Shown here one piece after another: positions 1 to 64,000 of a stretch of 64,000 nucleotides of DNA. Under the pieces are notes generated by a model that did not search any database, was not told the DNA's origin, and saw only the letters and a program-made list of their open reading frames with translations. The number at the start of each line of letters is the position of its first letter. The first letter of the stretch is position 1. A program made the position numbers and the translations under genes. The stretch is from Syntrophaceae bacterium (GTDB lineage Bacteria > Desulfobacterota > BSN033 > UBA1163): the NCBI GenBank assembly GCA_013388635.1, contig JACAEX010000100.1, positions 1 through 64,000 of the forward strand, in the 5' to 3' direction.

Positions 1-2
1 TC

Positions 3-77
3 AGATTCTGGTGCGAGGGAAAACTGATCGATGTGCAACGCATTAAAAATACCGACCTCAAAGGTGTGCACTTTTAA
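3..77 (+). pseudogene. Transposase C-terminal fragment (partial, cut by window edge)
   Basis: The first open frame of the window ends at a TAA at 75-77 and encodes a 24-residue tail containing RFWCEGKLIDV and ending NTDLKGVHF. From memory this resembles the C-terminus of DDE/integrase-type transposases, which end with a similar RFW..G.L.DVQ....DL..V.F pattern. The upstream part lies outside the window, so it cannot be said whether the element is intact. A direct repeat just after it could belong to the element end. The assignment rests on a short tail and is moderate. Confidence 0.45.
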
Positions 78-100
78 AACTTAAAGTGTGCACTTTTAAA
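64..100 (+). repeat. Direct repeat, two 15-bp copies 22 bp apart
   Basis: GTGTGCACTTTTAAA occurs at 64-78 and again at 86-100, so the copies are 22 bp (about two helical turns) apart. Each contains the palindrome GTGCAC. The first copy is part of the transposase-like tail and its stop codon. It may be the end of an insertion sequence or an operator; the sequence alone does not decide. The rest of 101-289 shows no gene. Confidence 0.6.
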
Positions 101-289
101 TTTTAGCTAACAGAAAAAGTTCGCGAGTCATAATCCCTCGCTCGTTGTTTCGAACTTCTAAAATTCTGGCCGGGATGTCGCAGAGTCTTTAACACACGAA
201 ATAGCGAAACGCAAGTCCTTTTTCAAGCCCGTCAAATCAGAATATCTCCAGACGCCAGTGGGGGAATTACCCCGACCCTGAATTTTCAG

Positions 290-318
290 TTGTTTCTTTA
301 AATTCATTTTGATATAAA
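290..318 (+). promoter_or_regulatory. Candidate sigma-70 promoter of comM
   Basis: TTGTTT at 290-295, a 17-bp spacer and TATAAA at 313-318. It lies 10 bp before the start codon at 329, and AAGGA just before the ATG serves as ribosome binding site, so the transcript leader would be very short. The -10 is good and the -35 is weak. Confidence 0.45.
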
Positions 319-328
319 GGATACGACC

Positions 329-1861
329 ATGTTAGCAAGGGTCCTGAGCAGCGCGGTTTTTGGGATCGATGCCTATGTCGTCGAGGTGGAAGTGGACATC
401 GCCTCCGGTCTTCCTGCCTTTGCGACCGTCGGGCTTCCCGAAGGTGCGGTCAAGGAGTCCAAAGACAGGGTCAAGGCAGCCGTCAAGAATTGCGGCTACG
501 ATTTTCCATCCCGACGGATCACTGTCAATCTTGCTCCGGCCGATGTCAAGAAGGAAGGAGCAGCCTTTGACCTCCCGATGGCGATCGGCATTCTTGCAGC
601 TACCGAAGTCGTTCAGAAGAAAATGCTTGACCAATATTTTATCCTGGGTGAGCTCTCCCTCGACGGACAGGTGAAACCCATTAAAGGAACCCTTCCAATC
701 GCTGTGGCTGCGAGAGATGCAGGTCTTCGGGGACTTCTGCTTCCAAGAGGAAACTCGAAGGAAGCCGCCGTGGTGAAAGGGATTGAGATCCTTCCCCTGG
801 ATACCCTCTCGGACTGCGTCGAATTCCTAAATGGAAATCTCCACATCGATTCGGTTGAGGTCGATCTCGATGAGATCTTTAAAAGAGAGTTGAACTATCC
901 GGTCGACTTCAATGATGTGAAAGGACAGGAGCATGTGAAACGCTGCCTGGAGGTGGCTGCAGCCGGCGGGCACAACGTCATCATGATCGGCCCACCCGGT
1001 TCTGGAAAGACGATGCTTGCAAAACGCCTTCCCACCATCCTCCCGGACATGAATTTTGAGGAGAGCTTGGAAACGACAAAGATCCACAGTGTGATGGGAT
1101 TGATCCCGGCAGAGAGCTCCCTGATCGTCACCCGTCCTTTTCGTAACCCCCATCACACCATTTCTGATGCAGGCCTGATCGGAGGGGGACAGATCCCAAA
1201 ACCCGGAGAGGTCAGTCTCTCCCATAATGGAGTCCTGTTCCTTGATGAGCTCCCGGAATTTAAAAAGAATGTCCTGGAAGTGATGCGGCAACCCCTGGAG
1301 GAGGAGAAGGTGACAATCTCTCGGGCAGCCACCTCCCTTACCTATCCTGCACGCTTCATGCTGGTTGGGGCGATGAATCCCTGTCCCTGCGGGTATTACG
1401 GTGATCCAAATAATGAATGCACCTGCACCATCCCGCAGATCCAGAGATACCGGTCGAAGATCTCAGGTCCCCTGATGGACCGAATCGATATTCATATCGA
1501 AGTCCCTGCAGTGAAATATCGAGACCTCGCAAGTCGAGAGTCGGGAGAGTCATCTCGAGAGATTAAGAAACGGATTGACGCTGCGCGAAAGATTCAACTC
1601 GAACGATTCAAGGGGATGAGGATTTACTGCAATGCGCAGATGACCAACCGACACATCAAGAAATTCTGCCAGATTGCTGAAGCCAGTCAGAAGCTCCTGG
1701 AGATGGCCATCGATAAGTTCGGGCTCAGCGCAAGGGCCTACACCCGCATCTTAAAGGTTGCCCGAACCATTGCCGACCTCGAGGGCCAAGAGAATATTCA
1801 ACCTGCTCACCTTTCCGAAGCCATCCAGTACCGGACACTGGATCGAAATCTGATCTCGTAA
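329..1861 (+). CDS. comM: YifB/ComM family Mg chelatase-like AAA+ ATPase
   Basis: The 510-residue protein has the full ComM layout. An N-terminal ChlI-like/Lon-protease-like fold (about 1-170, with [18 protein letters not shown]) is followed by an AAA+ Mg-chelatase domain with Walker A GPPGSGKT near residue 221, Walker [11 protein letters not shown], and the [10 protein letters not shown] segment typical of the family. A C-terminal Mg-chelatase lid domain follows (about 410-505). ComM is a hexameric helicase that promotes branch migration during natural transformation in some bacteria; many non-competent species also carry it. Length matches the family (about 500). The ATG at 329 follows AAGGATACGACC and a candidate promoter. 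A strong hairpin terminator follows the stop. Confidence 0.95.
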
Positions 1862-1905
1862 CGAATAGGGATCTTCAACAATTGGGGAAGGGTTTACCCA
1901 GTTAG

Positions 1906-1942
1906 AAACATAGCCCCGCTGCTCTGCGGCGGGGCTATGTTT
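1906..1942 (+). terminator. Strong hairpin, probable comM terminator
   Basis: A 14-bp perfect stem, AAACATAGCCCCGC (1906-1919) with GCGGGGCTATGTTT (1929-1942), and a 9-nt loop. The plus-strand side ends in TTTT. It stands between two convergent genes and may serve both, although the minus-strand T tract is poorer. Confidence 0.75.
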
Positions 1943-1955
1943 TAGAATAATTTCG

Positions 1956-1975
1956 CCTGACTGCCGGTAGGCAGG
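1956..1975. repeat. Imperfect CCTGCC/GGCAGG palindrome
   Basis: CCTGACTGCCGGTAGGCAGG is an imperfect version of the perfect palindrome found at 53459-53478. It abuts the stop codon of the minus-strand gene at 1983. It appears to be a dispersed repeat unit of this genome. Confidence 0.5.
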
Positions 1976-1982
1976 ACAGGTT

Positions 1983-2894
1983 TTACTTACGATCGTCGTA
2001 GATCGTAAACTTCCCTTCCGCAACCTTCTTATTTCCAAAAAAGATCTCCACTCGGTAAGTCCCGAGAGACCACTTCCCCGGTTGATCCCATCCCCATCCA
2101 GTCCAGAGGTCTGCATTCTGCCAGTCTGATGGGATGTCGACATTCACTTTCGCTTCACCGAAGAAGGTTCCGTCCGGATAGTAATAACGGCCAATGACCA
2201 ACGGTTTGTGAGTACGATTTCTGTAAAGGAGATTCTTGGCTCCGACTAAGAAGTTGATATACCGTGTGGTACTTATCGGAAAATCCGTCTTATATTGGCG
2301 CTGCGGTTCGGGTGGAACGGTGAAGCCGCTTTCAAAAAACTTCACGAATTCAAACTCGAGGTATGTTTTTTCTTCCACAGAAGAGACAACGGATGGACTC
2401 GGAGTCGCCTTATCATCATAAATGGTAAATGATCCTTCCCCCACTTTTGTATTGCCGAACAAAATCTCCACACGGTATGCCCCAACAGGCCAGGTACCTG
2501 GCTGATCCGCTCCCCAACCGCTCCAAAGGTCTACCTCTTTCCAGTCTGATGGGATGTCCACATTAACTTTTGCCTCACCTCGTAAAGTGCCATCCGGATT
2601 GTAATACCGGCCGATGACCAACGGTTTTTGAGGGCGATTCCTGTAGAGAAGGTTCCTCGCCCCTACCGTGAAAGAGACATAACGCGTAGTACTCTTTGGG
2701 AAATCAGTCTTGTATTGACGCTGTGCTTCGGGTGGGGCGGTAAAGCCGCTTTCAAAAAACTTCACGAATTCAAACTCCAGGTATGTTTTTTCTTCCACAG
2801 AAGAGACAACGGATGGGCTCGGAGTGCCCTTTTGGGCAAAGAGAGGTGTGGGAAGTATAAACAAAAGACAGATAAAAAAGATTGCTTTCTTCAT
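1983..2894 (-). CDS. Secreted protein with two tandem copies of one domain
   Basis: This 303-residue protein of unknown function starts with a clear signal peptide (MKKAIFFICLLFILPTPLFA, cleavage before Q21). The mature part is two near-identical units of about 135-140 residues, each opening with TPSPSVVSSVEEKTYLEFEF and ending F.FGN.KV.EG.FTIYDD. Each unit contains RYY.PDGT..GEAKVNVDIPSDW and W.GWG.DQPG.W..G.YRVEI, which reads like a beta-sandwich fold. The DNA of the two halves is also nearly identical over long stretches, so the duplication is recent or is kept homogeneous. AAGGAGGAGGAACGACG precedes the ATG. Probably periplasmic or exported; no function is proposed. Confidence 0.85.
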   Translation of the reverse strand: MKKAIFFICLLFILPTPLFAQKGTPSPSVVSSVEEKTYLEFEFVKFFESGFTAPPEAQRQYKTDFPKSTTRYVSFTVGARNLLYRNRPQKPLVIGRYYNPDGTLRGEAKVNVDIPSDWKEVDLWSGWGADQPGTWPVGAYRVEILFGNTKVGEGSFTIYDDKATPSPSVVSSVEEKTYLEFEFVKFFESGFTVPPEPQRQYKTDFPISTTRYINFLVGAKNLLYRNRTHKPLVIGRYYYPDGTFFGEAKVNVDIPSDWQNADLWTGWGWDQPGKWSLGTYRVEIFFGNKKVAEGKFTIYDDRK

Positions 2895-3050
2895 CGTCGT
2901 TCCTCCTCCTTAAGTTTCATGGAATACATTAAATACTAAAACGTGATCTCCAGATTGTAAATAGCAAAAATCGGATAGCTTTCCAGAACCGATGGCGGCC
3001 TATTACAACTCCTTTAGCAAAAAAGACTTTTTTTACTCTCTTTTTTTTGC

Positions 3051-3056
3051 TATAAT
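3051..3056 (+). promoter_or_regulatory. Consensus -10 box upstream of the glycosyltransferase gene
   Basis: TATAAT at 3051-3056, 15 bp before the ATG at 3071, in a T-rich stretch. The matching -35 position (about 3028-3033) is all T and weak. No clear ribosome binding site precedes the start. Confidence 0.4.
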
Positions 3057-3070
3057 TAAAAAAATCTCTC

Positions 3071-4474
3071 ATGAAGCTCTCTGTCGTCATCCCTGTCTAT
3101 AACGAGATCCATACCGTCGGAGAAATCCTTTCTAAAGTCCTCCAGGTCGATCTTCCTAAAGAAGTGATTGTGGTCGACGACTGTTCTACGGATGGAACGA
3201 GGGAGTTCCTGAAGCAATGGGAAGCCTCTGAGGCAAAGAGATCGAAGGATCAGATTCGGATCCTTCTACAGCCAGAGAATAGGGGTAAGGGCGCTGCTCT
3301 TCGCGCAGGGTTCAAAGAGGCCACAGGCGAGATCGTCATCGTCCAGGACGCAGATTTGGAGTACGATCCCAAGGAATATCCCAGGTTGATCGAACCGATT
3401 CTCGATGGAAGGGCTGATGTGGTTTACGGGTCTCGATTCTTAGGAACACCCCGCCGCGTCCTAATGTTCAGACACACATTGGGGAATAAGCTCCTCACCT
3501 TTCTATCGAATCTCTGCACCGATCTCAACCTCACCGATATGGAAACCGGATATAAGGTATTTAAGAAAGAGGTGTTGGACCACATTCACCTGAAATCGAA
3601 TCGTTTCGGGTTTGAACCCGAAATAACGGCTAAGATTGCCAAGATGAACTACCGGATTTATGAAGTCCCCATCTCCTATAGCGGTCGAGATTATTGGGAG
3701 GGCAAGAAGATCAGATGGATCGACGGATTGAAAGCGGTCTTTTCCATTCTCCGGTATAATTTCTTTGATTCTGTCACCGAAGACATTGTCTATCAAACCC
3801 TGCAGAGGATGAAGAAGCTCCATCGCTATAACCGATGGATCTTTTCGGAGTTTCAGCCGTTCCTGGGCAGACGGGTTTTGGAGATCGGTTCCGGGATTGG
3901 AAACATCACCAAATTTCTCCTCGATCGAGACCTTGTCATAGCCACCGACGTCGACCCAATGTATCTCACCTTTCTCAAAAACACCTTCGGGCAGTATAAG
4001 AAATTTCTGATCGGGAACCTTGACATCTCGGGATCGGAACTCGAACCGTACCGATCCTATCACATCGACTCCGTCATCTGTTTCAATGTCCTGGAACATA
4101 TTGCGGAGGATGAAAAGGCCCTGAAAAACATCTTCGATATCCTGGAGCCTGGAGGACGTCTCCTTCTCTTCGTCCCCTCCCAACGCTGGCTTTACGGAAG
4201 CCTGGATCGACACTTAGGCCACCACAGGCGATATGACAGGGAGGAATTAAGAAAGAAACTGGAAGATGCAGGCTTCAGGGTGATTTTTTTGAAGTATTTC
4301 AACCGAATCGGAATCCTCGGATGGTACTTGAACAGTAGAATACTCGGAAGAAAAAAGCTCCCCTCCTTTCAATTAAAAATATATAATCTCCTGGGCCCAT
4401 TCTTCAAGATGGAAGGGCTTCTCCCGCTCCCCTTCGGCACCTCCCTCCTCGCGGTCGCCGAAAGACCAGAATGA
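3071..4474 (+). CDS. Family 2 glycosyltransferase fused to a class I methyltransferase
   Basis: The 467-residue protein has two enzymes in one chain. Residues 1-225 are a GT-A glycosyltransferase of the DPM1/polyprenyl-phosphate type: KLSVVIPVYNE at the start, VDDCSTDGT, the metal-binding DADLEYDP and a DMETGYKVF region. Residues from about 270 form an SAM methyltransferase: VLEIGSGIGNITKFL (motif I), ATDVDP (motif II), SVICFNVLEHI and a methyltransferase-11-type C-terminus with GGRLLLFVPS and LYGSLDRHLGHHRRY. It probably transfers a sugar from a nucleotide donor to polyprenyl phosphate in envelope polysaccharide synthesis; the methylation target is unknown. The stop overlaps the start of a small membrane-protein gene (ATGA), which suggests translational coupling. 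Confidence 0.88.
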   Translation: MKLSVVIPVYNEIHTVGEILSKVLQVDLPKEVIVVDDCSTDGTREFLKQWEASEAKRSKDQIRILLQPENRGKGAALRAGFKEATGEIVIVQDADLEYDPKEYPRLIEPILDGRADVVYGSRFLGTPRRVLMFRHTLGNKLLTFLSNLCTDLNLTDMETGYKVFKKEVLDHIHLKSNRFGFEPEITAKIAKMNYRIYEVPISYSGRDYWEGKKIRWIDGLKAVFSILRYNFFDSVTEDIVYQTLQRMKKLHRYNRWIFSEFQPFLGRRVLEIGSGIGNITKFLLDRDLVIATDVDPMYLTFLKNTFGQYKKFLIGNLDISGSELEPYRSYHIDSVICFNVLEHIAEDEKALKNIFDILEPGGRLLLFVPSQRWLYGSLDRHLGHHRRYDREELRKKLEDAGFRVIFLKYFNRIGILGWYLNSRILGRKKLPSFQLKIYNLLGPFFKMEGLLPLPFGTSLLAVAERPE

Positions 4475-4638
4475 TGGAGACGGTCGAATACTTCTCAGAC
4501 TTCTTAAGAAAGATAGGAGCACCCAATTTCTTGGCGATCGGAGTCGTCGTGATTGTGATATGGCTCCTGATCGCAGGCTTCGTCAAGGGATTGCGGAAAA
4601 GAAAGCAGGATAAAGATTCTGAAAACGGGGAAGATTAA
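4471..4638 (+). CDS. Small single-pass membrane protein, coupled to the glycosyltransferase
   Basis: A 55-residue ORF starts at the ATG inside the ATGA overlap with the upstream stop. It reads MMETVEYFSDFLRKIGAPN, then a hydrophobic helix (about 20-38, FLAIGVVVIVIWLLIAGFV), then a very charged tail KGLRKRKQDKDSENGED. The positive flank after the helix predicts N-out/C-in topology. No family is recognised. The ATGA overlap with a membrane-sugar enzyme suggests a partner or anchor of that enzyme. Support comes from the overlap, the sensible composition and the absence of any other gene here. Confidence 0.55.
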   Translation: MMETVEYFSDFLRKIGAPNFLAIGVVVIVIWLLIAGFVKGLRKRKQDKDSENGED

Positions 4639-4682
4639 TCAAACCCAAATGTCAAAGGCTTAAATGCCGAGGTATAGGACAC

Positions 4683-4733
4683 TTGATATCGGTTTGAATT
4701 TTGAATTTTGAGGTTTGAAATTTGAAATTCTAT
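4683..4733. repeat. Intergenic repeat, TTGAATTTTGA word family
   Basis: A run of slightly varied TTTGAATTTTGA / TTTGAAATTTGAAATTC words between two convergent genes. The same type recurs at 14493-14560, 55264-55292 and 61518-61612. Confidence 0.5.
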
Positions 4734-5773
4734 TTTTTGAGAATCTTCCACGAAAGAAGGAATGAAACGGTCAGGGCGACCAACATCCCTGACATCGAGA
4801 AGAGAAAGAAGAAGAGGATCAGCTTCTCCTTCATCACTGCGTATTTGCTTTCTAACAGCCCCACATAGAGGATTCCAACGATCTTATCCTCGATGTCCCG
4901 AATAGGCTCATAGGCCGTAATATACCAGTCGTCGACTACAAATGCCCTCTGAATCCAGGGCACGCCCTTCTCGAGGACCTGTTCTTGAACCTCCTTCATC
5001 GCTCGAGTCCCGATCGCCCTGTTTCCTTCCTTATCTATGACATTGGTCGATATTCTCACATCACCTAAGAAAATGGTCGCTGTCCCTATTTCTTTGCTGA
5101 AGACGGTATTTTTGATCTGATCCACGATCTCGTAATTCCGGTTGAGAAGCACTCCTCCTATCAACACCCCCAAGACCTCACCCTTAGAATCAACAACCGG
5201 ATGGCCGGATTTCAAAACCATTCCAGATCTCTCCTCCAGTTTCTCAACAGGTTTTGCTTTCGGGGTAGGAATCAATCGCAAAGCAGCCTTCTCTGCTAAG
5301 GTCTTCCCTTCCTTCAACATCTCCTCTCCTGAAAGGATCTGAGTTCCTGAGATCCCCTTCTTCTGAAGGGCGTTCTTAACAAACGGATCTTCGATCAGAC
5401 TATCGCCCGATGCTCTGGGGTTGTGGAACCTAAACAGCACCGTGCCCTTCCGGTCGACCGGTGTCAAGAAATCAAGCCCTTCCTCAGCCATCATCCCTGA
5501 AAGTTCATCTCGAATGGGCAGAAGGTTCCTCTCCTTTATTCCCTTTTTCATCACGTGTCTGATCGCAGTCCAGCGGATGACCCGGTCAATATCCCGAATC
5601 TTGGAGGTGTAGACCCAGCGTGCCACATTGAGATCTTCCTTAACCCTTTCCTGCGCCTCATGAATAATCTGACTCGTGATGAGCGCATTAACGATCAGGA
5701 TTGTCACAACGCCTATGAAACATGCAATAGCTAGAAAAATAAGGGCCAACCTGGTTTTTATCGATATCCTCAT
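4730..5773 (-). CDS. Cache-domain membrane sensor without an output domain
   Basis: The start is placed at MRISIKTRLALIFL (5773), because the upstream extension of this frame lacks membrane-protein character and would overlap the divergent carboxylase gene. The 347-residue product has an N-terminal transmembrane helix (about 8-30), a periplasmic single-cache-type domain (about 35-315, with IGTATIFLGDVRISTNV and DWYITAYEPIRDIEDKIVGILYVGL) and a second helix (about 320-343). It stops at SWKILKK. Such cache modules normally continue into HAMP plus kinase, chemoreceptor or cyclase domains; here nothing follows the second helix. It could pair with a separate output protein or be the remnant of a longer sensor. 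Function not assigned. Confidence 0.75.
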   Translation of the reverse strand: MRISIKTRLALIFLAIACFIGVVTILIVNALITSQIIHEAQERVKEDLNVARWVYTSKIRDIDRVIRWTAIRHVMKKGIKERNLLPIRDELSGMMAEEGLDFLTPVDRKGTVLFRFHNPRASGDSLIEDPFVKNALQKKGISGTQILSGEEMLKEGKTLAEKAALRLIPTPKAKPVEKLEERSGMVLKSGHPVVDSKGEVLGVLIGGVLLNRNYEIVDQIKNTVFSKEIGTATIFLGDVRISTNVIDKEGNRAIGTRAMKEVQEQVLEKGVPWIQRAFVVDDWYITAYEPIRDIEDKIVGILYVGLLESKYAVMKEKLILFFFLFSMSGMLVALTVSFLLSWKILKK

Positions 5774-5910
5774 GATGTTTAACTTACCAGAAATAAAGGA
5801 AAAAGTAAATAGGAAAAAAATTCCTTGCCATAAGCCAACTTTTCTGGTAGATATATTGTGAAAAAATTCCCTAATTCTTGAGCAAAGAGATTTAAGAAAG
5901 GAGGCCTCTG

Positions 5911-7467
5911 ATGGGAAAGTTTGATGCCATATACGATGATTATATGAAACGACGCAAAGCGGTGCTCGAAATGGGCGGAGAGAAAGAGTTGACCAAGCGG
6001 AGGGAGAAGGGACAGACCAACGCAAGAGAAAGGATCGATATGCTCCTCGATCCCGGAACCTTTGTTGAAGTCGGTACCTTTGTGACCCACAGGCAGCATG
6101 AGTTCGGTCTGGCTGGGAAACTGATTCCCGCAGAGGGCGTGGTCACAGGGTATGGCAAGGTGAATGGCAGGTGGGTGGTCATTGCCTCTGAAGACTTCAC
6201 TTCCATGGCAGGTTCCTTTGGTGAGTATCATGGAAAGAAGTTCGTTTGGGCCCTCGATTTCGCCAAGGAGAAGGGATGGCCTTTCATCGGAATCAACGAC
6301 TCAGGAGGAGCTCGCCTTCAGGAGGGCATGGATACCTTGGAGTCGTATGGATGGACTTTTCGGGCTCAGATCCTTGCCTCAGGCATTATCCCTCAGATCG
6401 CCCTGCTCCTCGGCCCATGTCTTGGTGGCCAGGCCTACCACCCCATTATGAACGACTTCCTCATCCAGAGCAAAACTACAGGATTTATGGGAATCGCTGG
6501 CCCCGCTTTTGTCAAGACCCAGACCGGCGAGAATATCACCCTCGAAAAATTAGCTGGCTGGGAGGCCCATGCCATGAAGTCAGGTGGAACCCATATCGTA
6601 GGCGAGGATGACAAGGAGTCGATCGAGCTTTGCAAAAGACTCCTCTCCTACCTCCCTTCGAATAACAGAGAGAAACCTCCGAAGGTTCAGCCAACCGACG
6701 ATCCAAATAGAGTGATCCCCGAGCTTGACGACTTTCTTCCAGACCCGGAGTTAAGGGTCCCCTATGACATGTACCCGCTGATCGATATGGTCGTGGATAA
6801 GGGAACCTTCTTTGAAATCCATAAATATTTTGCCCGCAATCTCATCGTGGGGTTTGCCCGGTTTGGCGGAAGAGTAGCAGGGATCGTTGCAAACCAGCCA
6901 AAGGTCCTGATGGGAGGTCTGGATTGCGACGCCTCTGACAAGCTGGCCAGGTTCGTCCGGTTCTGCGATCTCTTCAACATCCCTCTCGTCACCTTTGTCG
7001 ACTGCCCCGCCTTCTGGATCGGTTCTCCCCATGAGTGGAAGGGAATTTTACGCCATGGGGCGAAGACCCTCTTTGCCTGGGCTGAGGCAACCGTGCCCTT
7101 GATCTCCGTGATCATAGGGAAGTCCTACGCAGGGGCTCACTATGCCATGCTCGACAAGAGCATCGGTGCAGACCTCGTCTTCTCCTGGCCGACTGCCAAG
7201 GTGAACATCGTGGGCGCAGAGACAGCGGCGAGCGTCATCTTTGCCAAGGAGATCAAAGCCTCTCCCAACCCAAAGGAGACCGCCAAGACCCTGATTCAGG
7301 AGTATCGGACCAAGTACGAACATGCCTACCAGCCTGCAGAGCGGGGTTACACGGACGATGTGATCATGCCCCACGACACAAGGAAGTATGTCTGCACTGC
7401 CCTTGAGATCCTGGAGAACAAGCAGGTGGCCAGGCCCTGGAAGAAGTACTCGAACATCAACCTATGA
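5911..7467 (+). CDS. Acyl-CoA (propionyl-/methylmalonyl-CoA) carboxyltransferase subunit
   Basis: This 518-residue protein is a biotin-dependent carboxyltransferase with both crotonase-like halves. The N-half has KRREKGQTNARERIDMLLDPGTF and INDSGGARLQEG. The C-half has PLIDMVVDKGTFFEI, the CoA-pocket region VTFVDCPAFWIG and GKSYAGAHYAM. The closest functional relatives are propionyl-CoA carboxylase beta and methylmalonyl-CoA decarboxylase alpha; sequence alone does not separate carboxylation from decarboxylation. It would interconvert propionyl-CoA and (S)-methylmalonyl-CoA and so join the mutase at 61.6-63.8 kb. No biotin carboxylase or biotin carrier gene is adjacent. AAAGGAGG precedes the ATG and a good terminator follows. 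Confidence 0.9.
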   Translation: MGKFDAIYDDYMKRRKAVLEMGGEKELTKRREKGQTNARERIDMLLDPGTFVEVGTFVTHRQHEFGLAGKLIPAEGVVTGYGKVNGRWVVIASEDFTSMAGSFGEYHGKKFVWALDFAKEKGWPFIGINDSGGARLQEGMDTLESYGWTFRAQILASGIIPQIALLLGPCLGGQAYHPIMNDFLIQSKTTGFMGIAGPAFVKTQTGENITLEKLAGWEAHAMKSGGTHIVGEDDKESIELCKRLLSYLPSNNREKPPKVQPTDDPNRVIPELDDFLPDPELRVPYDMYPLIDMVVDKGTFFEIHKYFARNLIVGFARFGGRVAGIVANQPKVLMGGLDCDASDKLARFVRFCDLFNIPLVTFVDCPAFWIGSPHEWKGILRHGAKTLFAWAEATVPLISVIIGKSYAGAHYAMLDKSIGADLVFSWPTAKVNIVGAETAASVIFAKEIKASPNPKETAKTLIQEYRTKYEHAYQPAERGYTDDVIMPHDTRKYVCTALEILENKQVARPWKKYSNINL

Positions 7468-7537
7468 CCTCCCCAGAGGTACTTCACACTTGAATTGAGC
7501 CACTCTCATAACCTTTAAGGAAAACAGGAATGCTGAG

Positions 7538-7565
7538 AAGGCCCGCTCGAAGGCGGGCCTTTTTA
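7538..7565 (+). terminator. Rho-independent terminator after the carboxyltransferase gene
   Basis: Stem AAGGCCCGC (7538-7546) with GCGGGCCTT (7553-7561), loop TCGAAG, followed by a T run to 7564. A textbook intrinsic terminator on the plus strand, 70 bp after the stop codon at 7467. Confidence 0.9.
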
Positions 7566-7624
7566 TCTCTCCTTGTTGCATTTGTCACGGAAACAATTTA
7601 GGATTTATTTAATACGAGAAGAAT

Positions 7625-8170
7625 ATGAAGAAGAATATGAGGACGATAGCTCGACCTTTTTTGCTCCTTTTCGTTGCAGTCCTGATCTCTGGGTGCGCCC
7701 ATGTCATCTCCAAGGATCTCAGGCAGAAGATGGATCCCTCTCTCACGTTCACACAGATTCTTCAAAGTCCAAATACTTATCAAGGGAAAACGGTGCTATG
7801 GGGTGGAGAGATCATCCAAACCCTTAACCAAAAGGATGGATCAACCCTGATCGAGGTCTTTCAAAAACCCCTTGGATGGAGAGGCGAGCCCAGAGAAACG
7901 TTTGCCTCAGAAGGAAGATTCCTGGTCATCGCCGAGAAATATTTAGATCCTTATCTCTTCTGCAAAGGAAGGAGGATTACGGTGGCCGGTGAAATCCATG
8001 GAGAGAAGATAAAACCCGTGGGCGAAATGGACTATCGTTATCCCCTCGTTTTGAGCAAACAGATCTACCTCTGGAAGGAATATTACTACCCGCCCGCTGC
8101 TTACCCATACGAACTTTGGTGGAGTTATCCCTGGATGAGATTTGACTTTTACTATCACCGGCACTATTAG
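7625..8170 (+). CDS. Slp/YeaY family outer-membrane lipoprotein
   Basis: The 181-residue protein begins with a lipoprotein signal, with lipobox LISGC around residues 20-24. The body has Slp-family features: L..SPN.YQGK.VLWGGEII near 46-66, then EVFQKPLGW, then GRFLVI...YLDP. The C-terminus is very aromatic (YYYPPAAYPYELWWSYPW), as in several Slp proteins. Slp proteins are starvation-induced outer-membrane lipoproteins of unclear function. The gene stands alone between a terminator and the greA promoter. The ribosome binding site is poor, and an in-frame ATG 12 bp downstream is possible. Confidence 0.8.
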   Translation: MKKNMRTIARPFLLLFVAVLISGCAHVISKDLRQKMDPSLTFTQILQSPNTYQGKTVLWGGEIIQTLNQKDGSTLIEVFQKPLGWRGEPRETFASEGRFLVIAEKYLDPYLFCKGRRITVAGEIHGEKIKPVGEMDYRYPLVLSKQIYLWKEYYYPPAAYPYELWWSYPWMRFDFYYHRHY

Positions 8171-8188
8171 GTCTCCCTTTCCCGCAAG

Positions 8189-8217
8189 TTGACAGGCCCA
8201 TCGCGGTCGGTTATATT
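8189..8217 (+). promoter_or_regulatory. Strong sigma-70 promoter of greA
   Basis: Perfect TTGACA at 8189-8194, a 17-bp spacer and TATATT at 8212-8217, 24 bp before the greA ATG. One of the two best promoter matches in the window, consistent with a housekeeping gene. Confidence 0.75.
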
Positions 8218-8241
8218 TCGGTACCATAAGAGGAACCCTCG

Positions 8242-8709
8242 ATGACACGCATCCCCATCACTCGTGATGGTTATAATCAACTTCATAAAGAGTTGGAGAA
8301 TCTGAAGAAGATCGTCCGACCGCAGGTGATCAAAGCGATTGAGGATGCTCGCGGCCATGGAGACCTCAGCGAGAATGCGGAATATGTGGCCGCGAAGGAG
8401 CGGCAGTCCTTTGTCGAGAAGAAGATCCACGAGATCGAACAGAAGCTGGCCAATTCCGAAATCATGGATACGACCAACCTCTCCAGCGATCGGGTTGGCT
8501 TCGGTTCGACCGTCACCCTGGAAAACCATGACAATGGTGGGGAGGTCACCTATCAGATTGTGGGGCCGAACGAATCAGATATCCGGTCGGGAAGAATATC
8601 GATTGCCTCCCCCCTGGGCAAAGCTCTGATCGGTAAGGAAGTGGATGACGAGGTGACGGTTCAGACCCCAGGCGGGGTCAAAAGATATACCATCCTCAAG
8701 ATCTCTTAG
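8242..8709 (+). CDS. greA: Transcription elongation factor GreA
   Basis: The 155-residue protein matches GreA over its whole length. The N-terminal coiled coil (about 1-75) carries the acidic tip residues in GDLSENAEYVAAKE; these reach into the RNA-polymerase secondary channel and stimulate cleavage of backtracked RNA. The C-terminal FKBP-like domain (about 80-155) includes SDIRSGRISIASPLGKALIG and ends with VKRYTILKI. It is preceded by its own strong promoter. Confidence 0.97.
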   Translation: MTRIPITRDGYNQLHKELENLKKIVRPQVIKAIEDARGHGDLSENAEYVAAKERQSFVEKKIHEIEQKLANSEIMDTTNLSSDRVGFGSTVTLENHDNGGEVTYQIVGPNESDIRSGRISIASPLGKALIGKEVDDEVTVQTPGGVKRYTILKIS

Positions 8710-9059
8710 ATAACCAAGCCCCCACCGCAAAAAAGAGCACGTCCAGTTTAAATCGAGCAAGGCTCAGTTTAAATCGAGCAAGGCTCGAATCTATGAGCGA
8801 TCTATCCAGGGGGTCATTCATTTACGGAGCAACGGAGAGCATCTCTATCTTGGCTCTGTTCATGGCCGTAAATCCCCTCTCGATCCTCTATCCAACATCC
8901 TCTGGAAGTGCCGCCGGATGCGGAGATTTAACGGCTGCACTGATGTCCCTTTATTTTTTACATATTTTTTCGGCTGGAAAAACTGGAACAAAAAGGATGG
9001 GTAAGTCGGAGACTGTCAGTCAAGGGCCAAGGGATGGAGCCATTTCTCTCAAAAATCTC
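8710..9059. other. Gene-free interval with a tandem 21-bp repeat
   Basis: A 21-bp unit that begins with CAGTTTAAATCGAGCAAGGC occurs twice in tandem at 8744-8785. A frame without ATG, GTG or TTG start runs through it from a TAA near 8712 to a TAA near 9001, and the repeat keeps the frame (QFKSSKA twice). Its later part reads RIYERSIQGVIHLRSNGEH, which looks protein-like but matches no family I recognise. It may be a decayed gene. A 98-codon ORF in another frame looks spurious. Confidence 0.4.
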
Positions 9060-9566
9060 TCAAAGCCCATGGGCCTTTTCGAAGTTTAACAACTGCCTCT
9101 TTGCTTGAAGCCCATGGCCAAAACCGCCCAGGCCGCCATTGCTTGCAATCACCCTGTGGCAGGGGATGATCAACGGCAGTGGATTATGACCGTTTGCATT
9201 TCCAACCGCACGGCAGGCTTTTGGATGGCCGATCACCTGAGCGATCTGCTTATACGATCGCGTCTCACCATACGGAATCTTCGCCAAAGCTCGCCAAACC
9301 CTTTTTTCAAAAGGAGTACCCCTGAAATCCAGGGCGCAGTCAAAATGCCGGAGTTTCCCGGCCAGGTATCTTTTCAGCTGGGATAAGACCGCCCTATTCC
9401 TACCTTCATCCCGGACAATGTCTCCGACAAATCGCTCCCTTAACCTCTTCAAAAAGGCCTTTTCCGAGGTGAGGTAATCGACCATGCAGACCCCCTTATC
9501 CGTCGAAGCTACAAAAACCTTCTTTAAGAATGGTGAAGCAAAAGAGGCGTAGTAGATTTTCTCCAT
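9060..9566 (-). CDS. ogt: Methylated-DNA-protein-cysteine S-methyltransferase
   Basis: The 168-residue protein carries the alkyl-acceptor motif IIPCHRVI and the following NGGLGGFGHGL...K..LL..E characteristic of Ogt/AdaB-type suicide repair proteins, which remove alkyl groups from O6-alkylguanine. The DNA-binding helix-turn-helix region is FEKRVWRALAKIPYGETRSY.Q.A. The start at 9566 (MEKIYYASF) is preferred to an ATG nine codons upstream because AGGAGG lies just before it. It follows the rtcB gene in the same direction with a 73-bp gap, so it may be the last gene of that operon. Confidence 0.93.
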   Translation of the reverse strand: MEKIYYASFASPFLKKVFVASTDKGVCMVDYLTSEKAFLKRLRERFVGDIVRDEGRNRAVLSQLKRYLAGKLRHFDCALDFRGTPFEKRVWRALAKIPYGETRSYKQIAQVIGHPKACRAVGNANGHNPLPLIIPCHRVIASNGGLGGFGHGLQAKRQLLNFEKAHGL

Positions 9567-9639
9567 CGCATCCTCCTGAATTGGAAATGGCATAGCAAAT
9601 CGGTATCAGAGGAAGCAGTCCCCTAATGCCCACTGGTGA

Positions 9640-11091
9640 CTATCCTTTAATCACGCCCATGGGGACGAGCTTTGCGACCTTGAGGCTGATGCCGGCATGA
9701 TGAACCACATTAACCACGTCCGTCACATCTTTATAGGCGTCCGGAATCTCCTCGACAATCGTTCCCCGGCTCGCTCCCCTTACGATGATCCCTCTATCTT
9801 CGAGTTCCCTCGCCACCGCCCTCCCCTTTGCTGCTTTAATGGCCTGATGCCGACTCATCACCCGGCCTGCGCCATGGCAGGTCGATCCAAAAGTCTCCTT
9901 CATCGCCCTCTCCGTTCCCACCAGCACATAAGAACACCGGCCCATATCACCGGGGATGAGAACAGGTTGGCCGATAGATCGATACTCTTCCGGAACATCG
10001 GGGTGGCCCGAAGGAAATGCCCTGGTCGCCCCCTTTCTGTGGACGCAGAGTCTCCTCTTCTCTCCTTCTACCGCATGGCTCTCAATCTTTGCGATATTGT
10101 GGCAGACATCGTAAATCAGATCCAGTTTTAAGTCCCTCGGACTTTTATGAAAAGCCTTTTCAAAGGTCTCCCTTACCCAATGCGAGATCATCTGCCGATT
10201 GGCGAAGGCAAAGTTGGCAGCACAGGCCATCGCTTCCAGATACCGCTGGCCTTCTGCCGAAAGCACAGGGGCACAGCAGAGCTGGGGGTCTGGAAGGTCG
10301 ATCTGATATTTCCTGGCCGCATCCATCATCACCCGGATGTAATCATCGCACACCTGATGGCCCAACCCCCTCGAACCTGTGTGCACAATGATGGTGACCT
10401 GATCTTTCCACAAGCCCAGCGACCGGGCAATGCCCTCATCGAATACCTCGGCCACATATCCGACCTCAACAAAGTGATTTCCAGAGCCGAGAGTTCCCAA
10501 CTGGGCCCTTCCCCTCTCCATGGCCCTGTCAGAGATGGAATCTGGGTCGCCTCCCGGGATACAGCCCTTTTCCTCAATATGCTCAAGGTCTTCTTCTGTC
10601 CCGAACCCCCTTTCCACTGCCCATCTCGCTCCTTTTTTGAGAACCGCTCGTTCCTCTTCCCGATTCAACTTCAGGTCTTTTCGATGCGACCCAACCCCCG
10701 AAGGGATATTGGAAAAGAGAAGATCAACCAGCTCCTTCATCCTTCCCTGAATCTCCATGCGGCTCAGACCTGAGCGCATCAAACGGACGCCTCAGTTGAT
10801 GTCGTATCCCACCCCGCCGGGTGAAACAATTCCCTCGTTCAGGTCAAACGCAGCAACCCCCCCGATCGGGAAACCATAACCCCAATGGATATCGGGCATG
10901 GCCAGGGAATAGCCAACAATGCCCGGTAGCCAGGCCACATTGGCAACCTGCGCAAGGCTCTGGTCCTTCCGGATATCGTCCAGCATCCGCTCATCCGCGT
11001 AGATGATCCCATCGGTCCTCATCTTTCCCTCTCGGGGAATTCTCCATCGGTAATCATCCACCTTTTGAATCTTAATCTTTTCGTCTGCCAT
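9640..11091 (-). CDS. rtcB: RNA ligase RtcB with an in-frame UGA (probable selenocysteine) at the active-site Cys
   Basis: Read through the TGA at 10792-10794, this is one 483-residue RtcB. Residues 1-99 end GGVGYDIN, where the family continues CGVR; here the Cys codon is TGA, followed in frame by GVRLM. That Cys (C78 in E. coli, C98 in Pyrococcus) binds the catalytic metals. The rest is complete: [17 protein letters not shown], and CHGAGR near residue 404, which holds the His that is guanylylated. RtcB joins 2',3'-cyclic-phosphate and 5'-OH RNA ends with GTP. A SECIS-like hairpin starts 12 nt after the UGA. The RtcB activator archease lies just upstream. GGGGTGA precedes the ATG. A nonsense mutation is the alternative, but the position, the hairpin and the intact downstream frame argue against it. 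Confidence 0.88.
10757..10794 (-). promoter_or_regulatory. SECIS element and UGA codon of rtcB
   Basis: On the minus strand the UGA (10794-10792) is followed by a hairpin: ATGCG + CTCA (10779-10771), loop GGTC (10770-10767), TGAG (10766-10763), one bulged C, then CGCAT (10761-10757). That gives nine pairs. The loop G lies 21 nt after the UGA. The apical part UCAGGUCUGA has the same AGGUCU core as the E. coli fdhF SECIS, which binds SelB. Distance and geometry fit bacterial SECIS rules. Confidence 0.8.
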
Positions 11092-11199
11092 TGTCGGTCA
11101 CCCCTGATTCATAAAATAGTCCGTGCCCCCCAGTGTACCCTCGAACCATGAAACTCTTTTTAGGTTAAGGCTATGGTCAGGAAACCCGTTTGCCCTAAG

Positions 11200-11227
11200 G
11201 TAGAGAACGCATCCATGCGTTCCCTAC
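11200..11227. repeat. Palindromic hairpin between archease and rtcB
   Basis: GTAG..GAACGCAT, loop CC, ATGCGTTC..CTAC forms a 12-pair stem with one mismatch, in the 214-bp gap between the archease and rtcB genes. It has no T tract in either direction, so it is more likely a REP-type repeat or an RNA-processing or stabilising hairpin than a terminator. The rest of this gap shows no gene. Confidence 0.6.
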
Positions 11228-11305
11228 AAGTCCAATGACCTAACCTGTTCACAAGACCAGCCTCTTTACCCTCAGCTTAGCCGAAACACGCTATTTTCTG
11301 AGCAA

Positions 11306-11722
11306 TCAGAGATCAAAAATGATCCGGGCCCTCCAGCCGCCGTCCTCCTTCCGGACCTCTATCCCGTGATAGGTGACGGCCTTGACCCCTGTTTTGATCA
11401 CATGAACCCCTTCCTGGAAGGGCTCTCCTTTCACCACGGCTTTCAACCCATCCTCCCCGACCGATTCCACCCTGAACCTCTTGAAGAGGAGATGTTCCAC
11501 GTCGTGAAGGTAAAGAAGCTCGCCTAACCAGTCGACCATCAGCCGTTCCAGGTCCTCTTTCCCGATCTCAACCCTTCTTTCAATACGTTGCCTCACCTTC
11601 CTCAGATCGGTGATCAGATGGAAGAAGGCCTCGCCTGCGTTTTCGAAGAGGGCCTCAAGGCTCTCCCCGTGGACGATAATGCCGATATCTGCGGTATGAT
11701 CCAGAAACTCGAAACGCCTCAT
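11306..11722 (-). CDS. Archease, RtcB activator
   Basis: The 138-residue protein has the archease signature from its first residues (RRFEFLDHTADIGI), the conserved LF.NAGEAFFHLI segment, WLGELLYLHD in the middle, and the C-terminal AVTYHGIEV...GGW.ARIIFDL. Archease helps RtcB become guanylylated and turn over many times. Its ATG follows the TAG of the GerW gene directly, and rtcB is next downstream in the same direction, so the pair forms the usual RNA-ligation module. This partner gene supports rtcB being functional despite its internal UGA. Confidence 0.93.
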   Translation of the reverse strand: MRRFEFLDHTADIGIIVHGESLEALFENAGEAFFHLITDLRKVRQRIERRVEIGKEDLERLMVDWLGELLYLHDVEHLLFKRFRVESVGEDGLKAVVKGEPFQEGVHVIKTGVKAVTYHGIEVRKEDGGWRARIIFDL

Positions 11723-12100
11723 CTATCGGGCCTCAGCTCCCTCCCCTCTCCTCTTTCCTCTTACGATATTGACCGCCTTCTCCATCAAGTCAGGGATCCT
11801 TCCGAAGAACGCCTCCACCATCGCAGGCATTCTTCTGAGGTTGAGAATGGAAACTTCACCATCCTTAATCACCAGGAAGGCGATGGGTTCGACGCAGATC
11901 CCGCCGCCTCCTGCGCCCCCGCTTCCGCCGGTCGTTTTCAGGTGCTCTGTTCCAGCGCCTGCACCAATGCCAAGGGAGACTTTGGAGACAGGTAAAACAG
12001 TGAACTCCCCTGCCTTGATCCCTTCTCCGATAATGGTCTCCGTCTTGGCAACCTCCTTAAAGCCCTCCAAAAGAGCCTTGATTAAGTCAGTAGCCTCCAT
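11723..12100 (-). CDS. GerW/YtfJ family protein
   Basis: The product has a conserved N-terminal region with ETIIGEGI..GEFTVLPVSKV, a glycine-rich stretch GTEHLKTTGGSGGAGGGG (about 53-72) and the family ending P.AFLVIKDGEVSILNL followed by a helix (IPDLMEKAVNIV). GerW (YtfJ) is a spore-germination-associated protein in Bacillus, but homologues are widespread in non-spore-formers; its biochemical role is unknown. The start at 12100 is chosen because AGGAGG lies 9 nt before it; an ATG at 12106 overlaps the upstream stop (ATGA) but sits only 3 nt from the same Shine-Dalgarno. The neighbour is DUF2953, the same pairing as ytfI-ytfJ in Bacillus. Confidence 0.88.
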   Translation of the reverse strand: MEATDLIKALLEGFKEVAKTETIIGEGIKAGEFTVLPVSKVSLGIGAGAGTEHLKTTGGSGGAGGGGICVEPIAFLVIKDGEVSILNLRRMPAMVEAFFGRIPDLMEKAVNIVRGKRRGEGAEAR

Positions 12101-12102
12101 GA

Positions 12103-12561
12103 TCATTCACCTCCTTTTTGTCCTCTTCCCTTCTTCTCCCGAAGAAGGAGAAGAATCCACCTCTTTAAATGCTGGAAGAACACCCCTGGAGAGATGATGG
12201 CCTCGCCTGAAAATCGATTCTTTCCAAGAAAATTGATGTCGATCTGGATCTTTCGATCTCTTTTCCCGTCTTCAAGCGCGCTGATCAGGCCATAGAGCAG
12301 TCCGTTCGCCATGGGGTCTGAGAAAGAGACTGCCACCTCTGCCTTTTTAACCCTCCATTTCCTCAGAAAAGACAGGACCTCCTTGATATAAACCCATCGA
12401 AAGGAGAGACCTTTCTTCCCCCTAAGAGAGGGAAGGGGAATTGCAAGACCAAGGATCTTCGTCAACATCCTCCCTTTCTCCCAGGTCAAAGAGAACAGTC
12501 CATCCCATTTAAACGAGATCGACCTCTTCTCTGTATCCCAGGACAATAAGAACGGCGTCAT
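12103..12561 (-). CDS. DUF2953 domain protein (YtfI-like)
   Basis: The 152-residue protein has the DUF2953 core: a beta-rich N-terminal part (F.WDGLFSLTWEKG), a basic middle (FLRKWRVKKAEVAVSFSDP), the conserved DPMANGLLYGLISAL at about 82-97, and IQIDINFLG..RFSGEAIISPG. A hydrophobic helix and the basic tail (LLLLREKKGRGQKGGE) end it. Its function is unknown. It sits directly before the GerW/YtfJ gene, and its start ATG overlaps the natural stop of the upstream thioesterase (ATGA). Expression is likely coupled along this minus-strand operon. Confidence 0.75.
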   Translation of the reverse strand: MTPFLLSWDTEKRSISFKWDGLFSLTWEKGRMLTKILGLAIPLPSLRGKKGLSFRWVYIKEVLSFLRKWRVKKAEVAVSFSDPMANGLLYGLISALEDGKRDRKIQIDINFLGKNRFSGEAIISPGVFFQHLKRWILLLLREKKGRGQKGGE

Positions 12562-13006
12562 CTCCCTTTCTTCTCCATCCTCTCAAGAAACCGCTCTTTG
12601 GACACCAGGATACGCTCGTGTTCCCCTTCGGCCACCTTCTCCCTCTCATCATAGCATAGGCATCGACTATGAAGAGAAGCCGATTTTGATCGACCTGTTT
12701 AAGAAGGGCGTGGGCGACCACTTTCATCCCCAGAGGTGTCGCGGATAGGTGCCTGATCTCGACCCGGGTTCCAAGACTCAGTTGATCGGATGGAATCAGC
12801 CCCTGGAGCGCATTGATCGCCGCAGCCTCTATGAGCTCTATGAGTTTCGGGGTGGAAAGCACATCCGCGTCGACACTTCCCAGCCGGCTGACGAGATCTT
12901 CTTCCCTTACGATCCTTTCAGACTTTCCAGTTAAGCCAGGAACCATTTCGCCTCCTGAGATCAATTGCCCGAATGATAAAGGAACCAACAAATTGGATTT
13001 ATTCAC
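12558..13006 (-). pseudogene. FlK-like acyl-CoA thioesterase, frameshifted by a 5-bp duplication
   Basis: The first 116 residues match the fluoroacetyl-CoA-thioesterase-like (FlK) hotdog family: MVPGLTGKSERIVREEDLVS, STPKLIELIEAAAINAL and GTRVEIRHL.ATPLGMKV. At VDAYA the frame departs from the family. Removing one copy of the tandem CTATG (plus-strand CATAGCATAG at 12650-12659) restores DAYDEREKVAEGEHERILVS and a natural stop at 12558 overlapping the next gene's ATG. The uncorrected frame continues to 12509 with an unlikely Trp/Arg/Lys-rich tail. So this is either a recent frameshift, a slippage-controlled gene or a sequencing error. Intact, it would be a 147-residue thioesterase. Confidence 0.8.
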
Positions 13007-13044
13007 CAGCTTCGTTGTCCTTCGTCTTATTCGAACCTATGATC

Positions 13045-13494
13045 TTAAAACTCCTGCAGAATCTCTTTATCGTAAATCTTCTCCAATCTCTCTTTATGGG
13101 TCGATTCTTCCTGGGCAAGGATCAGGAGCAATTTTTCGAGCGCAGCCTCGGTCACCAGCTTTGCCGTCGATTGATAGAGTTGTTGAGACCTCTCTTCGTT
13201 CTTGATGGCCATCCGCAGGAGATCTGCATAACTCATATCGGAGCTGTAAGGCACATCCTCCATCATCTCACTCAAGCCCAACCCCCTTGTCTCTTTCAAT
13301 TCCATCTGGTCAACCTTTTTCAAATCGAACTGCTCGAGTCTCTCCTGATGGCCTTCCTCTTCCTTTGCCAGTTCTTCAAAGGCCTTCCTGATCCCAGGAT
13401 TCGAACGATCGGCCGCCATTCGGTAAAAAGCTGCTGAATCGGCCTCCTTCCTGATCGCAAATCTCAAAATCTCATCCAAGCTCTTCGGCCTCAT
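13045..13494 (-). CDS. Ferritin-like (rubrerythrin-type) diiron protein
   Basis: The 149-residue protein is a four-helix bundle with two pairs of helices carrying diiron-type ligands: KEADSAAFYRMAAD and LAKEEEGHQERL in the first pair, NEERSQQLYQSTAKL and LAQEESTHKERL in the second. It lacks the C-terminal rubredoxin domain, so it resembles the erythrin/VIT-like ferritin-like group rather than classical rubrerythrin. A role in peroxide reduction or iron handling is likely. The start overlaps the end of the DUF2007 gene by 23 bp, with GGAGGAGGGAG before the ATG. Confidence 0.85.
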   Translation of the reverse strand: MRPKSLDEILRFAIRKEADSAAFYRMAADRSNPGIRKAFEELAKEEEGHQERLEQFDLKKVDQMELKETRGLGLSEMMEDVPYSSDMSYADLLRMAIKNEERSQQLYQSTAKLVTEAALEKLLLILAQEESTHKERLEKIYDKEILQEF

Positions 13495-13732
13495 CTCCCT
13501 CCTCCTTTCTGAAGCCCTTCCTCACTTCAGAGATCACCCTTGCCCCTTCCTCTTCAAAATTTTCTGGAACCATGACCGCCGCCCATCCCTTCTGAGGGAG
13601 GTAGAGTCCATTATATGCGGTATCGAGAAAAGATTTGATCAGAAACGGAATCCCTGCCTCATTCAGGGCTTGAGACACCCTGTCTCCTTCAAATCGGTTC
13701 TCGACCACCCCGGCCTTCACCCATCGAGTCAT
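13472..13732 (-). CDS. DUF2007-like small protein
   Basis: This 86-residue protein has the small alpha/beta pattern of DUF2007-type putative signal-transducing proteins: an early strand (WVKAGVVEN), a helix (DRVSQALNEAGIPFLIKS) and a later strand plus helix (WAAVMVPENFEEEGARVIS). Function is unknown. It is the first gene of the minus-strand group that runs to rtcB and ogt, and it overlaps the ferritin-like gene. No signal peptide or membrane helix is seen. Confidence 0.7.
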   Translation of the reverse strand: MTRWVKAGVVENRFEGDRVSQALNEAGIPFLIKSFLDTAYNGLYLPQKGWAAVMVPENFEEEGARVISEVRKGFRKEEGDEAEELG

Positions 13733-13816
13733 ACGTCACTCCTTGTTTTATCGTTTTATTATTATATACTGAAACAGGAAGAATCCAAAGAATAAATTTG
13801 GCTATAAAAAATAGGG

Positions 13817-13844
13817 TTGAAAAATATTGAATTGAGAATATAAT
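13817..13844 (+). promoter_or_regulatory. Candidate promoter of the XRE-cupin regulator
   Basis: TTGAAA at 13817-13822, a 16-bp spacer and a perfect TATAAT at 13839-13844, 87 bp upstream of the ATG. GGGAGGAAAT gives a good ribosome binding site. Confidence 0.55.
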
Positions 13845-13931
13845 GAAACGGGTCAATACCAATTCGGTCCCAAGCTCCGGGCCATGGGACAGGGCTTGGG
13901 AGGGCATTGACATTCCAGTCAGGGAGGAAAT

Positions 13932-14486
13932 ATGGCGACGAAAAAGCTCGATGAAAAATCCTTTGGAACAAAATTGAGACAGCTCCGCCAGGTGAGAAAT
14001 ATCTCCTTTGCGGAGCTCGCCAGCAAAACCGGATTCTCGCAACGGTACCTGAAGGAGGTCGAAGAGGGAAGAGCCATCCCTCCTGTCTCTGCGGTCATCC
14101 AGATTGCCAAGGCCCTCTCTGTTGATTCGGGTTCCTTTCTCTCTGCCGAAGAGCAGGAGGCTTCACAAAGAAGACGGAGGGAAAGTTTCTTCAAAAGGAC
14201 GCAGGCCTACTCTTATAAAACCCTCACTCCGGAGGCCGAGCAGAGACATATGAAGGCCTTCCTCGTCACCATCGATCCCAAACAGGATCACCGGATGGTG
14301 GAGTACCGGCATGAAGGGGAGGAGTTTCTTTATGTCCTGAAAGGGCATGTTGAAGTGAGGGTGGGAGAAAATCAGAACGTCCTTAAGAAAGGAGAAACGC
14401 TCCACTTCGATTCAGGCATCACCCACAAACTTCGTAATCTGAGCGATGAGGAGGCCAAACTGCTCGTCGTCATCTATACGCCATAA
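13932..14486 (+). CDS. XRE-family regulator with cupin domain
   Basis: The 184-residue protein joins an N-terminal helix-turn-helix of the XRE/HTH_3 type (about 10-65: LRQLRQVRNISFAELASKTG and YLKEVEEGRAIPPVSAVIQI) to a C-terminal single cupin (about 105-184: EYRHEGEEFLYVLKGHVEVR and LKKGETLHFDSGITHKLRN). This architecture is common for repressors whose cupin domain senses a small molecule, often in amino-acid, polyamine or carbon metabolism. The ligand is unknown. It is divergent from the DUF2007/rtcB group and might control it, but no operator was identified. Confidence 0.9.
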   Translation: MATKKLDEKSFGTKLRQLRQVRNISFAELASKTGFSQRYLKEVEEGRAIPPVSAVIQIAKALSVDSGSFLSAEEQEASQRRRRESFFKRTQAYSYKTLTPEAEQRHMKAFLVTIDPKQDHRMVEYRHEGEEFLYVLKGHVEVRVGENQNVLKKGETLHFDSGITHKLRNLSDEEAKLLVVIYTP

Positions 14487-14492
14487 CCCCAT

Positions 14493-14560
14493 TTCAGATT
14501 TCAAATTTCAGATTTCAGATTTTTTCAATTTGCGATGTGCAATTTGCAATCTGCAATTAA
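14493..14560. repeat. Intergenic repeat, ATTTCAGATTTC and CAATTTGC words
   Basis: ATTTCAGATTTCAAATTTCA-type words followed by GCAATTTGCAATCTGCAATT, filling the gap between convergent genes. The same words recur after the corrinoid adenosyltransferase gene at 61518-61612. Confidence 0.55.
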
Positions 14561-14561
14561 A

Positions 14562-15428
14562 TTACTCTCTCCAGTTTCGGGGGACCCCTGCAAAGGATGC
14601 CTTCCGTTCCAATTCGCTAAGTTGATTTTCGAAATATCGGATCGCATTGGTAATGCGATTGAGTTCCACGCGTGCCCCCTGGCTCTCATACCTTGTCCTT
14701 AACTTTCTCAAATCCGCCAGGTTCCGGTTGTAGAAACGGAATTGACCGACCCAGTAATCCCTGCTATAACCGCCCGGACGATCGGCTGATGGAACACCCT
14801 TCATCGAGTAGAGGACCATCTTCGAGTTCATGGCATCGAGAACCACCTTGAACTTGTTCAGGAACGAGTTTCCCAAAAGCCCATCCTGACCGGAGGGCAT
14901 GTTGTAGACGACCGCCTCCACATCTTCAACTGTTGCGTTGCCCACCCTCACGGATTTCAGCGTCACCAGAGGGGTGAGAATAACACCGCTCACCGTGGCG
15001 CCAGCGATAAAGGGGGTGTTCTCATCGATCACGATTCCCAGATCCCTTGCGGTCTGCGGGTTGATCAAGACAAAACTCGCGCCCGAGTCCACGACCAGAC
15101 GCTTCCTTATCCTTTCATTCAGGATGACCTCTGCCATCCACAACTCATGCCTCCTCAGGAGGTCGACCTCCATGACCCCCTTCGGCTCAGAGGCCATTGG
15201 ATCGGGAACAGAGATCTGAGACTCTTTGCCTTTTTCTTTGACCGCGGGAGGTGAGGTCTCCTCAGAGGTTTTTTGCAACTCGGCATCCAGACGATACTTC
15301 TCCGGAACGTTGGAAAGATCGTCAGCAAAATTGAGGGTCCCCTTCTCATCCACCCATCTATACATATCTGCCAGGCCAGAGGATGGCAGGGCGATCAGGA
15401 TCAGGATCAATAAGCTGGCCGCTTTCAT
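14562..15428 (-). CDS. Exported retropepsin-like aspartic protease with DUF4124 domain
   Basis: The start is placed at MKAASLLILI (15428), with GGAG upstream, rather than at a GTG eight codons earlier. A signal peptide (about 1-21, ending PSSGLA) is followed by a DUF4124 domain with MYRWVDEKGTLNFADDLSNV. A clan-AA aspartic protease domain comes next (about 85-205): the catalytic motif VVDSGASFVLI is clear and QDGLLGNSFLNKFKVVLD is the typical second half. The C-terminal 70 residues are charged and predicted helical. It probably acts in the periplasm as a homodimeric retropepsin-type protease; the substrate is unknown. Confidence 0.8.
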   Translation of the reverse strand: MKAASLLILILIALPSSGLADMYRWVDEKGTLNFADDLSNVPEKYRLDAELQKTSEETSPPAVKEKGKESQISVPDPMASEPKGVMEVDLLRRHELWMAEVILNERIRKRLVVDSGASFVLINPQTARDLGIVIDENTPFIAGATVSGVILTPLVTLKSVRVGNATVEDVEAVVYNMPSGQDGLLGNSFLNKFKVVLDAMNSKMVLYSMKGVPSADRPGGYSRDYWVGQFRFYNRNLADLRKLRTRYESQGARVELNRITNAIRYFENQLSELERKASFAGVPRNWRE

Positions 15429-15487
15429 TCTCTCGCTCCGGATGAAGCCCACAAAAAAATTTTACCCGCTACCGCCGAAGTTGTCAA

Positions 15488-15516
15488 TTGCCGCTGCCAA
15501 TCTCTTCTGTTATAAT
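15488..15516 (+). promoter_or_regulatory. Promoter of the rubrerythrin gene
   Basis: TTGCCG at 15488-15493, a 17-bp spacer and a perfect TATAAT at 15511-15516, 32 bp upstream of the ATG at 15549. AAAGGAG precedes the start. Confidence 0.65.
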
Positions 15517-15548
15517 TTTTAAAATTTTACAATAGAAAGGAGCTTTTT

Positions 15549-16043
15549 ATGGGGACGACCATAGAGAATTTGAAGGAGGCATTTGCAGGTGAATCTCAGG
15601 CCAATCGAAGATACCTCGCCTTTGCCAAGAAGGCGGAAGAAGAAGGACATCGACAGGTTGCCAAACTCTTCAGGGCTGCTGCTGAGGCGGAGACGGTCCA
15701 TGCCCATAACCATCTTCGAGTCCTGAAAGGGATCAGGTCGACAAAGGAGAACCTCCAGGAGGCCATTAACGGCGAAACCCATGAATTCAAAAAGATGTAC
15801 CCGGAGATGATGGGGAAGGCAAAGGCCGAAAAAGAGGACGATGCCTACCAGACATTCCACTTCGCCAATGAGGTGGAAAAGATCCACGCCTCTCTCTATC
15901 AAAAGGCACTGGAAAACCTGGGCAGGAGTGAGGAGGTGGATTACTACGTCTGCCCTGTATGCGGCAATACGGTGGAAAAGAGACCGCCTGAGAAATGCCC
16001 GATCTGCGGCGCTCCGGGCAAAAGTTTTATCAAAATTATCTGA
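15549..16043 (+). CDS. Rubrerythrin
   Basis: The 164-residue protein is a short-form rubrerythrin. The N-terminal ferritin-like diiron bundle (about 1-130) has FAGESQANRRYLAFAKKAEEE, AAEAETVHAHNHL and FANEVEKIHASLYQ. The C-terminal rubredoxin domain has the two Cys pairs of an Fe(SCys)4 centre, YVCPVCGNTV and KCPICGAPG. Rubrerythrins reduce hydrogen peroxide in anaerobes using NAD(P)H-derived electrons via rubredoxin-type carriers. The gene has its own promoter and appears monocistronic, followed by a hairpin. Confidence 0.96.
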   Translation: MGTTIENLKEAFAGESQANRRYLAFAKKAEEEGHRQVAKLFRAAAEAETVHAHNHLRVLKGIRSTKENLQEAINGETHEFKKMYPEMMGKAKAEKEDDAYQTFHFANEVEKIHASLYQKALENLGRSEEVDYYVCPVCGNTVEKRPPEKCPICGAPGKSFIKII

Positions 16044-16074
16044 TCATAATTCCATTGAAATGATAAGGGGTTGA

Positions 16075-16118
16075 GGAGATAAAGGGGTGAATGACTTTCA
16101 CCTCACCTCCTTATCTCC
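16075..16118. repeat. Nested inverted repeat after the rubrerythrin gene
   Basis: Outer stem GGAGATAA (16075-16082) with TTATCTCC (16111-16118) and inner stem GGTGAA (16086-16091) with TTCACC (16097-16102). No T tract follows. It may help end rubrerythrin transcription or be a dispersed repeat. Confidence 0.4.
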
Positions 16119-16166
16119 CTATTTCCTTATCTGGTTATCCTCTTATTGGATCGATCTTTGTCAGAA

Positions 16167-16883
16167 ATGAAAACCTACTTTCTCAACCCTGAATCGATTC
16201 GTCAGCTCTTCGACCGCATCGCACCCACGTACGATCTTCTCAATCATCTCCTCAGCCTGAGAAGGGATTGCTACTGGAGGAGGATGGCCGTCCGGGAGAT
16301 GGAAGGTCTCGACGGTTGGATACTGGACACCGCCACAGGAACAGGGGATGTGGCGATTGCGATCCTTCAGCAGGATGGCCACGGACGGAAGGTCCTTGGA
16401 TTAGACTTCTCTGAGCCCATGATCCGGGGTGCCCAGCAGAAGGTCTCAAAGAGGGGGTTGGCACAGAGGATTGCATTGAGCCTGGGGGATGCCCTCTGCC
16501 TGCCTTTTCGAGAAGAGACCTTCTCTGCCTCAGTCATGGCCTTCGGCCTGAGGAATATTGTTCAGAAGGAGCAGGCCCTTAAGGAGATGGTCCGCGTGAT
16601 CAAGCCGGGCGGAAAGGTGATCGTTCTGGAGTTCACCTTTCCAAAAAATGGAGTGATGAGAAGTCTTTACCCCTTCTATTTTCAAAAAATCCTTCCTCTG
16701 ATCGGAGGCCTCATCTCGGGCGACAGGGAGGCCTATGCCTACCTTCCCGAATCCGTTCTCCGTTTCCGGGACGCCGAACACTATCAGCAGATGATGAGAA
16801 AAGTGGGCCTGAAGGATGTGAAATCCCGTGCGTTAACCTCTGGCATCGCCTCCCTCCTCTCAGGGACCAAAAAGGGCTCATGA
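16167..16883 (+). CDS. UbiE/MenG-type (demethyl)menaquinone methyltransferase
   Basis: A class I SAM methyltransferase of the UbiE family. The N-terminal signature FDRIAPTYDLLNHLLSLRRD is followed by motif I LDTATGTGDVAIAIL, motif II LGLDFSEPMI, and the conserved FSASVMAFGLRNI and MVRVIKPGGKVIVLEF. The C-terminal PLIGGLISGDREAYAYLPESV matches the family. It would carry out the last C-methylation in menaquinone (or ubiquinone) synthesis; menaquinone is likelier in an anaerobe. The start is uncertain: ATG at 16167 lacks a clear Shine-Dalgarno and a TTG at 16146 is also in frame. The end overlaps the next gene (ATGA). Confidence 0.87.
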   Translation: MKTYFLNPESIRQLFDRIAPTYDLLNHLLSLRRDCYWRRMAVREMEGLDGWILDTATGTGDVAIAILQQDGHGRKVLGLDFSEPMIRGAQQKVSKRGLAQRIALSLGDALCLPFREETFSASVMAFGLRNIVQKEQALKEMVRVIKPGGKVIVLEFTFPKNGVMRSLYPFYFQKILPLIGGLISGDREAYAYLPESVLRFRDAEHYQQMMRKVGLKDVKSRALTSGIASLLSGTKKGS

Positions 16884-17323
16884 TTCGGCCTTTCACCTTC
16901 TCGGATATGGATCGGATCCTCCAGATCGAGGTTCAATCTTTTCCCAAGTCCCCATACGATTGGGCCACCTTTGTCAACCTCCACCATCTTTACCGGGAGA
17001 CCTTCCTGGTCTACCTCGCCCCCGCAGAGGATTTTCAGAAGGACCAGATTTTGGGTTATCTCGTCTTCTCAAAGGATGGACACATCATCTCCATCGCCGT
17101 CGATCCGAGCCATCGAAGAAGAGGCGTTGGGAAAAAACTTCTCGAGAGGGCCATGGCAGAACCTGCCATCAAGAGGTTGTGGGCGGAAGTGAGGAGGAGC
17201 AATCAGGTCGCTCAGGCCTTTTATTTCAGTATGGGATTTCGGATCATCGGCCTGGTCCCGAACTATTACGGGAACGAAGACGCCCTGATCGTCCAGTGGA
17301 CGCCCTCCCTTCGATCTCCTTGA
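16880..17323 (+). CDS. rimI: Ribosomal-protein-alanine N-acetyltransferase, RimI-type GNAT
   Basis: This 147-residue GNAT acetyltransferase has the RimI pattern: IRPFTFSDMDRILQIE..SFP..PYDW at the start, GYLVFSKDGHIISIAVDPSH, the acetyl-CoA loop RRRGVGKKLLERA, and AEVRRSNQVAQAFYFSMGF followed by YY.NEDALIVQW. RimI acetylates the N-terminus of ribosomal protein S18; in other bacteria close homologues act on other proteins, so the target is inferred. It overlaps the upstream methyltransferase by 4 bp, so the two are translationally coupled. Confidence 0.88.
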   Translation: MIRPFTFSDMDRILQIEVQSFPKSPYDWATFVNLHHLYRETFLVYLAPAEDFQKDQILGYLVFSKDGHIISIAVDPSHRRRGVGKKLLERAMAEPAIKRLWAEVRRSNQVAQAFYFSMGFRIIGLVPNYYGNEDALIVQWTPSLRSP

Positions 17324-17393
17324 AACACCAAGGGTTGACAAGACGAATTCCCTCTGCTATGGATAGGTCAAAGGCCTTCGGAAGGAAAGACGG

Positions 17394-18794
17394 ATGAGCG
17401 GAATTTTTGGGATCGTATCGAAAAAGAATTGTGCAGACGTCCTCCTCTACGGAACCGACTACCACTCTCATATGGGAACCCAGTACGGAGGGATGGCCGT
17501 TTTCGGAAGGCAGTTTCATCGCTCCATTCATGACATCAGCAAGTCCCAGTTCAAATCGAAATTCTTCGATGACTATAAAGAGATGAAAGGAAATCTGGGC
17601 ATCGGGGTGATCAGCGACCGAGACCCCCAACCCCTGATCATCGGATCGAAGTTCGGCACCTTTGCGATCGTCACCGCAGGCCTGATCGAAAATGTTGAAC
17701 AGTTGACCTCACAGCTCCTCCGAGACGGAGAGACCTTCGGTGAAATGTCGAGCAGCGGAATTAACTCGGTCGAGCTGATTGCCAAACTGATCACCCGGGG
17801 GCCGACGCTTCCCAAAGGGATCGACGGGGTCTATGAACGGATCAAGGGATCTGCTTCAATCCTTCTCCTGACCGAGGACGGCATCTATGGGGCTCGAGAC
17901 CGTCTCGGACGCTCTCCTCTGGTGATCGGAGAGAAAGAAGGAGATTATGCCATTGCCACAGAAACCTGTTCCTTCCTAAATCTGGGCTTCCGGATAAAGA
18001 AATACCTCGATCCTGGCGAGATCGTCTTCATCGGAAGGTCCGGGTTGGAGGAGAAATCGCCCGGTGAGAAAACGAACCAGATCTGCGCCTTCCTCTGGAT
18101 CTATGCCGGATATCCCGCATCGAGCTATGAGGGCATCAGCGTGGAACTGGTCAGGGAACGGTGCGGAAAAGCCCTGGCCAAGAATGACAATGTGGAGGCG
18201 GATCTGGTGGCGGGTGTCCCCGACTCCGGAGTCGGACATGCGATCGGATATGCCATCGCTTCGGGCCTGCCTTACCGCAGGCCCCTGGTCAAATATACAC
18301 CCGGGTATGGTCGAAGTTACACACCCCCCTCCCAGGAGATTCGAGATCTTGTGGCGACGATGAAACTCATCCCCATCAAAGAGGTGATCTGCGGAAATCG
18401 AATCATCCTCTGTGAAGACTCGATCGTCAGAGGGACACAGTTAAAAAACTACACCATCAAAAAACTCTGGGAGTGTGGGGCAAAAGAGGTCCACGTCCGG
18501 CCGGCCTGCCCGCCCTTGATGTTCCCGTGCCGATTTGCCCTCTCCACCCGTTCCATCGAAGAACTGGCAGCTCGAAAGGCGATCCGGGCCCTTGAAGGAA
18601 AAGATATCGAAGACGTCAGGGAGTACATCGATCACCGGTCGAAGAAATATGAGCAGATGGTGGAATGGATTCGAAAAGAGCTGGGAGTGACCACGCTCAG
18701 GTATCAAAAGATCGAGGATATGGTCGATGCCATCGGCCTTCCTCGTCAAAGACTCTGCCTCTATTGCTGGACCGGAGACTACCAGATTGAATAG
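17394..18794 (+). CDS. PurF-like amidophosphoribosyltransferase lacking the N-terminal Cys
   Basis: The 466-residue protein matches PurF across both halves: an Ntn-type glutaminase fold (about 1-230) and a type I phosphoribosyltransferase with the PRPP loop RIILCEDSIVRGTQL (about 343-357), plus VPDSGVGHAIGYA and a C-terminal LCLYCWTGDY. PurF makes 5-phosphoribosylamine from PRPP and glutamine, and its nucleophile is the Cys after Met. Here the protein starts MSGIFGIVSKKN, with Ser instead, and GTQYGGMAVFG stands where the RHRGQ(E)S.G region should be. So the glutamine half is probably inactive or altered, and the enzyme may use ammonia or have another role. GGAAGG precedes the ATG. No other purine gene is nearby. 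Confidence 0.8.
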   Translation: MSGIFGIVSKKNCADVLLYGTDYHSHMGTQYGGMAVFGRQFHRSIHDISKSQFKSKFFDDYKEMKGNLGIGVISDRDPQPLIIGSKFGTFAIVTAGLIENVEQLTSQLLRDGETFGEMSSSGINSVELIAKLITRGPTLPKGIDGVYERIKGSASILLLTEDGIYGARDRLGRSPLVIGEKEGDYAIATETCSFLNLGFRIKKYLDPGEIVFIGRSGLEEKSPGEKTNQICAFLWIYAGYPASSYEGISVELVRERCGKALAKNDNVEADLVAGVPDSGVGHAIGYAIASGLPYRRPLVKYTPGYGRSYTPPSQEIRDLVATMKLIPIKEVICGNRIILCEDSIVRGTQLKNYTIKKLWECGAKEVHVRPACPPLMFPCRFALSTRSIEELAARKAIRALEGKDIEDVREYIDHRSKKYEQMVEWIRKELGVTTLRYQKIEDMVDAIGLPRQRLCLYCWTGDYQIE

Positions 18795-18850
18795 TTCGGA
18801 GATCTATTTCTGAGCTCTCTTGCTGGGAACTTAAGACCGGGCTTTCCGCA

Positions 18851-19288
18851 CTACTTAGAAAATCGGATAAAATCTCCTACCCTGATGCCGTTGGCGGAGA
18901 ACCAGCCTTTCCTCATCTCTAAGGCATAGAGGATCGGTTGAGGCGGGACGTGGGTTTCCAGGGTGAGAGGCTCCATGTCCCTAATGCCGATGATCCTTCC
19001 CTCCCGGTCGACGAAGGCAATGCTCAGGCCGATCGGAGTATCTTTCATCCAGAATGCATGATAGTCCTCCTTCTCGAAGACGAAGAGCATCCCTCCGTCC
19101 TTATCCAGGTGCCTCCTGCCCATCAATCCCCGGATCTGCTCCTCAGGCGTCTTCGCCACCTCCACCCAGATCTCCTTCCCTTTGATGTAGAGAGGCATCT
19201 TGAGGAGAGTCTGTGACTGCACCACTGAGGCGAATAGAAGAAAGGATAGAATGAAAGGAATCCTCTTAATCCCCTGGCCCGGAGACAT
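18851..19288 (-). CDS. DUF192 family exported protein
   Basis: A DUF192 protein with an N-terminal signal (IPFILSFLLFASVVQS) and the family core: VEVAKTPEEQIRGLMGRRHL, DGGMLFVFEKEDYHAFWMKDT, SIAFVDREGRI and A.EMRKGWFSANGI..GD. The fold is known but the function is not. The start at 19288 (MSPGQGIKR) is chosen because GGTGGGGGAC precedes it; a longer start at 19321 would overlap the upstream gene more. It overlaps the upstream membrane-protein gene by 23 bp and is the last of a minus-strand group of four. Confidence 0.85.
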   Translation of the reverse strand: MSPGQGIKRIPFILSFLLFASVVQSQTLLKMPLYIKGKEIWVEVAKTPEEQIRGLMGRRHLDKDGGMLFVFEKEDYHAFWMKDTPIGLSIAFVDREGRIIGIRDMEPLTLETHVPPQPILYALEMRKGWFSANGIRVGDFIRFSK

Positions 19289-19496
19289 GTCCCCCACCTT
19301 CGTCCCGTTGCCTCTTTTCAAGAAGATCGGCGACGTTCCGAATTTCGTCCTTGATCTTGCTCGTATTCCACTGGATGAACAGCACCCAGAGGGGTAGGAG
19401 AAGCCAAATAATCAGGAGGATGCCCAGGAAGGCCACGATCGCGATGGCGATCCCAAAAGGGAGTTCCTTAAAAATCTGCTCAATATACCGCTCCAT
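19266..19496 (-). CDS. Small membrane protein of unknown family
   Basis: A 76-residue protein: a short amphipathic start (MERYIEQIFKELPFG), one long hydrophobic segment of about 30 residues (IAIAIVAFLGILLIIWLLLPLWVLF, enough for one helix or a tight hairpin) and a charged, predicted coiled-coil tail (NTSKIKDEIRNVADLLEKRQRDE). No function is recognised. It lies between a small lipoprotein and DUF192 in the same direction, with an overlap at its 3' end. Confidence 0.7.
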   Translation of the reverse strand: MERYIEQIFKELPFGIAIAIVAFLGILLIIWLLLPLWVLFIQWNTSKIKDEIRNVADLLEKRQRDEGGGHVSGPGD

Positions 19497-19507
19497 TTCC
19501 GAATTCC

Positions 19508-19795
19508 TTATCGGCGTTGATTCTCCCCTAACTGCTTCCTCAGCCTTTCATTGACCTTCAGGATTTGGTCTACATCCGAACCGCTGAGCTCCCAGGAATA
19601 ACTGTCCTTGCCGTCTCTCTTCAGCCTGATCTTCACCTCCGGAGGAGGAGGCTCTCTCTTCTCCGGCTTCTCTCTCTCCACGGTCACCTTTGGAACCGGA
19701 GAGACCTCTGGCTTTCCCTCTGTTGAAACCGGCCTTCCCTCACAGGCGATGAAGAAGACCAACAGGATCAAGCATGCCGCTCCTTTTCGATTCAA
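19508..19795 (-). CDS. Small proline-rich lipoprotein
   Basis: A 95-residue protein with a lipoprotein signal (LILLVFFIAC, Cys18) followed by a Pro/Lys/Glu-rich linker (KVTVEREKPEKREPPPPEV) and a short C-terminal domain with SYSWELSGSDVDQILKVNERL. The only usable start is a TTG, with no good Shine-Dalgarno at normal spacing. It may be co-transcribed with the hybrid kinase upstream. Function unknown. Confidence 0.65.
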   Translation of the reverse strand: MNRKGAACLILLVFFIACEGRPVSTEGKPEVSPVPKVTVEREKPEKREPPPPEVKIRLKRDGKDSYSWELSGSDVDQILKVNERLRKQLGENQRR

Positions 19796-19823
19796 TCCCT
19801 CACGCCTCCGTCGACCGAATAAA

Positions 19824-21362
19824 TCAATCCTCCCTCAAAAGAGACCGACATCCTTTCAGAAAATCCTCTGCTCTCCCGGCCTCCGCCGGATAGGAGCAGA
19901 TTCTGAATTGAACCTCTGTCCCTCTCGGAAGATAGCCACCCTGGGTCAACTTGACCTGAACCCGCTCGCCAATCTCCTTGGCCATCTTCTCATCGTTAAA
20001 CGAGAAGATATAGACCGTATTATTCTGAAAAGGGACGACTGCGTCCACGGAACGGACCAGCTTGACAAGGGCATACCTCACGCCCTCCCATGCCTCATGG
20101 TTTAATACGATGTCCCGTTTGGTACGTTGGTCTAAGAAATCGACCCGGATCATGGAGAAGGAGATCTTATCCCTCTGTGCCTCCTCCAGCATTGGAAGAA
20201 GAACAAGACGGTAGATCGTGTTTCCTCCCAATACCGGAATGGTGAAGATAAAAGAGGCACCGCTTCCCAACCTGCTCTCCGCATGGATCTCGCCGCGATG
20301 GCCTTCGATGATCTCCTTGGTGATCGCAAGGCCCAGCCCGGTCCCCGTGACCCCTCCTGTCTGGCCGGTCTGCCCCTGATAGAAACGGTCAAAGATCTTC
20401 GGGAGGTCTTCAGGTGAAATACCGACGCCGGTGTCACTCACCACGACCTTCAGGTAATCCCGCTTCTCGGTCAGCCCCTTTGAACCGATGACGATCTTTC
20501 CTCCCGGAGGAGTGAACTTTATCCCATTAGCGATGAGGTTGATGAAAACCTCCACCATCCGATTGCGATCGATCAGAACCAGCGGTGTATCCGGATCGAT
20601 CTGGTTTTCAAGGGTGACCCGCTTCTCCTCCAGCTCCTGCGATAGGGTCATCGAGGCATCTTCGACCACCTCGGTCACCGGGACTGGTTCAAACCTCAAT
20701 TTCAAACCCTTTCCGGACTCGATCCTCGAAAAATCGAGAAGCGTCTCGATCAGATTCGTCAGCCGCATAATATTCTTGTTCGCAATGCCCAGATATTCCT
20801 TCTGGTCCTCTGTCACCGGGCCACCATATCCCTCGATGATCAGGGAGATAAACTCCCTGATGACGGTGAGGGGAGTCCTGAGCTCATGAGAAATACTCGA
20901 GATGAATGTGGATTTGAGCGTGTCAAGCCGCTTCAGCTCTTCGTTCGTCCTCTCCAGCTCCAAAGCCCTCTTCATCAGATCGGCGATGCGACTCCGCTCC
21001 TGGATCACCCGGTTCAGCCTCGCCCTCATCTCATCTGCGGTGAAGGGTTTCGTGATGTAATCCGCCGCCCCTGAGGCAACCAGATCGGCCAAGCTCCCAG
21101 AGGTTCCTTGGTCGGCCATGCAGATGATCGGAAGGTCAGGAAATTCAGTCAAGGCCGAACGGATCCACTCCAGCCCTTCTGCCTCCGAGATTTTTAAGTT
21201 AGCGAGCATCATCGCCGAAGGGGCGCTTCTCAATATCTCTAAAGCCTCTTTCCCGTTTTTGGCCGTGACCGCTTCGTATCCGATCTCTTTCACAATGCTG
21301 GAGACCATCTCCCTTGCAGAATCTTCAGGATCGACCACCAAAACCTTCTCCTTCTCTGCCAT
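19824..21362 (-). CDS. Hybrid histidine kinase with degenerate receiver and GGDEF-like tail
   Basis: The 512-residue soluble protein has three parts. Residues 5-120 are a receiver fold, but the phospho-acceptor region reads MMLANLKISEAEG, so Asp is replaced by Asn; the acidic pair is also changed (VVDPEDS), while KPF is kept. Residues about 150-385 are a complete kinase: H-box SSISHELRTPLTVI, N-box NLIANGIKFTPPGG, G1 DTGVGIS, F-box FDRFYQ and G2 GTGLGLAI. Residues about 395-512 look like a GGDEF fold without the signature (VRSVDAVVPFQNNTVYIFSF in its place). The kinase should autophosphorylate; receiver and tail are likely sensory or regulatory. No partner response regulator is adjacent. Confidence 0.85.
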   Translation of the reverse strand: MAEKEKVLVVDPEDSAREMVSSIVKEIGYEAVTAKNGKEALEILRSAPSAMMLANLKISEAEGLEWIRSALTEFPDLPIICMADQGTSGSLADLVASGAADYITKPFTADEMRARLNRVIQERSRIADLMKRALELERTNEELKRLDTLKSTFISSISHELRTPLTVIREFISLIIEGYGGPVTEDQKEYLGIANKNIMRLTNLIETLLDFSRIESGKGLKLRFEPVPVTEVVEDASMTLSQELEEKRVTLENQIDPDTPLVLIDRNRMVEVFINLIANGIKFTPPGGKIVIGSKGLTEKRDYLKVVVSDTGVGISPEDLPKIFDRFYQGQTGQTGGVTGTGLGLAITKEIIEGHRGEIHAESRLGSGASFIFTIPVLGGNTIYRLVLLPMLEEAQRDKISFSMIRVDFLDQRTKRDIVLNHEAWEGVRYALVKLVRSVDAVVPFQNNTVYIFSFNDEKMAKEIGERVQVKLTQGGYLPRGTEVQFRICSYPAEAGRAEDFLKGCRSLLRED

Positions 21363-21541
21363 GAGGCCCCCTTGACGGACTTAATCTTTTATAAAAAAAC
21401 GACCCCTGAGTTGCGAACCCTCCTTCGGCACTTTCTTCCCCTTCCGCTATCCAGCCTGCCTTCGTCTCCGGGACTGGGAAAAGGATATTCCTTTTATCTA
21501 AATATTTCAATAAAATTGTGAAGAATTGAAAGGACGTACAG

Positions 21542-22606
21542 TCACTTGGATTCCAACTCCTTCTTCCACATTGAGAAGAAGGTCCAGAACCGGTCGGAGG
21601 ATCCCGGAGGCAGATTGAGAAAATGGACGCCCGGTGGAATGGTCTCCTCGGTGAAATGGAGGTTCATCTCCTTTATCTCTTTGTAATAGGAGCCCACGGC
21701 CCTGGCCACCTCCATGATGGGAAGAGGCTGGACCAGTTCAATCTTCACCCTCTCCGTCACAAAGGGATCGTAGAACTCTTTGGGTTCCAGACGAAATCCG
21801 AACTGCTCGGGGTCTGAGAGGATGATCTTGGCCACGGCAATCTTGTAGACATAGCGTTCTGTCTCCGTGGGAAGATCGAGGTAAAAATAATTTCTCGTCT
21901 CCTGAAGCTCGATCTCCTTTCGAACCCTGTTCTCTCCTGCGTTGTAAGCAGCCATCGCCAGTGTCCAGCTCTGAAACTCCTCATAAAGGCATTTCAGATA
22001 GGCCAGGGCCCCTTCGGTCGCCTTGAGGAAATCGAAACGCTCATCGACCGATCGGTTCTTCTTCATCCCGTATTTCTCGGCCGTCGAGGGAATGAACTGC
22101 CAGATGCCGGAAGCCCCGCTCGATGAGACGGCCAGAGGTCGGAGGCCGCTTTCAGTGATGGTGAGGTACTTCAAATCGTCCGGAAGGCCCATCTCCGTCA
22201 ACCTCTTCTCAATGAAGGGAAAGTATCGTTTCGCCCGTTTCATCCACAGAAGCACCTGTGCCTCATTGTCCAGTGCCAGCAGAAACTCCCGATCCAAACT
22301 CTCCCAAACATTCCGATCTTCCAGCGGAAACCTCTCTCCGCAGAGGTCAATGTTTTGAGGAAGTTTATACGTGCTGAGGCGAGGCCGGACCTGAAGGCTG
22401 TTCAGCCGCCTCTCCAATGCAGCCACCTCAGACTGGAGGATCGAGAGAGATTGCTCCAGCGCCCTCAGTTTCTCAGCCGAGCCATCCTCCCTTTCAAATG
22501 ACCCTGGTTGCAGGGTCACACCCTCTTCCCTACGCTCCAGGGATCGCTCAACCGCACAGCCGGTGAGAAGAAGGAGAATGATAGAAAAAGCGGCAAAGGC
22601 CTTCAT
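21542..22606 (-). CDS. Lytic murein transglycosylase (SLT/MltD-like lipoprotein)
   Basis: A lipoprotein signal with lipobox LLTGC is followed by a coiled coil (about 45-70, KLRALEQSLSILQSEVAAL) and a goose-lysozyme-type SLT domain. The catalytic Glu is in TITESGLRPLAVSSSGASGIWQF, followed by IPSTAEKYGM, and AMAAYNAGENRVRKEI is the third motif. It would cleave the MurNAc-GlcNAc bond of peptidoglycan with 1,6-anhydro formation, from the inner face of the outer membrane. No LysM domain is present, unlike MltD. The start at 22606 follows a GGGG-rich Shine-Dalgarno; an ATG three codons upstream is possible. Confidence 0.9.
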   Translation of the reverse strand: MKAFAAFSIILLLLTGCAVERSLERREEGVTLQPGSFEREDGSAEKLRALEQSLSILQSEVAALERRLNSLQVRPRLSTYKLPQNIDLCGERFPLEDRNVWESLDREFLLALDNEAQVLLWMKRAKRYFPFIEKRLTEMGLPDDLKYLTITESGLRPLAVSSSGASGIWQFIPSTAEKYGMKKNRSVDERFDFLKATEGALAYLKCLYEEFQSWTLAMAAYNAGENRVRKEIELQETRNYFYLDLPTETERYVYKIAVAKIILSDPEQFGFRLEPKEFYDPFVTERVKIELVQPLPIMEVARAVGSYYKEIKEMNLHFTEETIPPGVHFLNLPPGSSDRFWTFFSMWKKELESK

Positions 22607-22912
22607 CGTCCCCATCCTTCAAAGCTCCACTCCTCTTCTGAATCTTAGACCGTGCCTGCCCTCCACCCGGTCGGACCTACAAAGACGTAATTCAAAAATA
22701 TCACAATTGTTCAGAAAATAAAAGATTTCCGATGGATCCAGGGACTTCTGACAGAAGATCAGTCTCTTAAGGAGGTCCGGTGGGAGAGGATATGGGGCAC
22801 CAGACCGCGCTCCTGCAGGGAAACGTGGATCAGAGGTCTGCGAACAGAGGCTTTGACCCGAAAACCTTCCCCTGGTCCTCCTGGGGAAGCAACTTCCCAT
22901 TTGGCTGGCGAA
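22607..22912. other. Gene-free interval upstream of the transglycosylase gene
   Basis: About 305 bp between the trpS stop and the transglycosylase start. The only ORF (93 codons, minus strand) is Cys/Arg/Pro-rich and matches nothing. The A/T-rich part near 22690-22730 is the likeliest promoter area, but no convincing -35/-10 pair was found. Confidence 0.4.
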
Positions 22913-23905
22913 TTATCCAGCTAGCCACTCGGATTTAACACCGATTTTTGACCTCACCTCATCCATCACCTTCCCAACGATCAACCTGCACCGCATCGCT
23001 CCGGACCTCAGTGCCTCCGTGACAAATTCGGGTTTCCCACTGATCTCTTTGACGCGGGTCTGAATCGGACCGATCTCCTCTATCATATTCTTGAAAAGGA
23101 TCTCTTTACACCCGATACATCCGATCCCTGCTGTCCGGCAATTCCTTTCGGTATCAAGAATCTCATCCGGTTTTGAGAAGGCCTGATGCATGGTGAAGAT
23201 ATTGCAATGTTCTGGGTGGCCGGGATCGCTCCGGCGCTGCCGATGGGGACAGGTGGCTGCGGTTTTCAACTTCTCCCAGATCGCTTCAGCGGGTTCGAGC
23301 AGTCCGATCGTATTATTCATCGATTTGGACATCTTGTTCTTTCCGTCTGTCCCAAGAATTCGGGGGGCTTTGGAAAGAAGAACCTGAGGTTCGGGAAAGG
23401 TGTGGCCGAAACGGGTATTGAATTTCCGGGCAACCTCTCGACAGAACTCCACGTGCTGGATCTGATCCTCGCCGACCGGAACATAACCTGCCTTGTAGAT
23501 CAGGATATCCGCTGCCTGAAGGACAGGGTAGTCGAGAAGCCCCACATTGATATTGTGGCGATGCTGTCTTCCCTTCTCCTTGAACTGGGTCATCCGCTCC
23601 AACTCACCCAATGGGGTGATGCAGTTAAAGATCCAGGCCAGTTCTGTATGCTCAGGTACGTGTGACTGGACAAAGAGGATACACCGATCCGGCGTCAACC
23701 CGCATGCCATGAGGACCGTTGCCGTATCCAAGATCCTCTTCTGCATCGAAGCCGCTTCATGTTCAATCGTGATGGCGTGATAATCGACCACGCAGTAGAT
23801 GCACTCGTACCGATCGACCAGCTCCACCCAGTGACGGATAGCGCCGACGTAGTTACCGATGTGGATTTCCCCTGTGGGCTGAATCCCGCTGAAGATGCGA
23901 TCCAT
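22913..23905 (-). CDS. trpS: Tryptophanyl-tRNA synthetase
   Basis: The 330-residue class I synthetase has FSGIQPTGEIHIGNYVGAI (HIGN, the HIGH-type motif) near the N-terminus, VPVGEDQIQHVEF in the middle and KMSKSMNN (KMSKS) near residue 195. An insertion after KMSKS carries Cys clusters (CPHRQRRSDPGHPEHC and CRTAGIGCIGCKE) of the type that binds zinc or an Fe-S cluster in one TrpRS subgroup (as in Thermotoga). The start at 23905 follows GGAGG; the longer frame upstream is the repeat-like intergenic. It charges tRNA-Trp. Confidence 0.95.
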   Translation of the reverse strand: MDRIFSGIQPTGEIHIGNYVGAIRHWVELVDRYECIYCVVDYHAITIEHEAASMQKRILDTATVLMACGLTPDRCILFVQSHVPEHTELAWIFNCITPLGELERMTQFKEKGRQHRHNINVGLLDYPVLQAADILIYKAGYVPVGEDQIQHVEFCREVARKFNTRFGHTFPEPQVLLSKAPRILGTDGKNKMSKSMNNTIGLLEPAEAIWEKLKTAATCPHRQRRSDPGHPEHCNIFTMHQAFSKPDEILDTERNCRTAGIGCIGCKEILFKNMIEEIGPIQTRVKEISGKPEFVTEALRSGAMRCRLIVGKVMDEVRSKIGVKSEWLAG

Positions 23906-23951
23906 CGATTCATTCCTCCGCTTTGCGCATGGCGCTAAGCGCTTAGCATTT

Positions 23952-23990
23952 AAAAAGAGAGGCCATGGCTTAACATTGCCCATGGCCTCT
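23952..23990 (-). terminator. Terminator on the minus strand after the C-GCAxxG-C-C gene
   Basis: An 11-bp perfect stem, AGAGGCCATGG (23958-23968) with CCATGGCCTCT (23980-23990), loop of 11, followed on the minus strand by CTTTTT. It ends transcripts coming from the selenoprotein gene at 24160-24621 before trpS. The 24001-24159 stretch in between shows no gene. Confidence 0.75.
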
Positions 23991-24159
23991 TATCCTTCCC
24001 CGAACCGATGTCATGGCCCGGGAGGTGCCGGGCAACACCTTTTAACTCTCCCTTCCCGCCATATCCAGATCAGATCCGTCACCCCCATCTCCTGCTTCCT
24101 CCCGGACGCCACAAATCGCAATCAATCTATCCCAAACCTTCCAAAAAATCAATACCCCT

Positions 24160-24621
24160 TTAAGCTCGATCCAGAAATTCGCAGAGCATCCGTGCGGTCT
24201 CTTCGACGATCGCCGCACACTTCTTCATGCCTCCCTCGTCCAGCCATTTCTGGCGCTCTTCCTCATTATCCAAACGATACCCTATTAGATTGTAACAGCC
24301 GGTACTCCCAAACCTCTCTTCGAACTGTTTCCAGAACTGCTGACACTTCTCATAGACCTTTAAAACCGTCGCTCGGTCCTTGGGGTCTGTCCTCCCCATC
24401 CTCATTCCGATGGCCATGATCGATCCGGTGAAGGCGCCGCAGAGAGACCCTTTACGTCCCACCCCTCCTCCAAACCCGCTGGCCAATTTCGGGATAATGG
24501 AATCCTGGCAGCCAAGATACTCCTTGAAACTCAAGGAGATCGACTCCGCTCAATTGAACCCCTGATCAAAATAACCCTTTGCCTTTTCAGCCACCCGATC
24601 CGTGTGATCGCCCTTTTTCAT
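24160..24621 (-). CDS. C-GCAxxG-C-C family protein, probable selenoprotein (Sec24)
   Basis: With the UGA at 24550-24552 read as selenocysteine, a 153-residue protein starts at 24621 behind a good AAGGAG. It reads ...GYFDQGFN-U-AESISLSFKEYLGC, where the family has Asn-Cys-Ala. Later motifs are intact: GFGGGVGRKGSLCGAFTGSIMAIG, STGCYNLIGY and CAAIVEETARMLCEFL. The family is a putative redox protein with conserved Cys; to my knowledge selenocysteine forms of it have been annotated. A SECIS-like hairpin follows the UGA. A TTG start after the UGA (24534) would lose the conserved N-terminus and has no Shine-Dalgarno. Redox partner and substrate are unknown. It is monocistronic. Confidence 0.87.
24516..24552 (-). 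promoter_or_regulatory. SECIS element and UGA codon of the C-GCAxxG-C-C gene
   Basis: Minus strand: UGA at 24552-24550, then a stem GAT + CTCCTTGA (24541-24531), loop GTT (24530-24528), TCAAGGAG (24527-24520), one bulged U and ATC (24518-24516). Eleven pairs in all, eight of them continuous at the top, with a G in the loop 20 nt after the UGA. This fits bacterial SECIS geometry. Confidence 0.75.
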
Positions 24622-24651
24622 GATCGCTCCTTTTTTCGAGAGGTGAAGTAA

Positions 24652-24696
24652 ACCCCGTCTCCGCATTAAGACGCAGGGCTTTCTGCACGACGGGGT
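24652..24696. repeat. Compound hairpin element, copy A
   Basis: Arms ACCCCGTC (24652-24659) and GACGGGGT (24689-24696) enclose a small GTCT/AGAC hairpin and the string GGGCTTTCTGC. A sister copy with the same layout lies at 27334-27376. Copy A is just upstream (minus strand) of the selenoprotein gene start. Confidence 0.6.
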
Positions 24697-24778
24697 GAAC
24701 CAAATTTACCATTTCCAAATTTAAAAAGCCATACCCTTCATTGAAGGAAGAGAAGGAATGGGTTATTGAGAAAATGCA

Positions 24779-25819
24779 ATGGATCCCATTCCACACAGAG
24801 CCAAGATCCAGACAAAACTTCTTCGGTGGTTCGAAGAGAACGGGAGGGACCTCCCCTGGAGAAATACGCGAGACCCCTATCCCATCTGGGTTTCAGAGAT
24901 CATGCTTCAGCAGACCCAGGTGGTAACGGTCATCCCTTATTATCAAAGATTTCTGAAATCTTTTCCGACCGTTTACCATTTGGCCAGAGCAGACCTCTCA
25001 CGAGTTCTGAAGGCATGGGAAGGACTGGGATACTATTCCAGGGCGAGAAATCTCCATCGCGCCTCAAAGATGTTCGTCAATCACCTCTCCGGAAAATTTC
25101 CTGACAGCTTGGAGTCCCTCCTCACCCTTCCCGGGATCGGCCGATCCACAGCCGGAGCGATCCTCTCATTCGCCTTCAACAAGGAAGCGCCGGTTCTGGA
25201 TGGGAATGTGAAACGGGTTCTATCCAGGGTCTTTGCCATTTCTACGAACTCCAAACAATCTCTCTGGAAAATCTCAGAATCGTTGATCCCAAAAGGCCGT
25301 TCCAATCCCTTCAATCAGGCCCTCATGGACCTTGGCTCTATGATCTGCACTCCTAAAGACCCTCTATGCCCCCGTTGTCCCCTGAACCGTTTTTGTGAAG
25401 CAAGGGCTTTGAGAGATCCTGAAAAATATCCGTTCAAAGAAGTTAAGAAAAAAATCCCACATGTCCACGCCGTCTCTGCAGTGATCCAGAAAAACGGAAG
25501 GGTTCTCCTCACCAGAAGACCTCCAAAAGGGTTTCTGGGAGGTCTGTGGGAATTTCCGAATTGGAAGACTGAAGGAAAAAAGAGGCTGGGGTTGAGCTTA
25601 AAAAATCGGGTTAAAAGAGAGATGGGAATGAATATAGCAGTCAGGAAATCTATCGGAACCCTTAACCAGGCCTATTCTCATTTCAAACTCACGCTTCAAG
25701 TCTTTCACTGCCAGAGTCTCGACAGGAGTGTAAGGGGAAAATGGATTCCGGTTCAAAAACTCCACCTTCTTCCCATGTCCAAAATCCATCGGAAGATTGC
25801 CGAAAAGATCGCTTACTAA
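24779..25819 (+). CDS. mutY: A/G-specific adenine DNA glycosylase
   Basis: The 346-residue protein is a complete MutY. The N-terminal HhH-GPD domain includes GRDLPWRNTRDPYPIWVSEI and MLQQTQV, and the helix-hairpin-helix loop LTLPGIGRSTAGAIL is followed by the catalytic Asp region (PVLDGNVKRVLSR). The [4Fe-4S] loop has four Cys (CTPKDPLCPRCPLNRFC). The C-terminal NUDIX-like domain (about 225-346) has FLGGLWEFPNW and recognises 8-oxoG. It removes adenine mispaired with 8-oxoguanine. The ATG at 24779 has no strong Shine-Dalgarno. Confidence 0.95.
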   Translation: MDPIPHRAKIQTKLLRWFEENGRDLPWRNTRDPYPIWVSEIMLQQTQVVTVIPYYQRFLKSFPTVYHLARADLSRVLKAWEGLGYYSRARNLHRASKMFVNHLSGKFPDSLESLLTLPGIGRSTAGAILSFAFNKEAPVLDGNVKRVLSRVFAISTNSKQSLWKISESLIPKGRSNPFNQALMDLGSMICTPKDPLCPRCPLNRFCEARALRDPEKYPFKEVKKKIPHVHAVSAVIQKNGRVLLTRRPPKGFLGGLWEFPNWKTEGKKRLGLSLKNRVKREMGMNIAVRKSIGTLNQAYSHFKLTLQVFHCQSLDRSVRGKWIPVQKLHLLPMSKIHRKIAEKIAY

Positions 25820-25869
25820 TCCCATCCCTTTCTTTCAGTCTCCTCATCTCCTCATCACCCATCTCTCGA

Positions 25870-27324
25870 TTAGACCGCCGTATCGTTGAAGCGATTACTT
25901 CTCCGCCAGAATTTACAGAACAGATGTGAAACAAAACGATACAATCCATACCCTCCGTACAGGCAGAAGAACGGCATCGCCGGCACTCGGAAGCGCGAAT
26001 AGGCCTCCGGCCCTCCAGAAATCAGTAGCAGATAGAGCATGGTCGTCCAGATTAAGACACCTGAACTTATGAAAGCCTTTCTTCCTACGAAATCCGCTTT
26101 GCTCTCTTCCTTAATGGCTATCAAACGCCAAAGAGCTATCCCGAGACCGATGTAGACAACGATGAGATGAAAACCCGAAAAGGCAAATAACCCGAACTGG
26201 CCTGGCTTTTTCAATACCCATGTCCTTATATATTCCCGGGCTGACATCCTCAAGAGACTTATGCCTGGAGCTCCTTCTTTTAGCTCAAACCCCATATATG
26301 TCAATAGTCCTCTTTCACCCGGGGTAAACAACATTCTCGCAATTCCAAAAAATTGGCTTTTCAGTAACCATGCCGGATGGTCCCGAATAATCTTCATCCC
26401 TTCACGGATCCAGTGCTCGTGCAGTTGTATCTCCGTCCATGTGCGGGTCTCAGGATATAATGTCTGATAGTGCTGATAACCCAAACGACGTTGTGCTTCT
26501 TCGAACGGTATCCGATCCCTTCGGGCAATGATGTCAGCAGCACGATAAAAGAGCAAGGTTCTGCTATGGATCGTACTGAAGGTTGGACTACCCGTCCAGA
26601 GGTAATTTCGGAGTTGCCAGCCTCCTATCAAAAAGACCCAAGGGATCAAAACCACCATTAAAAGCGTGCAGATCTTTCTCCACCCGTGATGCCAGTATAC
26701 CTTCCAGATCGTGGTCAGTAAGACCATTAATACGAAGATTAAATAATAGGTGATGGGCCTTACCAGCGTCGCCAGGGCCAGAAAAAGGCTGCATGCAACC
26801 AGATGAAGCATCGTCCGGTTACGTTCGTAGAACACATCCATGCCCTTGCTGACCGCCAGACATAACAAAAAGGTGAACAACGTATCTGAAAGCACTACCT
26901 GCGCACTCAATAAAGAGGACGTGTCCAGGGCAAGTAAGACAGCACCCATTAATGCAATGCGACCTCCCCACAACGTAACGCCCATGCGATAGGTGATGGC
27001 GATTGTCGCTGAGCTGAGCAAAATCTGCATAAGGATCACCGGCACATAGGAATATCCGAAAATCCAAAAAAGACCGGCCAAAAATAGGGGATAGCCAGGC
27101 GTTCTCATCATTTCAGGAATACCGGGCTTGTCAGGATGAATAGTAAGTCTGCCAGTCTGCAATAAGGCTTTGGCGGGATTGATGTAGGTTGCGGAATCGG
27201 GCAAGAAGATGCGATTCGGGTCGATTCCATGCACTGCGAAAAACAGCGTAACTCCGGAAAGTGCTACAAGGGATAGCACGATCACTAACCCCATTTTCTC
27301 TTTCCGGCTTACTGTGAGCCGCAT
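25870..27324 (-). CDS. Multi-pass membrane glycosyltransferase (GT39/ArnT-like)
   Basis: A protein of about 484 residues with roughly ten transmembrane helices. The first helix (MGLVIVLSLVALSGVTLFF) is followed by an extracytoplasmic loop with DPNRIFLPDSATYINPAKAL, the acidic region seen in polyprenyl-phosphate-sugar-dependent glycosyltransferases of the GT39/GT83 (PMT_2) class, then GYPLFLAGLFWIFGYSY. It probably transfers a sugar from a lipid-linked donor to a lipid or protein outside the inner membrane; donor and acceptor are unknown. The start is uncertain: ATG at 27324 is favoured, and a GTG at 27354 would place the start inside a hairpin repeat. Probably co-transcribed with rnr upstream. 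Confidence 0.8.
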   Translation of the reverse strand: MRLTVSRKEKMGLVIVLSLVALSGVTLFFAVHGIDPNRIFLPDSATYINPAKALLQTGRLTIHPDKPGIPEMMRTPGYPLFLAGLFWIFGYSYVPVILMQILLSSATIAITYRMGVTLWGGRIALMGAVLLALDTSSLLSAQVVLSDTLFTFLLCLAVSKGMDVFYERNRTMLHLVACSLFLALATLVRPITYYLIFVLMVLLTTIWKVYWHHGWRKICTLLMVVLIPWVFLIGGWQLRNYLWTGSPTFSTIHSRTLLFYRAADIIARRDRIPFEEAQRRLGYQHYQTLYPETRTWTEIQLHEHWIREGMKIIRDHPAWLLKSQFFGIARMLFTPGERGLLTYMGFELKEGAPGISLLRMSAREYIRTWVLKKPGQFGLFAFSGFHLIVVYIGLGIALWRLIAIKEESKADFVGRKAFISSGVLIWTTMLYLLLISGGPEAYSRFRVPAMPFFCLYGGYGLYRFVSHLFCKFWRRSNRFNDTAV

Positions 27325-27333
27325 TTTCGGCGA

Positions 27334-27376
27334 ACCCCGTCCGTGTTCAATCACGGGGCTTTCTGCGGGGCGGGGT
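27334..27376. repeat. Compound hairpin element, copy B, overlapping the rnr 3' end
   Basis: Arms ACCCCGTC (27334-27341) and GGCGGGGT (27369-27376), inner hairpin CCGTG/CACGG and GGGCTTTCTGC, as in copy A at 24652-24696. It covers the last codons of rnr, so the RNase R tail DPAPQKAP is written by the repeat. Confidence 0.6.
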
Positions 27377-29597
27377 CAATTGAACGATCGTCCGCTTTTT
27401 GGGTTGTCCTTTGAATCAGTCCAAAATCGATCTGTCTTCGCTCCACATCGACCCGATCCACCCTGACTTTGACTTCGTCTCCGATCCTGAAGGTCTTATG
27501 GGTTCTCTCACCCACCAGGCAGTACCTCTTCTCATGATAATGGTAATAGTCGTCATAAAGGCTCGTCACCCTGACCAGGCCTTCCACAAAGATGTCCTTC
27601 AACTCTACGAAGAAGCCGAAAGCGGTCACGCCGCTGATCACACCATCAAAGACCTCACCCACCTTATCCCTCATAAAACGTATCCGGTACCGGTCGAGAA
27701 TCTCTCTCTCGGCCTCCATTGCCACCCTTTCCCTCTGTGAAAGATGGTCTGCCTTTCTGGCTAGCTCTTCTCGTAGAGACCCGGTCGCCTCGACCGAGTC
27801 TGCGACTTCCGAAAACCTTCCGTTCCTTTTCCAAACGATCCCTTTCAGAACCCGGTGGACGATCAGGTCAGGGTACCTCCGGATCGGAGAGGTGAAATGG
27901 GTATAGCTGGCCGAGGCCAGCCCGAAATGGCCTACGTTTTTGGCCGAATATCTGGCCCATTTCATCGATCGAAGGAGGATATTGTTGATCACCCTTTCCT
28001 GAGGCTTTCCTTTCGCCTCCAGAAGAACCCTCTGAAGATCCCTGGGAGAATGATCCGATTCCTCTCTCATCGTATAGCCCAAATGGGAGATGAATCGCCG
28101 AAACTCTTCGATGGCCTCCGGCCTCGGAGGCTCGTGGACCCGGTAAAGAGAAGGGATGCCTCTCTCTTCAATGAAATGGGAAACGGCCTCATTGGCCGCG
28201 ATCATGAATTCCTCGATGATCTGATGAGCTAAATTCCTCTCTGCGCGGACAATATCTTCCGCCTCTCCCTGAAGATTGAGGATGACCTCGGGCTCGGGCA
28301 GATCAAAATCGAGGGCCCCCCTTGCCATCCTCTTCTCCCTCAGCTTCTGGGAGAGAGAAGCCATCCACTCCAGTGGCTGGAGGATCGCTCTGAATCTATT
28401 TCTCATCTCAGCGTCCCCATCCACTAAGATCTTTCTGACGATGGTGTAGGTCAGTCTTTCATTACTCCGGATCACACTCGGATAGAATCGAACCCCTTTC
28501 TCTTCTCCTTCGGGATCGTATCTCAGCTCAACCGTGAGCGTCAGTCGGTCCACCTTAGGGTGAAGGCAGCAGATCTCATTGGAGAGCTCCGGAGGAAACA
28601 TCGGGAGGGCCCGATCCGGGAAATAGACGCTCGTCCCGCGGAGAAAGGCCTCTTCATCCAAAGCGCTTCCCTCTTTGATGTAGTGGCTCACATCCGAGAT
28701 CGAGACAAAGAGCTTCGTTCCTCCGTCCATCTCTTTCTCTATGGAAACCGCATCGTCGAAATCCCTCGCATTCTCGCCGTCGATCGTGAAGGTGGGGATC
28801 CCTCTCAGATCGACTCGATCCCGATATTCACTTGGCGATGGAGAGGGAGGAAGGCTTCTCGCCTCTCTTAACGCAGCCGAAGAAAACCGATGGGGAAGAT
28901 CGTATTTATGGATGATGATCAGCGGAATGACCTCCGGGTCCTCAGGATATCCTAAGATATGAGTAACCCGTCCCTCAGGCCTCGCCCTTTCGGTGGGATA
29001 TCGGGAGATCTCGGCCACGACCAACTGATTCGGTCTGGCCCTCTTCGTCTCGCCGTCAGGGATGTAAACCTCCTGAAGAATCCTCTCGTCCTCGGGGATG
29101 ACATAAGAGTAGTGCTTTGCCTTCATAAATTTACCCACGACCTTGTGCAATCCCCTCTCAATGATCCGGATCACCCTTCCTTCTTTTCCCTTCCTCCGAA
29201 CCGACTCCACCCGGGCGACGACACGGTCACCGTGCATCGCCTCTCTCAGGTTGCGGGGGCCGATGAAGATATCCTCCTCTCCCTCGGCCTCGGGAATGAC
29301 GAACCCGTAGCCATCCGGATGGCACTTCACCCTTCCCACGACAAGGTTCATCTTCACTGGGAGGCCGTAACGATTCCCCCGAATCCTGACGACCTTCCCC
29401 TCCTTCACCAGATCCCTCAACAGGGCCCTGACCCTCTGCCTCAGATTTTTTTCGAGCCCCAGGGATCGAAGGATCTCTTTGAGGAGCAGGGGCCGGTCTT
29501 CCTCCTCCATCAAGCGGAGGACCTGAGCCGCAGAAGGGGAAAGGTCTCTCTCCCTTTGATCTTCTTTCTCTCTCTTTTTTATTCTCTTCTTGACCAT
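27351..29597 (-). CDS. rnr: Ribonuclease R
   Basis: A 748-residue RNase II-superfamily 3'-5' exoribonuclease. Order: an N-terminal basic segment and winged helix (about 20-75, LSPSAAQVLRLMEEEDRPLL), two cold-shock OB domains (about 80-240, with GYGFVIPEAEGEEDIFIGP), the RNB catalytic domain with metal-binding Asp residues in FTIDGENARDFDDAVSIE (about 265-285), SASYTHFTSPIRRYPDLIVHR, and a C-terminal S1 domain (VGEVFDGVISGVTAFGFFVEL). It degrades structured RNA and acts in RNA quality control. The short C-terminal tail after S1 is encoded by a repeat element. The start follows immediately after the YIP1 gene. Confidence 0.96.
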   Translation of the reverse strand: MVKKRIKKREKEDQRERDLSPSAAQVLRLMEEEDRPLLLKEILRSLGLEKNLRQRVRALLRDLVKEGKVVRIRGNRYGLPVKMNLVVGRVKCHPDGYGFVIPEAEGEEDIFIGPRNLREAMHGDRVVARVESVRRKGKEGRVIRIIERGLHKVVGKFMKAKHYSYVIPEDERILQEVYIPDGETKRARPNQLVVAEISRYPTERARPEGRVTHILGYPEDPEVIPLIIIHKYDLPHRFSSAALREARSLPPSPSPSEYRDRVDLRGIPTFTIDGENARDFDDAVSIEKEMDGGTKLFVSISDVSHYIKEGSALDEEAFLRGTSVYFPDRALPMFPPELSNEICCLHPKVDRLTLTVELRYDPEGEEKGVRFYPSVIRSNERLTYTIVRKILVDGDAEMRNRFRAILQPLEWMASLSQKLREKRMARGALDFDLPEPEVILNLQGEAEDIVRAERNLAHQIIEEFMIAANEAVSHFIEERGIPSLYRVHEPPRPEAIEEFRRFISHLGYTMREESDHSPRDLQRVLLEAKGKPQERVINNILLRSMKWARYSAKNVGHFGLASASYTHFTSPIRRYPDLIVHRVLKGIVWKRNGRFSEVADSVEATGSLREELARKADHLSQRERVAMEAEREILDRYRIRFMRDKVGEVFDGVISGVTAFGFFVELKDIFVEGLVRVTSLYDDYYHYHEKRYCLVGERTHKTFRIGDEVKVRVDRVDVERRQIDFGLIQRTTQKADDRSIDPAPQKAP

Positions 29598-29602
29598 CGT
29601 CT

Positions 29603-30580
29603 CTACATTCTCAATCCGCCAAAGAATCCAGTCGATTTAACGAAAAAGGGTAAAAGGACCGCTATGAAAAGGACAATGGCGAGGATCAGGGGCAAAAGAA
29701 CGCTGAGGACCGCTCTTCCTGTACCGATCCCATGTCCCTCCCTTATGCCTAAGATGAACAATACAATCCGATAAAAACTCCCTACGGTGCTGCCTATGAA
29801 TGGAACGATATGGAAGAAGCGGGCACTGTAAGCGTAAGAGATGGCGCGAAAAGTTACCTCGAAACCCCTTCGGTTGCCACCGATCATGATAAGAATAAGG
29901 TGAATCACACAGCTCCACACCAGTATAGAAATGGCCACCATCAAAGGCATCGCAAACACAATCACCATAATGAAGAGAGCATAAGGGAGCACCATCAAAT
30001 TCCTCACATTCGGGGGGACCAGGGGAATGATGAGCAACCATGCCCAGAAAAGGTCAAGAAATCTCCCGATGATCCCGATCATCGCCCCGTAGATCAGCGG
30101 AGGCCAATATCCTTCGCCCTTTCCCACCTTCTCAAAAAACCGGATTGGAGAAAAGAGCGCTTCCCATGCGGTTCTGAAAAAGGCACGGATGAACCCTTCG
30201 CCGCTCTCCCATGGGACAGCACCCCCTTCTGATGAGATCTCTTTCCCTTCCTCCCCTTGGGAACGGCCCCCCTCCGGATACGCCACATCCCCTCTCCCCG
30301 CTTCCGGGCCTTGGGTCGGCTCGGCCGGAGCTTCCAAGGTTTCAGCGACCGGCTCCCTCTCCACCCTGACCCTTCCTCCGATCTCCTGAAAGGCCCTGAC
30401 GTACCTCTCGATCTCCGCCTTTGAAACACCCTTCTTCACAACAATGGGAACCCTCTGCACTAAACTCTCTGCCCTTTCTGGAGAGAGGTCGAACTTCTTC
30501 TGAAGACCCTTGATCAAACGCGCCTCCTCGTCGGGACCAGCCACGGCCAGGCCCAAAAAGATCACCCTGTAAAGCTCCAT
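29603..30580 (-). CDS. YIP1-family integral membrane protein
   Basis: The 325-residue protein has a cytoplasmic N-terminal domain (about 1-80) with LAVAGPDEEARLIKGLQKKFDL and ERYVRAFQEIGGRVRVE, resembling small nucleic-acid/peptide-binding alpha-beta modules seen in front of YIP1-type domains, then a low-complexity Glu/Gly/Pro linker (about 82-125). A C-terminal YIP1 domain follows (about 130-325) with five or so hydrophobic helices and the conserved FREISYAYSARFFHIVPFIG-like segment (here FRAISYAYSARFFHIVPFIG). YIP1 proteins in bacteria have no settled function. It ends 5 bp before rnr. Confidence 0.75.
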   Translation of the reverse strand: MELYRVIFLGLAVAGPDEEARLIKGLQKKFDLSPERAESLVQRVPIVVKKGVSKAEIERYVRAFQEIGGRVRVEREPVAETLEAPAEPTQGPEAGRGDVAYPEGGRSQGEEGKEISSEGGAVPWESGEGFIRAFFRTAWEALFSPIRFFEKVGKGEGYWPPLIYGAMIGIIGRFLDLFWAWLLIIPLVPPNVRNLMVLPYALFIMVIVFAMPLMVAISILVWSCVIHLILIMIGGNRRGFEVTFRAISYAYSARFFHIVPFIGSTVGSFYRIVLFILGIREGHGIGTGRAVLSVLLPLILAIVLFIAVLLPFFVKSTGFFGGLRM

Positions 30581-30629
30581 CTCCCAGCCTCCTTTTATCG
30601 AATTGCCGAGGGTTCCTCCGTACTGAACG

Positions 30630-30692
30630 GAGCGATTCTCAAAACTTTCAGGGAGAGCAGGGATGCTCTCCGTCGCTGATGCTGAATCGCTC
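30630..30692. repeat. Nested inverted repeats in a divergent intergenic region
   Basis: Outer arms GAGCGATTC (30630-30638) and GAATCGCTC (30684-30692), inner arms GGAGAGCA (30652-30659) and TGCTCTCC (30664-30671). It lies between the divergent YIP1 and nitronate monooxygenase genes and is not followed by a T tract. It could be a structured leader of the minus-strand gene or a repeat element. Confidence 0.5.
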
Positions 30693-30765
30693 AGATGACG
30701 TTGTAGTTATCATATCCGGTCTTAAACTACAAGAGGTATTTGTTCCACAGACGGCCCCATGACGG

Positions 30766-30792
30766 TTGACTAATTCCCTTAAAAAATATAAT
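30766..30792 (+). promoter_or_regulatory. Promoter of the nitronate monooxygenase gene
   Basis: TTGACT at 30766-30771, a 15-bp spacer and a perfect TATAAT at 30787-30792, 46 bp upstream of the ATG at 30839. The short spacer lowers confidence. Confidence 0.55.
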
Positions 30793-30838
30793 CTTCATGA
30801 TCGACGATCTCGGTTCAATCTCTCACTGCGGAGGGCCT

Positions 30839-31816
30839 ATGTTCGAAACGAGACTGACGAAGCTTCTCGGGATCAAATATCCGATTGTTCAGGGTGGACT
30901 CCAGTGGCTGGCGACGGCTCAACTCGCCTCTGCGGTATCGGAGGCAGGAGGGTTGGGAATCGTCTCTGCTCTCTCCTTCCCGGATCAGAACAGTTTGAGA
31001 AGAGAGATCCGCAAGGTCAGGGAGATGACCCAAAAACCATTTGGGGTAAATCTCTCCATGCTTCCGGAACTTACGAAAGGAGATAGGACAGAGGAGATCC
31101 TTCAGGTCATCCTCGAGGAAAGGGTCCCTGTGGTGGAGACCTCGGGAAGGAGCCCGGAACCCTTCATCCAGAAGTTAAAAGAGGCAGGCATTAAGCTCAT
31201 CCACAAGGTTCCATCTGTGCGGTTTGCAAGGAAGGCCGAATCGATCGGCGCGGATGCGGTGACGATCGTTGGATTTGAGTGCGGAGGTCATCCCGGGATG
31301 GATGATGTCACGTCCCTCGTCCTCATCCCGACCGTGGCAGACTCTGTTCGTATTCCAATCATTGCGGGCGGCGGCATCGCCGATGCGAGAGGTTTCCTGG
31401 CCAGCCTTGCCCTCGGCGCGGATGGGGTGGTGATGGGAACACGATTTGTCACTACCCAGGAATGTCCTGCCCACCCTAAGATCAAAGAATGGTTCGTCAG
31501 AGCAAGGGAGACCGATACCATGGTCATTCAGCGTTCCATTCGAAATGCGGCCAGGGTGATGAGAAACAGGGCAGCGGAAAAGGCGTACTCCATGGAAGAG
31601 AGAGGAGCCTCCTTAGAGGAGCTTCTCACAGTCATCAGTGGCCTGATGGGCCAGAAGGCTCTTTTAGAGGGAGACCTGGAAGGAGGCGTCATCGCCTGCG
31701 GCCAATGTGTGGGATTGATCCAGGAGATAAAAAGTGTGAAAGAGGTGATTGAAGAGATCGTTCAGGGCAGCCGGTCGATCCTTGAAAAGCTGAATGGCTT
31801 GGCTCAGGGTAATTAG
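30839..31816 (+). CDS. Nitronate monooxygenase / FabK-like FMN enzyme
   Basis: A 325-residue TIM-barrel flavoprotein. The start at 30839 (MFETRLTKLLGIKYPIVQGG) is supported by GGAGG 5 nt upstream. Family marks are the N-terminal PIVQGGLQWLATAQLASAVSEAGGLG, EAGIKLIHKVPSVRFA, GFECGGHPG, the FMN-phosphate loop IIAGGGIADARG and GADGVVMGTRFV. Relatives include class II nitronate monooxygenases, FabK enoyl-ACP reductase and related oxidoreductases; the sequence does not separate these confidently. It has its own promoter and no obvious partner gene. Confidence 0.87.
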   Translation: MFETRLTKLLGIKYPIVQGGLQWLATAQLASAVSEAGGLGIVSALSFPDQNSLRREIRKVREMTQKPFGVNLSMLPELTKGDRTEEILQVILEERVPVVETSGRSPEPFIQKLKEAGIKLIHKVPSVRFARKAESIGADAVTIVGFECGGHPGMDDVTSLVLIPTVADSVRIPIIAGGGIADARGFLASLALGADGVVMGTRFVTTQECPAHPKIKEWFVRARETDTMVIQRSIRNAARVMRNRAAEKAYSMEERGASLEELLTVISGLMGQKALLEGDLEGGVIACGQCVGLIQEIKSVKEVIEEIVQGSRSILEKLNGLAQGN

Positions 31817-31842
31817 TCAAACGATGCCCCATAAGTAAAAGA

Positions 31843-31872
31843 TTTCATTGTTCATTGTTCATCGTTCACTCA
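31843..31872. repeat. Intergenic repeat, TTCATTGTTCATCG words
   Basis: GTTCATTGTTCATCGTTCA-type words just before the stop codon of the minus-strand gene. Relatives are at 32186-32232 and at the window end (63964-64000). Confidence 0.55.
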
Positions 31873-32169
31873 GTCTTTCTTATATCTGAACAACCAGAGG
31901 AGTCCCATCACGATCAGGAGGACAGGCAAGAAATAGGTCCTCACGATTGTGGGGAATGAAATGTGGATGGAGTAGTATCGCGCCCCCAGGATGAAGATCC
32001 CGATGATCGTTGTGATCCAGGCTGCAGGACTCTTTCTGTTCCGAAAAATCCCGCCGAGGCCAAGGGCAATGATGAGCCATGGCCACCCCTCCCGCAACCC
32101 ATATCCTGCACCCATCCGATCTAAGAGAATCAGTACCCCCATCACCATGAGAGCCAGCCCCAGCCCCAT
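31870..32169 (-). CDS. Small four-helix membrane protein (DUF5668/LiaI-like)
   Basis: The 99-residue protein has about four short hydrophobic segments: GLGLALMVMGVLILLDRM, WPWLIIALGLGGIF, AAWITTIIGIFILGARYY and TYFLPVLLIVMGLLWLF. The pattern of two repeated GLGLALIGLGVLFLLDN-like segments is typical of the LiaI-LiaF-like/DUF5668 membrane region. It may be part of an envelope-stress sensing set, but no partner is next to it. The start ATG is preceded by GGGAGGAGGTAGAAG. Confidence 0.7.
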   Translation of the reverse strand: MGLGLALMVMGVLILLDRMGAGYGLREGWPWLIIALGLGGIFRNRKSPAAWITTIIGIFILGARYYSIHISFPTIVRTYFLPVLLIVMGLLWLFRYKKD

Positions 32170-32185
32170 CTTCTACCTCCTCCCG

Positions 32186-32232
32186 AGAGGATCAATGATC
32201 ACTGCTCGTTGATCATTGTCAATTGTTCATCC
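32186..32232. repeat. Intergenic repeat, TGATCATTGTCAATTG words
   Basis: AATGATCACTGCTCGTTGATCATTGTCAATTGTTCAT-type words between the two minus-strand genes, a mixed version of the TTCATTG and GATCATT families. Confidence 0.45.
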
Positions 32233-32307
32233 CTATCTATTGGATCACAAATCTGTCTTGAACCTCTCCCTCCAGATCAACCACTTCCGCCTCCACCTTC
32301 TCTTTTT

Positions 32308-33099
32308 CTACGGAGACCCAAACGTAATGGAAAAACCCCCCTGGTCTTTGAAGGCATAGATCGGAGAACCTCCTCCTCCTGAGATCAGATACAGGATCTT
32401 CTCCTTTTCGATTCGATCGTATCGATGGTCATCTCCAGCGAAGACCGCCTTCACCCCGTTCCTTAAAAAGATTCGATGCAGCTCATCCCGATCAAGTGGA
32501 TACCGATCCATCGCCCTCCCTCTCTTCAAGCTATCGATCGGAAGAAAGAGAGGGCGATGGAGGAATACGAATTTGAATCTCTCCTCGGACGAGGATAGGA
32601 TCTTCTCCAGCCATGACCGCTGGTCATCGACGATCCTTCCCTTTCCTGCTTCCGAATCTAAGATCACAAAGAGGCCACCGCCTGCTCGAAAGGTGTAGTA
32701 GGTCTTCCCTTCCGGGAGGCTGAATTGCTTCCGATACATCTCCTCACCCAAATGGGTCTTACCGGTCTCATGGTTTCCGATCACAGGGAAAAAGGGGACA
32801 TTGACCGGTCTCGAGATCTCAAAAAATCTCTTCCACTCCTTCTCGCTGGGCCGGGTAATCATGTCGCCCAGATGGATGAGGAACCGGGGGCTCCGTCCAA
32901 GAATCCTTTGGATCAATTGAGCATAGACCTTTTCGCCACCCTGACTGTCACCGATGACTCCAAACCGAAACGGGGGCTCAATCGATCTGACCCTCTCCAC
33001 ATTCAGAGCGACCTCCCGGATCGATCCCGCGTCAATCTCGCATGGGATGAGGAGAATTGATAAGAAAAAGAGGACTTTTCTGACCCACTTCTCCTTCAT
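32308..33099 (-). CDS. Exported calcineurin-like metallophosphoesterase
   Basis: The 263-residue protein has a signal peptide (KVLFFLSILLIPCEIDA) and a metallophosphoesterase domain with the expected order of metal ligands: GVIGDSQGG, IHLGDMITRP, PVIGNHETG, FVFLHRPLF and FAGDDHRYD. The first motif has GDSQ instead of GDxH and the last GDDH instead of GHxH, as in many purple-acid-phosphatase-like members. It would act in the periplasm on an unknown phosphoester. The C-terminus (after GGGGSPIYAF) is short. Confidence 0.85.
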   Translation of the reverse strand: MKEKWVRKVLFFLSILLIPCEIDAGSIREVALNVERVRSIEPPFRFGVIGDSQGGEKVYAQLIQRILGRSPRFLIHLGDMITRPSEKEWKRFFEISRPVNVPFFPVIGNHETGKTHLGEEMYRKQFSLPEGKTYYTFRAGGGLFVILDSEAGKGRIVDDQRSWLEKILSSSEERFKFVFLHRPLFLPIDSLKRGRAMDRYPLDRDELHRIFLRNGVKAVFAGDDHRYDRIEKEKILYLISGGGGSPIYAFKDQGGFSITFGSP

Positions 33100-33216
33100 A
33101 CAATCTTCTTGAAATCTGCCTGGGAATCGTTATATCTGTAAGAGCTCAGACTTTCCATACACCATTTTCAACAAAAACGCAATCTCATCCTGGCCTTGGG
33201 AAAGGAGATCGAGAGT

Positions 33217-33306
33217 ATGGAACCTAAATTGGTCAAACAGTTTATTATCTTCCTCGTTGTCCTCTTCGGCTGGACCATCCTGATTCTGGTGACCGGACCT
33301 AAATAA
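33217..33306 (+). CDS. Possible 29-residue single-helix membrane peptide
   Basis: ATG at 33217 with AAAGGAG 9 nt upstream opens a short ORF: MEPKLVKQFI, one hydrophobic helix (IFLVVLFGWTILILV) and TGPK. Composition and Shine-Dalgarno suggest a real small membrane protein, but nothing else supports it. It may be chance. Confidence 0.4.
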   Translation: MEPKLVKQFIIFLVVLFGWTILILVTGPK

Positions 33307-33470
33307 TTAGGGCCGGATCAAATATAAAGAGCGCCATAGGCTGAAGGGGAAAGACAAAACGGGGAAAACGAAGAGCATCGCGATAGGATTTGAAAAATCT
33401 TAATTCTAAGTGAATTAACCAACCTCTTAAACTCAAAGAGCAATTCGATAAGATAGATCAATTTTGTCCA

Positions 33471-33484
33471 TTTTACGTAAACTG
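33471..33484. promoter_or_regulatory. Operator-like palindrome of the putative MerR regulon (livG)
   Basis: TTTACGTAAA at 33472-33481 is a perfect palindrome. Read on the minus strand, 33475-33484 is CAGTTTACGT, the same 10-mer found upstream of the merR gene (44386-44395) and after the mutase genes (63832-63841). It ends 12 bp before a possible -35. Confidence 0.55.
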
Positions 33485-33496
33485 GGAATTTTTTTC

Positions 33497-33525
33497 TTGA
33501 CAAAAAAATTGAGTTTTGCTAATCA
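33497..33525 (+). promoter_or_regulatory. Possible promoter of the liv operon
   Basis: A perfect TTGACA at 33497-33502 is followed at 15-17 bp by GCTAAT/TAATCA, weak -10 boxes. Position just after the operator-like palindrome makes it plausible. Confidence 0.35.
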
Positions 33526-33738
33526 GGTTTAACACGTGATGCGGGTTTTCTCGTCTGACAAGCCATTCCCCATTTTAAACTGAAAATTTAGACGCCCGGG
33601 ACAAAAGTGGAGGTCTTCAGTAACCTAACCCAACTCGACTGGAGACGAAGGGGCGACGTGCTACTCACGACTCAGCGATCCCCAGGTCCTTTCCCTCTGC
33701 CGAACTTATATGTTAGAGATTGAAGAAAGGAGTTCTCC

Positions 33739-34548
33739 ATGGCCATCACCAATGAAATCCAACTTCAGGTCGACAATCTCTATATGGCTTTCGGTGGAGT
33801 CCAGGCCCTGATGGGGGTCAGCTTTTCTGTCAAAAAAGGGGAGATCTTCTCCATTATCGGCCCGAACGGCGCAGGGAAGACGGTTCTCCTCAATTGCATC
33901 AACGGTCTCTACCATCCCCAAAAGGGCAAAATCCATTTCGAAGGAAGAGAAATCACCAGGCTGAAGCCTTATCAGAGGGCCAATATGGGAATCTCTCGAA
34001 CCTTTCAGAAGATCGAGCTCTTTAAGGGAACCACCGTTCTTGATAACATCCGGCTCGGCCGCCACATCCACCTCAAAACAGGGCTGCTCAGCGGTTCCAT
34101 CTATTTTGGAAAGACTGCCCGAGAGGAGATCGAGCACAGGGATTTCATTGAAAGGGAGATCATCGACCTACTTGAGATCGAACATATCCGGGATAAGGTG
34201 GTGGGAATGCTTCCCTACGGTCTTCAAAAACGGGTTGAATTGGCAAGGGCGTTGGCCCTCAATCCCAAGATCATCCTTTTGGATGAGCCTCTGGCAGGCC
34301 TCAACTTGGAGGAGGTGGAGGACATGGCAAGGTTTATTCTGGACATCAACGAAGAGGAACGCTGGCAGACGACCTGTGTTCTCGTCGAACACGATATGGG
34401 GGTTGTGATGGACATCTCCCATCGGGTGATGGCCCTCAACTTCGGTGAGAAGATCGCAGAGGGAACCCCTCCTGAGGTTCAGAACAACCCAGAGGTGATA
34501 AAGGCCTATTTGGGTGAGGCGGAGGATCTCTATGTCACACGCCGCTGA
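33739..34548 (+). CDS. livG: Branched-chain-type ABC transporter ATPase, LivG-like
   Basis: The 269-residue ABC ATPase has Walker A GPNGAGKT, signature LPYGLQKRVELARAL (LSGGQ region degenerate, as usual in LivG), Walker B IILLDEPLAGL, and H-loop VEHDMGVVMDISHRV. The C-terminal extension with AEGTPPEVQNNPEVIKAYLG is LivG-typical. It powers the importer formed with LivH, LivM, LivF and the binding protein encoded at 37-41.4 kb. A CoA ligase gene begins inside its last codons, so it is coupled to substrate activation. Confidence 0.93.
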   Translation: MAITNEIQLQVDNLYMAFGGVQALMGVSFSVKKGEIFSIIGPNGAGKTVLLNCINGLYHPQKGKIHFEGREITRLKPYQRANMGISRTFQKIELFKGTTVLDNIRLGRHIHLKTGLLSGSIYFGKTAREEIEHRDFIEREIIDLLEIEHIRDKVVGMLPYGLQKRVELARALALNPKIILLDEPLAGLNLEEVEDMARFILDINEEERWQTTCVLVEHDMGVVMDISHRVMALNFGEKIAEGTPPEVQNNPEVIKAYLGEAEDLYVTRR

Positions 34549-36466
34549 GTGGAAAGAAATCGAGATCACAAAAGATTTGACCATTCCTAAACTCTTTCTT
34601 CAGGCCGCCAAGAAATATTGGGACAGGAAGGTGGCCATGCGTGAGAAGGAGTTCGGGATCTGGATTCCCATCACCTGGAAAGATTATTACGAGAATGTGA
34701 AGCGGATTGCGTTAGGCATGGTCTCTCTCGGTTTGGAGAGAGGGGACAAGGTGGCCATGATCGGTGACAACCGACCTGAGGCCCTCTGGGCGGAGATGGC
34801 CGCCATGTGTGTCGGAGCGGTGGGCGTATGGCTCTTTCAGGATTCATTGATCGATGAGGTGCAGTATATCATCGACCACTCCGATGCCAAACTGATGGTG
34901 GGTGAAGGTCAGGAGGAGGTCGACAAATGTCTCATGATCAAGGAGAGATGCCCGAAATTGAAGAAGATGATCTGGGATGATCCAAAAGGGATGAGGGGTT
35001 ATGACGACCCCATCCTCATCAGCATCAAAGAGGTGATGAAGATTGGAGAAGAAGTCGACAGGAAAGAACCAGGTCTTTTTGAAGAGATGATCGCCAAAGG
35101 GAAAGGAGATGAAATCTGTTTGCTCTTTTATACTTCCGGAACCACTGCCCTTCCGAAGGGTGCCCTCCTCACCCATTATAATATGCTGACCATGGGGCGA
35201 AATCTGATGCGTGTGGACCCCTATTTTGAAACAGACGACTTTGTCTCCTACCTCCCCTTTGCCTGGATCGGTGAACAGATGATGTCGATCTCCTGCGGCA
35301 TCCAGGCTGGGTTCACCCTCAATTTTCCTGAAGAGCCCGAGACCGCGCAGGAGAATATCCGTGAAATCGGGCCCCACGTTATGTTCGCTCCCCCACGTGT
35401 TTATGAGCAGATGGTGCGAAACGTTCAGGTCAAATATCTCGATGCCTCGTGGTCGAAGAGGAAGGCTTATGAATTCGCCATGAAGATCGGCTACCATGTG
35501 GCCGAATTAAAGTTTATGAAGAAGCCCATCCCCTGGTATTGGAAGGCCCTCAACGCGCTTGCCTACCTGGGTGTTCACAAGAAGTTGAAAGATCATTTAG
35601 GCCTTTCGAGAATAAGGGATACCTATACAGGAGGGGCAGCCATGGGGCCTGATCATTTCCGCTTCTTCCATGCCATCGGCGTAAACCTGAAACAGATCTA
35701 CGGCCAGACTGAGATCGCTGGGATCTCGGTGCTTCATCGGGATGACGATATCAAATTTGATACCGTGGGCAAACCCATCCCGGAGACCGAAGTGAAGATC
35801 ACTCCCGAAGGAGAGATCATTTCAAGAAGCCCTTCGGTTTTTCAGGGTTATTATAAGATGCCGGAGGAGACGGCGAAGGCGCTCAGGGATGGATGGCTCT
35901 ATTCGGGGGATACGGGTTTCATCGATACCGATGGTCACCTGGTCGTGTTCGATCGGACAAAAGACGTGATGACGCTGGCTGACGGGACAAAATTTGCTCC
36001 TCAATATTTAGAGACTCGGCTCAAATTCAGCCCCTACATTAAGGACGTGTGGGCCATCGGTGACCATAGGCCCTATGTCACCGCTGTCATCTGTATCGAT
36101 TACGGCGTGGTGGGTAAATGGGCAGAGGACCGAAATATCGCCTATACCAGTTACCCGGAGCTTTCCCAGATGCCCGATGTTTACGAGCTGGTAAAGAAAG
36201 AAATTGTAAAAATGAATAGAGACCTCCCCTCAGTGGCAAGGATCAAGAAATTTGTCAACCTCTACAAAGAGTTTGATGCGGACGATGACGAACTGACCCG
36301 AACCCGCAAGCTGAGACGGGCTTTTGTTGAAGAACGGTATAAGGATATTGTCAACGGCCTGTATTCCGATACGGAGAACGTCCACATGGATACGAATATC
36401 ACCTATGAGGACGGGCGGGTGGTTCATATTAAGACAGACCTTAAGGTGATGGAAGTACCCCAGTAA
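34532..36466 (+). CDS. Long-chain-type acyl-CoA synthetase (AMP-forming)
   Basis: The 644-residue ligase starts at MSHAAEWKEIEI (34532) with GGAGG upstream, overlapping livG by 17 bp. Core motifs: P-loop LLFYTSGTTALPKGALLTH (about 190-210), YTGGAAMGPDHFRFFHAIG, QIYGQTEIAGISV, and DGWLYSGDTGFIDTDGHLVVFDR, where the D binds AMP ribose, and then KDVMTLADGTKFAPQYLE. It belongs to the FadD/FAA1-like group that activates carboxylic acids to acyl-CoA with ATP. Its position between livG and livH suggests it activates whatever the ABC importer brings in; the acid is unknown. Confidence 0.88.
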   Translation: MSHAAEWKEIEITKDLTIPKLFLQAAKKYWDRKVAMREKEFGIWIPITWKDYYENVKRIALGMVSLGLERGDKVAMIGDNRPEALWAEMAAMCVGAVGVWLFQDSLIDEVQYIIDHSDAKLMVGEGQEEVDKCLMIKERCPKLKKMIWDDPKGMRGYDDPILISIKEVMKIGEEVDRKEPGLFEEMIAKGKGDEICLLFYTSGTTALPKGALLTHYNMLTMGRNLMRVDPYFETDDFVSYLPFAWIGEQMMSISCGIQAGFTLNFPEEPETAQENIREIGPHVMFAPPRVYEQMVRNVQVKYLDASWSKRKAYEFAMKIGYHVAELKFMKKPIPWYWKALNALAYLGVHKKLKDHLGLSRIRDTYTGGAAMGPDHFRFFHAIGVNLKQIYGQTEIAGISVLHRDDDIKFDTVGKPIPETEVKITPEGEIISRSPSVFQGYYKMPEETAKALRDGWLYSGDTGFIDTDGHLVVFDRTKDVMTLADGTKFAPQYLETRLKFSPYIKDVWAIGDHRPYVTAVICIDYGVVGKWAEDRNIAYTSYPELSQMPDVYELVKKEIVKMNRDLPSVARIKKFVNLYKEFDADDDELTRTRKLRRAFVEERYKDIVNGLYSDTENVHMDTNITYEDGRVVHIKTDLKVMEVPQ

Positions 36467-36467
36467 A

Positions 36468-36560
36468 AGATCATTGCAAAATTAACAGTGCAAAGTGAGC
36501 AATTAGCAATCAAATAACGGAGGTCCGTTACAAAATGAAAATTATAAATTTAGAAATTAG
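36468..36560. repeat. Intergenic repeat, AATTAGCAAT words (left flank of the four-helix gene)
   Basis: ATTGCAAAATTAACAGTGC-type words, then TAACGGAGGTCCGTTA, a 7-bp palindrome that also carries a GGAGG. The AAATTAGCAATG just before the next start is the inverted copy of ATTGCTAATTT on the other side of that gene. Confidence 0.5.
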
Positions 36561-36562
36561 CA

Positions 36563-36931
36563 ATGAATGACAAAACTGATCAACTTTCAGACCGATTCCT
36601 TAATTTCGCAGTAGAGGCAATCAAGATTACAGATGCATTACCAAATACAGTTGCGGGGAAACATGTCAGCGGGCAGTTGGCAAGAGCGGGGACATCCTGC
36701 GGTTCAAATTATGAAGAAGCTTGCGGTGCCGAATCCAGATCTGATTTTGCTCACAAAATGAGCATTGTGCTTAAAGAACTGAAGGAATCACGGTTTTGGC
36801 TAAGATTAATTTCCAGAACGAAAATGCTTACCTCTGATCGCACTGAACCCGTCCTCAATGAATGCCAACAGCTATGTGCTATTGTTGCGAAAAGCATCCT
36901 TACGGCAAAGCGAAGGAGAAGTTCAAATTGA
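36563..36931 (+). CDS. Four-helix-bundle protein (S23/IVP family)
   Basis: The 122-residue protein matches the four-helix bundle family first found as the ORF in 23S rRNA intervening sequences (IVP/S23), also related to avd. Typical are FLNFAVEAIKITDALPNTVAGKHVSGQLARAGTSCGSNYEEA, with the SGQL.RAGTS.GSNYEEA motif, then SRSDFAHKMSIVLKELKES and W. The function is unclear; homologues are often scattered between genes. Here it interrupts the liv operon and is flanked by AT-rich repeats with inverted AAATTAGCAAT/ATTGCTAATTT. No catalytic motif. The start at 36563 lacks a good Shine-Dalgarno. Confidence 0.85.
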   Translation: MNDKTDQLSDRFLNFAVEAIKITDALPNTVAGKHVSGQLARAGTSCGSNYEEACGAESRSDFAHKMSIVLKELKESRFWLRLISRTKMLTSDRTEPVLNECQQLCAIVAKSILTAKRRRSSN

Positions 36932-36985
36932 TAATTTTGTATTGCTAATTTTGTATTGCTAATTTTGCAATTTGCATTGATGTTT
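36928..36985. repeat. Intergenic repeat, ATTGCTAATTTTG words (right flank)
   Basis: ATTTTGTATTGCTAATTTTG is written twice in a row, followed by CAATTTGCATTGATG. It lies between the four-helix gene and the livH Shine-Dalgarno. Confidence 0.55.
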
Positions 36986-37000
36986 CGGAGGGGAGGTTTT

Positions 37001-37885
37001 ATGGAACTTTTCTTACAACTCTTCATAACAGGCATTTTGGTCGGCAGCATTTACGCTTTGGTGGCATTGGGTTGGACCCTGATTTACAAATGTTCCGGAG
37101 TCCTCAACCTCGCCATGGGAGAACTCACCCTGATCGGTGCCTATGTCTGCATCACGTTCTACCACTGGGGGATCCCTTTCGTTCTGGCATTGATCTTTAC
37201 ACTGGTGGTTGGATTTGCCTTAGGCATTCTGACAGAGATCCTCTTTTTAAGACCGATGGTTGGAGAACCGGTGCTGAGCGTGATTATGGTAACTGTTGGA
37301 CTTTCCTTCTTTTTTAAAGGGATCGTGGAGTTATTCTTCGGCACAGATACGGTGGTTTTCACTCCTACGGTATTTCCGATTGAACCTGTCTATATTGGAA
37401 AGGTCGTCGTTGGCCAAGTTTACCTCTGGGCCTTTGTTGCATCCATCATTCTTCTCCTCGCCTTTGTCTCTTTTTTCAAATATACCAAGTGGGGACTGTC
37501 CATGCAGGCAACCGCAGACGATGAAATGGCTGCCCTCTCTCTCGGCGTCAATGCAAAAGTTGTTTACGCTCTCGCCTGGGCGATCGCTTTCATGGCTGCA
37601 GGGGTGGGTGGAACGCTTCTCGGCAATATCAATGGGTTAAACATCTCTGTGGGTTATCTGGGGTTGTTAGTGTTACCTGCTGTCGTCTTAGGTGGCATGA
37701 ACTCGGTTCCGGGAGCCATTGTCGGGGGGCTGGTGATCGGGGTGCTCCAAAATTTAGCCGATGGATATCTTAGTCCATTTACCCCTGGTGGCGTCAAAGA
37801 TGTTTTCCCATTTGCCGTGATGGTGATTGTGCTCCTTTTTAAACCTTACGGATTATGGGGCTGGATAAGAATCGAACGTGTCTAA
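37001..37885 (+). CDS. livH: Branched-chain-type ABC transporter permease, LivH-like
   Basis: A 294-residue permease of eight or so helices, starting at MELFLQLFITGILVGSIYAL (37001) behind GGAGGGGAGG. LivH markers are ALVALGWTLIYKCSGVLNLAMGE near the N-terminus, the cytoplasmic TKWGLSMQATADDEMAALSLGVN (the EAA-like coupling loop), VLPAVVLGGMNSVPGAIVGGLVIG and the hydrophobic end. It pairs with LivM to form the channel. Expression probably continues from livG despite the inserted gene. Confidence 0.92.
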   Translation: MELFLQLFITGILVGSIYALVALGWTLIYKCSGVLNLAMGELTLIGAYVCITFYHWGIPFVLALIFTLVVGFALGILTEILFLRPMVGEPVLSVIMVTVGLSFFFKGIVELFFGTDTVVFTPTVFPIEPVYIGKVVVGQVYLWAFVASIILLLAFVSFFKYTKWGLSMQATADDEMAALSLGVNAKVVYALAWAIAFMAAGVGGTLLGNINGLNISVGYLGLLVLPAVVLGGMNSVPGAIVGGLVIGVLQNLADGYLSPFTPGGVKDVFPFAVMVIVLLFKPYGLWGWIRIERV

Positions 37886-37978
37886 AAGATCATTGCAAAT
37901 TATAAATTAGCAATGCAAAGTTAACAATAACAGTTAAACGAATTGCTAAATTTGCAATGTTAATTTTCTATTTTGTAC
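37883..37978. repeat. Intergenic repeat, AATTAGCAATGC words between livH and livM
   Basis: GATCATTGCAAATTATAAATTAGCAATGCAAAGTTAAC-type words and their complements fill the gap between two genes of the same operon, with only the livM Shine-Dalgarno region free. Confidence 0.5.
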
Positions 37979-37990
37979 TGGAGGTTTAAG

Positions 37991-39112
37991 ATGGGTTATC
38001 GGCCGTGTGGTGTTTATCATCAATACTACGGACAGGACCATGCGTGGTGGCAGACCAAATTTGTCTGGGGAAAGATGATATTTTTATTCTTAGTTGTATT
38101 TTACCTCTTCCCCAAATTTGCAGGACTCTATATGGTATCCGTATTCAATATTGTCGGGTATACGATTCTTGCTGCCATGGGTGTCCAACTCCTTATAGGC
38201 TACTGTGGACAGATCACCCTGGGGCATGCGGCTTTTATTGCGGTTGGTGCGTATACGAGCTCCATCCTGATGCTCCAAGTCAAATGGCCTGCATTCTTGG
38301 TCCAGGCGGGATTAGTATATCCCATCAGCGTTGCGGCTGCTGCGGTCGCGGCTGGATTGTGGTCCGTCCTATTCGGCCTCCCTTCAGCAAAAGTGAAGGG
38401 ATTCTATCTGATTATGACCACGATGGCCGCTCAATTCATTACCGTTGACTTTATCATTACCCAATATGTCAGTCAGGTGGGAGGGCGAGGGTCTTACTTT
38501 TCCATCCCCCCAGGAACAATCAAGATCGGTCCCTGGGTGATTGATAATGATATGAAGTATTATTATTTAGCATCCGTTCTCGTCATCCTTTGCACTTTTG
38601 TTATGGCTAACCTCCTTCGTTGCAAGATAGGGCGAGCATGGATTGCTATTCGAGACAACGACATTGCTGCAGAGGCTCTTGGCGTCAATATCGTTCTCTA
38701 CAAACTTCTTGCTTTCTTCGTAGCAGGTGCATTCGGGGGTATAGCCGGAGCTTATTGGATCACCAACCTGTTCTTTGTCAGCCCTGAACATTTCCAATTC
38801 AGCTGGTCTCTCTGGTTGGTTGGGGTTATCCTTATCGGAGGTGTGGGAAGCATTTATGGTACCATTTATGGGGCCTTATTTATGACGCTCATTCCAGAAG
38901 CGCTAAAGGCTCTAATTCTTTTTCTGACCGGCAGCGAATTCGTCTTAAATCTAATGCCCTTTCTTCCCCTTCTACTTGAAAAATTCCTTTATGTAAAAGA
39001 GGCCGCCTTCGGTCTGGCTATTGCTCTATTTCTGATTTTCGAACCAAATGGCCTCTCTTACCGCTGGTGGCAGATAAAGAATTATTTTAACCTGTGGCCA
39101 TTTTCGTATTAA
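37991..39112 (+). CDS. livM: Branched-chain-type ABC transporter permease, LivM-like
   Basis: A 373-residue permease starting at 37991, with GGAGG before the ATG. It has an unusual polar N-terminal extension (MGYRPCGVYHQYYGQDHAWW) before the first helix. LivM features: GVQLLIGYCGQITLGHAAFIAVGAY, the coupling loop CKIGRAWIAIRDNDIAAEALGV, the helix FFVAGAFGGIAGAYW and the GGVGSIYGTIYGALF loop. Together with LivH it builds the transmembrane channel. Confidence 0.92.
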   Translation: MGYRPCGVYHQYYGQDHAWWQTKFVWGKMIFLFLVVFYLFPKFAGLYMVSVFNIVGYTILAAMGVQLLIGYCGQITLGHAAFIAVGAYTSSILMLQVKWPAFLVQAGLVYPISVAAAAVAAGLWSVLFGLPSAKVKGFYLIMTTMAAQFITVDFIITQYVSQVGGRGSYFSIPPGTIKIGPWVIDNDMKYYYLASVLVILCTFVMANLLRCKIGRAWIAIRDNDIAAEALGVNIVLYKLLAFFVAGAFGGIAGAYWITNLFFVSPEHFQFSWSLWLVGVILIGGVGSIYGTIYGALFMTLIPEALKALILFLTGSEFVLNLMPFLPLLLEKFLYVKEAAFGLAIALFLIFEPNGLSYRWWQIKNYFNLWPFSY

Positions 39113-39113
39113 G

Positions 39114-39200
39114 GTGAATCGTGGTTCGTGAATCGCGAAACGTTAGAAAAAGGTAATAGACAAAAGATCTTTTACGAATCACCTATCACGCAACACGACA
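39114..39200. repeat. Intergenic repeat, GTGAATCGTGGTTCG words
   Basis: GTGAATCGTGGTTCGTGAATCG and later TTACGAATCACCTATCACGC form loosely inverted words between livM and livK. A separate word family from the TTGCAAT type. Confidence 0.45.
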
Positions 39201-39311
39201 GAGAAGGAGGTGATGCAACGTCATCGGATGGTGGGAGGAAAGAAGGGGGACGTTGTTTGCGGTTTAAATGGATACGAATCGAAACATGATAAAATTCTTT
39301 GGAGGTGAAAA

Positions 39312-40565
39312 ATGAGAATCAAGAAAATCTTTGCAATTGTCTTAGCACTCCTCGTCATCGGGATCACTGCTTCACGGGTTTTGGCCCAGGAGGTGAGGAT
39401 TGGCGCTCTCCAGGACACCACAGGCGCTACCTCTGATGTGGGGAAAAATGAGGCGGCAGGTGTCCGTGAAGCATTCCAGTATTATAATGATACCGGTGGT
39501 ATCAACGGTAAGAAGATCAGATACTTCCAGTATGATTACGGGTATCGGGTTCCGGAGGCCATCACTACCTATAAGCGTTTCCGTGATTTCGACAAAGTTG
39601 TGATGGTATTGGGTTGGGGAACAGGTGATACCGAAGCTCTCTCTCCTACTGTGAATGCTGACAAAATGCCTTATCTCTCCAGTTCCTTTTCCGGCCATCT
39701 GTGCGATCCTAAAAAGACCCCTTACAACTTCGTTTACGGAACGGATTATTCAACCAATGCTCGTGGCTGCATTACCTATTGGTTTGAAGAGGTCTGGAAA
39801 AAAGACCCGAAGTGGAAGGCGGATCGAGAAAAAGGAGTGAAGCCCCGGTTCGTATGCTTTTATTCCTGGCCCACTCCATACTCGAGCGCTCCTATTAAAG
39901 CCATTAAAGATCAGGCCACTCTCTTAGGCTTCGAGATCGGTCCTGACCAAGATGTGCCGTTAACCGCATTGGATACAAAAAGCCAGGTCTTAAAGGCAAA
40001 GGAATTCAAACCCCATTTAGTTTGGCATGGGAACACTACCATGTCTGTTGCAACTGCCATCAAGGATGCCTATGCTCTTGGATTGGGTGCAGACCATATC
40101 ATCAACAACTGGGGGTTTGATGAAGACCTTGCGAAATTGGGGGGAGCGGCCGTTGAAGGTGCCATTGGTGCTGCGGCGTGTTCCTTCTTCGTAGAAGATT
40201 ATCCTGCCAAGAAGAAGGTTTTGGATTACATCAAGAAAGTGAACCCCGGCTTTCCTCCGGAGGCAAGGCAAATTAGAACGGTTCAGGGCTGGGTGAAGGT
40301 CACCATGGCCGTCGAGGTTTTGAAAATGGCGGATAAGGCGGGGAAGCTGAATGGTCCTGGGATTAAGGAAACCTACGAAACCCTGAGAAACTGGGATGGT
40401 CTCAAAGAATTTGGGGGACAGTTAGTGACCATTACTCCTACTGATCATCGTTACAGCTCGATCGTAAAAGTAGGGAGAATCATAAAAGGAAAACCTACAA
40501 CGGTTGCAAATATTGATATGCGAGCCAAGTTCCCTGACAAATGGGCTTCCTGGCTTGGTTGGTAA
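39312..40565 (+). CDS. Periplasmic substrate-binding protein, LivK-like
   Basis: A 417-residue type I periplasmic binding protein with a signal peptide (MRIKKIFAIVLALLVIGITA, cleavage after VLA). The mature part starts QEVRIGALQDTTGATSDVGKN and goes EAFQYYNDTGGINGKKIRY, which is the usual N-lobe of Peripla_BP_6 amino-acid/organic-acid binding proteins. The neighbours (two CoA ligases, beta-oxidation genes) point to a carboxylic acid, possibly aromatic or branched, rather than an amino acid; this is inference. GGAGG lies before the ATG. Confidence 0.9.
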   Translation: MRIKKIFAIVLALLVIGITASRVLAQEVRIGALQDTTGATSDVGKNEAAGVREAFQYYNDTGGINGKKIRYFQYDYGYRVPEAITTYKRFRDFDKVVMVLGWGTGDTEALSPTVNADKMPYLSSSFSGHLCDPKKTPYNFVYGTDYSTNARGCITYWFEEVWKKDPKWKADREKGVKPRFVCFYSWPTPYSSAPIKAIKDQATLLGFEIGPDQDVPLTALDTKSQVLKAKEFKPHLVWHGNTTMSVATAIKDAYALGLGADHIINNWGFDEDLAKLGGAAVEGAIGAAACSFFVEDYPAKKKVLDYIKKVNPGFPPEARQIRTVQGWVKVTMAVEVLKMADKAGKLNGPGIKETYETLRNWDGLKEFGGQLVTITPTDHRYSSIVKVGRIIKGKPTTVANIDMRAKFPDKWASWLGW

Positions 40566-40576
40566 GGAGGAAAACA

Positions 40577-41404
40577 TTGGCGCTTGAAAATCCAGATACC
40601 CATGGGATCATCCTAAAGCTCAACAACATTGAGGTCATGTATCACGAAGTGATTCTGGTACTCAAGGGAGTCTCCATCGATGTCCCTCATGGGGGGATTG
40701 TCGCCCTCCTCGGAGCCAACGGAGCCGGAAAATCAACAACTCTCAAAGCCATCTCCGGCCTGTTAAAGCATGAGGACGGTGAGGTTACGGATGGAAGTAT
40801 TGAGTTCATGGGAGAGAGGATCCATCACCTATCTGCTGAGGAGATCGCCAAACGAGGGATCTTCCAGATCATTGAGGGGAGGAGGGTCTTTGAGCACCTT
40901 ACCGTGGAGGAGAATCTCCGGGTGGGAGCCCACTTGGGAGGCAATGGGTCAGCCATCAAAGAGAGGCTGGAGATGGTCTACCATTACTTTCCGAGATTGG
41001 TGGAACGACGAAACGTCCTCGCAGGCTTCGTCAGCGGTGGAGAACAGCAGATGACCGTGATCGGTAGGGCGCTCATGGCCCAACCCAAACTGATGCTTCT
41101 CGATGAGCCCTCTATGGGCCTCGCTCCTCTTCTGATCAAAGAGATTTTTGATATCATCACCCAACTGAATAAACAAGAGAGAATCCCTCTTCTCCTGGTC
41201 GAACAAAATGTGAAGTTAGCCCTCACCGTGGCGCCTTATGCGTATGTCCTGGAGAACGGTAGGCTCGTGATGCATGATACCTCAGAAAAGTTGAAGGAGA
41301 ATCCCGATATCAGAGACTTCTATCTGGGCCTTTCTGATATTGGTGAACGAAAAAGTTTCAGACAGGTGAAGCATTATAAAAGAAGGAAGCGATGGCTTAC
41401 ATAA
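40577..41404 (+). CDS. livF: Branched-chain-type ABC transporter ATPase, LivF-like
   Basis: The chosen start is the TTG at 40577, with GGAGG 6 nt upstream; a longer frame would overlap the binding-protein gene without reason. Motifs: Walker A GANGAGKST, Q-loop, signature VSGGEQQMTVIGRAL, Walker B LMLLDEPSMGL and VEQNVKLALTVAPYAYVLENG, which is typical of LivF. The C-terminal 25 residues (GERKSFRQVKHYKRRKRW) are unusually basic compared with the family. It is the second ATPase of the importer. Confidence 0.92.
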   Translation: MALENPDTHGIILKLNNIEVMYHEVILVLKGVSIDVPHGGIVALLGANGAGKSTTLKAISGLLKHEDGEVTDGSIEFMGERIHHLSAEEIAKRGIFQIIEGRRVFEHLTVEENLRVGAHLGGNGSAIKERLEMVYHYFPRLVERRNVLAGFVSGGEQQMTVIGRALMAQPKLMLLDEPSMGLAPLLIKEIFDIITQLNKQERIPLLLVEQNVKLALTVAPYAYVLENGRLVMHDTSEKLKENPDIRDFYLGLSDIGERKSFRQVKHYKRRKRWLT

Positions 41405-41490
41405 AAAAACGATGCAAAATGCAAAGTTAACCATGGCCAATTAGCATTGTTAATTTTGCACTGATCATTTTGCACTTTGCATTGATCATT
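41403..41490. repeat. Intergenic repeat, TTTTGCACTTTGCATTG words
   Basis: GCAAAATGCAAAGTTAACC and its complement GATCATTTTGCACTTTGC, then ATTGATCATT, between livF and the LEA14-like gene. Same family as the repeats flanking livH. Confidence 0.5.
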
Positions 41491-41508
41491 AACCAAAGGA
41501 GGCTTACC

Positions 41509-42078
41509 ATGCGCAGACTATTATTGATGTTGATCATAATCTCATTCGCGGTTTGGGGAATGACGTCCTGCAAGCCAGGCCTTCTCCCAACTGAAGAGGC
41601 TGGAAAACCAAAGGTTACATTGGACCGCGTTGAGGTCCAGAGTTACTTCCCATGGGCGGACTTACCCGCTCGTACTCCAATGGTTTTGGGTTTTGTTTTT
41701 AACATTGAAAATCCGAGCGGCTATAACATCAGATTAGAAAATTTCAAATTTGCTATCTCATTCGAGGCCGCACCGGGCAAGGACATTGAAATTGCCATCC
41801 CAACCTATTATGACCAACTTTACTTTCCACCCAAAACGAAAAACCAGTATAGGGTCGTCAGTGTCCTGGATTCAATGACGATGAACTTAACCCTTTTAGT
41901 TGCCCAGGCACCGAAGATTCAGGCTTTGAATCTTAAACCTGCCGATGTGATTAAGAACTGGTATGCCACGATCGGGGATTTTAAGTTTGGAATTAAAGTT
42001 GGAGAGGGCCAGGCAACCTTCTCAACCGAAAAGGGAGATATTATCGTCCCCTTTGAAGGAAAATTTCCCAGGAAATGA
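41509..42078 (+). CDS. LEA14/LEA2-like lipoprotein
   Basis: The 189-residue protein begins at 41509 behind AAAGGAGG and has a lipoprotein signal with lipobox MTSC (Cys21). The mature part shows a LEA14-type (water stress and hypersensitive response) beta-sandwich: VTLDRVEVQSYFPWADLPARTP, FVFNIENPSGYNIRLENFKF and FKFGIKVGEGQATFS. Bacterial LEA2 lipoproteins have no firm role. It lies inside the liv/CoA ligase cluster, so it may be an accessory periplasmic part of that uptake system. Confidence 0.75.
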   Translation: MRRLLLMLIIISFAVWGMTSCKPGLLPTEEAGKPKVTLDRVEVQSYFPWADLPARTPMVLGFVFNIENPSGYNIRLENFKFAISFEAAPGKDIEIAIPTYYDQLYFPPKTKNQYRVVSVLDSMTMNLTLLVAQAPKIQALNLKPADVIKNWYATIGDFKFGIKVGEGQATFSTEKGDIIVPFEGKFPRK

Positions 42079-42165
42079 TGAAACCGGATTAACTCCTCAC
42101 TGAAATCCCTCCCATCTCCCTTTGCCAAAGGGGGATGGGAGGAGGATTATTCAAGGAGTGGTCAG

Positions 42166-43461
42166 ATGCCCAAACAGGACCCCACGGATCGTACCTCTGG
42201 CTATCTCAAGAAGAACCTCGAAACCATGCCCCATCAGAAACGAGTCGAATACTTGAATCAAAAACTCCGAGGGATCGTACAATACGCGTATAAAAATTCA
42301 GTAGCCTTCAGGAATAAATTGGATTCGGTCAGCTTGAAACCAAAGGATATTCAAACCGTTCAAGATCTGGAGAAAATCCCTATCACGAAGAAGGCCGATC
42401 TGATAGAGCTCCAGAAGAAGAACCCTCCCTTCGGTGGATTTGAAGGAGTCCCGATCACTGAGATCAGGAGGATCTTCATCTCTCCCGGTCCGATCTACGA
42501 ACCCGGGGAGAACGACTACAACGACCTGGGATGGGCCCAGGGGATGTATGCAGCGGGGTTCCGCGCCGGAGACATTGCGATCAACACCTTCAGTTATCAT
42601 ATGGTTCCTTTTGCCCTCCAAATGGTGGACAATTCCCTTCACATGATCGGGTGTATCACGATCCCCACAGGCGTGGGCAATACCGAGCAGCAGGTCAACA
42701 TACTGAAAAATCTGAAAGTCAATGCCTTCTGCGGAACGCCCAGCTTTCTGCTCAGCATTGCTGAGAAGGCAGAGGAGATGGGGCTCGATTTGAGAAAAGA
42801 CCTTTGTCTCCGGGTCGGCTTTGTTGCCGCGGAGATGCTTCCGGAATCTCTTCGATCTAAGTTGGAGGAGAAATTTGGAATGACCATCCGACAGTCGTAT
42901 GGTACCGCTGATGTTCGCTGCCTGGGTTATGAATGTATCAGGAAGAACGGAATGCATATACCCGATGACAAGATCGTGGAGATCGTGGACCCGGAGACCG
43001 GCAAACCATTGGGTCCGGGCAGGATGGGCGAGGTCGTCGCGACCACTTTTAATAAGGTTTACCCTCTGATCCGCTTCGGGACAGGAGACCTCTCCATCCT
43101 TACCGAGACGCCCTGCCCTTGTGGCAGGACCTCCCCTCGATTGATCAAGATCATGGGGAGGGTAGATCAGGCGACCAAGGTCAAGGGCCTTTTCATCCAT
43201 CCGGGCCAGGTAGACGAAGTTGTCCTGAAGCACCCACAGATTGAAAAGTGCCAGGTTGTGGTCACAAGAAGGGCAGAGAAGGATGAGATGACCTTCCGGA
43301 TCGAACTCAAAGAGGAAGCGCCGCAGCCTGAAAAATTGAAGGAGGAGATCGAAAAGTCGATCCGCGATGTGACCAAAATCAGAGGCGAAGCCAGATTTGT
43401 CCCGAAGGGAACGATCCGAGAAGGAGCCAAGAAGATCGAAGACCAGCGCACCTGGGAATAG
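42166..43461 (+). CDS. Phenylacetate-CoA ligase-like (PaaK family)
   Basis: The 431-residue protein belongs to the PaaK branch of the adenylate-forming ligases: LRGIVQYAYKNSVAFRNKLD at the start, EKIPITKKADL, the SPGPIYEPG loop in the place of the usual (S/T)SGTTG, RQSYGTADVRCLGYEC, LIRFGTGDLSIL, C.CGRTSPRLIKIMGRVDQ.TKVKGLFIHP and a PaaK-type C-terminus. The P-loop change (ISPGPIYEPG) is worth noting, because it lacks the Thr/Gly/Lys pattern, so substrate and activity are uncertain. It is probably the second acid-activating enzyme of the liv cluster. Confidence 0.8.
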   Translation: MPKQDPTDRTSGYLKKNLETMPHQKRVEYLNQKLRGIVQYAYKNSVAFRNKLDSVSLKPKDIQTVQDLEKIPITKKADLIELQKKNPPFGGFEGVPITEIRRIFISPGPIYEPGENDYNDLGWAQGMYAAGFRAGDIAINTFSYHMVPFALQMVDNSLHMIGCITIPTGVGNTEQQVNILKNLKVNAFCGTPSFLLSIAEKAEEMGLDLRKDLCLRVGFVAAEMLPESLRSKLEEKFGMTIRQSYGTADVRCLGYECIRKNGMHIPDDKIVEIVDPETGKPLGPGRMGEVVATTFNKVYPLIRFGTGDLSILTETPCPCGRTSPRLIKIMGRVDQATKVKGLFIHPGQVDEVVLKHPQIEKCQVVVTRRAEKDEMTFRIELKEEAPQPEKLKEEIEKSIRDVTKIRGEARFVPKGTIREGAKKIEDQRTWE

Positions 43462-43462
43462 G

Positions 43463-43590
43463 TCCAAAATTCAAATAACCAAATCCCAAGCTCCAAATAA
43501 ATCCCAATAACCAAATAGACTTTGGTTATTAGGGCTCGAAGACCGCTTATGATTTGATTATGAGGGCTTGATTATTGGTTATTTGAGGCG
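43463..43590. repeat. Intergenic repeat, CCAAATAAATCCCAATAACC words
   Basis: CAAATAACCAAATCCCAAGC, CCAAATAAATCCCAATAACC and then the complementary TTTGGTTATTAGGGC and TTGGTTATTTGAGG make a long imperfect hairpin after the PaaK-like gene. No gene is in 43462-43675. Confidence 0.55.
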
Positions 43591-43675
43591 TTGTCGCACG
43601 AAATATATTTTGGTGATCTTCTGGTAAATATGCTAAGATGGGCCTAATAATTGGAGAAAGGGAGGAGGGGAATCT

Positions 43676-44353
43676 ATGAAGATCGATTACAAGGGTTTTA
43701 TGAGGGAGAAGATACAGAGAAATCCGGTGACCATCAGCCCGGAGGCGTCCTTCTTTGAGGCCAGGGCCCTGATTCACGAAAAGGGGATCCGGCATCTGCC
43801 CGTGGTGGACAAGAACAATCGTCTCGTCGGGATTGTAACGGACCGGGATATCCGGGAAGCGGCTCCTTCGGATGCCACGTTGCTCAGCGTCCAGGAGCTC
43901 AACTATCTTTTGGGAAAGCTGAAGGTCTCAAGCTTTATGACACCAAAGGAAAAATTAATCACGATCACTCCGGACACCATTATCGAAGAGGCCGTCCAGT
44001 TGATGCACGATCACAAGATTGGATGTCTGCCTGTGATGGAGGGAGAGAAGCTCTACGGCATATTTACAGAGACCGATGCCCTGGCCCACTTCGTGGATAT
44101 ATTCGGCCTCAAGGTGAAGGGCACCCGTTTGACGGTTGCTCTTGAAGATAAACCCGGCAGCATGCTTGGGATACTCGAAATCATAAAAAAACATAATGTG
44201 AACATCATCAGCATTGTAACGCCTTCTTTCATGGTGGAAGGGAAAAGGATTGCTGCGATTCGGATTCAGACGGAGGATTACCAAGATATCATCAACGACT
44301 TAGAAAAGGCTGGCTATCCGGTCCTCACTGTGGGCAAATGGCCATCGATTTAG
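43676..44353 (+). CDS. AcuB-like protein: two CBS domains plus ACT
   Basis: The 225-residue protein has a tandem CBS (Bateman) module (about 10-140) with KNPVTISPEASFFEARALIHEKGIRHLPVVD-like pattern (here RNPVTISPEASFFEARAL), the loops IVTDRDIREA and GIFTETDALAHF, and a C-terminal ACT domain (about 150-225) with TVALEDKPGSMLGILEII and IRIQTEDYQDII. This is the layout of Bacillus AcuB, linked to acetoin/acetyl-CoA-synthetase regulation. CBS pairs bind adenine nucleotides and ACT binds amino acids or other effectors. It stands next to a MerR regulator at the head of the beta-oxidation genes. Confidence 0.85.
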   Translation: MKIDYKGFMREKIQRNPVTISPEASFFEARALIHEKGIRHLPVVDKNNRLVGIVTDRDIREAAPSDATLLSVQELNYLLGKLKVSSFMTPKEKLITITPDTIIEEAVQLMHDHKIGCLPVMEGEKLYGIFTETDALAHFVDIFGLKVKGTRLTVALEDKPGSMLGILEIIKKHNVNIISIVTPSFMVEGKRIAAIRIQTEDYQDIINDLEKAGYPVLTVGKWPSI

Positions 44354-44384
44354 TGAATCCATAATTTTTTTTACATTTATCCTA

Positions 44385-44402
44385 ACAGTTTACGTTAAGT
44401 GG
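44385..44402. promoter_or_regulatory. Operator-like site ACAGTTTACGTTAAGTGG at the merR gene
   Basis: This 18-mer is identical to 63831-63848 and shares a CAGTTTACGT core with 33475-33484 on the other strand. It ends 5 bp before the merR ATG (44407), a position that suits autoregulation. The half-site TTTACGT resembles the sites I recall for MerR-type regulators of branched-chain/fatty-acid degradation (LiuR-like). Confidence 0.6.
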
Positions 44403-44406
44403 CTTT

Positions 44407-44829
44407 ATGAAGATCGACGGATCGACCTATTTCCAAATTGGCGAACTGGCCAATCGGGTCGGGATGAGCACTCGAACCATTCGCTACTATGAAGAGATCG
44501 GCCTGCTCAACTCGGTGAAACGGATTGAGGGTGGCAAGAGGGTTTATACCGAGAAAGATATCCAGCGGCTGAAGTTCATTAAGAGGTTGAAGTATCTCGG
44601 CCTCACGCTTTCCGAGATGCATGAGCTGGAGGATATTTACCAAATTCACCGAACCAACAGAAAGGTGTTACCCAGGCTTCTCGAATTGCTTGACAGCCAC
44701 GTAGGAAAGATCGACGAATCGATCCATAACCTGAATAAGTTGAAGGAAGAAATCCTTAACTACCAGCAGAAGATCCGCCAAAAGTTGAACATGGACGAGG
44801 AAGATCCAGAAAAGAGAACGCACGACTGA
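44407..44829 (+). CDS. MerR-family regulator
   Basis: The 140-residue protein has a MerR winged helix (about 8-75: YFQIGELANRVGMSTRTIRYYEEIGLLN and RVYTEKDIQRLKFIKRLKYLGLTLSEM) and a long dimerising coiled coil (about 85-135). No metal-binding Cys cluster is present, so it is not a metal sensor. It resembles LiuR-type regulators of acyl-CoA degradation in organisation, although this is inferred from the context: it lies directly before 3-hydroxyacyl-CoA dehydrogenase and acyl-CoA dehydrogenase genes, and an operator-like site overlaps its start. Confidence 0.85.
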   Translation: MKIDGSTYFQIGELANRVGMSTRTIRYYEEIGLLNSVKRIEGGKRVYTEKDIQRLKFIKRLKYLGLTLSEMHELEDIYQIHRTNRKVLPRLLELLDSHVGKIDESIHNLNKLKEEILNYQQKIRQKLNMDEEDPEKRTHD

Positions 44830-44916
44830 AAAACAGGAGCGATCGGTCCGGTCTTGAAGCAAACTCGACGGATCAATGAAAATTGCAAGATCAGCGTCGT
44901 ATTAAGGTCATCTTCA

Positions 44917-44965
44917 TCGCTAATTGACAATTGTTAATCGATCATTTTGTAATGATCTTTTTGTA
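44917..44965. repeat. Intergenic repeat, TGACAATTGTTAATCGATCATT words
   Basis: CTAATTGACAATTGTTAATC and GATCATTTTGTAATGATC words before the Shine-Dalgarno (AAGGAGAGGG) of the 3-hydroxyacyl-CoA dehydrogenase gene. Confidence 0.4.
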
Positions 44966-44978
44966 AGGAGAGGGTTCT

Positions 44979-45827
44979 ATGGAGATCAAGACAATCGGTG
45001 TGGTAGGTGCAGGCCAGATGGGCAGCGGGATCGCCCAGGTCGCAGCTCATGCCGGATTCCAGGTGGTAATGAGTGACATTGCAGAATCCTTGGTTCAGAA
45101 AGGGCTTGCCACCATTTCGAAAAATCTGGACCGGATGATGGAAAAGGGGAAGATCTCGTCAGCGAAGAAGGATGAAATCATGGGGAGGGTGATCGGGACG
45201 ATTCGGACTGAAGAGATGGCCAAGGTTGATTTTCTCGTCGAAGCAGCCACCGAGAATGAACCCCTTAAACTGAGCATTTTCAAAGAGCTGGATCAGATCT
45301 GTCGGAAGGAGGTGATCCTTTCGAGCAATACCTCTTCCATCTCCATCACCAAAATCGCCTCGGCCACCCAGAGACCTTCAAAGGTGATCGGGATGCACTT
45401 CATGAACCCTGTTCCTGTCATGCAGCTGGTAGAGATCATCCGTGGTCTTCAGACCTCTCAGGAGACTTTCGAGGTGGTCAAGTCTCTTGCGGAGAAGATG
45501 GGGAAGACCCCTGTTGAGGCAAACGACTCCCCCGGCTTCATTTCGAATCGAATCCTCTTGCCCATGATCAACGAGGCGATTTATGCCCTCTATGAAGGGG
45601 TGGGGACCCCTGAGGCGATCGACACGGTTATGAAGCTGGGGATGAATCATCCGATGGGACCCTTAGCCCTGGCTGATCTGATCGGTCTGGACACCTGTCT
45701 GGCCATTATGGAGGTTCTTCACAAAGGCTTTGGAGATTCCAAATATCGGCCCTGCCCCCTGCTCAAGAAGTATGTGGACGCAGGCTACCTGGGCAAGAAG
45801 ACGGGCAGAGGATTCTATAAATATTGA
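44979..45827 (+). CDS. hbd: 3-hydroxyacyl-CoA dehydrogenase (3-hydroxybutyryl-CoA type)
   Basis: The 282-residue protein is a single-function L-3-hydroxyacyl-CoA dehydrogenase. The N-terminal Rossmann fold has [21 protein letters not shown], catalytic-region [12 protein letters not shown] and the catalytic His in [17 protein letters not shown]; the C-terminal dimer domain has [20 protein letters not shown] and [17 protein letters not shown]. It oxidises 3-hydroxyacyl-CoA to 3-oxoacyl-CoA with NAD+. Length and end (GRGFYKY) match the family. GGAGAGGG precedes the ATG. Confidence 0.96.
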
Positions 45828-45975
45828 AATCCTAAATCCGAAGCACGGGCGAAGCATCCCGCAGGGTCAATCCGAAATAAATTCAAATGTTCCAAACAAA
45901 AGCTTAGAATTTTGAGATTTGAATTTGGGAATTGTTTCGAATTTCGATAGTCGAATTTGGGATCTTAGGGTTTAG
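45824..45975. repeat. Intergenic repeat, AATCCGAAGCACG/AATTCGAAT words
   Basis: AAATCCTAAATCCGAAGCACG and AATTTGGGAATTGTTTCGAA, then TTCGATAGTCGAATTTGGG. Same family as 50801-50946 and 56457-56600. Confidence 0.55.
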
Positions 45976-45977
45976 AG

Positions 45978-47123
45978 ATGGATTTCAAACTGACGATCCA
46001 GCAAGAGATGATCAGGAATGCGGTGAGGGACTTCACCGAGAAGGAGATTAAGCCCGTGGCTGGCCAGTATGACGAGGAAAGGCGATTCCCTTATCAAAAT
46101 ATTAAAAAAATGGCTGAGCTCGGGATGATGGGAATGAATATCCCTGTGGAATACGGAGGATCTGACGTAGGCGTGGTCGCCTATAGCCTCGCCATTACCG
46201 AGATAGCAAAGGGATGCGCATCCCATGCGGTCACCACCTCTGTGACCAACATGGTGGCCGAGGTGATCTATGAATTTGGTCAAGAAGAGATCAAGAGGAA
46301 GCACATCCCCAAACTTTGCAACGGGGAGTACGCGGCAGGGTCCTTTGCCATTACCGAGCCTCACGCAGGATCGGATGCAGCCAATATCAGAACCACGGCC
46401 GTTCGCGAGAAAGACACTTATGTGATTAATGGAACGAAGAGCCTGATCACCAGTGGAGAGGCCTCCGGGGTTATCGTCGCATGGGCCGTGACCAACCCGA
46501 ATGCTAAGAAGGGAAAGGGAATCAGTGCCTTCGTCATTGAGAAAGAGACGCCCGGGTTCATTGTGGAAAGCCCTGAGGATAAGATGGGCCATCGGGCTTC
46601 ACCAGTCAATGAACTGGTCTTTGATAACTGCGTTGTTCCGGCCAACTGCCTCTTGGGGAAGGAGGGAGAAGGGTTCAAAATTGCGATGATGGAACTGGAC
46701 GGCGGAAGGATCGGGATCGGCTCCTTGGCCGTGGGCGTGGGATTTGCTGCCATTGACTTTGCAACGGAATATGTTAAAAAAAGGGAGGCGTTCGGCAAAC
46801 CTATTTCCAGCTTTGAGGCCATTCAATGGATGATCGCTGATTCCTATACAGAACTGGAGGCTGCTCAGCTTCTTGTCTTGCGTGCTGCCTTCCTCAAAGA
46901 GACCCGTCAAGCCTTTACCAAAGAAGCCTCGATGGCAAAACTTTTCGCAACGGAGGCAGCAAGGAATGTGGCCATTCGTGCCGTTCAGATGCTGGGCGGT
47001 TATGGCTATACGAAAGGCTATCCGGTGGAACGCTACCTCAGAGATATTATCGGAACAACCCTCTACGAAGGAACTTCAGAGGTTCAACGGATCGTGATTT
47101 CCAGAGAGATATTGAATCGCTAA
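45978..47123 (+). CDS. Acyl-CoA dehydrogenase
   Basis: The 381-residue flavoprotein has the whole acyl-CoA dehydrogenase pattern: an N-terminal helical domain with FTEKEIKPVAGQYDEE, the FAD-loop AGSFAITEPHAGSDAANI, the middle beta domain with INGTKSLITSGEASGVIV, and the C-terminal domain with AVQMLGGYGYTKGYPVERYLRDI and the catalytic Glu region YEGTSEVQRIVISREI. It introduces a 2,3-double bond in acyl-CoA and passes electrons to ETF. The exact chain specificity is not visible. Its stop is followed by a 110-bp gap and the HdrD-like gene. Confidence 0.95.
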   Translation: MDFKLTIQQEMIRNAVRDFTEKEIKPVAGQYDEERRFPYQNIKKMAELGMMGMNIPVEYGGSDVGVVAYSLAITEIAKGCASHAVTTSVTNMVAEVIYEFGQEEIKRKHIPKLCNGEYAAGSFAITEPHAGSDAANIRTTAVREKDTYVINGTKSLITSGEASGVIVAWAVTNPNAKKGKGISAFVIEKETPGFIVESPEDKMGHRASPVNELVFDNCVVPANCLLGKEGEGFKIAMMELDGGRIGIGSLAVGVGFAAIDFATEYVKKREAFGKPISSFEAIQWMIADSYTELEAAQLLVLRAAFLKETRQAFTKEASMAKLFATEAARNVAIRAVQMLGGYGYTKGYPVERYLRDIIGTTLYEGTSEVQRIVISREILNR

Positions 47124-47233
47124 TATTTTTTTTGCAGGATAAATGAAATTATTCACAGAGTGAGAAGGTTTGGCATTTGACACTTTCATTGTAGAGATTT
47201 CCTTTGGGCTTTAACATGAGGAGGGTCTGAGGA

Positions 47234-48382
47234 ATGGAGTTGTCAGAGCAGACTTTTGCCCAAAAATTTGACCTCTACGGATGTTTTCAATGCGGTAAGT
47301 GCACCGGAGGGTGTCCGGTTTCGCTCAAATCGAAGCTGAACATTCGAAGGCTGATGATCGAGGCCATTCTGGGGAGGAACCTCGATCGCCTCGGTGAGAG
47401 GGAGGAACTCTGGGACTGCACGACGTGTAAAACCTGTACGATCCGTTGTCCTCGAGGGTTAAAACCGATGGATTTGGTCATCGGGATGAGGGGAATGCTG
47501 GTCGAAGAGGGCCACATTCCTAAGACGATCATCGAGGCGATGGAGAACACCTACAAACACAGAAACCCCTGGGGAAAGCCGAAGAACAAGCGGACGGAAT
47601 GGACAAAGACATTGCCCGAGGACGTGAAAGTGAAAAACTTCTCTGAAGGGGATCGAGCTGAGTTTCTCTATTTCGCAGGTTGCACCGCCTCGTCTGATCC
47701 ACGAATTCAGGAGGTGGCAAAGGCCCTCCTCTTCAGTTTCCAGCAGGGAGAGGTCGATTTTGGAATCCTGGGAAATGAGGAACAATGCTGTGGCAATGAG
47801 ATCCGGAGAATGGGGGAGGCCGGTCTTTTTGAGGAACTGGTGGAAGGGAATGTCAACCGTTTCGAATCCTACCAGATCGAACGGATCGTCACCATGTGTC
47901 CCCATGGGTTCAATGTGCTGAAGAATGAGTATCCGCAGGGAAGGTTCGACGTCCTCCACACCACCCAGCTCCTGGCCAAACGTCTGGAGGAGGGAAAACT
48001 CTCATTAAAAAAGGAGGTCAAAAAGGTCGTCACCTATCACGACCCCTGTTTCCTCGGAAAACAGAACTCGGTCTTCGACGAGCCCCGAATCTTGCTGAAG
48101 GCCATCCCCGGGCTCACCTTCAAAGAGATGGACCGCTCCCGTGAAAGAAGCCTCTGCTGTGAAGGAGGAGGAGGAAGGATGTGGGTGGAGGCCTCTTCAG
48201 ACACCGGCCAGCGACTGGCCGAAATTCGTGTCAATGACGCTGTGGAGTTGGACGCGGAGATCCTGGTAACCGCTTGCCCCTTCTGTATTCTGACGCTTGA
48301 GGACGCGGTTAAGACATCGGGCCACGAGGATAGACTTCGGGTGATGGACGTGACCGAGTTACTGGTCGAGGCCATAGAATAA
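47234..48382 (+). CDS. HdrD-like Fe-S oxidoreductase (HdrC-HdrB fusion)
   Basis: The 382-residue protein fuses an HdrC-like ferredoxin part to HdrB-like CCG domains. Two [4Fe-4S] motifs are near the N-terminus: CFQCGKCTGGCPVS and CTTCKTCTIRCPRG. Then come the two CCG motifs: CTASSDP...NEEQCCGNEIRRMG and YHDPCFLGKQN...LCCEGGGGRMW...CPFC. In HdrB/HdrD these bind non-cubane clusters for disulfide reduction. Close functional relatives are HdrD/GlcF-like subunits and BamD of class II benzoyl-CoA reductase complexes. Here it precedes NuoEFG-like genes, as BamD does relative to BamG-I. It is probably part of an electron-transfer complex; the substrate is unknown. Confidence 0.85.
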   Translation: MELSEQTFAQKFDLYGCFQCGKCTGGCPVSLKSKLNIRRLMIEAILGRNLDRLGEREELWDCTTCKTCTIRCPRGLKPMDLVIGMRGMLVEEGHIPKTIIEAMENTYKHRNPWGKPKNKRTEWTKTLPEDVKVKNFSEGDRAEFLYFAGCTASSDPRIQEVAKALLFSFQQGEVDFGILGNEEQCCGNEIRRMGEAGLFEELVEGNVNRFESYQIERIVTMCPHGFNVLKNEYPQGRFDVLHTTQLLAKRLEEGKLSLKKEVKKVVTYHDPCFLGKQNSVFDEPRILLKAIPGLTFKEMDRSRERSLCCEGGGGRMWVEASSDTGQRLAEIRVNDAVELDAEILVTACPFCILTLEDAVKTSGHEDRLRVMDVTELLVEAIE

Positions 48383-48456
48383 AAAATCGATCACCTGAGC
48401 CCAAGAACCATTTTCGCTGCTTGTGATCGGTGGCTGTAAGTTTGGAAAGAGAAAAA

Positions 48457-48936
48457 ATGAGATGGGCTGATTCGATAACCAAAGAGGAATGGGAAAAGAT
48501 CGATCAGGTGATCGCAAGGTATAAGGGGAGGCATGGGGTGCTCATCCCTGTCTTAAAAGAGGTTCAGGACATCTGTGGGTACCTTCCCCAAAAAGTCCAG
48601 CACCGTATCGCAGAGGGCCTTAACCTCTCCTCCTCACAGGTCTACGGGGTGGTCTCTTTCTACGCCTTCTTCACGCTCGTTCCGAGAGGGAAGTATGTCA
48701 TACGGGTATGCCTGGGTACGGCCTGCTACGTAAGAGGGTCCAAGCAGATCTTGGATAATCTCCAAAGGGAACTCGATGTGGAAGTGGGTGGGATTACGAA
48801 GGACCGAAAGTTCTCTCTGGAGGCTGTGCGATGCCTCGGGGCCTGCGGTTTAGCACCGGTCATGGTCATCGGACATGACACCCACGGGATGCTCGATCCG
48901 GGAAAGGCGATTGAGATCGTGAGATCCTACCCATAG
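48457..48936 (+). CDS. NuoE-like [2Fe-2S] subunit
   Basis: A 159-residue NuoE/HndA-type thioredoxin-fold protein. The start at 48457 (MRWADSITKEEW) has a GGAAAG Shine-Dalgarno; the GTG nine codons upstream has none. The four [2Fe-2S] Cys are in VCLGTACYVRG (two Cys) and VRCLGACGLAP (two). An N-terminal helical part has KGRHGVLIPVLKEVQDICGYLP and VYGVVSFYAFF. It normally works with NuoF to pass electrons between NAD(H) and Fe-S clusters. 13-bp spacing to the nuoF-like gene. Confidence 0.92.
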   Translation: MRWADSITKEEWEKIDQVIARYKGRHGVLIPVLKEVQDICGYLPQKVQHRIAEGLNLSSSQVYGVVSFYAFFTLVPRGKYVIRVCLGTACYVRGSKQILDNLQRELDVEVGGITKDRKFSLEAVRCLGACGLAPVMVIGHDTHGMLDPGKAIEIVRSYP

Positions 48937-48949
48937 GGAACGCTGGATC

Positions 48950-50800
48950 ATGCCTCAACTGACAATAGAAAACTTAAAAGAATTTAAGGAGAAAATCTCC
49001 TCGCCATTGACGATAAACCAGGCCGAGTTCCGGTGTATGGTCTGTGCCGGCACAGGCTGTGTCTCCTGCAACTCCCTGAAGGTGAGGGAACGGCTTGAAG
49101 AAGAACTGAAGGCCCGCGGTCTTTCCGAGAGGGTGAAGGTGGTGATCACCGGTTGTAACGGGTTCTGTGCGGAGGGCCCGATCATGGTCATCCAGCCCGA
49201 TGGCACCTTCTACCGAAAACTCACTCCTGAAGACATCCCCCTCCTGATCGAGGAACATCTCCTGAAAGGCAGGCCCGTTGAAAAACTTCTCTATACTGAA
49301 CCGACGACCAAGAAAAAGATCTCCGCGATGAAGGAGATCCCTTTCTTTCAGCATCAGGTTCTCTGGGCCCTGAGGAATCGGGGGGTGATCGATCCCGAAA
49401 ATATCGATGAGTCGATTGCCCGGGATGGGTACGCAGGTCTCTCCAAGGTCCTCTCCTCCATGACCCCGGAGGAAGTGATCCAGGAGGTGAAGCTCTCCGG
49501 GCTGAGGGGCCGGGGAGGGGCGGGATTTCCAACCGGCTTGAAGTGGGAGGAGGGTCGGCGCTACTCCTCTTTCCCCAAGTATGTCATCTGCAACGGAGAC
49601 GAGGGCGACCCAGGGGCCTTCATGGATCGTTCGATCCTCGAGGCAGATCCCCACGCCGTCTTAGAAGGGATGATCATCTGCGGCTATGCGATTGACTCTC
49701 ATCAGGGCTATATCTATGTGAGGGCGGAGTATCCCCTGGCGATCCATCGCCTTCGGATTGCGATTGACCAGGCCAGAGGCTACGGACTTTTGGGAAGGAA
49801 TATCCTGGGCTCGGGCTTCGATTTTGATATCGATATCTATCCAGGTGCTGGGGCCTTTGTCTGTGGAGAATCGACCGCATTGATGTACTCCCTCGAAGGA
49901 AGGCGAGGCATGCCCAGGATCAAGCCTCCTCGCTCCACAGAGGCTGGACTCTGGGGACAGCCCACAGTCCTGAATAATGTAGAGACATTTGCCAATGTCC
50001 CTTCGATCATCCGAAATGGAGGGGCATGGTTCGCCTCCATGGGAACTGGCGGATCGAAGGGCACAAAGGTCTTTGCACTCACAGGGACAGTCTACAATGT
50101 CGGCCTGATCGAGGTCCCCATGGGGACGACGCTGCGTAAGATCGTCTTTGATATTGGAGGAGGGATACCTAGAAAGGGAGAGTTTAAGGCTATCCAGATC
50201 GGTGGCCCCTCTGGCGCCTGTCTCCCAGCCTCGCTTTTAGATACGGAGGTCGATTTCGATTCTCTCGATGAGGCAGGCGCAATGATGGGCTCCGGAGGTT
50301 TGGTGGTGATGGACGATTCGACCTGCATGGTCGATACAGCCCGATTCTTCACCGATTTCTCTGTGGACGAATCCTGCGGCAAATGCATCCCGTGCCGGGT
50401 CGGTATGAAGGTGATGCTCAATATCCTGAGCCGGATCGCCACGGGTCGAGGGACGATGGAAGATATCACCCTGCTGGAGGAACTTGGCCACCACATCAAG
50501 GAGTCCTCCCACTGCGGCCTGGGCAAAACAGCTCCCAATCCTGTCCTATCCACGATCCGTTATTTTCGGCAGGAGTACGAGGCCCATATCCAGGAGAAGA
50601 GATGCCCTGCCCGGGTCTGTGTAGACCTCATTCGGTTTCGGGTCGATCCAGATCGCTGTAAGATGTGTGGCCTCTGCAAGAAGGCCTGTCCGGTCGAGGC
50701 GATCACATGGGAGAAGAAGACACCGGCTCTGATCGATCCCGAGAAGTGCATCCGGTGCCGTTCCTGTATCCAGGCGTGCAAATTTGGGGCGATCGACTGA
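48950..50800 (+). CDS. NuoF-like NADH-binding subunit with extra Fe-S domains
   Basis: A 616-residue subunit of the HndC/HydB/BamH type. Order: an N-terminal thioredoxin-like [2Fe-2S] domain (CMVCAGTGCVSCNS, VVITGCNGFCAEGP), the NuoF core with NADH loop LRGRGGAGFPTGLKWE, the FMN region CNGDEGDPGAFMDRS, the [4Fe-4S] motif ESCGKCIPCRVG...HCGLG, and a C-terminal two-cluster ferredoxin (CKMCGLCKKACP, CIRCRSCIQACKFG). It oxidises or reduces NAD(H) and serves as flavin hub in soluble bifurcating complexes. No hydrogenase gene is in the window. Confidence 0.93.
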   Translation: MPQLTIENLKEFKEKISSPLTINQAEFRCMVCAGTGCVSCNSLKVRERLEEELKARGLSERVKVVITGCNGFCAEGPIMVIQPDGTFYRKLTPEDIPLLIEEHLLKGRPVEKLLYTEPTTKKKISAMKEIPFFQHQVLWALRNRGVIDPENIDESIARDGYAGLSKVLSSMTPEEVIQEVKLSGLRGRGGAGFPTGLKWEEGRRYSSFPKYVICNGDEGDPGAFMDRSILEADPHAVLEGMIICGYAIDSHQGYIYVRAEYPLAIHRLRIAIDQARGYGLLGRNILGSGFDFDIDIYPGAGAFVCGESTALMYSLEGRRGMPRIKPPRSTEAGLWGQPTVLNNVETFANVPSIIRNGGAWFASMGTGGSKGTKVFALTGTVYNVGLIEVPMGTTLRKIVFDIGGGIPRKGEFKAIQIGGPSGACLPASLLDTEVDFDSLDEAGAMMGSGGLVVMDDSTCMVDTARFFTDFSVDESCGKCIPCRVGMKVMLNILSRIATGRGTMEDITLLEELGHHIKESSHCGLGKTAPNPVLSTIRYFRQEYEAHIQEKRCPARVCVDLIRFRVDPDRCKMCGLCKKACPVEAITWEKKTPALIDPEKCIRCRSCIQACKFGAID

Positions 50801-50946
50801 AAAAATTTCTAAATTCGAAGTACGAAATTCGAAACAAGCACGAATGTCCAAAATTCGAATGAGCCAAACGAAAGAAGTTTCGAATTTCGATATTCAAATT
50901 TTGGATCTGTTTCGTATTTCGATATTCGGATTTTAAATCGAATAGG
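50801..50946. repeat. Intergenic repeat, AATTTCGATATTCGGATTT words
   Basis: AAATTCGAAGTACGAAATTC, TTTCGAATTTCGATATTC and TTTCGTATTTCGATATTCGG words between two neighbouring subunit genes of the same complex. Same family as 45824-45975 and 56457-56600. Confidence 0.55.
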
Positions 50947-50968
50947 CTATTAGTAACTATGAGGTTAT

Positions 50969-53497
50969 TTGAAGGTGACCCAAACGATTAAACTGAAGAT
51001 TGATGAGATTGAGGTAAGCGTCGAGAAAGGCAAGACGATCCTCGAAGCAGCCCAATCCGCTGGAATAAGAATCCCCACTCTTTGCCACGATCGAAGGCTC
51101 ACGCCTTTTGGCGCCTGCCGCCTCTGTGTCGTTCAGCAGAAGGGAAAGTCTGAGCTTCTCCCATCCTGTTTCACCCCTGTCAGAGAGGGGATGGAGATCA
51201 TCACCCGGTCTCCAGAAATCTTTAAATCGAGAAGGCTTCAGCTCCAGCTTCTCCTCCTCAACCATCCGATGATCTGCCCCAGGTGCGAAAAGGAGGGAGA
51301 ATGTGTCCTCCAGGACCTTCTCTATGAGTACGGAGTCTTGGAGACCCTCTACCCCTGGGAGCGGGTGGATTTCCCTCTGGATGAGGTCTCGCCTCTTCTT
51401 CAGAGGGACCCTAACAAATGTATTCTTTGCGGTCGCTGTGTCCGGATCTGTGACGAAGTCCAGGGCATCGGAGAGCTCTCCTTTATCCGGAGAGGGATCA
51501 AAACCGCCATCGATACTGACTTTCATCGACCCATAAGGTGTGAGTTCTGCGGCCAGTGCCTTGATACCTGCCCGGTAGGAGCGATCACCAGCGACTGCTT
51601 CGACTACAGGACAAAGGCCTGGGAGCTTCAGGAGACCACCACCCCTTGCCCCTACTGTAGTTGCGGTTGCCTCCTCGTCATGGGATCCAAGGAGGGTGAG
51701 ATCAAAAGGGTCTTCTCCGACCCTGAGAAAGGGCCAAATGACGGAAACCTCTGTGTCAAGGGCCGCTTCGGCTGGGACTTCGTCGATCACCCCGATAGGC
51801 TGAAAACCCCTCTTCTGAGGGTCAATGGGACACTGAAGGAGACCTCATGGGAAGAAGCCCTTCGATTTGTGGTGGACAGGTTAGAAAAGATAAAGGAGCG
51901 ATACGGTGCAGAGACGATCGGAGGTCTGGTCTCGAACCGATTGACCAATGAGGAGTACTATGTCTTGGGGAAACTCTTTCGTGGTGGGATCGGCACGGAG
52001 TTGATCGCTTCCAGATCTAAGGGCACAGCTCTTACCGAAGGCCTGGCAAAGACCCTGGGCTATCCGGCTTCGACCAACTCGATCCGGGAGATCCGGAAGG
52101 CAGACTGTCTCTTGTTGATCGGGGTGGACCCTGCCCTGAGCCATCCCATCATCAAGAATGAGATCCACTTAGCCATCCGGAGAAACCGGGCCCAGCTCAT
52201 CGTGCTTGGAAGCTACGACATTGGCCTGAGCCAATCGACAAGGAACTCTCCCCTCTCCCTTCCTTCAATCCTTCTTCTCGATAGGCCCGGAAGCGAGGTC
52301 TCTCTTCTCAACGGGATGATCCAGACAATCCTCAGAGAGGGTCTCGAGGACAGGGAATTCATTGCAGAGAGGACAGAGGGGATAGAGGGTTTGAAGCAGA
52401 GGGTTCTCTCTCATCAGCCTGGTGCGATGCCAGAGGTGGAGAGGGCGGCTAAAATCTATGCAAGCGCTAAGAAGGCTATGATCCTGATTGGCTCTGGCCT
52501 CTGGTCCCACCTCGACCAGAAGGCAGTGGCCATCGCCTCCTCCAACCTCGCCCTGATCACGGGCCATATCGGAAAGGAGTCATCAGGGATCCTCGTCCTC
52601 TTAGAGAAGTGTAACAGCCAGGGAGCACTGGATATGGGACTCTCCCCAGAGGGAAGCCACCTCTTGAATAGGGCATCGGAGGGGAAGCTGAAGGCCTTCT
52701 ACCTGGTGGGAGAGGATCCGCTGAACCTTGATTCCGAGCCGCTGAGAAAAGCCCTCCAGGGGCTTGAACTTCTGGTTGTCCAGGATCTCTTTCTCACCGA
52801 GACAGCAAAGCTGGCCCATGTGGTCCTTCCTGCCTCGGCCTTTGTGGAGAAAGAAGGAACGTTTACAAACCTTGAACGAAGGGTTCAGAGGCTTCATCCT
52901 CTTCGGCCGGCCAGGGATGACTCGAAACCAGACCTCGAAATCTTTCTTCGACTCTTAGAGCTTCTTGAGTGTCGACTCCCGGCAGGAACGCCTGAAGCCA
53001 TATTTGAGGAGATTGGCCGTTCGGTCCATCACTACCAGGGGATTGGAAAGGGAGAGCAGTGGCCTAAGGGCGCCACCTACCTCTACGCTGATGGCTTTCC
53101 TTTGGGGAGGGCTAAGCTCATTCCTCCCGAGGAGAGAGAGCCAAAACGTCAATCTGAAGCGTATCCTTTTTATCTTCTCCAGAGGCCTTCGCTCTTTCAG
53201 TCCGGTCTTCTCAGTTCGAGGAGTGAGGCCTTGAAAAAGGTGTGGGAGAAGCCTTCGCTTGAGATCTCCCCTGAGGATGCGAAAAGCCTTGGGATTGAGG
53301 ACGGAGAGATGGTGGAGATCTCAAATCCTAAGGGGCAGTCCTTGAGGCTGAAGGCGAACCATTCCCCAAGACCCGCGCGAGGAGTGATCACCGTACCTTA
53401 CCCCTGTCCGATTCTGGAGGATGAAGGGACAGATCTGGTAAGGATCAAAAGTTTAAAGCCTGCCTGCCGGCAGGCAGGAAAGGAGGAAGTTGAATGA
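50969..53497 (+). CDS. NuoG-like molybdopterin-fold Fe-S subunit without catalytic Cys/Sec
   Basis: The 842-residue protein has NuoG/FdhA architecture. N-terminal [2Fe-2S] domain (CHDRRLTPFGACRLCVVQ), a His-Cys cluster region (HPMICPRCEKEGECVLQDL), two [4Fe-4S] (CILCGRCVRICDEVQG, CEFCGQCLDTCPVGAI) and a [4Fe-4S] before the molybdopterin domain (CPYCSCGCLLV). The place where formate dehydrogenases have the Mo-ligand Cys or Sec reads TELIASRSKGTALTEGLAKT, with neither. So it is probably not a formate dehydrogenase but a BamI/NuoG-type electron subunit. The start is TTG at 50969, or GTG at 50975. The C-terminal codons contain a 20-bp repeat palindrome. It overlaps etfB by 4 bp. Confidence 0.85.
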   Translation: MKVTQTIKLKIDEIEVSVEKGKTILEAAQSAGIRIPTLCHDRRLTPFGACRLCVVQQKGKSELLPSCFTPVREGMEIITRSPEIFKSRRLQLQLLLLNHPMICPRCEKEGECVLQDLLYEYGVLETLYPWERVDFPLDEVSPLLQRDPNKCILCGRCVRICDEVQGIGELSFIRRGIKTAIDTDFHRPIRCEFCGQCLDTCPVGAITSDCFDYRTKAWELQETTTPCPYCSCGCLLVMGSKEGEIKRVFSDPEKGPNDGNLCVKGRFGWDFVDHPDRLKTPLLRVNGTLKETSWEEALRFVVDRLEKIKERYGAETIGGLVSNRLTNEEYYVLGKLFRGGIGTELIASRSKGTALTEGLAKTLGYPASTNSIREIRKADCLLLIGVDPALSHPIIKNEIHLAIRRNRAQLIVLGSYDIGLSQSTRNSPLSLPSILLLDRPGSEVSLLNGMIQTILREGLEDREFIAERTEGIEGLKQRVLSHQPGAMPEVERAAKIYASAKKAMILIGSGLWSHLDQKAVAIASSNLALITGHIGKESSGILVLLEKCNSQGALDMGLSPEGSHLLNRASEGKLKAFYLVGEDPLNLDSEPLRKALQGLELLVVQDLFLTETAKLAHVVLPASAFVEKEGTFTNLERRVQRLHPLRPARDDSKPDLEIFLRLLELLECRLPAGTPEAIFEEIGRSVHHYQGIGKGEQWPKGATYLYADGFPLGRAKLIPPEEREPKRQSEAYPFYLLQRPSLFQSGLLSSRSEALKKVWEKPSLEISPEDAKSLGIEDGEMVEISNPKGQSLRLKANHSPRPARGVITVPYPCPILEDEGTDLVRIKSLKPACRQAGKEEVE
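53459..53478. repeat. Perfect 20-bp palindrome inside the nuoG-like 3' end
   Basis: CCTGCCTGCCGGCAGGCAGG, read in frame as PACRQAG-type residues near the C-terminus. A related imperfect copy lies at 1956-1975. Looks like a repeat inserted into coding sequence without breaking the frame. Confidence 0.7.
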
Positions 53498-54285
53498 ATA
53501 TTATCGTCTGTATCAAGAGGGTGCCGGAGACAACGGATGCGGATATCTCCATCGACAAATCGGGAAAAGACATCGATAAGAGCAGCCTGGTTTTCGATCT
53601 TAACGAATGGGATAGCTATGCCATTGAAGAGGCCATCCTGCTCAAGGAGAAGCTCGGTGGAACGGTGACCGTCATCTCCATGGGGGGCGAGGAGTCGAAT
53701 GAATCCTTGAGGAAATGCCTGGCCATGGGTGCAGATGATGCGATTCGTTTGACCGACCCTGCGTTCAATGGATCAGACGGTTTTGCCACGGCAAGGGTTC
53801 TGGCAGAGGCCGTTCGAAAAATCCCGTACGATCTCATCCTCACGGGGACCCAGGCTGAGGATGACGGATACGGACAGGTGGGGGTCGTCTTGGCTGAGCT
53901 TCTCGGAATCCCTCATGCTGCGGTGGTCAACCGAATCGAGGTCCAAGACAAAAGGCTGAAAGTCCACAGAGAACTCGAGGGAGGTCTGGAGGAGGTCGTT
54001 GAAATCGACCTCCCTGCCTTGCTCACGATCCAGACCGGTATCAACGAGCCTCGTTACGTGTCGATCATGGGCATCCGGAAGGTGGCCAAGAAGGAGATCA
54101 AGAGCTTTGGAGCTCCTGAACTCAATCTGAAGGCCGATGAAGTGGGTCTTTCTGGATCGGATATTCGATTGGAGAAGGTCTTCCTTCCTCCTGTCGGCGA
54201 AGCGGCAGAGATACTGGAGGGAAAACCGGAAGAGATCGCTTTGAAGGTTTCTGAAATTCTGAGAGACAAAGGAGGGCTGAGCTAA
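53494..54285 (+). CDS. etfB: Electron transfer flavoprotein beta subunit
   Basis: The 263-residue protein is an EtfB: MNIIVCIKRVPETTDADISID at the start, FDLNEWDSYAIEEAILLKE, the signature AMGADDAIRLTD, and the conserved LILTGTQAEDDGYGQVGVVLAELLGIPHAAVVN and LPALLTIQTGINEPRYVSIMGI loops. EtfAB accepts electrons from acyl-CoA dehydrogenases. Whether it is a bifurcating ETF cannot be told from motifs here. It overlaps the nuoG-like stop (ATGA) and is followed by etfA with no gap. Confidence 0.95.
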   Translation: MNIIVCIKRVPETTDADISIDKSGKDIDKSSLVFDLNEWDSYAIEEAILLKEKLGGTVTVISMGGEESNESLRKCLAMGADDAIRLTDPAFNGSDGFATARVLAEAVRKIPYDLILTGTQAEDDGYGQVGVVLAELLGIPHAAVVNRIEVQDKRLKVHRELEGGLEEVVEIDLPALLTIQTGINEPRYVSIMGIRKVAKKEIKSFGAPELNLKADEVGLSGSDIRLEKVFLPPVGEAAEILEGKPEEIALKVSEILRDKGGLS

Positions 54286-55266
54286 ATGAAAGAGATCGTT
54301 GTCATCGCAGAACATCGAAGGGGAGAGCTCAGGGACATCACATGGGAGATGCTCTGTAAAGGAAGGCAGCTGGCGGAGAGCGCGGGCGCGAACCTGAACG
54401 CCATCCTCTTGGGTAAAGGGGTGAACCATTTGGCCGAAGCCCTCAAGCCAAAGGTGAACAAGGTATTTCTGATCGAGGATGAACGCCTCGAATCCTACAA
54501 CTCAGAGACTTATGAGAGGGCCCTCGTACGATTGATCACGGAGAGGAAGCCATGGCTGACCCTGATCGGCCATACAGCCACGGGCATGGATTTTGCCCCG
54601 AGCTTAGCCGCCCGTTTAAAGATGCCCCTGGCCACAGACTGTATCGGAATCGAGATCGAAGGTGAAACCTGTTCGGTTATACGCCAACTCTACGGAGGGA
54701 AGATCAATGCCTCGGTCTCTTTTGTGAAGCAGGGTCCTTACATGGCTACACTTCGTCCAGGCGCCTTTCCTGTTCTGGAAAAGGATCCCCTGCCTGGCGA
54801 GATCGTCCCCCTCCCCTCGCCGTTAGCCGCTGAAACTCTGGCGAGAAGATTTCTCCAGTATGTTGAGGCAGCGGTGGCTGAGGTCGACATCACACAGGCC
54901 GATATCCTGGTTGCCGTTGGAAGAGGCATTAAAGATGCGGAGAACATCCCCCTGGTCAAGGAGTTCGCGGATTCGATCGGTGGGGTGCTTGCCTGCTCCA
55001 GGCCTGTGGTCGATAAGAAATGGCTTCCCAAGGGTTGCCAGGTTGGGACCTCTGGGAAGACCGTAAGGCCCAAGGTCTATATTGCGATTGGCATCAGCGG
55101 TGCCTTCCAGCATGTCGCCGGGATGAAAGGAGCGGGAACGGTCATCGCGATCAACAAAGACCCGAAGGCCCCGATCTTCAACGTGGCGCACTATGGGATT
55201 GTGGCAGACCTGTTTAAGATCGTCCCGGTGATAAAAGATAAGATCAAAGGGCTGAGAAAGAGTTAG
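54286..55266 (+). CDS. etfA: Electron transfer flavoprotein alpha subunit
   Basis: The 326-residue EtfA has a less conserved N-domain (EIVVIAEHRRGELRDITWEML) and the strongly conserved C-terminal FAD domain: LVAVGRGIKDAENIPLVKEFADSIGG-like (here ILVAVGRGIKDAENIPLVKE), ACSRPVVDKKWLPKGCQVGTSGKTV, PKVYIAIGISGAFQHVAGMK and AINKDPKAPIFNVAHYGIVAD. It begins at the base after the etfB stop. It passes electrons from acyl-CoA dehydrogenase on, here probably to the Hdr/Nuo-like proteins around it. Confidence 0.96.
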   Translation: MKEIVVIAEHRRGELRDITWEMLCKGRQLAESAGANLNAILLGKGVNHLAEALKPKVNKVFLIEDERLESYNSETYERALVRLITERKPWLTLIGHTATGMDFAPSLAARLKMPLATDCIGIEIEGETCSVIRQLYGGKINASVSFVKQGPYMATLRPGAFPVLEKDPLPGEIVPLPSPLAAETLARRFLQYVEAAVAEVDITQADILVAVGRGIKDAENIPLVKEFADSIGGVLACSRPVVDKKWLPKGCQVGTSGKTVRPKVYIAIGISGAFQHVAGMKGAGTVIAINKDPKAPIFNVAHYGIVADLFKIVPVIKDKIKGLRKS

Positions 55267-55292
55267 AAATTTTGAATTTTGAATTTTGAATT
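55264..55292. repeat. Short intergenic repeat, TTTTGAATTTTGAATTTTGA
   Basis: Three TTTTGAA units in tandem, directly after the etfA stop. Confidence 0.5.
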
Positions 55293-55302
55293 CGGGTTGA
55301 CA

Positions 55303-56457
55303 ATGGACTTCGAACTGACGCAGGAACAGAAGGATATTCAGAAGGCGGCAAGGGAGTTTATTCAGGGTGAGTACGACAAGGAGAGGATCCTCGAGTGGGA
55401 GCAGACCCACACCTTTCCCAGAGACATCTGGAAGAAGGCCTGTAAACTTGGATTTATCGGCATTCACTTTCCGGAGGAGTTTGGAGGCCAGGGTTATGGA
55501 GTCACGGAGAACATCCTGATCGTTGAGGAATTCTGCCGGAAAGACTCCGGGGTCGGGATCGCCCTGAGCCTGGTCGATTTCTCTTCGGAGTTGATCCTCC
55601 GTTTCGGGACTGATCAACAGAAGAAGAGGTATCTGATTCCGGTGACAAAGGGAGAATTTATCTCTGCCGGTGCCTACACAGAACCCGATCATGGAAGCGA
55701 TATCACCCTGATGTCGACGACCGCATTGAAACAGGGCGACTCCTTTCTCATCAACGGGACCAAGACCTTTATCACCAATGGATGTCTTGCAGACTTCTTC
55801 GTCGTCCTCTGCCAGACCGACCCCCATGCAAAACCTCCCTACCGCGGCCAGTGCACCATCCTGGTGGATAAAGGGACAAAGGGGTTGGAGGCCACAGAGA
55901 TCACCCCGAAGATGGGCATTCGGATGACCTCAACGGCTGAGCTTTCCTTCAGCGATGTCAGAGTGCCTGTGAGTCAACTCCTCGGAGAGGAGAATAAAGG
56001 GTTCTATCAAGTTCTTGAATTCTTCGATGAAAGCAGGATCGAGATCGCTTCTCAGGCCCTTGGCATCAGCCAGGGGGCATTCGATCGAGCCCTGGACTAT
56101 GTTAAACAGAGACGGCAGTTCGGAAGAAGGCTGGTCGATTTTCAGATCACCCAGCACAAACTGGCTGACATGGCGACGAAGATTGAGACGGCCAGGCTTC
56201 TGACCTACAAGGCCGCATGGAACTTCGATCAGAAGCGGATCGATCCCAAGCTGACCTCCATGGCCAAGATGTTCGCGGCGAAGGTGGCGGTCGAGGTCGC
56301 GGATGAGGCCATCCAGCTCCTCGGAGGCTACGGTTACATCACGGAATACGAGGTGGAACGTTTCTACCGAGATGCCAAGATCACGGAGATCTACGAAGGC
56401 ACTAAAGAGATTCAGAAAAATACGATCGCCTCGGCATTGATCGGAAAACTGAAATAA
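55303..56457 (+). CDS. Acyl-CoA dehydrogenase (second)
   Basis: The start at 55303 (MDFELTQEQKDIQKAAREF) is preferred to an upstream in-frame ATG inside the repeat. The 384-residue protein has FISAGAYTEPDHGSDITLM in place of the usual ITEP..GSD loop, FLINGTKTFITNGCLADFF, and AIQLLGGYGYITEYEVERFYRDAKI with the catalytic Glu region YEGTKEIQKNTIASALIG. It sits between etfBA and the two hdrA genes and so is the most direct electron source for this set. The substrate chain is not visible. Confidence 0.94.
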   Translation: MDFELTQEQKDIQKAAREFIQGEYDKERILEWEQTHTFPRDIWKKACKLGFIGIHFPEEFGGQGYGVTENILIVEEFCRKDSGVGIALSLVDFSSELILRFGTDQQKKRYLIPVTKGEFISAGAYTEPDHGSDITLMSTTALKQGDSFLINGTKTFITNGCLADFFVVLCQTDPHAKPPYRGQCTILVDKGTKGLEATEITPKMGIRMTSTAELSFSDVRVPVSQLLGEENKGFYQVLEFFDESRIEIASQALGISQGAFDRALDYVKQRRQFGRRLVDFQITQHKLADMATKIETARLLTYKAAWNFDQKRIDPKLTSMAKMFAAKVAVEVADEAIQLLGGYGYITEYEVERFYRDAKITEIYEGTKEIQKNTIASALIGKLK

Positions 56458-56600
56458 TGATTAAATTCGAAATCCGAAATCCGAAGCACGAGACAAATTC
56501 AAAATTCGACTTTTAGAATGTTCAAAACCGTTTTGGTCATTTGAATTTTGATTATTTGAATTTGTTTCGAAATTCGATATTCGAAATTCGGATTTAAGGG
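56457..56600. repeat. Intergenic repeat, AAATTCGAAATCCGAAGCACG words
   Basis: AAATCCGAAATCCGAAGCACG, then TTTTGATTATTTGAATTTG and TCGATATTCGAAATTCGG words between the acyl-CoA dehydrogenase and hdrA-like genes. Confidence 0.55.
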
Positions 56601-56635
56601 AACTACAAAAATAGCATCTAAGGTACATTGAATCG

Positions 56636-58879
56636 ATGGAAAAAGAATTGAGAGAAGTGATTCCCGAGGCCCTGATCATCGGCGCAGGCATCGCGGGGAT
56701 GCAGGCCGCCCTGGATATTGCCGACAAGGGGTTTAAGGTCCACCTGGTTGAGAAGGACCCTTCTGTTGGCGGCCATATGGCCCAGCTTGACAAGACCTTT
56801 CCCACGCTCGACTGTTCTGCGTGTATCATCACGCCCAAGATGGTCGATACGGCGAACCATCCCAACATCAACCTCCTCACCTATTCCGAGGTGATCGACA
56901 TCAAAGGCGAGGTCGGAGATTTTAGGGTGACCATCAGGAAGAAACCCCGCTATGTCGATACGACCAAATGCACGGCCTGTGCCGACTGCGTCGCTCAGTG
57001 TCCGGTCTCCCTGCCCAACGAATTCGATATGGGGCTGGGAAGGAGAAAGGCGATCTACATCCCCTTCCCTCAGGCCGTCCCTCTCAAGTACACTATTGAT
57101 CGCCGGGGGATCCCTCCCTGTACAGCGACCTGTCCGCTCCATTGCAATGCCCAGGGATATGTGGCCCTGATCTCCCAGGGTAAGTTCAAGGAGGCGCTCG
57201 CCCTGGTGAGAGAGAAGCTTCCCTTTCCGGGGATCCTCGCCTATGTCTGCTCCCATCCCTGCGAGACAGAATGTAAACGGATCGAAGAGGATCGACCCAT
57301 CTCCATCTGTGATCTGAAGAGGTTCCTCGTCGACCATGTGGAGGAGCCCGAATTTCAATTTGCTCCTCCGCAGGAAAAAGATCGAAAAGTGGCCATCATC
57401 GGCTCGGGTCCTTCTGGACTGACCGCTGCCTATGATCTCAGAAAGATGGGTTACCGGGTCACCCTTTTCGAATCTCGAAGCGAGATCGGAGGGCTCCTCA
57501 CCCATGGTTTCCCTCCCTACCGTCTGCCAAGCAAGATCGTGGAAAAGGACCTCTCCGTTATCCACAGGATGGGAATTGAGATCAGGCCCAACACAGAGGT
57601 GGGAAGGGAGATCTCTGCCAAAGCCCTTTATCAATCCTTTGATGCGATCTTCATCGCAGTCGGGATGGCTGGCGCGGAGCGGATCGCACCCATCTTTGAA
57701 GGATTGAAGCTCACCCGAAGGGGGACGATCAAGGTCAATCCCCTCTCCCTTGAAACTGGCGTGAGGGGAATCTTCGCAGGTGGAGATTCGGTCACCGGCC
57801 CCGGCACGATTGTGGAGTCGATGGCCCATGGAAGGAAGGCGGCCATCTCGATCGATCGATTCCTCCGCGGTGAAGATCTCATGCAGGGCAGGGAATCGGA
57901 AGGAAGGCAGAGGTCACCCTTTGCGAGCTCCCTTCCCGATTCAAAGAGAATGCAGCGAGAGGCACTGCCCGATATGGTCAAACCCCTCGGCCCGGGCCTC
58001 ACCCCAGAGGAAGCCATGGAGGAGGCGAAGCGTTGTCTCAACTGCGGAGGCTGTTCGGATTGCGGCGAGTGCGCCAGGTACTGCCAGCCCAAGGCGATCG
58101 TCTACGGAATGAAGGAGGAGACGATCGAGCTCCGGGTGGGCGCCATCATCCTTGCGACCGGCTTCGATCCCTTCGATCCGAGACAGAAACCCGAATTCGG
58201 ATATGGAATCTACCCCAATGTTCTCCACGGTCTCGAATTGGAGAGGCTCTGCTCTGCCTCAGGTCCGACAAAGGGCGAGATCCTGATCCAGGGAAAGAAA
58301 CCCAAAGAGGTGGTCTTCATCCACTGTGTCGGGTCAAGGGATAAGACAGCGGGCAATGAGTATTGTTCAAGGGTCTGCTGCATGTATACGGCTAAACAGG
58401 CTCACCTTCTCAGAGATAAGATCCCGGATGCACAGATCACCGTTCTCTACATGGACGTAAGGGCCTTTGGAAAAGGGTTTGAGGAGTTTTATGAAAGGGT
58501 CCAGAGAGAGAGGATCGTCTACCGCAGGGGAAATCCCTCTGAGGTCTACCGGAGGAATGGAAAACTGGTGGTCCGGGGTGAGGACACCCTTTTGGGAGAG
58601 GCCTTTGAACTGGAAGCTGATCTGGTCGTCTTGGCCTCAGGGCTCATTCCTCGAAAGGAAGAGAACTTTTTGAAGGAGCTGCTTCCGCTGGAAAAATCAC
58701 CGGACCGATTCTATGCGGGAGCTCCGGGTCTTGATCCGATCCTGAGCGGCGTGGAAGGGATTCTCCTGGCCGGATGCTGCCAGGGGCCCAAAGACATCCC
58801 GGATACCGTGGCCCAGGCCAGCGGTGCCGCAGCCTTAGCGTGCGCCCTGCTGGCCAAAGGAAAAGTTCGGAGTTCGTAA
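56636..58879 (+). CDS. HdrA-like flavoprotein with a nested GltD/NfnB-like module
   Basis: The 747-residue protein starts and ends as HdrA but carries another oxidoreductase within. N-terminal HdrA FAD part: ALIIGAGIAGMQAALDIA, TFPTLDCSACIITPKM. Then a [4Fe-4S] ferredoxin motif CTACADCVAQCPV (about 108-120). From about 155 to 435: the Fe-S helical part of glutamate synthase small subunit/NfnB (PPCTATCPLHCNAQGY, CSHPCETECKR), followed by its FAD/NAD(P) domains (AIIGSGPSGLTAAYDL, FAGGDSVTGPGTIVESMAHG). A Cys-rich stretch (CLNCGGCSDCGECARYC, about 465-482) comes next. Then HdrA resumes: ILATGFDPFDPRQKPEFGYG, HCVGSRDKTAGNEYCSRVCCMYTAKQA. It may link NAD(P)H to the Hdr-type electron route. Confidence 0.88.
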   Translation: MEKELREVIPEALIIGAGIAGMQAALDIADKGFKVHLVEKDPSVGGHMAQLDKTFPTLDCSACIITPKMVDTANHPNINLLTYSEVIDIKGEVGDFRVTIRKKPRYVDTTKCTACADCVAQCPVSLPNEFDMGLGRRKAIYIPFPQAVPLKYTIDRRGIPPCTATCPLHCNAQGYVALISQGKFKEALALVREKLPFPGILAYVCSHPCETECKRIEEDRPISICDLKRFLVDHVEEPEFQFAPPQEKDRKVAIIGSGPSGLTAAYDLRKMGYRVTLFESRSEIGGLLTHGFPPYRLPSKIVEKDLSVIHRMGIEIRPNTEVGREISAKALYQSFDAIFIAVGMAGAERIAPIFEGLKLTRRGTIKVNPLSLETGVRGIFAGGDSVTGPGTIVESMAHGRKAAISIDRFLRGEDLMQGRESEGRQRSPFASSLPDSKRMQREALPDMVKPLGPGLTPEEAMEEAKRCLNCGGCSDCGECARYCQPKAIVYGMKEETIELRVGAIILATGFDPFDPRQKPEFGYGIYPNVLHGLELERLCSASGPTKGEILIQGKKPKEVVFIHCVGSRDKTAGNEYCSRVCCMYTAKQAHLLRDKIPDAQITVLYMDVRAFGKGFEEFYERVQRERIVYRRGNPSEVYRRNGKLVVRGEDTLLGEAFELEADLVVLASGLIPRKEENFLKELLPLEKSPDRFYAGAPGLDPILSGVEGILLAGCCQGPKDIPDTVAQASGAAALACALLAKGKVRSS

Positions 58880-58948
58880 CCCCCCTCTATTCCCCCTTTA
58901 AATTAAGGGGGGATGAAGGTGGGTTAGCGGTTTGCGAAGTGTTGAGCG

Positions 58949-60883
58949 ATGAAGATCGGCGTTTACATCTGCCATTGCGGAATCAATATTGCAGCCACTG
59001 TGGATGTGGAACGGGTGACGGCCTTTGCTCAGTCCCTTCCCCATGTAGCTGTCGCCCGAAATTATCAATATATGTGTTCGGATCCCGGTCAGGATCTGAT
59101 CAAGAACGACATTAAGAACTTAGGTCTCGACCGGATCATCGTGGCTGCTTGTTCTCCCCGAATGCATGAACCCACTTATCGGAATGCCATCCGATCTGCC
59201 GGACTCAATCCCTACTTCTTCGAAATGGCCAACATCCGCGAACAGTGCTCCTGGGTCCATCCGGACAAAGAGGAGGGGACGAGAAAGGCGATGGACCTGA
59301 TCGCCTCTGCAGTCGCAAAGGTCTCGCTCCATGAGGCACTGGAAGAAAACGAGGTCGGCGTCACACCTTCGGTCCTGGTGGTCGGCGGTGGGATCGCGGG
59401 AATCCAGGCGAGTCTCGATATCGCCCGTTCAGGGTTCGAGGTCTATCTGGTGGAGAGATCTCCCACCCTCGGGGGCCATGTGGCCCAGCTGGATCGAACC
59501 TTTCCCAATATGGAGGAGACCTCTTCGTTCCTCCTGCCGAAGATGGAAGAGGTGCAAAACCACCCGATGATCCACCTCCTCACCCAAAGCGAGGTCGAAG
59601 AGGTGGAAGGTTTCGTTGGAAATTTTAAAGTCAGGGTGAGACACGATCCCCGATATGTGGACCCGGAGAAGTGCACCTGCTGTAAAAGATGCGAAGAGGT
59701 CTGTCCTGTCAGGGTCCCGAGTGAATTTGATATGGGCCTGACCATGAGACCGGCGATCTACCTCCCCTCCCCTCATCCGATTCCCCGAAGCTATGCGATC
59801 GATCCAAAGAACTGCCTCTTTCTCCAGAAGGGGGAGTGTGGAAAGTGCAAGGAGGCCTGCCCGGAAGGAGCGGTCCGATTTGAAGAAGTGGGCATGGAAT
59901 TGCAGATCGAAGTGGGAACGATCATTGTGGCCACCGGGTACGATCCTTTCGATCCCAGGCTCAAACCCGAATTCGGCTATGGCTTCCATAAAAATGTGAT
60001 CACAGCCCTTGAGTTTGAAAGGATGATTTCAGAAGGTGGATCCGCTCAGGGCAGGATTGAGATCAACGGTAAGGAGCCGAAAAGCATTGTATTCATCCAG
60101 TGCGTGGGGTCGAGAGATAAGACCGTGGGGAACGAGTATTGTTCCAGGGTCTGCTGTATGTTTACGGCAAAGCAGGCGTCCCTGGTCATCGATCGATTTC
60201 CGGATGCACGGGTCACGGTCTGCTACATCGACATCAGGGCCTTCGGAAAGGGATATGAGGAATTTTACGAAAAGGTTCAGAAGAAGGGGGTCCTCTACCG
60301 GAAGGGAATCCCCTCAGAGATCTATCAGAGGGCGGGAAAGTTGATCGTTAAGGCAGAGGACGAACTCCTTGGAGAACCCTATGAAGAAGAGGCCGATCTG
60401 GTCATTCTGGCAACCGGTCTTACACAGAGAAAGGATTCCGATCACCTCCGGGGCCTTCTCAAACTCTCCCAGGGGCCAGACCGATTCTATCTGGAAGCCC
60501 ATCCCAAACTGAGGCCCCTCGATACCGCGGTGGATGGTGTCTTTCTGGCCGGGGCCTGCCAGGGACCGAAGGACATCTCCGACACGCTTGCTCAGGCTCA
60601 TGGAGCGGCTTCGAGGGCAACCATCCCGCTTTTCGCCGGAAAGGTGAGGATCGAACCGATCACCGCAGTGGTGGATCAGCTGATGTGCGCGGGCTGCGGT
60701 CTCTGTGAGCAGATCTGCGAGTATCGGGCCTTAAAGATCGATCCCTATCGGAGAGTGATGACCGTCAATGAAGCCCTCTGTAAGGGGTGCGGCGCCTGCA
60801 ATGCGACTTGTCCTTCCGGCGCCATCAGTTTGAGACACTTTAAGACGGAACAGATCATTGCCCAGATCCGAGAACTGAGTTAG
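58949..60883 (+). CDS. HdrA-like Fe-S flavoprotein
   Basis: The 644-residue protein has the usual HdrA length and order: N-terminal domain with GVYICHCGINIAATVDVE and CSPRMHEPTYRNA, FAD domain SVLVVGGGIAGIQASLDIA, ferredoxin motif CTCCKRCEEVCPV, the conserved FIQCVGSRDKTVGNEYCSRVCCMFTAKQA, and a C-terminal two-cluster ferredoxin (CAGCGLCEQICEY, CKGCGACNATCPSG). In place of the usual TFPT.DC.ACILTPKM it reads TFPNMEETSSFLLPKM, so those Cys are missing. HdrA is the flavin branching point in bifurcating heterodisulfide reductases. Here it should work with the HdrD-like, Nuo-like and ETF proteins. Confidence 0.9.
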   Translation: MKIGVYICHCGINIAATVDVERVTAFAQSLPHVAVARNYQYMCSDPGQDLIKNDIKNLGLDRIIVAACSPRMHEPTYRNAIRSAGLNPYFFEMANIREQCSWVHPDKEEGTRKAMDLIASAVAKVSLHEALEENEVGVTPSVLVVGGGIAGIQASLDIARSGFEVYLVERSPTLGGHVAQLDRTFPNMEETSSFLLPKMEEVQNHPMIHLLTQSEVEEVEGFVGNFKVRVRHDPRYVDPEKCTCCKRCEEVCPVRVPSEFDMGLTMRPAIYLPSPHPIPRSYAIDPKNCLFLQKGECGKCKEACPEGAVRFEEVGMELQIEVGTIIVATGYDPFDPRLKPEFGYGFHKNVITALEFERMISEGGSAQGRIEINGKEPKSIVFIQCVGSRDKTVGNEYCSRVCCMFTAKQASLVIDRFPDARVTVCYIDIRAFGKGYEEFYEKVQKKGVLYRKGIPSEIYQRAGKLIVKAEDELLGEPYEEEADLVILATGLTQRKDSDHLRGLLKLSQGPDRFYLEAHPKLRPLDTAVDGVFLAGACQGPKDISDTLAQAHGAASRATIPLFAGKVRIEPITAVVDQLMCAGCGLCEQICEYRALKIDPYRRVMTVNEALCKGCGACNATCPSGAISLRHFKTEQIIAQIRELS

Positions 60884-60917
60884 TTCGGACTCAGGGTTTT
60901 ACAGTCATAGAGCCTCC

Positions 60918-60943
60918 GGCCTGAAATTGAAGTGAGTCAGGCC
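60918..60943. other. Hairpin after the hdrA gene
   Basis: GGCCTGA (60918-60924) pairs with TCAGGCC (60937-60943) around a 12-nt loop. No T run follows, so it is only a weak terminator candidate, 35 bp after the hdrA stop. Confidence 0.35.
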
Positions 60944-60997
60944 TTCAGACCTGATAAAATTTGAAATGATAATGGTTCATTTCGTGGAGTCTTTCGG

Positions 60998-61522
60998 ATG
61001 AAGAAAGGTCTGGTGCAGGTCTATACTGGAAACGGAAAGGGAAAAACGACGGCGGCCCTGGGTTTAGCTTTGAGGGCAGCCGGCCATGGTTTGAAGGTCC
61101 TGATGATCCAGTTTATGAAAGGAAATATCCAATACGGTGAGTTGGAAGCTTCGAAAAGGCTCTCTCCATACCTGACGATCGTACAGATGGGCAGGGAGAC
61201 GTTTGTCTCCAAGACCAATCCTGACCCAGCGGATATAAAACTGGCTCAAGAGGGATTCGCCTTTGCAAGGACAGCGATCTTCAGCAAGGAATATGAGATT
61301 GTGATCCTTGATGAAATCAATATGGCCGTCGATTACGGATTGATTCCTCTACCCGATCTCCTCCATCTGATTGATACGAAACCGGACGGGGTCGAATTGA
61401 TCCTCACGGGTCGAAATGCCAGACCCGAAATTATGGATAAGGCGGATCTGGTTACCGAGATGGTGGAGCGCAAGCACTACTACCAGAGAGGGGTCCAGGC
61501 ACGGAAAGGCATCGAAATATGA
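60998..61522 (+). CDS. cobO: Corrinoid (cob(I)alamin) adenosyltransferase, CobO/BtuR type
   Basis: The 174-residue protein has the CobA/CobO/BtuR P-loop at its start (VQVYTGNGKGKTTAALGLALRAAGHG), QFMKG, the Walker B-like EIVILDEINMAVDYGL, and EL(I)LTGRNA followed by ADLVTEMVERKHYYQRGVQARKGIE. It transfers the adenosyl group from ATP to the corrinoid cobalt. It lies directly before the AdoCbl-dependent methylmalonyl-CoA mutase genes, which it probably supplies with cofactor. A weak Shine-Dalgarno (GTGGAG) precedes the ATG. Confidence 0.94.
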   Translation: MKKGLVQVYTGNGKGKTTAALGLALRAAGHGLKVLMIQFMKGNIQYGELEASKRLSPYLTIVQMGRETFVSKTNPDPADIKLAQEGFAFARTAIFSKEYEIVILDEINMAVDYGLIPLPDLLHLIDTKPDGVELILTGRNARPEIMDKADLVTEMVERKHYYQRGVQARKGIEI

Positions 61523-61612
61523 TTTCAAATTTCAGATTTCAAATTTCAGATTTCAAATTTCAAATTGAAAAGCAGCTCAATTTGAGATTTGAGATGTGCA
61601 ATTTGAAATGAG
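61518..61612. repeat. Intergenic repeat, TTTCAGATTTCAAATTTCAG words
   Basis: ATTTCAAATTTCAGATTTCA units are repeated about five times, followed by CAATTTGAGATTTGAGATGTG and GCAATTTGAAATG. Same family as 14493-14560. Confidence 0.6.
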
Positions 61613-61630
61613 AAAAAGGGGGGTGACTCG

Positions 61631-63304
61631 ATGTTCCGAGAGGATCAACTGAGAAAAGTGGAGGAAGAGAAGAGGAAATGGACAGAGGATCTGTCCAAGA
61701 TTCTCTGCGAGACTCCAGAACGTCTTCCCCGTTTCAGCACGGTATCCGATATGGAGGTCAAGGGCCTCTACACACCGGAGGACCTCAAGGATATCGATTA
61801 CTCACGGGATATCGGCTTCCCAGGACAGTACCCTTTCACCCGGGGAGTCCACCCCTCCATGTACCGGGGGAGGCTATGGACCATGCGGATGTTCTCCGGT
61901 CTGGGAGGTCCCGAGGAGACGAACAAGCGTTTTCACTACCTTCTCAATCATGGCGAGACCGGCCTCTCCATTGCCTTCCACTACCCCACCCTCATGGGAT
62001 ACGACAGCGATTCTCCGATGGCAAGGGGAGAGATTGGAAAATGCGGGGTGGCTGTTGACACCCTGAAGGATATGGAAATCCTCTTTGAAGGAGTTCCTTT
62101 AGATAAGGTGACCACCTCCATGACCATCAATCCGCCTGCCTCCATATTGCTGGCCATGTATATTGTGGTGGCAGAGAAGCAGGGGATCAGCAAAAGGGAG
62201 ATCGGAGGAACGATCCAGAACGATATGTTAAAGGAATTCATCGCACAAAAGACCTTCATGCTCCCTCCCAGACCTTCGCTCCGGATCATCGTGGACACGA
62301 TCGAATACTGCACAAAGGAGGTTCCTCGGTGGAACACGATCAGCATCAGCGGATATCATATTCGTGAGGCCGGAGCCACGGCCGTTCAAGAGCTTGCCTT
62401 CACCCTGGCCGATGGGATGGCCTATGTGGAGGCAGCCATGGAAAGGGGCCTCAACGTGGACGATTTTGCGCCGAGGCTCTCCTTCTTCTTCGACTCCCAT
62501 ATCGACTTCTTTGAGGAGATCGCCAAGTTCAGGGCGGCTCGAAGGATATGGAGTAAGATCATGCGGGAGCGTTTCATGGCAAAGAATCCGCGCTCCTGGA
62601 TGCTCCGTTTCCACACACAAACGGCAGGCTGTTCCTTGACTGCGCAACAACCCTTTAACAATATCGTTCGCACAGCCTACGAGGCCCTGGCCGCTGTGTT
62701 GGGTGGAACTCAGTCCCTCCACACAAACTCCCTGGACGAGACTTATGCGATCCCCACCGAGGAAGCGGTCACGATTGCCTTGCGAACCCAGCAAATCCTT
62801 GCTGAGGAGACCGGCGTTGCCAATACGATCGACCCATTGGCAGGATCGTACTTTGTCGAGGCGTTGACCAGCCGGGTCGAAGAGCAGGCCTGGGAATATA
62901 TTCGTAAAATTGATGAGATGGGAGGAATGGTTGCGGCCATCGAGCGAGGTTATCCCCAGATGGAGATTGCTGAATCGGCCTATCGGTATCAGAGGCAGGT
63001 CGACTCCGGGGAGAGGGTGATCGTGGGCGTGAATAAGTATGTGACCGAGCATCCGCCGATTACCATCTGGAGGATGAGACCTGAGATCGAGGAGAGACAG
63101 TTGAGGCGGCTTCGTGAGGTAAAAGAGTCAAGGAACAGCATGAAGGTAAAAGAGTGTCTCGATCGGATTCGAAAGGCCTCCCAGGGCAGTGAGAATCTCA
63201 TGCCCCATATTATCAATGCGGTGAGGGAGTACGCCACCGTTCAGGAAATCTGTGATGTGTGGCGAGAGGTCTTCGGCCGATATACCGATCCGGGTTATTT
63301 TTAG
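61631..63304 (+). CDS. Methylmalonyl-CoA mutase, catalytic large subunit
   Basis: The 557-residue protein is the TIM-barrel catalytic part of a split acyl-CoA mutase. Markers include [40 protein letters not shown] with the Tyr-Arg substrate contacts, [87 protein letters not shown] and [14 protein letters not shown]. It isomerises (R)-methylmalonyl-CoA and succinyl-CoA with the B12 domain encoded 90 bp downstream. Related isobutyryl-/ethylmalonyl-type mutases are possible; the neighbours favour methylmalonyl-CoA. Confidence 0.93.
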
Positions 63305-63394
63305 TCCGAGGCCAAGCGTTCGGATTAGAAAATCTTAAATTTAGACATTCCGAACTACGAACTCTTTACTCCGAACTGCTCGAACGAGGAGAAC

Positions 63395-63796
63395 ATGGAG
63401 CGTAAAATTCGAATCCTGATTGCAAAGCCCGGACTGGACGGTCACGATCGCGGGGCAAAGGTGATCGCGAGAGGATTTCGCGATGCAGGGTTTGAGGTGA
63501 TCTATACAGGGCTCCACCAGACCCCTGAGCAGATCGTGGCCGCCGCGATCCAGGAGGATGTGGATGCCATCGGACTCTCCATCCTCTCGGGAGCCCATGA
63601 CTATATCTTTCCGCAGGTCATCCAGTTGCTCCGCGAGAAGGGAGCAGATGATATCGTTGTCTTCGGAGGAGGGATCATCCCCGAAGAGGATATCCCTGCC
63701 CTGCAGAAAGCAGGGGTAAAAGCCATCTTTACCCCAGGCACACCTATCGATGAAGCCATCAAATGGGTGAGAGAAAATATTAAACATCGAAAATAA
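63395..63796 (+). CDS. Methylmalonyl-CoA mutase, cobalamin-binding small subunit
   Basis: The 133-residue protein is a stand-alone B12-binding domain. It has the base-off/His-on motif DxHxxG in [13 protein letters not shown], then the SxL motif in [11 protein letters not shown] and GG in [12 protein letters not shown], and ends [10 protein letters not shown]. With the 557-residue large subunit it forms the AdoCbl-dependent mutase. AACGAGGAGAAC precedes the ATG. Confidence 0.95.
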
Positions 63797-63830
63797 TGGG
63801 TGGGGGCCCTATTTTTTTCCGTTAAATTTT

Positions 63831-63848
63831 ACAGTTTACGTTAAGTGG
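63831..63848. promoter_or_regulatory. Operator-like site ACAGTTTACGTTAAGTGG, second copy
   Basis: Identical 18-mer to 44385-44402. Here it overlaps the -35 of a good promoter, the classical place for repression or MerR-type control of the next operon to the right. Confidence 0.6.
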
Positions 63849-63863
63849 AATATGAGGTATAGT
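63835..63863 (+). promoter_or_regulatory. Promoter reading out of the window
   Basis: TTTACG at 63835-63840, a 17-bp spacer and TATAGT at 63858-63863. It drives a transcript beyond the window; an AAAGGAGGTGG Shine-Dalgarno-like sequence follows at 63946-63956. Confidence 0.6.
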
Positions 63864-63963
63864 AAGGGTCGATCGAAAGACGAGATAAGTCCCACGAAGG
63901 TCCGTCCCAATCGTAGAGTACTGTTACCTGGGGAAAAGATCAAAGAAAGGAGGTGGAGCATTT

Positions 63964-64000
63964 CAAAGTTCATTGTTCATTGTTCATCGTTCATCGTTCA
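63964..64000. repeat. Intergenic repeat, GTTCATTGTTCATCG words, at the window end
   Basis: GTTCATTGTTCATTGTTCAT followed by CGTTCATCGTTCA, cut by the window edge. Same family as 31843-31872. No gene is seen in 63797-64000. Confidence 0.6.

Follow-up and report, generated by a model that had tools for sequence, protein, structure and literature searches.

The C-GCAxxG-C-C selenoprotein family

The C-GCAxxG-C-C family (PF09719/TIGR01909) belongs to the known repertoire of prokaryotic selenoproteins. It is included in a 2026 catalogue, where forms 1 and 2 of these selenoproteins appear (PMC13188914), and in a catalogue from 2022 (PMC9312934). Family members have been found expressed or induced in anaerobes, namely in acetone-grown Desulfococcus biacutus (PMC4103992) and in steel-corroding Desulfovibrio, where the protein was termed putative FeS cluster-binding (PMC8322314), and one lies in a Clostridium ljungdahlii redox gene cluster upregulated on syngas (PMC5640608).

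In the 64-kb stretch of DNA analysed here (the window), we found a gene that very probably encodes a further member of this family, with an in-frame UGA decoded as selenocysteine (Table 1). Read through this UGA, which is the only one and stands at codon 24, the gene specifies a protein of 153 amino acids (MKKGDHTDRVAEKAKGYFDQGFN-U-AESISLSFKEYLG... around the UGA). The original prediction had placed an ATG preceded by AAGGAG upstream of the UGA; both are present and its coordinates for the gene are correct. The translation matches PF09719 over profile positions 1-117 of 118 (E 1.1e-28; 100.1 bits, cut-off 27) and TIGR01909, titled 'C-GCAxxG-C-C family (seleno)protein' by NCBIfam, over positions 1-118 of 120 (84 bits, cut-off 47.4). 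It thus has the same full-length domain as the known C-GCAxxG-C-C selenoproteins, and has in common with them a predicted Sec at the motif Cys, a candidate bacterial SECIS and a deltaproteobacterial host.

Table 1. Features of the predicted selenoprotein gene and of other window genes discussed in the text
Feature	Coordinates	Strand	Basis
C-GCAxxG-C-C family gene, predicted selenoprotein	24160..24621	minus	UGA-readthrough translation, PF09719, TIGR01909
Shine-Dalgarno AAGGAG, ATG 5 nt downstream	24627..24632	minus	sequence
Start ATG	24621	minus	
In-frame UGA, predicted Sec24, first Cys of family motif	24550..24552	minus	orthologue codon alignment, family alignment
SECIS-like hairpin CUCCUUGA-GUU-UCAAGGAG	24520..24538	minus	fold, stem pairing, silent-change rate, published constraints
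Stop TAA	24162-24160	minus	
Next downstream gene, presumably trpS-like (tryptophanyl-tRNA synthetase)	22913..23983	minus	ORF list
RtcB RNA ligase with in-frame UGA (10794-10792)	9640..11091	minus	sequence, comparison of RtcB loci

The window protein can be told apart from other families that resemble it. Its match to the DVU_1555 family (NF045669; E 1.9e-13) reaches 50.3 bits, far under the cut-off of 103, so that it does not belong there, and at 42 bits against a cut-off of 325 it is likewise no member of the HUGP/GUXX-star fusion selenoproteins (NF045501), whose domain it shares (E 5.8e-11). A weak similarity links it to split-Soret cytochrome c (NF047622; E 0.007), but the score is 15.8 against a cut-off of 400 and the window protein has no CxxCH motif.

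When the family is aligned together with more divergent members found in the phylum, the majority of which have Cys at position 24, the columns of Sec24, Cys61 and Cys109 prove invariant and that of Cys135 is conserved in >90% of sequences. The UGA had been predicted to fall exactly on a family Cys, and in this alignment with Cys and UGA homologues it does coincide with the invariant Cys24. The GCA element of the motif reads LCGA in the window protein and xCGA in most aligned members. The window protein is a well-supported addition to an already known selenoprotein family, and its gene provides this family with a further well-conserved group. Annotation pipelines taking the UGA as a stop would truncate the protein and drop the Sec residue.

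A SECIS-like hairpin behind the UGA

The published model of the bacterial SECIS asks for a loop of 3-9 nt with G in one of the first two positions, a stem of 4-16 bp, a spacing of 16-37 nt and a minimum free energy of at most -7.5 (PMC13188914). The hairpin that we found behind the UGA agrees with every one of these constraints: an 8-bp stem, beginning 11 bases past the UGA, carries a 3-nt GUU loop with G in first position, 19 nt past the UGA. Folded as a single sequence, the region reaches -18.1 kcal/mol (z -2.96), and none of 200 shuffled sequences did as well. The original prediction had drawn 11 pairs; the hairpin itself stands, with a different outline, as the conserved stem has 8 bp and the single-sequence fold 14 pairs when weaker lower ones are counted.

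Is this hairpin maintained by selection? Over the gene, the median of silent differences per site is 0.71 in 7-codon windows. It drops to 0.13, the minimum of the gene, in the windows starting four and five codons after the UGA, which cover the hairpin. Such a dip is the pattern expected of an RNA element within the coding region, and no other observation argues as strongly for the putative SECIS. Stem cells are paired in 97.7% of cases across 16 sequences, versus 37-63% in slid controls. One stem pair shows a compensatory change, from G-C to A-U in one sequence, with G-U in another. Covariation in the stem of these 16 sequences was not beyond that of shuffles (59 to 71 of 500), because the stem is nearly invariant. 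A search of Rfam returned no match to a SECIS family. Hairpins also occur 3' of the UGA in a paralogue of the host genome (contig C48) and in three distant UGA members (L055, L057 and L060).

Selenocysteine machinery and probable recoding of the UGA

The host genome, a 3.4-Mb draft that is 95% complete, encodes SelA (622 bits), SelB (373 bits) and SelD (391 bits) and carries a tRNA-Sec gene (selC, 81 bits), all above curated cut-offs; ARAGORN also reports a tRNA-SeC with anticodon TCA (UCA). The presence of selB and selC had been proposed as a check on the prediction, which an absence of Sec genes would have undermined, and both are there together with selA and selD.

We sought relatives of the window gene in 59 genomes, 17 of which, including that of the window, belong to the same taxonomic family. 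Close copies were found in 15 of these 17, amounting to 17 copies that are 61-76% identical to the window protein. Compared with the known C-GCAxxG-C-C members, they make up a lineage-specific group, with 29-42% identity to the more distant members compared. A Cys-for-Sec version was not found among the close copies (23 genomes of the class searched).

Could the UGA nevertheless be a stop? If it were a nonsense mutation or a sequencing error, the gene would be a pseudogene, or its translation would begin only past the UGA, with TTG 24534 as one candidate start. A 124-aa frame does exist from this TTG and the assembly is a draft. However, exactly one in-frame TGA is present in each of the 17 close copies, and the Sec24 column is TGA in 16 of 16 sequences from independent assemblies in a codon alignment comprising one orthologue from each of the 15 genomes and a contig from the genome collection (L009). 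Moreover, in the 20 codons that precede the UGA dN/dS is 0.10, and in the last 15 of them it is 0.07, compared with 0.05 for the rest of the gene after the hairpin. We calculated dN/dS as the mean of all pairwise comparisons and not on a tree, and with silent sites near saturation the contrast alone is to be trusted. Conservation confined to the region after the UGA had been named as an argument against readthrough, and we observe instead that purifying selection acts on the stretch before it as it does on the remainder of the gene. We conclude that the N-terminus is part of the protein and that translation runs through the UGA. The shared TGA and the upstream selection lead us to reject the pseudogene, the sequencing error and the late start, whose probability we regard as negligible. 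We consider it equally far-fetched that UGA has been reassigned throughout the genome, for instance as a Trp or Cys codon, and that no local recoding by SelB is involved. The open frame alone would favour this, but UGA is the ordinary terminator of 11 of the 42 window frames of at least 250 codons, which implies local recoding and leads us to reject reassignment; UGA also terminates several orthologues. The complete Sec machinery and the constraint on the hairpin right behind the UGA speak against reassignment as well.

The preference for UGA readthrough over a nonsense mutation, already expressed in the original prediction, is thus supported by the shared TGA, the upstream selection, the machinery and the hairpin constraint. 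From these sequence data we infer that Sec is inserted at codon 24. SelB with Sec-tRNA(Sec) would bind the hairpin 3' of the UGA, and the codon would then be decoded as selenocysteine 24 instead of a stop.

Another UGA gene in the window: rtcB

A second gene with UGA at a Cys position had been announced in the same 64-kb window. We identify it as that of the RNA ligase RtcB. Its UGA lies at the position of a conserved metal-binding Cys (GYDIN-U-GVR), and TGA is retained in 19 of the 20 closest RtcB loci, spanning six taxonomic families; the remaining locus, from the same taxonomic family as the host (genome G007), has TGC. The minimum free energy fold after this UGA is no better than that of shuffled sequences (z -0.09). 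Behind the UGA lies a short stem, CUCAGGUCUGAG. A text search of the 2026 selenoproteome review (PMC13188914) returned no mention of RtcB. For an engineered RtcB with Sec98, cleavage of a peptide bond close by has been reported. It is possible that RtcB with UGA is an undescribed natural selenoprotein, and this gene may be the more interesting of the two.

Besides RtcB, further UGA-bearing candidates in the genome include SelD and two more C-GCAxxG-C-C members. These additional candidates fit the sizeable selenoproteome that had been guessed from the window. The SelD gene (L029, G000:C44:47699-48625) has one in-frame TGA, so that the host SelD is probably itself a selenoprotein, a situation that is already known.

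Possible role of Sec24

In the predicted protein, which would be small and mostly helical, the conserved set comprises Sec24, Cys61, Cys109 and Cys135, and Sec24 would stand in for its first Cys. The reputation of the family and these conserved Cys suggest a redox role for Sec24, which we find rather probable. The residue would most likely be the reactive or metal-ligating one in a thiol/selenol redox centre that takes part in electron transfer under anaerobic conditions; with moderate confidence, we propose a thiol/selenol redox or metal centre of this kind. Alternatively, and here the difference concerns the mechanism only, Sec24 may be made for metal or iron-sulfur ligation or for structure and not for catalytic selenol redox. 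Four conserved Cys/Sec positions would suit metal binding, and the iron-sulfur label given to the Desulfovibrio member in a proteomics table (PMC8322314) points the same way. On the other hand, the majority of selenoproteins characterised so far are oxidoreductases that carry Sec in their active site, as is generally known and as stated in the abstract of the 2022 catalogue (PMC9312934), and we hold the purely ligating or structural role as a tentative proposal. A bolder idea, that the Sec-only orthologous group forms a distinct functional subfamily with a selenol reaction so far not attributed to C-GCAxxG-C-C proteins, seems unlikely to us.

Structural comparison and gene neighbourhood were also considered. 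A sequence search of the PDB returned no relative, its single match being to an exocyst subunit (E 0.24), which we rejected as a chance, low-complexity hit. An AlphaFold model based on eight close sequences consists entirely of helices, with a moderate pLDDT of 75, and shows no significant fold match in the PDB. No obvious redox partner was seen among the neighbours at orthologous loci. The downstream gene, which we take from its sequence to be trpS-like, is kept in most orthologous loci though not in all genomes, as judged by blastp of the neighbours, and its adjacency is probably incidental to the function of the selenoprotein.

Paralogues and paired copies

The host genome contains five family members, namely the window gene and genes on contigs C48, C20, C35 and C74. 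Three of the five have UGA at the position equivalent to Sec24: the window gene and the two further C-GCAxxG-C-C genes on C48 (L002/L083) and C20 (L004/L085). The C35 paralogue has Cys there. On C74 (L084, G000:C74:15945-16352), the C-GCAxxG-C-C domain is part of a longer protein that has a signal-like stretch at its N-terminus and CxxCH motifs at its C-terminus and looks like a split-Soret cytochrome c. Two close copies of the window selenoprotein gene are present in each of two other genomes (G008 and G013), which suggests either a recent duplication or two subgroups with differing neighbours.
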